Position numbers and translations under genes: made by a program | Virus record (IMG/VR): IMGVR_UViG_3300006916_000427 | Coordinates: 1 to 22,714 of that record | Direction: 5' to 3' (one strand) | DNA length: 22,714 bases | Source of the DNA: a virus | Shown: in pieces, positions 1 to 22,714 of the stretch | Numbering within the stretch: position 1 is the first letter of the stretch | How the letters are laid out: every line of letters begins with the position of its first letter | The notes under the pieces: generated by a model | Database searches by the model: none | The model's input: the letters and a program-made list of their open reading frames with translations, nothing else | What the model was told of the DNA's origin: nothing

Positions 1-455
1 GTAGCAGAGTAAGGACTACGAGGAGCGAGCTTAGTATCTTCAGTGAAAGCTGGATCATCTAACTGCAGGTGACCATAAACTTCATCAGTAGAGATGTGAA
101 CTAGACGAGCGTTATCTACACGAGTAAGTTCTAAGATCTTAGCGGTACCCATTACATTGCTCGTTACACAAGTAAGTGGATCAGTAATAGAACGATCAAC
201 ATGAGACTCAGCAGCAAGATGGAGAATATAATCAATACCTGGAAGGTCTTCGTATGCTCTATCACTAGCAATATCTTCAAAGATAAACTTAACTCGTTTA
301 TCATCAGCAATGTTATAAATATCAGACCCTATACCAAGTTTATCAATAACAAATATCTTATTGATATCATCACGCTTAAGTAATTCATCAATCACATGCG
401 AGCCAATAAAACCAGCACCGCCAGTTACAACATAATTAAATTTATCTATTATCAT
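1..455 (-). CDS. rfbB: NDP-glucose 4,6-dehydratase, C-terminus cut by the window edge
   Basis: About 151 residues are visible, reading leftwards from ATG at 455. Seen: an N-terminal Rossmann motif TGGAGFIGSH (about residues 11-20), LAAESHVDRS (about 78-87), STDEVYG (about 124-130, holding the Asp-Glu pair of sugar-nucleotide 4,6-dehydratases) and the start of the YSATK active-site motif at the edge. This combination is typical of RmlB/RfbB, which turns dTDP-D-glucose (or UDP-glucose in related enzymes) into the 4-keto-6-deoxy sugar, using bound NAD in the cytoplasm. Its start overlaps the stop of the upstream cytidylyltransferase-like gene as ATGA, so the two are probably co-translated. Inferred role: it makes the substrate for the epimerase/reductase at 2549-3403. 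Whether it uses dTDP- or UDP-glucose cannot be told. The family is certain; the C-terminal half lies outside the window. Confidence 0.9.
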   Translation of the reverse strand, partial: MIIDKFNYVVTGGAGFIGSHVIDELLKRDDINKIFVIDKLGIGSDIYNIADDKRVKFIFEDIASDRAYEDLPGIDYILHLAAESHVDRSITDPLTCVTSNVMGTAKILELTRVDNARLVHISTDEVYGHLQLDDPAFTEDTKLAPRSPYSA

Positions 456-1021
456 CTCTCTAATTCTGCAAAGTTACCTTTAAGTATATCCTCTGATGCA
501 TCCTCATCATTTAGTAAAGCTAATACCCTATTGCGTAGCTTTTCATTCTGAATCATAGTCATAGCTGCAATACGATTTTTAAATTTAGTAGTAGACCACT
601 CATGTGATCTGGTGGTGTAAATAACCTCATGGTATAAGTCATCACCAGTAAAGGACTTACCAAGATAATCTTCTCCTAAGATACGGATATCAAGATCAAA
701 GGTCTTCATGAGCTCATAGAGCTCTTCTTCTGTCTGATACATATACACCTCATCGATATGCTTAATAGACATGAGCATCTTATAACGATCATAGTAAGGT
801 ACTACCGGCTTATACTTTGTATTACGAGTAGCGGATGGATCACCATGTAAAAATATAATGAATTTATCACAATGTCTCTTAGCCTCTTCAAAGGTAGCTG
901 TATAACCTGGATGAATGATATCAAAGTTACCAGCGGTAAAGGCAACCACATCCTTAGATCCTTGCGCTTTAAGCTTCTTATAGACAGTACTCTTATGGGA
1001 GTCTACTACTTGGTTATGCAT
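452..1021 (-). CDS. Cytidylyltransferase-like nucleotidyltransferase (HIGH superfamily)
   Basis: A 189-residue protein with the fold pattern of glycerol-3-phosphate, ethanolamine-phosphate and heptose-phosphate nucleotidyltransferases. Seen: AGNFDIIHPGY (residues 30-40, matching G-x-F-D-x-x-H-x-G-H), a KP..PYYDRYKML segment, IDEVYMYQTEEELYELM, DIRILGEDY, and a C-terminal TTRSHEWSTTKFKNRI segment that stands where the ISSTxxR-type motif falls. The second His of the HxGH signature is Tyr here (HPGY, 37-40), an unusual replacement in a residue that binds the nucleotide phosphate. Known family reaction: NTP plus a phosphorylated small molecule gives the NDP-activated molecule plus pyrophosphate. 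The substrate cannot be read from sequence; activated glycerol, heptose or ethanolamine are all possible. The gene overlaps the 4,6-dehydratase by 4 bases, suggesting a shared surface- or virion-glycan role. Confidence 0.75.
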   Translation of the reverse strand: MHNQVVDSHKSTVYKKLKAQGSKDVVAFTAGNFDIIHPGYTATFEEAKRHCDKFIIFLHGDPSATRNTKYKPVVPYYDRYKMLMSIKHIDEVYMYQTEEELYELMKTFDLDIRILGEDYLGKSFTGDDLYHEVIYTTRSHEWSTTKFKNRIAAMTMIQNEKLRNRVLALLNDEDASEDILKGNFAELER

Positions 1022-1036
1022 ACGTTTATATTAATG

Positions 1037-1059
1037 TAGGTATATAAAATAATCAACTA
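1037..1059 (-). promoter_or_regulatory. Candidate middle promoter (TAGTTGATTA box), weak -10
   Basis: On the minus strand a perfect TAGTTGATTA (1059 down to 1050) lies 28 bases before the ATG of the cytidylyltransferase-like gene, as in front of the nuclease and glycosyltransferase genes. The -10 is less clear than in those cases: TACATT or CATTAA fall near the expected place and TATAAA lies closer to the start. The call rests on the shared box, not on the -10. Confidence 0.4.
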
Positions 1060-2532
1060 TTAAGCTAATCCAGATTGATTTATCAAATCGCTCAACTCAA
1101 TACCAAAATCTTCTAGAGTAACATTTCCAAATATTTTTGTTGCTACTATTTTTGTAGTGTATTTACCGCTAGCAAAAACATGTTCGACACTATTTACATA
1201 CCACAACTTTTTGTAATTTTCTTCTTCTTGACCATTTTCAATCCAAATAAATGTATTAGGTCTTCTAATTACACTCCCCTTGACCTTAAATGTAATCGTT
1301 TCGACTATAGTCAAAAAGCTTTTATGTACTAAGTTAGCAATTTTGTTTTTATTTTGAATTATAGAACGGTTTACATCAGTATTACTAGAAGTAGTATTAA
1401 AATTTATATGAAAATCTTTTAACTCTTTAGTATAAACAGGTAAATTCAAACCTACTGGCAAATCCGGTAAATTAATTTTAATAAAGTCTTTTTGTATTTG
1501 TGAAAAATCAGCTGTAGAGGGAGAAGGTATAGATAGGTCCTGACCAGGAATAATTTTATCTAAACGATAATTTCCCCATATAGTGTCTTTTAGTTCACCG
1601 GTATTGGCACGACTAATATTGTATGATTCTATTTTATTATACAACGATGTATTCGGATCACCATCTGCTTCAGCGAAAGGTCCCAACGTAAATTTTTCAG
1701 TATATACATCGCTATAATCACCTTTATTGTTGTTTTCTAAAACTGATCTAACGAATTGTAAATGTCTATCTGATAAAAATGGTCCATACTGCAACTGCCT
1801 AATAACTTCGCTATTGGAGTCTTCAAAATCAGAAAGACGGTTAACAAATCTAAAATAAGAAACTCGACCTAAGTACCCTTCTTCACCCGCAGTTGTTTCT
1901 TTTAGCATTTCTTGCATCGCATCATACACGCTAGGATCGTTACCGTCATGATTATTAAAAGCTGTTTTAATATTAAATTTTACATTAGGAGTAAGGGAAT
2001 CCTTAGTAACAATCGCGTCACCGTCTTGTAGTTCGAAGTTTCCTTTATTAAAAAGATTTGCAAGAGATATAACATCAGTATTATTCTCGTTGTAAAAATT
2101 ACTTAATACCTGTGTTTGTTTTAAAGCAGCTATAAAAGCTTCTTCAAATTCAAATACAACTATCGTATCAATAATATTAATCGTTCCAGACGATGTATTA
2201 CTAATATATCCAATCAATGTGATACACTTATCTTCTGCTGGTATATCAGCAACCTGTTGCAAATCAAGATCTGTTATTTTAATTGCAATGTAAATATCGT
2301 AAGGGCTATTAGTAGTAATATCTAAATTATCTAATATTTTAAATTTGTTATTTATAGAAATGCTACCAGCAAATCCCATCGCTAAAGAAGATTCCCGTAA
2401 ATCTAAACTAAGTACTGCTGCTGGTTCAATAGGAGTAACACTTTCAATAATATCAGCGCCTCGAGTACGTGACATCTTGATTAACGATACGTCGAAATCA
2501 AGATTAGTATTCTCAAAAATATTAAAGCTCAT
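1060..2532 (-). CDS. Putative baseplate hub protein, gp27-like
   Basis: A 490-residue protein without a clear motif. The C-terminal third shows the pattern seen in gp27 and related hub proteins: a helix (about IIQNKNKIANLVHKSF) followed by a beta domain in which a substrate-like ring strand (TFKVKGSVIRRPNTFIWI) leads to KKLWYVNSVEHVF and YTTKIVATKIFG. T4 gp27 ends with a comparable 'position-strand, YVDEVIHEL, Y-rich strand' order, and T4 gp27 is 391 residues, so this would be a longer version. In T4 the gp27 trimer sits between tail tube and spike. A late-type box ATTAAATA lies just upstream, which fits a virion protein, although the neighbours are sugar-metabolism genes. Other possibility: another baseplate or wedge protein of the same beta-rich class. 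No paralogue was recognised in the window. Confidence 0.45.
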   Translation of the reverse strand: MSFNIFENTNLDFDVSLIKMSRTRGADIIESVTPIEPAAVLSLDLRESSLAMGFAGSISINNKFKILDNLDITTNSPYDIYIAIKITDLDLQQVADIPAEDKCITLIGYISNTSSGTINIIDTIVVFEFEEAFIAALKQTQVLSNFYNENNTDVISLANLFNKGNFELQDGDAIVTKDSLTPNVKFNIKTAFNNHDGNDPSVYDAMQEMLKETTAGEEGYLGRVSYFRFVNRLSDFEDSNSEVIRQLQYGPFLSDRHLQFVRSVLENNNKGDYSDVYTEKFTLGPFAEADGDPNTSLYNKIESYNISRANTGELKDTIWGNYRLDKIIPGQDLSIPSPSTADFSQIQKDFIKINLPDLPVGLNLPVYTKELKDFHINFNTTSSNTDVNRSIIQNKNKIANLVHKSFLTIVETITFKVKGSVIRRPNTFIWIENGQEEENYKKLWYVNSVEHVFASGKYTTKIVATKIFGNVTLEDFGIELSDLINQSGLA

Positions 2533-2541
2533 TTACATACT

Positions 2542-2549
2542 TATTTAAT
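2542..2549 (-). promoter_or_regulatory. Late-promoter-like box ATTAAATA for the gp27-like gene
   Basis: The minus strand reads ATTAAATA, then 9 bases, then ATG at 2532. The spacing is 9 rather than the 5 seen at most late boxes in this window, so the predicted transcript would have a leader of about 4 bases. The box overlaps the last base of the preceding gene's TGA stop. Confidence 0.45.
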
Positions 2550-3403
2550 CAAGCAGCTGTGATAGCAGCTAGGCTCTTTTGTAGCGCTTCACGTTCAGTT
2601 GATAAAGTATATCCATATTCTTCCTTTACTTTAGTGGTATCAAGCGTACAGTTTGAACGACCAGCTGCAAGGTTAAGATCTTCAATATCTACCCATGACC
2701 AGTTTAGATTCTCTAACTCGAAACCTCTCATAATATCAACAACATCAGATGTAGAAAGAGGTTCCGGGTTACAAAAGTGGATTGTATCAGTACCTGTTCG
2801 ACCATCCTCTACTAAGGTCTCTATAAAATCAACAAGCTCAGGAATATAAGTCTTAGAGTTGACAGCTTGAATAAGATTATCATACTTATGAATTTTAGTT
2901 AGGTATGACCTATCATGAAGAATATTACAGAACGGCATACGAATACGAATAGTAATACCGAAGTCATTCACTGATTCAAAAGCATGTTTGCTAGTAGAAT
3001 AAAAAGATGCATCGGAATTGAATACACCAAAGTTTGGTTCATCTGCTTCACTCCACGCTTTATCGTAACCTGTAAAGATACAACCAGATGTAATATGGAT
3101 TGGCTGAACGTTTAACTCTTTACATACTCTACTAAACATTAAAGGTACTTGTACGTTATACTTCCAGCAGTCCTCTTTCATGGCTTCTGCCTGGTCAACA
3201 TTCGGCCGACCTGTGAAACCTTGTGCATTAATAAGATAGTCATATTGATGCTCTTTAATTAGATCACGTAGATAATATTCATCTGTGTAATCGTATTCTG
3301 CTTTTGAAAAGACATCAATATCAATTGCAGGATTTTTTGCCATATTGGCTAATACATAACCGCCTACATAACCTCTACCAAGTATAAGTACTTTTTTTCT
3401 CAT
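2549..3403 (-). CDS. UDP/dTDP-4-keto-6-deoxyglucose 3,5-epimerase/4-reductase (NRS/ER-like)
   Basis: A 284-residue extended-SDR protein with a Rossmann motif GRGYVGG (residues 9-15) and catalytic Y135-STS-K139. It resembles plant NRS/ER (UER1, and the C-terminal half of RHM synthases) and the giant-virus rhamnose enzyme more than bacterial RmlD. Seen: NAQGFTGRPNVD (59-70), SGCIFTGYD (106-114), RIRMPF (153-158), TKIHKYDN (169-176) and AGRSNCTLDTTKVK (247-260). From memory of the plant enzyme, a Cys in GCIF and a Lys in the TKI segment act in 3,5-epimerisation; both are present here (C108, K170). The predicted activity is therefore a one-protein conversion of the 4-keto-6-deoxy sugar into activated L-rhamnose, using NADPH. 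Its stop is TGA at 2549-2551 and its start shares TAATG with the small gene upstream. RmlD-type reductase alone is the alternative. Confidence 0.8.
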   Translation of the reverse strand: MRKKVLILGRGYVGGYVLANMAKNPAIDIDVFSKAEYDYTDEYYLRDLIKEHQYDYLINAQGFTGRPNVDQAEAMKEDCWKYNVQVPLMFSRVCKELNVQPIHITSGCIFTGYDKAWSEADEPNFGVFNSDASFYSTSKHAFESVNDFGITIRIRMPFCNILHDRSYLTKIHKYDNLIQAVNSKTYIPELVDFIETLVEDGRTGTDTIHFCNPEPLSTSDVVDIMRGFELENLNWSWVDIEDLNLAAGRSNCTLDTTKVKEEYGYTLSTEREALQKSLAAITAA

Positions 3404-3606
3404 TATTCAAATATTTTATCTATTCGTTCTCGTAGAGTATCTACTCTATCTGCAATATCACATTCCAGGTCTTCAACAATTTCATTCATTAATTGATCTA
3501 ATTCTATATCCTCTATATCCTCTAATAGATCTCGTGCATCATACAATGCTTCTAGGGATTTGTCTACACATTTTTCTAATTTAAAAATGATTGTTGTTTT
3601 TTTCAT
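3403..3606 (-). CDS. Small acidic helical protein, unrecognised
   Basis: A 67-residue protein, rich in Asp, Glu, Leu and Ile. After a short beta-like start (KKTTIIFKLEK) the rest has a leucine/isoleucine spacing that suggests one long helix or coiled coil (about residues 12-65: SLEALYDARDLLEDIEDIEL, then LRERIDKIF). It overlaps the start of the epimerase/reductase gene as TAATG and follows the nuclease gene by 34 bases, so it is probably on the same transcript. No function can be assigned from sequence. Confidence 0.7.
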   Translation of the reverse strand: MKKTTIIFKLEKCVDKSLEALYDARDLLEDIEDIELDQLMNEIVEDLECDIADRVDTLRERIDKIFE

Positions 3607-3640
3607 GTTGTATAAAAGCTATTTATTTAATAACTTTTAA

Positions 3641-4339
3641 TTAACCATTATAAAAAAAGTGTTTTAGTAATTCTTTTACTTCTGCTTTCATATAGTTACC
3701 ATGATACGCTACAAATTTATCTTTATTTAAATAATAAATAACGAGCTTGCGACATTTCTTACCCGTCATCTGCTCGTACAAGTAAGCATATAGCGATAAT
3801 TGCATAGTATAAGTAGAGTGTTCACACACCGATAAATGATCTAGAGGCTCGAGCATCCACTCACCAAAATCTGATCCAAATCTATACCGCTTATTCGTCT
3901 TGAAATCTCCAACCGTAAACGTTCCATCTTTATGTTCATAGATTAGATCAGCTAAACCTGATACTTTAAAATCTTCACTCCAAACTAACTGCTCACATAA
4001 GACTTTATCAAATTTATCTATATTCCACTCACGTGTTTTATCATAGCTTTTATATAACCATCCCCAATTATCTGCTTCATCACCAAAAGTAATATAATCC
4101 TCTAACAGCTTATGAATCTCTGTACCTCTATCACAAGCTTTATTTTTTTCATTCTCCCACATTTCAAGAATCATCTCCTTGGTAACACCCTCTCGTTTCG
4201 CTACTCGTGTCGCGGCACCATCAGCGTCAAATGGTTTTTTATATTTACCTAGTAGGGTTGTTACTGATGTGAATCTCTCACCCGTCTCATCATGAGTATA
4301 AGTATGGTCTTCTTCCCTAAATGTGATAGGAGCTTTCAT
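3641..4339 (-). CDS. PD-(D/E)XK superfamily nuclease (RecB/Cas4-like exonuclease fold)
   Basis: A 232-residue protein with the ordered motifs of the RecB-like PD-(D/E)XK nucleases: RGTEIHKLLE with H76, VSGLADLI with D131, VGDFKTNK with D145 and K147 (D-x-K metal and catalytic residues), and TMQLSLYAYL with Q180 and Y184 (the QxxxY motif). No cysteine cluster of the Cas4 iron-sulphur type is evident. Known family role: metal-dependent DNA cleavage, usually exonucleolytic, in recombination or DNA processing. In T4-like phages such stand-alone nucleases are commonly annotated as exonucleases; the exact substrate cannot be read here. It is preceded by a clear middle-type promoter and no late box, fitting a DNA-metabolism gene expressed before virion assembly. 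Confidence 0.85.
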   Translation of the reverse strand: MKAPITFREEDHTYTHDETGERFTSVTTLLGKYKKPFDADGAATRVAKREGVTKEMILEMWENEKNKACDRGTEIHKLLEDYITFGDEADNWGWLYKSYDKTREWNIDKFDKVLCEQLVWSEDFKVSGLADLIYEHKDGTFTVGDFKTNKRYRFGSDFGEWMLEPLDHLSVCEHSTYTMQLSLYAYLYEQMTGKKCRKLVIYYLNKDKFVAYHGNYMKAEVKELLKHFFYNG

Positions 4340-4351
4340 TACTACAAATAT

Positions 4352-4380
4352 ATTATAATGAAGTTCGTATTAATCAACTA
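4352..4380 (-). promoter_or_regulatory. Candidate middle promoter for the nuclease gene
   Basis: On the minus strand TAGTTGATTA (4380-4371), a 13-base spacer, then a perfect TATAAT (4357-4352). The ATG follows 12 bases after the -10, so the leader would be about 6 bases. A sigma-70 -35 read from TTGATT would be only 14 bases from the -10, too close for normal sigma-70 use but the right geometry for a MotA-like activator box centred near -30. Confidence 0.6.
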
Positions 4381-4387
4381 CCTTTGA

Positions 4388-4395
4388 CATAAATA
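4388..4395 (+). promoter_or_regulatory. Late promoter box CATAAATA (fibre-like gene)
   Basis: CATAAATA followed by the 5-base spacer ATGAT and the ATG at 4401. It matches the T4 late TATAAATA at 7 of 8 positions. The 18 bases from 4388 to 4405 are identical to those at the sheath promoter and start (10992-11009). No Shine-Dalgarno sequence lies in the spacer. Confidence 0.75.
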
Positions 4396-4400
4396 ATGAT

Positions 4401-5075
4401 ATGGCCGGTATTAAAATTAGTGATCTCCCAGCAGCAACTACACCATTAGCTGGAACAGAACAGTTTGCATTAGTTCAAAGCTCCAGTACGAAAGTAGCAA
4501 CAGTAACTAATATTGGTGATGTTTTAAGTAATTCGTTCGTTGCTAAAACTATATATGCTTCTACTTCAGGAGTTTATACAACTGTTCAATCTTCAAGCGC
4601 CACTTGGGATGGTGTTTATTCTTCTTATCAAACGACATCTGCTGACTTCGCTCAAATAGATCAAGATAATACATTTACCGGTACTCAATCATTTAACAAA
4701 CTCAAATCAGGGTTTAATACAAATGCTTGTGGAGCTTATTCAGGCGTATTGGGTGGATATTATAGCGATGCTGCAGGTGGTGGTTCAGCTGTAGCAGGAG
4801 GTAACAATAATGATACCAATGCTAACTTTTCATTTATCGGTGGAGGTGATGATAATGTCATTACTAGTACTGGTGCTGAAGGTGCTGTAGTTGGTGGTAA
4901 TGCTAATAACCTTCGTCATTGCAGAGCTGCTATAGCAGGAGGTTCTGCCGTCGCATCTGTAAGTGCAGAAATGCTTCACGCGCAGAGTTTATTCCTCAAA
5001 ACTCTACCAACATCTGATCCTGGGGTGGTCGGTGTTGTATGGAATTCTAGCGGTACTTTAAAAATCTCTACTTAA
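4401..5075 (+). CDS. Fibre/appendage-type virion protein with YadA-head-like repeats
   Basis: A 224-residue protein in three parts. The N-terminus (MAGIKISDLPAATTPLAGTE) is the kind of opening found in many virion appendage proteins of marine T4-like phages. Residues about 105-185 are Gly/Ala/Asn/Ser-rich and repeat in steps of about 14-20 (YSGVLGGYYSDAAGGGSAVA, FSFIGGGDDNVITSTGAEG, AVVGGNANN), as in the left-handed parallel beta-roll of YadA-type trimeric adhesin heads. The C-terminus (TLPTSDPGVVGVVWNSSGTL) is a short ending also common in such phage proteins. Expected role: a trimeric fibre, spike or decoration touching the host or another virion part. It has its own late promoter. Receptor and virion position are unknown; the repeat assignment is by eye. 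Confidence 0.6.
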   Translation: MAGIKISDLPAATTPLAGTEQFALVQSSSTKVATVTNIGDVLSNSFVAKTIYASTSGVYTTVQSSSATWDGVYSSYQTTSADFAQIDQDNTFTGTQSFNKLKSGFNTNACGAYSGVLGGYYSDAAGGGSAVAGGNNNDTNANFSFIGGGDDNVITSTGAEGAVVGGNANNLRHCRAAIAGGSAVASVSAEMLHAQSLFLKTLPTSDPGVVGVVWNSSGTLKIST

Positions 5076-5078
5076 ATG

Positions 5079-5107
5079 TAGTTGATTATTGCTCGTCTTA
5101 ATATAAA
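5079..5107 (+). promoter_or_regulatory. Candidate middle promoter for the glycosyltransferase gene
   Basis: TAGTTGATTA (5079-5088), a 13-base spacer, then TATAAA (5102-5107), the same arrangement as in front of the nuclease gene. The ATG is at 5119. The TATAAATT at 5102-5109 could also be read as a poor late box, but it lies 9 bases from the start and lacks the final A. Confidence 0.55.
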
Positions 5108-5118
5108 TTATTAATGTA

Positions 5119-6153
5119 ATGAGCGACAAGAGTCCTGAATTTGCAGTCTTTAATATAGAGGGTGGTATCGGTAAGCATATATGCTCTACCGCTGTAGTAA
5201 AGGCATATAAAAATAATCACCCAACAACAAAAGTCATTGTAGTATGTGCATGGCCTGAAATTTATTTAGGTAATAAAGATATAGAACGTGTATATCGGCT
5301 AGGTAATGTACCTTATTTTTACGAGGATTATATATACGCAAAAGATACTGTAGTGTTTTCGCAAGAACCTTATAAAGAGACGAGCCATATTAAGAAACAG
5401 AAACATCTAATTCTTACTTGGTGCAAGATGATTGGCATCGACTATAAAGGTGAAGCACCAAACCTACCTATGAATATGCGCGAGGCTAATTATATTGATC
5501 CGGAATTGTCTAAGATTCAAAAAACAAAACCAATATTACTCTTTCAACCATTTGGCGGGCCTGGTAAAGATCATCAGGCAGATAACTACTCTTGGACGCG
5601 TGATATTCATCCGGAAGTGGCACAACATCTAGTTGACAAGTTAAAGGATCATTATCAGATTATCCATGTGTGTTATGATTTTCATCATAACCTAAATGGC
5701 GTCATTAGATATGAAAAAGTTGTACCTAAGAAAACTCTTTTTAATATGATTCAAATTGCAGATCGTTGCTTATTTGTTGATTCATCATTTCAACATGCAG
5801 CAGCAGCTATGAAAAAAACAGCAACAGTTGTCTGGGTAGGTACGCAACCAGAACTATTTGGTTATGATTTACATACAAATATTAAAGCACCGGTGCAATT
5901 TCCTGAAGGTACTATTGATTCGTATTTGTATGATTATAATTTTACTGGAGCTGGTCATGAGTGTCCATATCAAGATGTGAATCAAATGTTTGATGTAGAC
6001 AGTATATTGAAATCACTCCTACAACCCTCCAAAACAACAGATAAATCTAATACATCTGTACCACAATTTAAAGCACGACCAGATGTAAAAAATACATTTG
6101 GTGTGGCTAAGCGCGCAGCAAACAAAAAAAATCGCAAGAAAACAAACAAATAA
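5119..6153 (+). CDS. Glycosyltransferase family 9-like protein (heptosyltransferase fold)
   Basis: A 344-residue protein that looks like a GT-B glycosyltransferase of the GT9 (ADP-heptose:LPS) type. Seen: an N-terminal glycine loop GGIGKHICSTAVVKAY (residues 15-30) followed by VIVVCAWPEI; the C-terminal half starts with KPILLFQPFGGPGK (137-150) and carries the typical late motif CLFVDSSFQHAAAAM (217-231, D221 and H226) followed by TVVWVGTQP. Members move a sugar from a nucleotide donor onto a glycan. The last 30 or so residues form a basic Lys/Arg/Asn tail (RAANKKNRKKTNK) outside the enzyme fold. Donor and acceptor are unknown; the nearby 6-deoxyhexose genes make rhamnose a reasonable guess, unproven. 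The leading box is of the middle type. Confidence 0.65.
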   Translation: MSDKSPEFAVFNIEGGIGKHICSTAVVKAYKNNHPTTKVIVVCAWPEIYLGNKDIERVYRLGNVPYFYEDYIYAKDTVVFSQEPYKETSHIKKQKHLILTWCKMIGIDYKGEAPNLPMNMREANYIDPELSKIQKTKPILLFQPFGGPGKDHQADNYSWTRDIHPEVAQHLVDKLKDHYQIIHVCYDFHHNLNGVIRYEKVVPKKTLFNMIQIADRCLFVDSSFQHAAAAMKKTATVVWVGTQPELFGYDLHTNIKAPVQFPEGTIDSYLYDYNFTGAGHECPYQDVNQMFDVDSILKSLLQPSKTTDKSNTSVPQFKARPDVKNTFGVAKRAANKKNRKKTNK

Positions 6154-6169
6154 CTAATTATATAAACCC

Positions 6170-6361
6170 ATGAATGAAATTGAACTAACGTTGACCGAAA
6201 ATGAAACTGGTGCCCTTTTTAGGCTTATCGATATAGCAGTAAAATCACAAGGCCTTCAGGTTGCTGAAGCCGCTACTGTTATTTTTAATAAGCTTCAAGA
6301 GCAAGCTAAAGATCAATGGACAGAGACTGAACCTGCAGAGGAAGAGACAGTCGAAGAATAA
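6170..6361 (+). CDS. Small acidic protein, unrecognised
   Basis: A 63-residue protein. It starts with a short strand-like segment (EIELTLTENE), continues with a probable helix pair (ALFRLIDIAVKSQGLQVAEA, then AATVIFNKLQEQ) and ends in an acidic tail (TETEPAEEETVEE). It lies 16 bases after the glycosyltransferase gene, on the same strand, and is followed by a strong terminator, so it is the last gene of that unit. The TATAAA at 6161-6166 sits only 3 bases before the ATG and is too close to be its promoter with confidence. I do not recognise the family. Confidence 0.65.
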   Translation: MNEIELTLTENETGALFRLIDIAVKSQGLQVAEAATVIFNKLQEQAKDQWTETEPAEEETVEE

Positions 6362-6373
6362 CACAACCTAAGC

Positions 6374-6413
6374 AAGCCGGTAGGTTAATATATTAACCTA
6401 CCGGCTTTTTTTT
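6374..6413 (+). terminator. Rho-independent terminator with a 34-base perfect palindrome
   Basis: Bases 6374-6407 are a perfect inverted repeat (AAGCCGGTAGGTTAATA and its complement), followed by an unbroken T run to 6413. It ends the plus-strand unit and sits between two convergent genes. The left flank has only two As, so it should work mainly for plus-strand transcription. Confidence 0.9.
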
Positions 6414-7182
6414 AATAATAATCTCCGTAAATGCTATTGTCATTTACATCCATATCATAAACATTCTGCTGGGAATCTTCATCAATATCCCAATCATATG
6501 TCTTAGCATCTGATACACTATCCGTACTAATATTTGTACTTAGTGTACCGAATTGCGAGTCATCATATACTTGTTCGTTTTTAGATTCTTTAGGAGCGTT
6601 AGGCTCAAATGAGTACTCGTACCGCTTAGCTCTTATACGGTATACGTAGTGACCTAGTATAGGGTTAATAGATGAAATGTCTTCATCTCTCCGTTCTGTT
6701 ATCTCGTAAATGTTTGCTGACCGGCCACCAGGTCTATCACAACCAAGACCAGTTATTTCAACAAGGTCACCTGATTTAGGTTCAACATCTTCCAAATTAT
6801 TGTATGAGTCGCTAGCGCTCATCATATTACGAAAAGTTTCGATATGAATAAAGCCAGTAAATTCATCACCAGGGTCAAAACCAAACTGTGTAAGAGCTAG
6901 TGCATCTTGAGACAACTCTACATACATTTGCATACCTGAAGCAGCTTCAAAAACAGCCGTAGGATCTTCTCCGTATAACATATTTGCAGCTGATAGACTA
7001 AACGGTTTAATATAATAGTCTATATTAATACCATGATTGTTGATTAAATCTCGATAGGCTAGGTCATACACCAGTTGCTCAGCCTGCAAATTATCAGTAT
7101 TCACTAATTCACCGCAAGGCATGCTTGCGGCCATCATAACCTCTTCAGGAGTACAATTTAATCTGTTAGTATTGCAGGCCAT
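6412..7182 (-). CDS. gp14: Neck protein, gp14-like (head-tail connector)
   Basis: A 256-residue protein, the same length as T4 gp14. By eye it follows gp14 along most of its length: IDYYIKPFSLSAANMLYGED (about residues 54-73) matches T4 CYYVPREYVSPDLIFGED; TGFIHIETFRNMM matches the T4 SINPNLFKHQ region; EPKSGDLVEI matches PKEGDLIYF; and ISSINPILGHYVYRIRAKRYEYSFEP matches [20 protein letters not shown]. The tail is acidic and Asp/Tyr-rich. In T4, gp13 and gp14 form the neck that seals the filled head and receives the tail. It shares TAATG with the small gene upstream and is probably driven by that gene's late promoter. Lying on the strand opposite to terminase and sheath is unlike T4. Confidence 0.8.
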   Translation of the reverse strand: MACNTNRLNCTPEEVMMAASMPCGELVNTDNLQAEQLVYDLAYRDLINNHGINIDYYIKPFSLSAANMLYGEDPTAVFEAASGMQMYVELSQDALALTQFGFDPGDEFTGFIHIETFRNMMSASDSYNNLEDVEPKSGDLVEITGLGCDRPGGRSANIYEITERRDEDISSINPILGHYVYRIRAKRYEYSFEPNAPKESKNEQVYDDSQFGTLSTNISTDSVSDAKTYDWDIDEDSQQNVYDMDVNDNSIYGDYY

Positions 7183-7523
7183 TACTTATTTTTTCTACGA
7201 AGTATAGCCTGTGGCTGACCTTCTTCATTTTCAAACATTTCGATTTCTACGCCAGAGTTACCTATACCCTTTACTGCACCAGGTTCAAACTCCATACCAT
7301 ATAGTTGTAGAGAGTTCATAAGCGGTTGACCTAATAAATTAATCGAGCCAGCACCACCGTTTACAAGGTTTTTAACATGAGGACATTTATGCTTATACTC
7401 TTTTCTAGTTAAGTTCTCATGTTTACGACCAGAGCGCATAATACTTTTACCACCTTTACGTACAGATGTAGCATTAGCATTCATCATATGATTACCCTGG
7501 TAGTATTCCTTAAATGTCTGCAT
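7182..7523 (-). CDS. Small basic protein upstream of neck gene, unrecognised
   Basis: A 113-residue protein, MQTFKEYYQG at the start. The open frame reaches further up to a GTG at 7577, but that codon lies inside the hairpin of the upstream terminator; the ATG at 7523 is exactly 5 bases after a CATAAATA late box, so I chose it. The N-terminal half is strongly basic (VRKGGKSIMRSGRKHENLTR, then KEYKHKCPHVKN), the C-terminal half more acidic and beta-like (MEFEPGAVKGIGNSGVEIEM). The late promoter and the overlap with gp14 suggest a virion or head-completion role, perhaps binding DNA or an acidic partner, but there is no recognised family and this is inference only. Confidence 0.7.
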   Translation of the reverse strand: MQTFKEYYQGNHMMNANATSVRKGGKSIMRSGRKHENLTRKEYKHKCPHVKNLVNGGAGSINLLGQPLMNSLQLYGMEFEPGAVKGIGNSGVEIEMFENEEGQPQAILRRKNK

Positions 7524-7528
7524 GTATA

Positions 7529-7536
7529 TATTTATG
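7529..7536 (-). promoter_or_regulatory. Late promoter box CATAAATA (small basic gene / gp14)
   Basis: Minus strand CATAAATA, spacer TATAC, then ATG at 7523. The exact 5-base spacing decides the start codon of the gene, against an upstream in-frame GTG at 7577. Confidence 0.75.
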
Positions 7537-7554
7537 CTAGTTATATCAATATAC

Positions 7555-7583
7555 AAAAAAAGACTCGTGCTTTGCACGAGTCT
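7555..7583 (-). terminator. Rho-independent terminator of the acidic-protein gene
   Basis: On the minus strand AGACTCGTGC, loop AAA, GCACGAGTCT, then a run of seven Ts. A 10-bp perfect stem 24 bases after the stop of the acidic-protein gene. It insulates that gene from the next late unit, whose promoter starts about 20 bases further on. Confidence 0.9.
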
Positions 7584-7606
7584 CTTAAGTTAAATGTTTA
7601 AGTTAA

Positions 7607-8587
7607 TTATGCCTTAACAGCTTTGTTCATTGGCTCAACTTTAGGTTGACCGAAGCCATCCCCTTGGTTACCAACTTTGTTATTCTTTCCATCATTATAG
7701 CTTCCTGAATGGGACTTAGGCTCACCATCCTTGTCAGAAGGTCCAGCAGCTGGCTTGTGATGTACTTTGTTCATTGGTTGAACTTTAGGTTGACCGAAGC
7801 CGTCTCCAGTGTTACCAACTTTATTACTTTTACCATCATTATAATGTGTGTTAAAAGCAGTTGGCTCTCCTTCGTTATCCTCTTCCATCTCCTCATAATC
7901 TTCATGCCCATGCATTTCACCATCTTCAGCATCGTCATCATCACCATCTTCAGCATCGTCATCGTCATGATCACCTATAGCTGCTTGGAGAATATCACAA
8001 AGGGCTTTCGCCATGTCTTTGTCTAGAGTAACTGTAACTTCACCTTCCATGTCGTCATCTTCATCGTCAGCAAGCTCCTCATCAGGAGTAGCATCTTCAA
8101 TACCGAGAGCATCAAGGTCGTCAACTTCTTCCATACCGAAGTCTTCGTTAATGACTTTGGCATAGAGTTCATCAAAAATAGATTTATTGGCCATATATTT
8201 ATTTAGTCCCTCCCGCGCAATTTCAAGTACTTCTGCTGAACTTTCTTCCTCATCCTCTTCTTCAGTTGAGCTTTCCGGATCATCTTTCTTTTCTCCAGCT
8301 TCTTGCTCTTCTGGTTGCTCCGTCTCAAGAGTAGGGCAGTTATCATCCCCATAAGAAAGTCCTTTTACATTGTAAGGGTTATCATCTCCCACTTTTTTAA
8401 TATCAACTTCCGATTCTTCAAATCCGCCTTCTGCCGTTGGTCCGCCAGGTTGGATATCTGCATCACCGACATTGGCATTCTTATCACCAACTGTTTGCGC
8501 TTCTAGATTCTCAGCAACAACAGTAGCCTCTGTACCAAGGTTACCATAAACCTCACCGAGATCTTTAAGGTCTTTTGTTTTAGCCAT
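7607..8587 (-). CDS. Very acidic late protein with duplicated C-terminal motif
   Basis: A 326-residue protein dominated by Asp and Glu (for example EEEDEEESSAE near 110-120, and DHDDDDAEDGDDDDAEDGEM near 207-226). The C-terminus holds two copies of a motif of about 27 residues, YNDGKxNKVGNxGDGFGQPK followed by VxPMNK (about 249-275 and 297-323), separated by a Lys/Pro/Gly-rich linker. It has its own late promoter and terminator, so it is made alone, late and probably in quantity. Low complexity and acidity recall head-core or scaffold proteins of T4-like phages, but there is no alignable similarity that I can see; a virion decoration or packaged internal protein is equally possible. It lies between gp14 and the terminase. 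Confidence 0.7.
   Translation of the reverse strand: MAKTKDLKDLGEVYGNLGTEATVVAENLEAQTVGDKNANVGDADIQPGGPTAEGGFEESEVDIKKVGDDNPYNVKGLSYGDDNCPTLETEQPEEQEAGEKKDDPESSTEEEDEEESSAEVLEIAREGLNKYMANKSIFDELYAKVINEDFGMEEVDDLDALGIEDATPDEELADDEDDDMEGEVTVTLDKDMAKALCDILQAAIGDHDDDDAEDGDDDDAEDGEMHGHEDYEEMEEDNEGEPTAFNTHYNDGKSNKVGNTGDGFGQPKVQPMNKVHHKPAAGPSDKDGEPKSHSGSYNDGKNNKVGNQGDGFGQPKVEPMNKAVKA
7621..7844 (-). repeat. Two imperfect direct repeats of about 80 bases within the acidic-protein gene
   Basis: Bases 7621-7700 and 7765-7844 are direct repeats with scattered differences, offset by 144 bases (48 codons), so they stay in frame. They encode the two C-terminal motifs of the acidic protein. Differences fall mostly at third codon positions, suggesting an old duplication kept by selection on the protein. 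Confidence 0.85.
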
Positions 8588-8592
8588 GCTAA

Positions 8593-8600
8593 TATTTATG
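8593..8600 (-). promoter_or_regulatory. Late promoter box CATAAATA (acidic-protein gene)
   Basis: Minus strand CATAAATA, spacer TTAGC, ATG at 8587. The spacer and box are nearly the same as at the tail-tube gene (CATAAATA, TTAGT, ATG). It faces away from the terminase promoter within a 78-base divergent gap. Confidence 0.75.
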
Positions 8601-8647
8601 TCAACTAGTCATAAAAACTAGGAATAGTTGTAAAATAAAAATATAAG

Positions 8648-8655
8648 ATTAAATA
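8648..8655 (+). promoter_or_regulatory. Late-promoter-like box ATTAAATA (terminase)
   Basis: ATTAAATA lies 10 bases before the terminase ATG. Counting as in T4, transcription would start at about 8661, giving a leader of about 5 bases (AGTCT) with no Shine-Dalgarno sequence. Confidence 0.5.
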
Positions 8656-8665
8656 AGCTTAGTCT

Positions 8666-10366
8666 ATGTCAAAAAAGGATACAGGTATGTTCTATATGGG
8701 TAATGACAATCTACCCAATCGTAACTGGCAAGGAGAGTATACTCCTGATAAAATTAAATCTCTTAAAAAAGCTCAGAAGAATATTCTATACTTTGCTGAA
8801 AACTTTTTCTATATTGTTAATTTAGATGCAGGTAGAGAAAAAATTAAGCTATACCCTGCTCAAAAGAAAGCATTAAGAGCTATGAGAGATAATCGTTTTT
8901 ATATTCTTTTAGCCTCTCGGCAGATTGGTAAGTCAACTCTTATGACAATCTATCTACTATGGCAAGCATGCTTTCAAAAAGATCAACGCATTCTTCTCGT
9001 AGCAAACAAAGAGGCAACTGCTATTGAAATTTTCTCTCGTGTTAGAATGGCTTATGAAGAGTTGCCTAACTGGCTTAAACCTCCAGTTAAGGAATATGCT
9101 AAGACGTCAATGACGTTAGAGAATGGATCTCGAATTGGTATTACAACTACAACAGGTACAGCTGCTCGAGGACAGTCTGTTAACTGTCTGGTAGTTGATG
9201 AGATGGCATTTATTGAACCGCACTTAGTAGATGAGTTTTGGAAATCAGTCTTTCCAATTATATCTTCTTCGAAAAAATCAAAAGCATTTGTATGTTCAAC
9301 TGCTAATGGTACGCAGAATTTATTCTATAGACTTTATAATGGAGCTGAAACAAAAGAAAACGGGTGGGCATATGGAAAAATAATGTGGGATGAAGTACCT
9401 GGTCGAGATGATAAATGGGCTGCTACTACAAAACAAACGATTGGATCTGATGAAGCTTGGCGTCAAGAATTTTGTTGCGAGTGGATAAATTCTGGAGAAG
9501 CTTCTATTGATGATGCTTTGTATGAAATGATGGAGCGTCAGATATGTGACCCTAAAGTTATACTTGATGATGGTTGCTATAAAGTTTGGGAAGAAGCACA
9601 AGAGGGTAGAATATATGCTGCTGGCGTTGATACAGCTGAAGGAGTTGGAAAGGATAGTTCTATTATACAGATGCTAGATATTACCGATCCTGCAGAAGTA
9701 AGACAAGTGGCTGTATATCGCAACAATAAAATCTCTCCGATGGAGTTTAGTAACAAAGTTTATAAGATACTTCGTAACTATGGATCACCTCTTGCTTTAG
9801 TTGAGCGTAACAATTGTGGTGCTCAAGTCGTTGATCGACTAGCCTATGATATGAGCTATCCAAAGCTTGTTTCATATGGTAATAAAGCTGCTCATAGAAA
9901 GAAACGTATGCAAGGTATGATTGCTCATACCAATACCAAGCACCGCGGCATTATTAACATGCGATATTGGATGAATGATCTTAAGTCAATTGTTATGCGG
10001 GACGCAGAAACTTTAGACGAGCTTCGAAATTTTGTACGTTATCCTAATGGTACTTGGAAAGCCAGGCATGGGTGTCATGATGACCTAGTTATGGCTTTGA
10101 TGTATGGTTACTATATTTTAGATAATGAGATATGTGAGCAATATTTTGAGATTATCGAAAAAGATGATACAGGTCGACCAAAGATTATTGAGCCGTTAGA
10201 CTTCGGGGTATCGTTATTTGAAGATCCTACTTCAATTTATACAGATAATGAAGTCACGGGAGGTAGTCCAGATCTTAATCCAGTCTATTGGGGCATGTCA
10301 AATGGAGAAGATGAAATGGGTGATGATTATTATGATTTAATTGATCAAGGATTTACACAACTTTAG
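8666..10366 (+). CDS. gp17: Terminase large subunit, gp17-like
   Basis: A 566-residue DNA-packaging motor (T4 gp17 is 610). N-terminal ATPase: Walker A SRQIGKST (84-91), Walker B LVVDE (175-179), coupling motif STANG (211-215). C-terminal nuclease: AGVDTAEGVGKDSS with D322, LVERNN with E380, and RHGCHDDLVMALMYGYY with D472/D473, equivalent in order to the metal-binding acids of T4 gp17 (D401, E458, D542). It cuts concatemeric DNA and drives it into the prohead through the portal using ATP. It heads the main plus-strand morphogenesis block; its TAG stop touches the late box of the next gene. The likely small subunit is not next door, as it is in T4, but at 21238-21711 on the other strand. Confidence 0.97.
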   Translation: MSKKDTGMFYMGNDNLPNRNWQGEYTPDKIKSLKKAQKNILYFAENFFYIVNLDAGREKIKLYPAQKKALRAMRDNRFYILLASRQIGKSTLMTIYLLWQACFQKDQRILLVANKEATAIEIFSRVRMAYEELPNWLKPPVKEYAKTSMTLENGSRIGITTTTGTAARGQSVNCLVVDEMAFIEPHLVDEFWKSVFPIISSSKKSKAFVCSTANGTQNLFYRLYNGAETKENGWAYGKIMWDEVPGRDDKWAATTKQTIGSDEAWRQEFCCEWINSGEASIDDALYEMMERQICDPKVILDDGCYKVWEEAQEGRIYAAGVDTAEGVGKDSSIIQMLDITDPAEVRQVAVYRNNKISPMEFSNKVYKILRNYGSPLALVERNNCGAQVVDRLAYDMSYPKLVSYGNKAAHRKKRMQGMIAHTNTKHRGIINMRYWMNDLKSIVMRDAETLDELRNFVRYPNGTWKARHGCHDDLVMALMYGYYILDNEICEQYFEIIEKDDTGRPKIIEPLDFGVSLFEDPTSIYTDNEVTGGSPDLNPVYWGMSNGEDEMGDDYYDLIDQGFTQL

Positions 10367-10374
10367 ATTAAATA
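10367..10374 (+). promoter_or_regulatory. Late promoter box ATTAAATA (tube-fold gene)
   Basis: ATTAAATA directly follows the terminase TAG (10364-10366); the spacer ACAGT leads to ATG at 10380. The 5-base rule selects this ATG over the in-frame upstream codon at 10341, which would lie inside the terminase gene. Confidence 0.7.
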
Positions 10375-10379
10375 ACAGT

Positions 10380-10958
10380 ATGGCTGTAAACCAAAACGAC
10401 CAATCCTTTCTGAATAAAAGTAGATCTGATAAGTTTACTCTTGTCTTCTCTTTACCACCTGCTTTACGTAAGATTGATTCAAAAACTGATAGACAAACAT
10501 ATAATGTTAATGAAGATGCTTTTCAGTTTTCTGTGTATGGTGCTGTTGTACCTACACTAGACGTTCCAGCATTACAAATACCATATGCCGGTTCGAACTT
10601 ATATAACTCAACTCATGCAAGAGAGCCTTTCCCGCCAGTAACTGTAGAATTTACTATTGATAATGGGTTTAATAACTATTGGGTGCTCTATAAATGGCTC
10701 AATTTGATGCACGATCAAAAGGAAGGACTATACGATGCTGCTGATTTAGTCACAGATGAAGATTTTAAAAGTTATCAGACTGATATGACATTATTCGGTT
10801 TAGATGAGTTTAATAATAAACGTATTGAATTTACTTATACAAAAGCTTTTCCAGTAACTTTAGGAGAAATACAATATAACTATAGAAATGCTGATGAAAT
10901 TACTTCATCGATGACTTTTGTCTACTCACAAATTCACTCCAAACTTATTAACTACTAA
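10380..10958 (+). CDS. Tail-tube-fold protein (gp19/gp54 superfamily)
   Basis: A 192-residue protein starting MAVNQNDQSF, close to the start of the main tube protein (MPVNQNIQNF). Start chosen at 10380 by the late box; the longer frame from 10341 overlaps terminase. The middle (FQFSVYGAVVPTLDVPALQI) corresponds to the tube strand leading to the receptor-like PxxxxxxxPY segment, and the end (AFPVTLGEIQYNYRNADEIT followed by SSMTFVYSQI) matches the T4 gp19 ending GLWPTNVGELQLDWDSNNEI plus a final strand. Likely a tube-like ring: a tail terminator, tube paralogue or baseplate-proximal ring. Position between terminase and sheath has no exact T4 counterpart. Which ring it forms cannot be told; the fold assignment is fairly firm. 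Confidence 0.65.
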   Translation: MAVNQNDQSFLNKSRSDKFTLVFSLPPALRKIDSKTDRQTYNVNEDAFQFSVYGAVVPTLDVPALQIPYAGSNLYNSTHAREPFPPVTVEFTIDNGFNNYWVLYKWLNLMHDQKEGLYDAADLVTDEDFKSYQTDMTLFGLDEFNNKRIEFTYTKAFPVTLGEIQYNYRNADEITSSMTFVYSQIHSKLINY

Positions 10959-10991
10959 ATTAAAATAGTTACAGATTTTTGTCCGGAAAAG

Positions 10992-10999
10992 CATAAATA
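10992..10999 (+). promoter_or_regulatory. Late promoter box CATAAATA (tail sheath)
   Basis: CATAAATA, spacer ATGAT, ATG at 11005. Identical over 18 bases to the promoter and start of the fibre-like gene at 4388-4405. Confidence 0.8.
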
Positions 11000-11004
11000 A
11001 TGAT

Positions 11005-13341
11005 ATGGCTAATAGGACAATTCAATCTCCTGGTGTCGAGATTCGTGAGAGTGATTTATCACTACGCACAGCTCAAACAGGCACCACAACGTATATTGCT
11101 GGATTCGCTTCCGAAGGACCTACCGATGAAGTTATCGGACTTGGAAATATTTCTGAGTTTGAACAAATTTACGGTGCTCCAAAGACTCCAGCAGAAAGAT
11201 ATTTTTATCACTCAGCGCGCGCTGCTCTCAACTCTTCTGGCTCTTTGCTCGTTAACCGTCTCCCATATGGCGCTGGTTCTGGTCAAGGATTTGGCTCTAA
11301 AGTAAGTGTTCTTGCTTACCCAGCCGTGGTTTATGATGAAGCAGCTGCAGCCATCTCAACAACGTATTCAGTTGGTAGTGGTACATATGTATTAGGTCGA
11401 CCAACTCAGTTTGAACTTACCAATGAGCAATACATACAACTCAAGAATGGTCAATTGTTTGAGTTTGGTAGTAGTCCATTATCTTCATTTAATGGTGTTA
11501 CTGAACTTAGTGGTGCAGCAGTAATTGTTGCTAACAAAGGTCAAACAGTGATTGATAATCAATTTAATGGATATTATGTTGGTTTAACTGACAACACTCT
11601 TTTAAACCCAGCATCAAGTTTTGAATCTATACAGAGTGTATTTTCAGTTACTACGGGTGCTCAAACTAGTGGTATATCAACATTTACAGAAGTACCAGCA
11701 TCGCGATTTGAATTCTCTCTTACTGCTACACCTGAATTTGGTGATAATCCTGCTAACGGATCGATTTCACAGGTAATGGAAGATCGTATTGAAGGATACG
11801 ATATCGGAACGCGCGAGTTTGATGATGCTCTAAATGTTGGTGTATTTAAACTTCGACAGTCAGTGTTTTCAAAAGAGGCTAATAAACTTGATTATCTACT
11901 TGAGGAGGGTTATAATGCTTCAATAGGTAAATACCGTCAACGTAATTCAGAAAATGGCGGCGCGCCGGTTAATTTCAGTTTAGATACGGTTGAAGAAAAA
12001 TCACGTAATATTGATGTAATAGTTAATCCTTTTGTATCAGATGCTACCACTGGGGTACAGCTTAAAGATGATGGTACACCAAAGTTTAAGGTACGAGTCT
12101 TTTCAACTGCTTTATCTGCAGCAGTATCACAAAGTGAAATTTTATCTAGTGCATCGGGATTGCCACAGAATTTCTTTGCCCTTTCCGCATCAGGAAAGTC
12201 TCCTGAATATACCATTTCAAGAGCTGATAGTCTTGCCCCGTTGGGTGGTTACGGGGATGTTGATCTTTCAACAAAAGTAATTGGCAATATTCCAGGTAAG
12301 CTTGACCGTGCTCTTGACCGAGTTCGTAATGATCGTAAGTATGATATTAGTATGATTGCTGAAGCTGGTCTTGGTACTATTAATACTTATATGGAGACCG
12401 TATCAGCAAGTGATGCAAACTTTGATGATACAAAAACAACAACTGAAATTGAAGCGTTAAGAACATCTGGTGATTTGAGTACTACGTTTGCAAGAAGTTC
12501 TTACATGAACGTCTTTAGTAAGTTTGCTACATTTGCAGGACCTGCCAAAGAGGGTGGTCGTGGTGATATTTTATTCATTGCTGATCCAATTCGTCAGTTA
12601 GTTGTAACTGGTACAAATAGTAAAGTACAAAAAGATCCTACTAAAAACTTCTACGTAGATATTTACTGGGCTCTTAGACATCAGTTTGAATTAGCCAATA
12701 CATCATATGCTACAGTATATGCTAACTGGATGAGTGTTTATGATAACTATACGGGGTTAAATGTATGGGTTCCATCATCCGGATTTGCTGCTGCTAAGAT
12801 GGCCGCTACAGATGCTGCCGTTGGGCCGTGGGGTGCACCTGCAGGATTTAATCGTGGTATTGTTACAGATGCTTCTGACATCGCTGTTACACCTAACCAA
12901 CGTCAACGTGATGATCTTTATACAGCTAATCTCAATCCAATCGCTAACTTTGCTGATCAAGGTAATGTTTTCTTTGGACAGAAAACCTTGCTAAGAAAGC
13001 CAAGTGCATTTGATCGTATTAATGTTCGCCGCACATTCTTATATCTTGAGAAGATTACTAAGAAGACAATGCAGTTCTTCCTCTTTGAGAACAATACATT
13101 GTTTACAAGAACTCGAGTAGTTAATACTTTAACACCGTTCTTTGAGCGAGTTAAAGCGGATGATGGTCTATATGACTTTATGATTGTTTGCGACGAGCGT
13201 AATAATACAGCTGAAGTTATTGATCAGAATGAGCTAGTGGTTGACATTTATCTTAAGCCAGTACGTACTGCAGAGTTTATCCTGGTAAACTTCTATGCTA
13301 CGCGTACAGATGCTAGCTTTGAAGAGCTTATCGGAGCTTAA
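11005..13341 (+). CDS. gp18: Tail sheath protein, gp18-like
   Basis: A 778-residue contractile sheath protein (T4 gp18 is 659). The N-terminus SPGVEIRESDLS and TTYIAGFASEGPTDEVIGLG are the classic sheath opening. The C-terminal domain is well kept: NPIANFADQGNVFFGQKTLL, FDRINVRRTFLYLEKITKK, LTPFFERVKADDGLYDFMIV and ELVVDIYLKPVRTAEFILVN, the arm that links subunits in the extended and contracted states. About 120 residues more than T4, mainly in the central variable region (roughly 110-420), which is exposed on the tail surface in T4. Own late promoter upstream, strong terminator downstream, so it can be expressed as a single-gene, high-level transcript. Confidence 0.97.
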   Translation: MANRTIQSPGVEIRESDLSLRTAQTGTTTYIAGFASEGPTDEVIGLGNISEFEQIYGAPKTPAERYFYHSARAALNSSGSLLVNRLPYGAGSGQGFGSKVSVLAYPAVVYDEAAAAISTTYSVGSGTYVLGRPTQFELTNEQYIQLKNGQLFEFGSSPLSSFNGVTELSGAAVIVANKGQTVIDNQFNGYYVGLTDNTLLNPASSFESIQSVFSVTTGAQTSGISTFTEVPASRFEFSLTATPEFGDNPANGSISQVMEDRIEGYDIGTREFDDALNVGVFKLRQSVFSKEANKLDYLLEEGYNASIGKYRQRNSENGGAPVNFSLDTVEEKSRNIDVIVNPFVSDATTGVQLKDDGTPKFKVRVFSTALSAAVSQSEILSSASGLPQNFFALSASGKSPEYTISRADSLAPLGGYGDVDLSTKVIGNIPGKLDRALDRVRNDRKYDISMIAEAGLGTINTYMETVSASDANFDDTKTTTEIEALRTSGDLSTTFARSSYMNVFSKFATFAGPAKEGGRGDILFIADPIRQLVVTGTNSKVQKDPTKNFYVDIYWALRHQFELANTSYATVYANWMSVYDNYTGLNVWVPSSGFAAAKMAATDAAVGPWGAPAGFNRGIVTDASDIAVTPNQRQRDDLYTANLNPIANFADQGNVFFGQKTLLRKPSAFDRINVRRTFLYLEKITKKTMQFFLFENNTLFTRTRVVNTLTPFFERVKADDGLYDFMIVCDERNNTAEVIDQNELVVDIYLKPVRTAEFILVNFYATRTDASFEELIGA

Positions 13342-13366
13342 TTAAATAAACTTAAATAAATTTACA

Positions 13367-13397
13367 GGAGGAGGTCGAAAGACCTCCTCTTTTTTTA
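13367..13397 (+). terminator. Rho-independent terminator after the sheath gene
   Basis: GGAGGAGGTC, loop GAAA, GACCTCCTCT, then seven Ts. A GC-rich stem with a GNRA-type tetraloop, 26 bases after the sheath stop. The GGAGGAGG inside the stem looks like a Shine-Dalgarno sequence but has no start codon at a usable distance. Confidence 0.92.
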
Positions 13398-13415
13398 TAA
13401 TCTAACTGTTGGAAG

Positions 13416-13423
13416 CATAAATA
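13416..13423 (+). promoter_or_regulatory. Late promoter box CATAAATA (tail tube)
   Basis: CATAAATA, spacer TTAGT, ATG at 13429. It starts the transcript for tube, tube-initiator-like and the first gp26/gp51-family gene. Confidence 0.8.
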
Positions 13424-13428
13424 TTAGT

Positions 13429-13968
13429 ATGCCTGTAAATCAGAATATTCAAAACTTTTATCGCACAGCTGCTGATAAAGACTTTTCACGTGATTTTCTT
13501 TTCCGTGTAACTCAGATGCAGCTTCAAGGTGTACCTGCTCTGGAGGAAGGTGACCTTATTTATGTCAAGACAGCATCTCTACCTGGTCGCAATATTACTA
13601 ATGTAGCGGTACCATATATGGGACTAAATCTTAACATTCCTGGTACAGCCACTTACCCAGGTTCAGAAGCATACTCATTATCTCTCTATCTTGATGCTGA
13701 TAGTAATCTTCGCAATTATTTTGAAACTGCTTCTCGTTCACTCTTTGATGATCAGACATCTACTGGTGAGTATGGTACTCCTGATGATGATTTCTTTATT
13801 CAATTAGCTCAATTAGATAAAGATCTTGAGCCAATAGCTGAATATAAACTTATAGGTGCCTCTCTTCGAGCCGTAAACAATATTGCTTATAATATTGCCG
13901 GTGGTACTGGTGCAACTGTAGCTATTGACGCAACAGTATCTTATCACTTCTATACTAAAGAGCGTTAA
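13429..13968 (+). CDS. gp19: Tail tube protein, gp19-like
   Basis: A 179-residue protein (T4 gp19 is 163). After a disordered-looking start (MPVNQNIQNFYRTAADKDFS), it shows DFLFRVTQM, LIYVKTASLPGRNITNVAVP (about 44-63, the strand and ASLPG turn typical of tube proteins, compare T4 KATALPAGIVEKIPV), then a C-terminal strand pair ending VAIDATVSYHFYTKER. It forms the stacked hexameric rings through which DNA and tape measure pass. It lies right after the sheath gene as in T4, but with its own late promoter behind the sheath terminator, which allows independent dosage. Three bases separate its stop from the next start. Confidence 0.9.
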   Translation: MPVNQNIQNFYRTAADKDFSRDFLFRVTQMQLQGVPALEEGDLIYVKTASLPGRNITNVAVPYMGLNLNIPGTATYPGSEAYSLSLYLDADSNLRNYFETASRSLFDDQTSTGEYGTPDDDFFIQLAQLDKDLEPIAEYKLIGASLRAVNNIAYNIAGGTGATVAIDATVSYHFYTKER

Positions 13969-13971
13969 TAA

Positions 13972-14703
13972 ATGCCTAATCATATTCGAAAGCGTCTACG
14001 TCTTCATCAAGACTGGACGAATGATATCCCAATTAAAAATATCTGGGGTATTAATTTTTCCGCACGAACAGGCAGCGGTGCAATGTCCAATGTTGGAGAT
14101 GCAATCGAATATTATTTAAACACTTATAGGCCAAATACATTTAAAGTTGATACTGGGTTGTTTGATAGAGTATCTGATAATGAAGTTGGATTTTTATTAG
14201 CGCAAAATGTACGACTCCCGGATGAGTCATTTGATGTCACTAATCCAAAAATTGATCAAGCTGGTGGTATTCAACCCATTCAAGTTGCTAATGATAGAAC
14301 TTCTAGTAATAAAGTATCAGTACAATTTTTAGAAACCAATAGAGATGTATTTTCCTTCTTTTTACAACCTTGGATTGTAGCAGCATCTTACGCTGGATTA
14401 ATTGAAGATGATTTTGAACCTGATATTAAATGTAATATAGATATTATACAATACACCCGCACTGCTATACGTTATCCGGATAAAGTAGCAGAATCAAATA
14501 AACGTCGTAGAGACAGTGAGGAAGTAGAGTTTGGTATTCGTAAAATGCATACATTTTATGATTGTGTACCTACTACAGTAGAAGGTGATCAAATTAGCTA
14601 TGGTGATATGCAAGCCAGTGATATATTAAATAGAGGAGCAGCCTTTAACTTTGCACATTATCAATTAAATACTCCAAGAGGAGTATTAGATGCCGCAATT
14701 TAA
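13972..14703 (+). CDS. Baseplate tube-initiator-like protein (gp54-like tube fold)
   Basis: A 243-residue protein with tube-fold features: LLAQNVRLPDESFDVTNPKI (about 75-94, the strand and turn matching the ASLPG region of the tube protein), KVSVQFLETNRDVFSFFLQP (about 109-128, matching the T4 WTVTVMNDEA segment), and MHTFYDCVPTTVEGDQISYG then AAFNFAHYQL at the end (the gp19 GLWPTNVGELQLDW ending). It is larger than a tube subunit, as is T4 gp54, the baseplate ring that starts tube growth. No late box in front; it follows the tube gene by 3 bases and presumably shares its transcript. gp54 identity is by fold and context, not close similarity. Confidence 0.55.
   Translation: MPNHIRKRLRLHQDWTNDIPIKNIWGINFSARTGSGAMSNVGDAIEYYLNTYRPNTFKVDTGLFDRVSDNEVGFLLAQNVRLPDESFDVTNPKIDQAGGIQPIQVANDRTSSNKVSVQFLETNRDVFSFFLQPWIVAASYAGLIEDDFEPDIKCNIDIIQYTRTAIRYPDKVAESNKRRRDSEEVEFGIRKMHTFYDCVPTTVEGDQISYGDMQASDILNRGAAFNFAHYQLNTPRGVLDAAI
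14677..14683 (+). promoter_or_regulatory. Clear Shine-Dalgarno sequence AGAGGAG inside the preceding gene
   Basis: AGAGGAG lies 6 bases before the ATG at 14690 and within the coding end of the previous gene. It is the best ribosome-binding site I found in the window and belongs to a gene with no late box of its own, in contrast to the box-driven genes, which have none. Confidence 0.75.
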
Positions 14704-15505
14704 TGTAGAAGTAGCCTTACCATCAGGTAAGAAATGTAGAGTAGAAGAGCTCTCAAATAGAGAGTACCTATCAATTATTAAATTTGCTCAAAATAGCGAT
14801 TATGCTGGGTTGAGCAAATATTTTGAAGATAAGTATATTGAACCAGATATGCATATATTCGATAGATTTTATCTATTAGTATATATAAGGATGCTGTTTA
14901 TTGAAAGTAAAATTACACTTGATGTAAATAAAAGAACAATTGATATTGGTTTAGAATCGTTACTTAATAACTTAGAAAATAATTATATTGATCTCGAAAC
15001 TAAATTTGAAGAGAATGGTATAGAGATTGTATTAGACCTCCCACAAGTAACATACTACAATAGTATAGATGATCTATATATTTCGACTATCAAGCAGGTA
15101 AAGGTCGCTGATGAGGTGGTCGTGTTTAGCGACCTTACTAATGATGAGCGGTTAGTAGTGATGGATAATTTACCTGCTACAATTTTTATTCATATCAAGA
15201 AGTTTATACAAACTATTCAAGACAATTTACTAGATATTGATATTATACCCGAGAATAAATCAATAGGAGTACAGAAATTAAGTGTCAATATTATTGGAAA
15301 TGGGGTCATGCATTTTATAGCAAGCTTATACGGTACGGATTTGAAGGGCTTTTATACATTAATATATATGTTTCAAAATACGATACTACCTGGTTCAAAT
15401 TACTTTTTTGAAATGTCACCAGTTGAAACACAAATTATCCTTAACGCACATAGTAAGAAAGTCAAAGATGAAAATGCTAAGTTGCAAAAGCAAAATCAGC
15501 GATAA
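14690..15505 (+). CDS. Baseplate hub assembly protein, gp26/gp51 family (first copy)
   Basis: A 271-residue protein beginning MPQFNVEVALPSGKKCRVEE, the 'LPSxGKK' opening seen in the T4 baseplate family that includes gp26 and gp51. After a helical N-terminal region (REYLSIIKFAQNSDYAGLSK) the segment SDLTNDERLVVMDNLPATIF plus IHIKKFI matches SDISAYERREIVNNLPLKLN plus NKIIEYI in the next gene, so the two are paralogues. This copy also has a C-terminal helical part (IASLYGTDLKGFYTLIYMFQ) and a Lys/Gln-rich tail. In T4 these proteins help assemble the hub before it joins the wedges. It overlaps the preceding gene by 14 bases, with a good Shine-Dalgarno sequence. Confidence 0.6.
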   Translation: MPQFNVEVALPSGKKCRVEELSNREYLSIIKFAQNSDYAGLSKYFEDKYIEPDMHIFDRFYLLVYIRMLFIESKITLDVNKRTIDIGLESLLNNLENNYIDLETKFEENGIEIVLDLPQVTYYNSIDDLYISTIKQVKVADEVVVFSDLTNDERLVVMDNLPATIFIHIKKFIQTIQDNLLDIDIIPENKSIGVQKLSVNIIGNGVMHFIASLYGTDLKGFYTLIYMFQNTILPGSNYFFEMSPVETQIILNAHSKKVKDENAKLQKQNQR

Positions 15506-15508
15506 ATA
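15501..15508 (+). promoter_or_regulatory. Late promoter box GATAAATA overlapping a stop codon
   Basis: GATAAATA contains the TAA stop (15503-15505) of the preceding gene. Spacer ACAAT, then ATG at 15514. Confidence 0.7.
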
Positions 15509-15513
15509 ACAAT

Positions 15514-16254
15514 ATGGATTCTAATGTTAAGAGTTTCTTGAATAATCTTCAAGAAATTAATGATGCCAATACTATTGCAATTAAAGTACCATCAACAGGT
15601 AAAAATGCATCATTTAAATTGGCGAGTGTTAACCAGCAAAAAGAGCTTCTACGTTCTGCTTTTGATGGTGTTGATGGTGTAATCAAACGTGCAAATATTC
15701 TTAATAGTATTATTATTAATAACTGTAAAGAAGATATTAATTTCTTGATCATAGATAAGCCGGCTATTTTGATCGGCCTTAGGAAAGAATCTATCGGATC
15801 TAAACTTGATATTAAAGGCGAGTCATACGATTTAAACGACCTTCCTTCTATTAAAAAAACTGATATAAAACTATCACAAACGGTTTCATATGACAATATT
15901 ACTGCAAAGCTCAAAGTACCAAATTTAGCATTAGATACTGAGGTTAATAAAAAGCTTGAAGCAGAGCTGGCCAAGATCGCTGATCAGCAAGAGAAAGTTA
16001 AACAAAGTGTAGATATTGTCGTTTCTTATGAAACAACTAAGTATATTGATAGTATTAAAATAGGTGATATTGAGGTCGCGTTTAGTGATATAAGTGCATA
16101 TGAACGTAGGGAGATAGTAAATAACCTACCTTTAAAGCTAAATAATAAAATTATAGAGTATATTGGGGCTATAAAAAAGTCAACTGACGTTGCTCTTAGG
16201 TTCTCTGAAGAAGTTCTAGTAGAAATTGACGCTAGCTTCCTCTCTGCAGATTAA
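15514..16254 (+). CDS. Baseplate hub assembly protein, gp26/gp51 family (second copy)
   Basis: A 246-residue protein. The segment IAIKVPSTGKNASFKLASVN (about 21-40) is the family's opening 'PSTGK' strand pair, followed by a helix bundle (QQKELLRSAFDGVDGVIKRA), a LIIDKPAILIGLRKES strand-helix, and VAFSDISAYERREIVNNLPL (about 188-207), shared with the gene before it. The middle of about 60 residues (KLDIKGESYDLNDLPSIKKT onward) lacks a counterpart in the first copy. It lacks the C-terminal helical extension of the first copy. Probable hub assembly role, like T4 gp26 or gp51; which copy is which cannot be decided. Own late promoter, and its stop codon forms part of the next late box. Confidence 0.6.
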   Translation: MDSNVKSFLNNLQEINDANTIAIKVPSTGKNASFKLASVNQQKELLRSAFDGVDGVIKRANILNSIIINNCKEDINFLIIDKPAILIGLRKESIGSKLDIKGESYDLNDLPSIKKTDIKLSQTVSYDNITAKLKVPNLALDTEVNKKLEAELAKIADQQEKVKQSVDIVVSYETTKYIDSIKIGDIEVAFSDISAYERREIVNNLPLKLNNKIIEYIGAIKKSTDVALRFSEEVLVEIDASFLSAD

Positions 16255-16257
16255 ATA
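16250..16257 (+). promoter_or_regulatory. Late promoter box ATTAAATA with a GTG start
   Basis: ATTAAATA includes the TAA stop (16252-16254) of the preceding gene. Spacer ATTAG, then GTG at 16263. The 5-base spacing is kept although the start is GTG, which supports GTG as the real start. Confidence 0.7.
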
Positions 16258-16262
16258 ATTAG

Positions 16263-17816
16263 GTGGCTGAGACAGTATCTAATCCGTTTGCACTTTTAAT
16301 GGGCGCTCTTGATAAAAAGGGCGGAGGTAAAGGTGTAAGGGAAGATGAAAAGGTCAATCCAGTACTTTCATCTGCTGAAAGACAACGTTATACTAATATT
16401 TTTAGTATAATGAAGGAAGTAATCTCACCAGGGCCTGAGGCTAGAGATATTGGTGGTACAACTGCTGCTGTCGGAAACGTCGAGCAGATAACTAAAGCTG
16501 CAAAAGAAACTACTGGTGGTGGAGATGGTTTCTCTTTAGGTAAGATACTTGGAATGGCAGCTCCATTGGTGGCTGGGATTGGTGCAGCTATCTCCGGACT
16601 AGTTGGTGGTATACAGGAATCTTTTGATGATTTAGTAGGAGATATACTTAACTTTGGATCTGAGGTAGCAACTGATATCGGCACCTTACCTGCTATGGCC
16701 CTTAAACTCGCTAAATTTTTACCCCTAGGAAAGTTAAAATTTATTCCTCTTCTAGGGCCTATGATTAACTTTGGTATGTCTTTCAAAGCGTTCAAAGACG
16801 GTAACATAGTTGAGGGATTATGGGAGCTTACTTCAGGAATAGCTGGTCTTATACCGGGAGTTGGTACAGTTATTTCTTTAGGTATGGATACTATAAAGAT
16901 GATATACGAGTCAACCGCAACAGAAGATGAAAACGGTGTCCAGCAAGGGTTTGGAGACTGGTTAGGTAGTATGGCTACTAAACTAGGACAATGGCTGTTT
17001 CAGAAGCTTAAAGATGGAAATATTCCCTTCTTTAGCGGTCTATATAGATTTGGTAAGGCTATAGGTAATATTATTGGTGGTGATGTAAATGCTGGTTTAG
17101 AGGATTTAGCACTAGTTTTACCAAACATGTTTGGACTTAGTGGGGATAATGTTAAATGGATTTCAGGTACATTAAAAGCATTTATGGGATCAGAAACTGG
17201 GCAAATGATTTCTACTGGTCTCTCAGATGCTGGAGATTTTATATCCGACCTATTTACTAAAATGGGGGAAGGAATTATGTCATTTTTTACTTCAATCAAA
17301 GATTGGGTTAGTGGTAAGATCGAAGAGGGTCTTAATACAGTTAAAGAATTTTTCGGTATTGATACTTATGAAGCACCTACCGAATTTGCAGCCGACCCGG
17401 TTACCTACTCAAAAAAGTCTATGCGCGCGACTAACGATCAGATGGCAGCAATTAGGGCTAGAGTTGGTGCAGAAGAGTTTCAACGTAGGATGTCTGGTAG
17501 TGTAGCAGAGAGACAGGCATTTTTAGCAAGTCAAGGCTTTATACGATCAGAATCAATACAGAGCAAACTTAAGAATTTAGAGGATGGATTTATTTCTAGT
17601 AACGGTATAGCAACACGTATTGATAGCGAAGATAGTATATTAGCCGCTAAGCCAGGCGGTCCTATTGATAAGATGCTTGATCAAAACTCTGCCATACAAT
17701 CTAAACAACTTAATGTTTTGGTAGCAATAAGAAATGAAGTACAAGCAATTAAAAACGCTATGTCAACTAATGTTTCATATGCTGATAGCACACTAACCCA
17801 AGAATTTTATAGATAA
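16263..17816 (+). CDS. Tape-measure candidate (gp29-position protein)
   Basis: A 517-residue protein starting at GTG. Hydrophobic, glycine-rich helices (about residues 93-117, LGKILGMAAPLVAGIGAAIS; and about 187-207, WELTSGIAGLIPGVGTVISL) alternate with amphipathic parts (IMSFFTSIKDWVSGKIEEGL), and it ends with a Gln/Asn-rich helix (IDKMLDQNSAIQSKQLNVLV, then AIRNEVQAIKNAM). These membrane-active-looking segments, the length (T4 gp29 is 590) and the position between hub-assembly genes and the gp48-like gene all fit the tape measure that sets tube length and leaves with the DNA. Not proven by a signature motif. The TAA stop shares a base with the next ATG (TAATG). It opens a transcript of four genes, the last three without their own late box. 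Confidence 0.6.
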   Translation: MAETVSNPFALLMGALDKKGGGKGVREDEKVNPVLSSAERQRYTNIFSIMKEVISPGPEARDIGGTTAAVGNVEQITKAAKETTGGGDGFSLGKILGMAAPLVAGIGAAISGLVGGIQESFDDLVGDILNFGSEVATDIGTLPAMALKLAKFLPLGKLKFIPLLGPMINFGMSFKAFKDGNIVEGLWELTSGIAGLIPGVGTVISLGMDTIKMIYESTATEDENGVQQGFGDWLGSMATKLGQWLFQKLKDGNIPFFSGLYRFGKAIGNIIGGDVNAGLEDLALVLPNMFGLSGDNVKWISGTLKAFMGSETGQMISTGLSDAGDFISDLFTKMGEGIMSFFTSIKDWVSGKIEEGLNTVKEFFGIDTYEAPTEFAADPVTYSKKSMRATNDQMAAIRARVGAEEFQRRMSGSVAERQAFLASQGFIRSESIQSKLKNLEDGFISSNGIATRIDSEDSILAAKPGGPIDKMLDQNSAIQSKQLNVLVAIRNEVQAIKNAMSTNVSYADSTLTQEFYR

Positions 17817-18973
17817 TGAGTACAGTTTTAATTAATACCCAAGGAGGTTCACGTTTTCAAGAAGGAACAGATCTGGTTAGTGGCGGTACACAGCTAGGTA
17901 CAGACGTTAAAAAGATATTAAAAAAGTTTAGCGTACAACTAACAGATGCAGACAATAAGCCTATACTTAAACCTAATAGAAAGGTAATAGATGTGGTAAA
18001 TGACTTTAGTTGGTATGCAGGACCTACATCCACGCAAGCAGCTCTAGATAAAGTACCGTGTATTTTTCTTACAGAGCGAGAGCAATTGCTAAGTTCGTTA
18101 ATTAGTGGTGCTCTTTACTATCTTAATGCTACAGCAAATACTATTACAGCTTTTAAAGAAAGCGATTATATTCAAAGTACTCTTAAAAAAATTAATGCGT
18201 CTGACGCAACGAAAAAAGCCTTTGAAGGGGCTGGTAGTTTTTTAGATGGATTTCAAGCCCGAACTAGTGGTACTGGTTCCGATAGAGCTTTACTCAGTCA
18301 AAACAATCTTAAATCATTAGAAGGTATCTATTTTACACGTCCTACTGGATTTCAATATAGATTACCAATTTATAAGAGCCCAACTACCGAAACTGGAAGT
18401 TGGGGTGATGGAGGTTCTAGTGGTAGCATAATTAATGATTTTGTTGGAGGTGCAATGGAAACTATTCGTACTATTTCCGATGCTGTTAATATTGCACAAC
18501 CAGGGGTATATATTGAAAAGCCTATGTACTTTCAAGAACCTAAAGGTCGCTCAGAGACAGTTACCTTCCCACTTGCTAATACTATTAGAAGAGGTACTGT
18601 TAGCCCTATCCAGCAAAATTATGAACTGCTATGGCTTTTGGCTTTTCAGAATAAACCTTATAAGACATCGTTTGGTAGAACACCTCCTCCTAAAATATAT
18701 TCTGTTTCTGTACCAGGTCAATTTTCTATGCCATATGCATACATTAGTGAAATGACTGTAGAGTTTCAAGGTACAATTAGAAAGTCAAAGGTATATGTTC
18801 CTACGGGTAATGGTAGTGGCTCAATTAATAGTAAGTTAATTGAAACACCAGTACCTGATGCATATCAAGTATCTATTACGTTTTCTTCCTTAATTAAAGA
18901 TTATGGTAATGCAATGTTGGGAGATAATTTTAGTACATCTTTAGAAGGTAACACAGTAATATTTGGTAACTAA
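17816..18973 (+). CDS. gp48: Baseplate tube cap, gp48-like
   Basis: A 385-residue protein (T4 gp48 is 364). Seen: an N-terminal Gly/Gln-rich stretch; AQPGVYIEKPMYFQEPKGRS (about 224-243), TVTFPLANT, QNYELLWLLAFQNKPYKTSF, PKIYSVSVPGQFSMPYAYIS and ETPVPDAYQVSITFSSLIKD near the end. As I recall the T4 gp48 pattern, this order (FPL.NT, NYELxWLLxYQN, Y.V.VPG, VPDAYQVxITxxSL) is characteristic. In T4, gp48 and gp54 stack on the hub and start the tube. It overlaps both neighbours by one base as TAATG, with no promoter box or strong ribosome site, so it is probably translated by coupling. Confidence 0.7.
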   Translation: MSTVLINTQGGSRFQEGTDLVSGGTQLGTDVKKILKKFSVQLTDADNKPILKPNRKVIDVVNDFSWYAGPTSTQAALDKVPCIFLTEREQLLSSLISGALYYLNATANTITAFKESDYIQSTLKKINASDATKKAFEGAGSFLDGFQARTSGTGSDRALLSQNNLKSLEGIYFTRPTGFQYRLPIYKSPTTETGSWGDGGSSGSIINDFVGGAMETIRTISDAVNIAQPGVYIEKPMYFQEPKGRSETVTFPLANTIRRGTVSPIQQNYELLWLLAFQNKPYKTSFGRTPPPKIYSVSVPGQFSMPYAYISEMTVEFQGTIRKSKVYVPTGNGSGSINSKLIETPVPDAYQVSITFSSLIKDYGNAMLGDNFSTSLEGNTVIFGN

Positions 18974-19353
18974 TGAGCACAATAATTAACGGAACAACAC
19001 AAAATCAAGTTGAAGAGCTTAATACTCTTTCTAGCGAATTGTATGAAAATATTTTTAATGTAAATTTAGTTGATAATAGTGATAGTGACTTTTATTTTTA
19101 TAACTTGTTAAACAAAGTTACATTTCCTGATAATATTAGTGACGAGTTTATAGATGAAACTACCTTGTTGAGTGATAAACCTTGGACAACTTTATCATAT
19201 GAACTGTATGGTACGATACAGCTATGGTGGTCAGTTTACCTTTTAAACAAACCAGACTATATATTTAAAGCGCAAGCTAATAACACATACAAATATATTA
19301 AGCCTGGAGCTCTTTATAATGTTTTGGAACAAATTAGATCTAATCAATCATGA
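18973..19353 (+). CDS. gp53: Baseplate wedge protein, gp53-like (short)
   Basis: A 126-residue protein, shorter than T4 gp53 (196). The core is PWTTLSYELYGTIQLWWSVY plus LLNKPDYIF (about residues 73-101), matching the 'IYGNPQLYWVLLMCND' wedge segment of gp53, followed by ANNTYKYIKPGALYNVLEQI, the usual LysM-like ending by which wedges are joined. The N-terminal 60 residues (ELNTLSSELYENIFNVNLVD) are poor in similarity. In T4, gp53 binds wedge to wedge and lets them close around the hub. It overlaps the upstream gene as TAATG and the downstream gene as ATGA, so it is part of one coupled unit with gp48-like and the 628-residue protein. Confidence 0.7.
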   Translation: MSTIINGTTQNQVEELNTLSSELYENIFNVNLVDNSDSDFYFYNLLNKVTFPDNISDEFIDETTLLSDKPWTTLSYELYGTIQLWWSVYLLNKPDYIFKAQANNTYKYIKPGALYNVLEQIRSNQS

Positions 19354-21236
19354 TCATATATGGAAATAATCTGCATGAGAAGTTACAAGGATTAGCTATA
19401 AGTAAAGATTACTTAAAGTATAATACTCCGTTTTGTGATTTGGTTGATACCCCGGATTGGGAGTTAGATATTAACTTAGCTTTAAACTACAATAGTGCTA
19501 TTAATGGTAATCTAGATTCTGCTACCAAATTAGTACAAGATTTAACTCTTAATAGCGCCATTCTCGATGGTTCAACAATTGAATTTTATCTACTTAAAAT
19601 AACTCATAATCCGATATTTGGATCTGCAATACAAGAGATGCGTTCTAGGTGGGGTACCCCAAATTTATTTTCTGATGATTTTCAATCTTTATTCGAAAAA
19701 GCTCTTTTAGATTGTTTAAACTCTCCCTGTAACTTATTTGCTGAAACATCAGATAGTATTGCAAGAATAGCCCAAACAGCTTCCAACAAGAATAATTCTA
19801 ATTCATTTGGAGTTGGTCAGTTATCCGCATCTTTTAGCAATATGGTTGGTAGTATAGATCAGACTATTATACAAAAAATACCACCCTTATTTAGTAGAGC
19901 GTATACTGAAGTTATTGCAACTTCAACACAAGCATTTAGTAAAGCACAGGAGGTATTAGCTGGTAAGGAAAATATATCCGATATTAATAGTAAAATTAAC
20001 AGTGGTAAATCTCTAAGAAATCCAGCAAGTGTATTTAGATATACACCGGATGTTCGATCTAATTATGATTACTCCGCGGCTAGTAGTAATGTGTTGGCTA
20101 AAGTTCGGCAAGAGCTTGGCGGATGTTTTAGACGTTTCGAGTATAACTTTAGGTATAATCCTTATAGTCCTAGAGATAATAAAAAGAGAAGTATTGGTAC
20201 TAGAGTAGGTAATGTTAATGGAGTTTCTACAGATGAAAATTCTGTAGGACAAACTAAACGTTATAAAGATAATAATTCATTACTTGATAGTCAAACCCGG
20301 ATTAAAGGTGAAAATATAAATATATACGTAGATGGCGAGACTAAAATATCAGATATTATAGAGCATAAACCAAACGGTAACCCACGGTATACTATTTTTG
20401 CAGCCTATATCGATAAGCATCATAAGATTGCTTTTATAGATACTTACGATAAAACCCCTGATGATCTTAAAACTATTGGCGGTGTAGGTAACATTGGTGA
20501 AAATTATCTATACGCTCCTTCAAAGATAGCAAGAACAGACGCTGGACGAGAAGCATTAAGAACTGGAGTTTTAAATGATCCGAATGGTGTTGAGACTGGT
20601 ACCATTGCTCAGTTTGTCACAAATGGTTGGGATCATGATTTGAGTGAATCAAGTATGGAGCAACTAAAACCACAAACTGAAAAAATTTACAATGATGGTG
20701 TTGCAGTTAGTGCAGGTTTATTAGCATTCTTTTTCGGCCGATCTTTAGCAGGAAGTACTAGCAAGGAACGTAAGCAATTTATCAGGGATACAGGTATTGC
20801 TAAATATCAAAGAGCCAATCAGGCGTTTGTTGCTGTTAGACCGGCTAGTACTAGCGACTGGTTATTTTTTAAAATTATTGATGTTAATTCGCAATTAGCT
20901 ATTATCACTGATTTTACTTTAGGAGCGTGGCAATATCTATTAAAGGAATCATTTAACAACAAAAGTATGGATAATTCTGAGAAATCTTTCATTAGTGATA
21001 CAGGCTGGAGTGAAATCCCTAAAATATCTCAAGATGAAATTAAAGGTACTTTAGAGATTAAAATATGCTTAGGAGATCTAGATGAAATCAAAAATATTCT
21101 TAATAATGGAATACCAGAAGAAGCTAATGGTATTGATTCAGTAGAAGGTTCACCGTTTAGAGCAGATGGTACATATGATGAATCTCTGGTACCTGATGTA
21201 GGGACCGATCCGGAAGATCCTCGTTTTGAGAATTAA
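19350..21236 (+). CDS. Large late protein, probably baseplate, unrecognised
   Basis: A 628-residue protein that I cannot place in a family. Seen: an N-terminal globular region (1-130, with FYLLKITHNPIFGSAIQEMR), an Asn/Ser-rich stretch (about 145-215), a basic linker with Arg, Asn and Tyr (about 250-310, RRFEYNFRYNPYSPRDNKKR), a beta-rich part (about 317-365, TRIKGENINIYVDGETKISD and YTIFAAYIDKHHKIAFIDTY), one hydrophobic helix (about 451-468, VAVSAGLLAFFFGRSLAG) and a final strand-rich part (WLFFKIIDVNSQLAIITDFT) with an acidic Asp/Pro tail. No lysozyme catalytic motif of gp5 is visible. Position after the gp48- and gp53-like genes, with ATGA overlap, suggests a baseplate component. It ends one base before the convergent small-terminase candidate. 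Confidence 0.75.
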   Translation: MIIYGNNLHEKLQGLAISKDYLKYNTPFCDLVDTPDWELDINLALNYNSAINGNLDSATKLVQDLTLNSAILDGSTIEFYLLKITHNPIFGSAIQEMRSRWGTPNLFSDDFQSLFEKALLDCLNSPCNLFAETSDSIARIAQTASNKNNSNSFGVGQLSASFSNMVGSIDQTIIQKIPPLFSRAYTEVIATSTQAFSKAQEVLAGKENISDINSKINSGKSLRNPASVFRYTPDVRSNYDYSAASSNVLAKVRQELGGCFRRFEYNFRYNPYSPRDNKKRSIGTRVGNVNGVSTDENSVGQTKRYKDNNSLLDSQTRIKGENINIYVDGETKISDIIEHKPNGNPRYTIFAAYIDKHHKIAFIDTYDKTPDDLKTIGGVGNIGENYLYAPSKIARTDAGREALRTGVLNDPNGVETGTIAQFVTNGWDHDLSESSMEQLKPQTEKIYNDGVAVSAGLLAFFFGRSLAGSTSKERKQFIRDTGIAKYQRANQAFVAVRPASTSDWLFFKIIDVNSQLAIITDFTLGAWQYLLKESFNNKSMDNSEKSFISDTGWSEIPKISQDEIKGTLEIKICLGDLDEIKNILNNGIPEEANGIDSVEGSPFRADGTYDESLVPDVGTDPEDPRFEN

Positions 21237-21237
21237 T

Positions 21238-21711
21238 TTAGATATCTATTACTTCTTCTTCCTCACCACTAGTAAGAGCTTTGAGAACATCTTCTCTTGA
21301 CATTACTAACTTAGTTGTATTGTCTATCATGTTAAGCTCTTTCTTTGAGTCGATATCCATCTGCTTAACATCCTTACGTGATTGAATGTTCTCTTTATTA
21401 GCATGTATCTTCTGCATAGTCTCAATCGCACCGTTAGCAGAACGCATAAGCTCAGCCAGAGAAGCTACATCTCTATTTTCAGGTGCAGATGATATATAAT
21501 CTTTAACATTATCAACAGCATCTAAGGTAGTATCGATAAGTCTTGCTGTAGTTTTAACGAGATACTCCTCTAGTTCATCCGCAGCGGGTACTTCAGCAGA
21601 TTGCTTTTCTTTGGTAACTGAATGATTTTGCGTACTCAATTGTGTAATGATATCGTCAACAGCATTGTCAACGTCATTATTAGGATCAAAAGATGAATCG
21701 TAGCCTTCCAC
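21238..21711 (-). CDS. Small terminase candidate, gp16-like
   Basis: A 157-residue acidic protein, close to T4 gp16 (164). I start it at GTG 21711, exactly 5 bases after an ATTAAATA late box; an in-frame GTG at 21744 would lie upstream of the box. By eye the gp16 layout is kept: a short acidic N-terminus (MEGYDSSFDPNNDVD), the helix pair DELEEYLVKTTARLIDTTLD and SLAELMRSANGAIETMQKIH (T4: [20 protein letters not shown], then [20 protein letters not shown]), and a C-terminal VMSREDVLKALTSGEEEE (T4: GSPTELMDEI). The small terminase binds DNA at the packaging initiation site and regulates gp17. It is about 11 kb from gp17 and on the other strand. Similarity is weak, so a coiled-coil virion protein remains possible. 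Confidence 0.55.
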   Translation of the reverse strand: MEGYDSSFDPNNDVDNAVDDIITQLSTQNHSVTKEKQSAEVPAADELEEYLVKTTARLIDTTLDAVDNVKDYISSAPENRDVASLAELMRSANGAIETMQKIHANKENIQSRKDVKQMDIDSKKELNMIDNTTKLVMSREDVLKALTSGEEEEVIDI

Positions 21712-21716
21712 ACATA

Positions 21717-21724
21717 TATTTAAT
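21717..21724 (-). promoter_or_regulatory. Late promoter box ATTAAATA with a GTG start
   Basis: Minus strand ATTAAATA, spacer TATGT, GTG at 21711. It supports the GTG start for the gp16-like protein and marks the gene as late. Confidence 0.65.
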
Positions 21725-21748
21725 CTACATTTAATAAAATCCACATTG

Positions 21749-21777
21749 TAGTTGAATTTTTTTATTAGTAGTATATT
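21749..21777 (+). promoter_or_regulatory. Candidate middle promoter for dUTPase and clamp loader
   Basis: TAGTTGAATT (21749-21758, a two-mismatch form of TAGTTGATTA), 13 bases, then TATATT (21772-21777). Transcription would start near 21785, which suggests the dUTPase starts at the second ATG (21786) with almost no leader. A sigma-70 reading (TTGAAT, 16 bases, TATTAT) is also possible. Confidence 0.5.
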
Positions 21778-21779
21778 AT

Positions 21780-22067
21780 ATGGGTATGAAGTTAAAGTTT
21801 GAAAAGACTCATGTTGATGCAGTGCTACCTGTAAAAAATCATGATAATGATACGGGTATGGATGTTACTTCAGTTGAAAGCGTAACTATTCCTGCACGTG
21901 GTTCAGCGGTTGTGGGTGTTGGTCTTAAGTTTGCTTATATTGAAGAAGGGTTTTGGGTTAAGGTAGAAGGCCGTTCTGGACTTGGTTTAAGCATGGCATT
22001 ATGCCACATCCAGGTATCATCGACGAAGGTTATCGTGGCGATGCTGGTGTTAAACTTTATAACCTGA
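21780..22067 (+). CDS. dut: dUTPase, N-terminal part (frame 1 of a frameshifted gene)
   Basis: The reading frame from ATG 21780 encodes a trimeric dUTPase as far as residue 70: KLKFEKTHVDAVLPVKNHDN, motif 1 DTGMDVTS (24-31), then VKVEGRSGLGL (motif 2, 60-70). From there it runs out of frame (SMALCHIQVSSTKVIV) and stops at 22067 without motifs 3 to 5, which continue in another frame from before 22001. The ATG at 21786 (MKLKFEK) is the more likely start, as it fits both the family and the promoter. Known role: dUTP to dUMP plus pyrophosphate, keeping uracil out of DNA and feeding dTMP synthesis. Neighbour: clamp loader 3 bases after the second part. Confidence 0.85.
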   Translation: MGMKLKFEKTHVDAVLPVKNHDNDTGMDVTSVESVTIPARGSAVVGVGLKFAYIEEGFWVKVEGRSGLGLSMALCHIQVSSTKVIVAMLVLNFIT

Positions 22068-22207
22068 CTGATAAAAATTACGAAGTAAAAGCTGGAGAAC
22101 GTATTGCACAGTTCGTAGTATATGCTAACTATCCGGTTGAAGTATCAGAAGGTTCTGTTGAAGAATCTGTTCGTGGTGAAAAAGGCTTCGGTAGTTCAGG
22201 TAAGTAG
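22001..22207 (+). CDS. dut: dUTPase, C-terminal part (frame 2 of a frameshifted gene)
   Basis: This frame holds the rest of the enzyme: MPHPGIIDEGYRGDAGVKLY (motif 3, with the catalytic Asp of GIID), GERIAQFVV (motif 4) and RGEKGFGSSGK (motif 5, the glycine-rich flexible tail that closes the active site). The open frame reaches back past the ATG: the upstream codons read FKHGI, so the family's usual KHGIMPHPG is intact. A single extra A after 21990 would join both parts as RSGLGLKHGIMPHPGIID, about 140 residues in total, the normal size. The 68-residue fragment alone would not be an enzyme. A sequencing or assembly error, a true mutation and a recoding site are the options. Confidence 0.85.
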   Translation: MPHPGIIDEGYRGDAGVKLYNLTDKNYEVKAGERIAQFVVYANYPVEVSEGSVEESVRGEKGFGSSGK

Positions 22208-22210
22208 ATT

Positions 22211-22714
22211 ATGATTGAGTTTGACAAGATATGGGTTGAGAAATATAGACCAGTTAAGTTAGATGATCTTATTCTTGACGATAAGTCTCTTAAGATAGTA
22301 TCGCAGTTTAAGGATGAGATTCCTAATTTACTATTTGTCGGTAGCCCTGGTACTGGTAAAACTACTCTTGCAAGAATTATTGTCAATGACATTCTTGGAT
22401 GTAATTATCTTTATATCAATGCTTCTGATGAATCTGGTATTGATACTATTCGTCATAATATTACAAACTTTGCACAAACTAAGTCGTTTGATGGAGGTGT
22501 AAAAGTAGTAGTATTAGATGAAGCTGACGGGCTAACCTCTCAGGCACAGGCTGCGCTTCGTAATACTATGGAGACGTATGCTAAGTACTGCCGGTTTATT
22601 CTTACAGCTAACTATAAGCATAAGATTATTCCCGCTTTACAATCTAGATGTCAATCCCTCGATCTAAAGCCTGTAGTTGAACAAGCAGCTAAGCGTTGCT
22701 TTAATATATTAAAA
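22211..22714 (+). CDS. gp44: Sliding-clamp loader large subunit, gp44-like, 3' end outside window
   Basis: The first 168 residues of an AAA+ clamp loader. Seen: WVEKYRPVKLDDLI (8-21, the usual RFC/gp44 start), Walker A GSPGTGKT (44-51), Walker B VVVLDEADGL (about 98-107), sensor 1 FILTANY (about 128-134) and the SRC arginine-finger motif (about 144-146). In T4 the gp44/gp62 complex loads the gp45 clamp on primed DNA with ATP. That clamp also activates late transcription in T4, which ties this gene to the late promoters found here. It starts 3 bases after the dUTPase stop, in a replication and nucleotide-pool operon. The sensor-2 and collar domains lie outside the window. Confidence 0.93.
   Translation, partial: MIEFDKIWVEKYRPVKLDDLILDDKSLKIVSQFKDEIPNLLFVGSPGTGKTTLARIIVNDILGCNYLYINASDESGIDTIRHNITNFAQTKSFDGGVKVVVLDEADGLTSQAQAALRNTMETYAKYCRFILTANYKHKIIPALQSRCQSLDLKPVVEQAAKRCFNILK

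Follow-up and report, generated by a model that had tools for sequence, protein, structure and literature searches.

The bacterial housekeeping promoter recognized by sigma70 consists of TTGACA-N17-TATAAT, and in the T4-type late promoter (TATAAATA) the -10 is replaced by NATAAATA and there is no -35. In the middle promoters of T4, the MotA box wwwTGCTTtA lies 12 +/- 1 bp upstream of the -10, and boxes centred on GATT are also bound by T4 MotA in vitro (PMC2988021). The cyanophage Ma-LMM01 uses SigA-type middle promoters that lack a phage-specific motif, and it has no gp55 (PMC5780444). In marine T4-like phages neither recognizable middle promoters nor MotA or AsiA have been found so far (PMC9004378, PMC5780444, PMC2984593), and one paper considers that middle promoters may have diverged past detection.

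The stretch of DNA analysed here, called the window, is a complete IMG/VR virus record, 22,714 bases long; it derives from a T4-like myovirus and is a fragment of the genome. A megablast search with the window gave no match, no close cultured relative was found, and terminase matches reached at most 38% identity among the matches listed. Bacterial genome contigs searched for host assignment contained no relative of the terminase or the sheath. The word TAGTTGATTA, found before non-virion genes of the window, probably forms the upstream half of a two-part promoter of sigma70 type, a class used in an uncultured clade of T4-like phages, and the box AGTTGATT is, as judged from sequence, a genuine promoter element. 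The analysis yields a sequence-defined middle-type class that extends over many contigs and has a consensus open to test, by which gene timing may become predictable in uncultured phages.

Box sites in the window and their orthologues

Three exact copies of TAGTTGATTA occur in the window, at 1050-1059 (minus), 4371-4380 (minus) and 5079-5088 (plus), versus 0.16 expected, and none of 100 shuffles gave three. Each of them falls within upstream intergenic DNA, a category that covers only 836 of the 45,428 strand-bases of the window; the only other 10-mer with at least three copies, every one of them upstream intergenic, is the late-promoter word AGCATAAATA. A variant, TAGTTGAATT, is present at 21749, 5' of the dUTPase gene, so that both the three copies before genes and the dUTPase variant reported in an earlier sequence-only reading were verified. 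All four sites stand closely upstream of non-virion genes. Copies with one mismatch numbered 6 in the window versus 4.3 expected, which is no enrichment; because they are at chance level, the window by itself is weak evidence for the box, and the strong case comes from related contigs. The parts of the four promoters are as follows, with spacers counted from the TTGA hexamer to the -10.

4372-4379, minus: AGTTGATT box of the nuclease gene (3641-4339), with the -35-like TTGATT at 4377-4372
4350-4357, minus: -10 region of the nuclease gene, TATAAT 4357-4352 (spacer 14) or TAATAT 4355-4350 (spacer 16)
5080-5087, plus: AGTTGATT box of the gene at 5119-6153, the glycosyltransferase (GT) of the sequence-only reading
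5102-5109, plus: -10 region of the GT gene, TAAATT 5104-5109 (spacer 16) and TATAAA 5102-5107 (spacer 14)
1051-1058, minus: AGTTGATT box of the cytidylyltransferase-like gene (452-1021)
1028-1033, minus: -10 of the cytidylyltransferase-like gene, TAATAT (spacer 17), with the ATG (1021) 6 bases on
21752-21757, plus: -35-like element of the dUTPase gene, TTGAAT inside AGTTGAAT
21774-21779, plus: -10 of the dUTPase gene, TATTAT (spacer 16), with the start ATGAAG (21786) 6 bases on

The nuclease is an exonuclease of phrog_298, and for the cytidylyltransferase-like gene the match is phrog_7878. The window dUTPase is broken into a pair of ORFs that overlap in different frames (21780-22067 and 22001-22207), by either a frameshift or an assembly error; relatives have a single ORF of about 140 aa. 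In two related records (G006 at 1871, G015 at 20328), two inverted back-to-back boxes (ATTCAACTACTAGTTGATTA) lie between the dUTPase and a divergent gene.

Alignment of orthologues fixes the register of these promoters. The nuclease box is kept in orthologues of 93-97% identity, and more divergent ones carry TTGATT with TATTAT or TATAAT 16-17 bp away (TATTAT at spacer 16 in G006), the TATAAT at 14 being confined to the window-like subgroup. In GT orthologues TTGATT or TTGACT is followed at spacer 16 by TAAATT or TAAATC, which overlaps a late-like ATAAAT. The box of the cytidylyltransferase-like gene is conserved together with CATTAATATA in orthologues as low as 81% identity, with TATACT at spacer 16 in G006, and dUTPase orthologues that have the box show TATTAT, TATCAT or CATAAT 16 bp from TTGAnn. 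The sequence-only reading had placed a TATAAT, TATAAA or TATATT 13 bases after the word; this is literally so at the nuclease, GT and dUTPase genes, but the conserved register is a spacer of 16-17, and the promoter therefore has ordinary sigma70 spacing rather than being too close for sigma70 as had been claimed. Two sites run counter to a sigma70 reading: the nuclease promoter of the window has its perfect TATAAT at spacer 14, and the GT promoters have a weak -10 at 16 (TAAATT) that overlaps the late-like ATAAAT.

Enrichment and spacing in related phages

Related contigs, of about 50-100% identity, were gathered by terminase and nuclease searches; 18 records (first set) and 17 longer records (second set) were read whole, the second being picked by the GGAACT motif, a criterion independent of the box, and gene starts were taken from a home-made gene caller. 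The exact box is present in 16 of the 18 first-set records, mostly 5' of the same genes as in the window. Among 20 related contigs, AGTTGATT was counted 45 times in 30,199 upstream strand-bases and 29 times in 1,056,247 coding strand-bases, i.e. about 54 times denser upstream, and near words were far less biased towards upstream DNA (upstream versus coding, 4 versus 63 for AGTTGATA and 2 versus 62 for AGTTGATG). With close relatives of the window left out, the counts were 28 in 53,410 upstream and 80 in 2,104,342 coding, a ratio of 13.8 with a Fisher p of about 1e-20; such enrichment p-values are inflated, as the contigs share ancestry and are not independent. Neither of the two outcomes that would have refuted the sequence-only reading was observed: the box does not occur as often within genes, and it is concentrated before replication and nucleotide genes.

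The spacing between box and -10 was examined in several ways. Across the 42 upstream sites left after deduplication, hexamers with 5 or more of the 6 bases of TATAAT occurred 18 times at spacer 16 from TTGAxx versus 1.6 expected, and 4 times versus 0.9 expected at spacer 14, which equals the 13 bases of the sequence-only reading. In a count over 796 protein families from 36 contigs, for which no word was chosen beforehand, AGTTGATT was the most frequent 8-mer 16 bp from a TATAAT-like hexamer (13 families). AGTTGAnn was found in 23 families at spacer 16 versus 0-6 at spacers 12-15 and 17-20. When sites were selected only on TTGA 16 bp from a -10 (39 families), the preceding base was G or C in 90% and the base before that was A in 64%. 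The box promoters thus have the TTGAnn -35 and the TAnnnT -10, 16-18 bp apart, of a sigma70-type promoter.

A scan of IMG/VR for AGTTGATT-N16-TATAAT-N6-ATG gave at least 120 stretches, versus 10 for a permuted box and 33 for the true box at spacer 14, the latter mostly without a real reading frame after them. An ORF of at least 60 aa is opened by 65 of the 81 retrieved matches, and relaxed sites in the retrieved loci numbered 110 (strict ones included) versus 2 for the permuted box. That the box merely reflects chance or AT-rich composition, as the unenriched one-mismatch copies in the window would allow, is extremely improbable: the upstream enrichment, the spacing peak, the family-level 8-mer count and the IMG/VR scan are all contrary, and the controls with a permuted box and with other spacings refute this explanation. 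The 13-base spacing and the MotA geometry were likewise ruled out, by orthologue alignment and spacer controls.

The cultured T4-like Campylobacter phage NCTC12673 (L298, 135,041 bp) has two exact AGTTGATT-N16-TATAAT sites, and five with one mismatch versus one control; it might serve as a laboratory model of this promoter type, or the sites might be chance in an AT-rich genome.

Genes behind the box and the factor that reads it

PHROGs matches behind the promoter in several phages comprise the late sigma factor, ssDNA-binding protein, DnaB-like helicase, UvsX, the phrog_2488 helicase, QueD and QueE. Thymidylate kinase also lies behind a box promoter, and the DNA polymerase gene behind a looser TTGATA-17-TATAAT site. 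In the collection-wide IMG/VR sample, QueD accounted for 16 of 42, with UvsY, dUTPase and the phrog_298 exonuclease also present and endolysins found twice; none of the 25 families listed from this sample was a head or tail family. The gene set is the T4 middle repertoire as compiled in PMC2988021, with sites before replication, recombination, nucleotide-metabolism and late-sigma genes as in T4 middle promoters. The proposal that non-virion genes carry a second class of promoter was thereby borne out, with the box enriched upstream and its gene content parallel to that of T4 middle promoters, and we infer a middle timing for the box genes.

The class has the consensus A(G/C)TTGATT-N16(17)-TATAAT-N5 to 9-ATG and stands before genes for replication, recombination, nucleotide metabolism and the late sigma factor. 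Its TTGATT would most likely be read as a -35 by the host housekeeping sigma or a phage-modified one, and the conserved AG before TTGATT, together with T for C at the fifth position, sets the class apart from generic promoters. The sigma70 reading is favoured because of the TTGA core, the 16-17 bp spacer and the drift of orthologous sites to TTGACT, as expected of a sigma70 -35. Like bacterial sigma70 promoters, the box class has the TTGA core, a 16-17 bp spacer and a TATAAT -10; unlike them, it has a fixed AG or AC before TTGA, prefers TTGATT over TTGACA and is fused to the start codon. As in Ma-LMM01, a T4-like phage without MotA and AsiA, presumed middle genes stand behind a housekeeping-type promoter, but the clade has a distinct box and separate late-type motifs, whereas Ma-LMM01 has no phage-specific motif and no gp55 (PMC5780444).

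T4 middle promoters are similar in their phage-specific element near -30/-35 followed by a good TATAAT, and the core TGATT resembles TGCTT. They differ in that the spacer of the box class, counted in the MotA register, exceeds theirs by two bases and TTGA stands at the normal sigma70 distance, with the ATG about 6 bases after the -10. The geometry, which the sequence-only reading had equated with that of T4, amounts to 14-15 bp in the MotA register versus 12 +/- 1 in T4 (PMC2988021). The description of the box in that reading as unlike the MotA box was overstated, because TGATT is one base from TGCTT and T4 MotA binds GATT boxes in vitro (PMC2988021).

Conservation past TTGA suggests some specificity beyond the needs of plain sigma70. 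Given the conserved AG and a T favoured over C, a dedicated activator is possible, though not required. It is a rather doubtful alternative that AGTTGATT is the site of a phage activator replacing sigma region 4 at the -35, MotA/AsiA-like in action and either unrelated to these proteins or too diverged to be recognized. Such an activator would fit the AG 5' of TTGA, the T in place of C at position 5, the coherent middle-type gene set, the TGATT core one base off that of MotA, and the near absence of the box from the named phages searched, T4 and HTVC008M among them. It is opposed by the distance of 14-15 to the -10 in the MotA register and by the TTGACT variants and 16-17 bp spacing, which fit sigma70 directly. 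Moreover, MotA and AsiA profiles matched nothing in 26 related records, which are genome fragments, and the same search found both in T4.

A separate class might also be dispensable if middle expression came from early promoters that overlap late ones, a model put forward for RB49 and S-PM2 (PMC2984593). The nuclease site of the window, GAACT-N4-TATAAT (4366-4352), fits the GGAACT class of the phage too, the orthologous site in G001 carries GGAACT, the sites of G001, G005 and G014 overlap GGAAC-N5-TATAAT, and the GT site overlaps the late-like ATAAAT. Yet only 3 of 32 box families also have the late motif and 4 of 32 the GGAACT motif, most box promoters having neither; this explanation, largely refuted by these family-level overlap counts, is improbable.

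Three promoter grammars and probable leaderless starts

Besides the box, the clade has two further promoter grammars, and the three hardly overlap. The early-like GGAACT class, AAGGAACT-N4-TATAAT-N5/6-ATG, was found at 307 places (230 deduplicated) without a conserved -35, and there were few or none in T4, HTVC008M and the cyanophages tested; no description of GGAACT with TATAAT in phages was found in the literature. It is very regular and mostly precedes small genes, for example in G001 at 64-76 kb (L106), G004 (L111), G007 (L118, L119) and IMG/VR contigs. The late type, (N)ATAAATA or (N)TTAAATA, occurs at 225 sites exactly 5 bases ahead of the start, and the late and GGAACT family sets do not overlap (0 families). 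Box promoters are not of the T4 late type, the late motif being limited to the 3 of 32 families. In the window, virion genes have CATAAATA or TTAAATA directly 5' of the ATG, e.g. just before 11005 and 13429, and the 11 late-type calls mostly have a gap to the ATG of exactly 5 bases. Late motifs exactly 5 bases before starts were likewise observed in HTVC008M.

Whatever the class, usually 5-9 bases, and mostly 5-6, separate the end of the promoter from the ATG. Shine-Dalgarno-like words were counted at 98 of 1,118 genes without a promoter versus 131 in the coding control, and at 15 of 714 genes with a promoter versus 117, so that no signal stood above background in the clade (window and G001-G035); the same test gave clear signals for T4, HTVC008M, a Pseudoalteromonas phage and a Rhizobium phage, of each of which a stretch was examined. 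With promoters ending this close to the start codon and Shine-Dalgarno signals absent from the clade, the mRNAs are probably leaderless. With a -10 about 6 bases before the start codon, an mRNA from a box promoter would begin at the ATG or a few bases off. The box, the GGAACT class and the start-codon fusion together suggest a leaderless expression strategy, which was not seen in the T4, cyanophage, Pseudoalteromonas and Rhizobium phage stretches tested. A broader proposal, that the clade runs three start-codon-fused leaderless grammars without Shine-Dalgarno signals and that, in addition, AGTTGATT is recognized by way of a middle-class activator or a sigma modification that has no relation to MotA/AsiA, is tentative and on the whole unlikely. 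Three strong hairpins with T tails, resembling intrinsic terminators, were also observed in the window at 6374-6407, 7586-7558 and 13366-13391.
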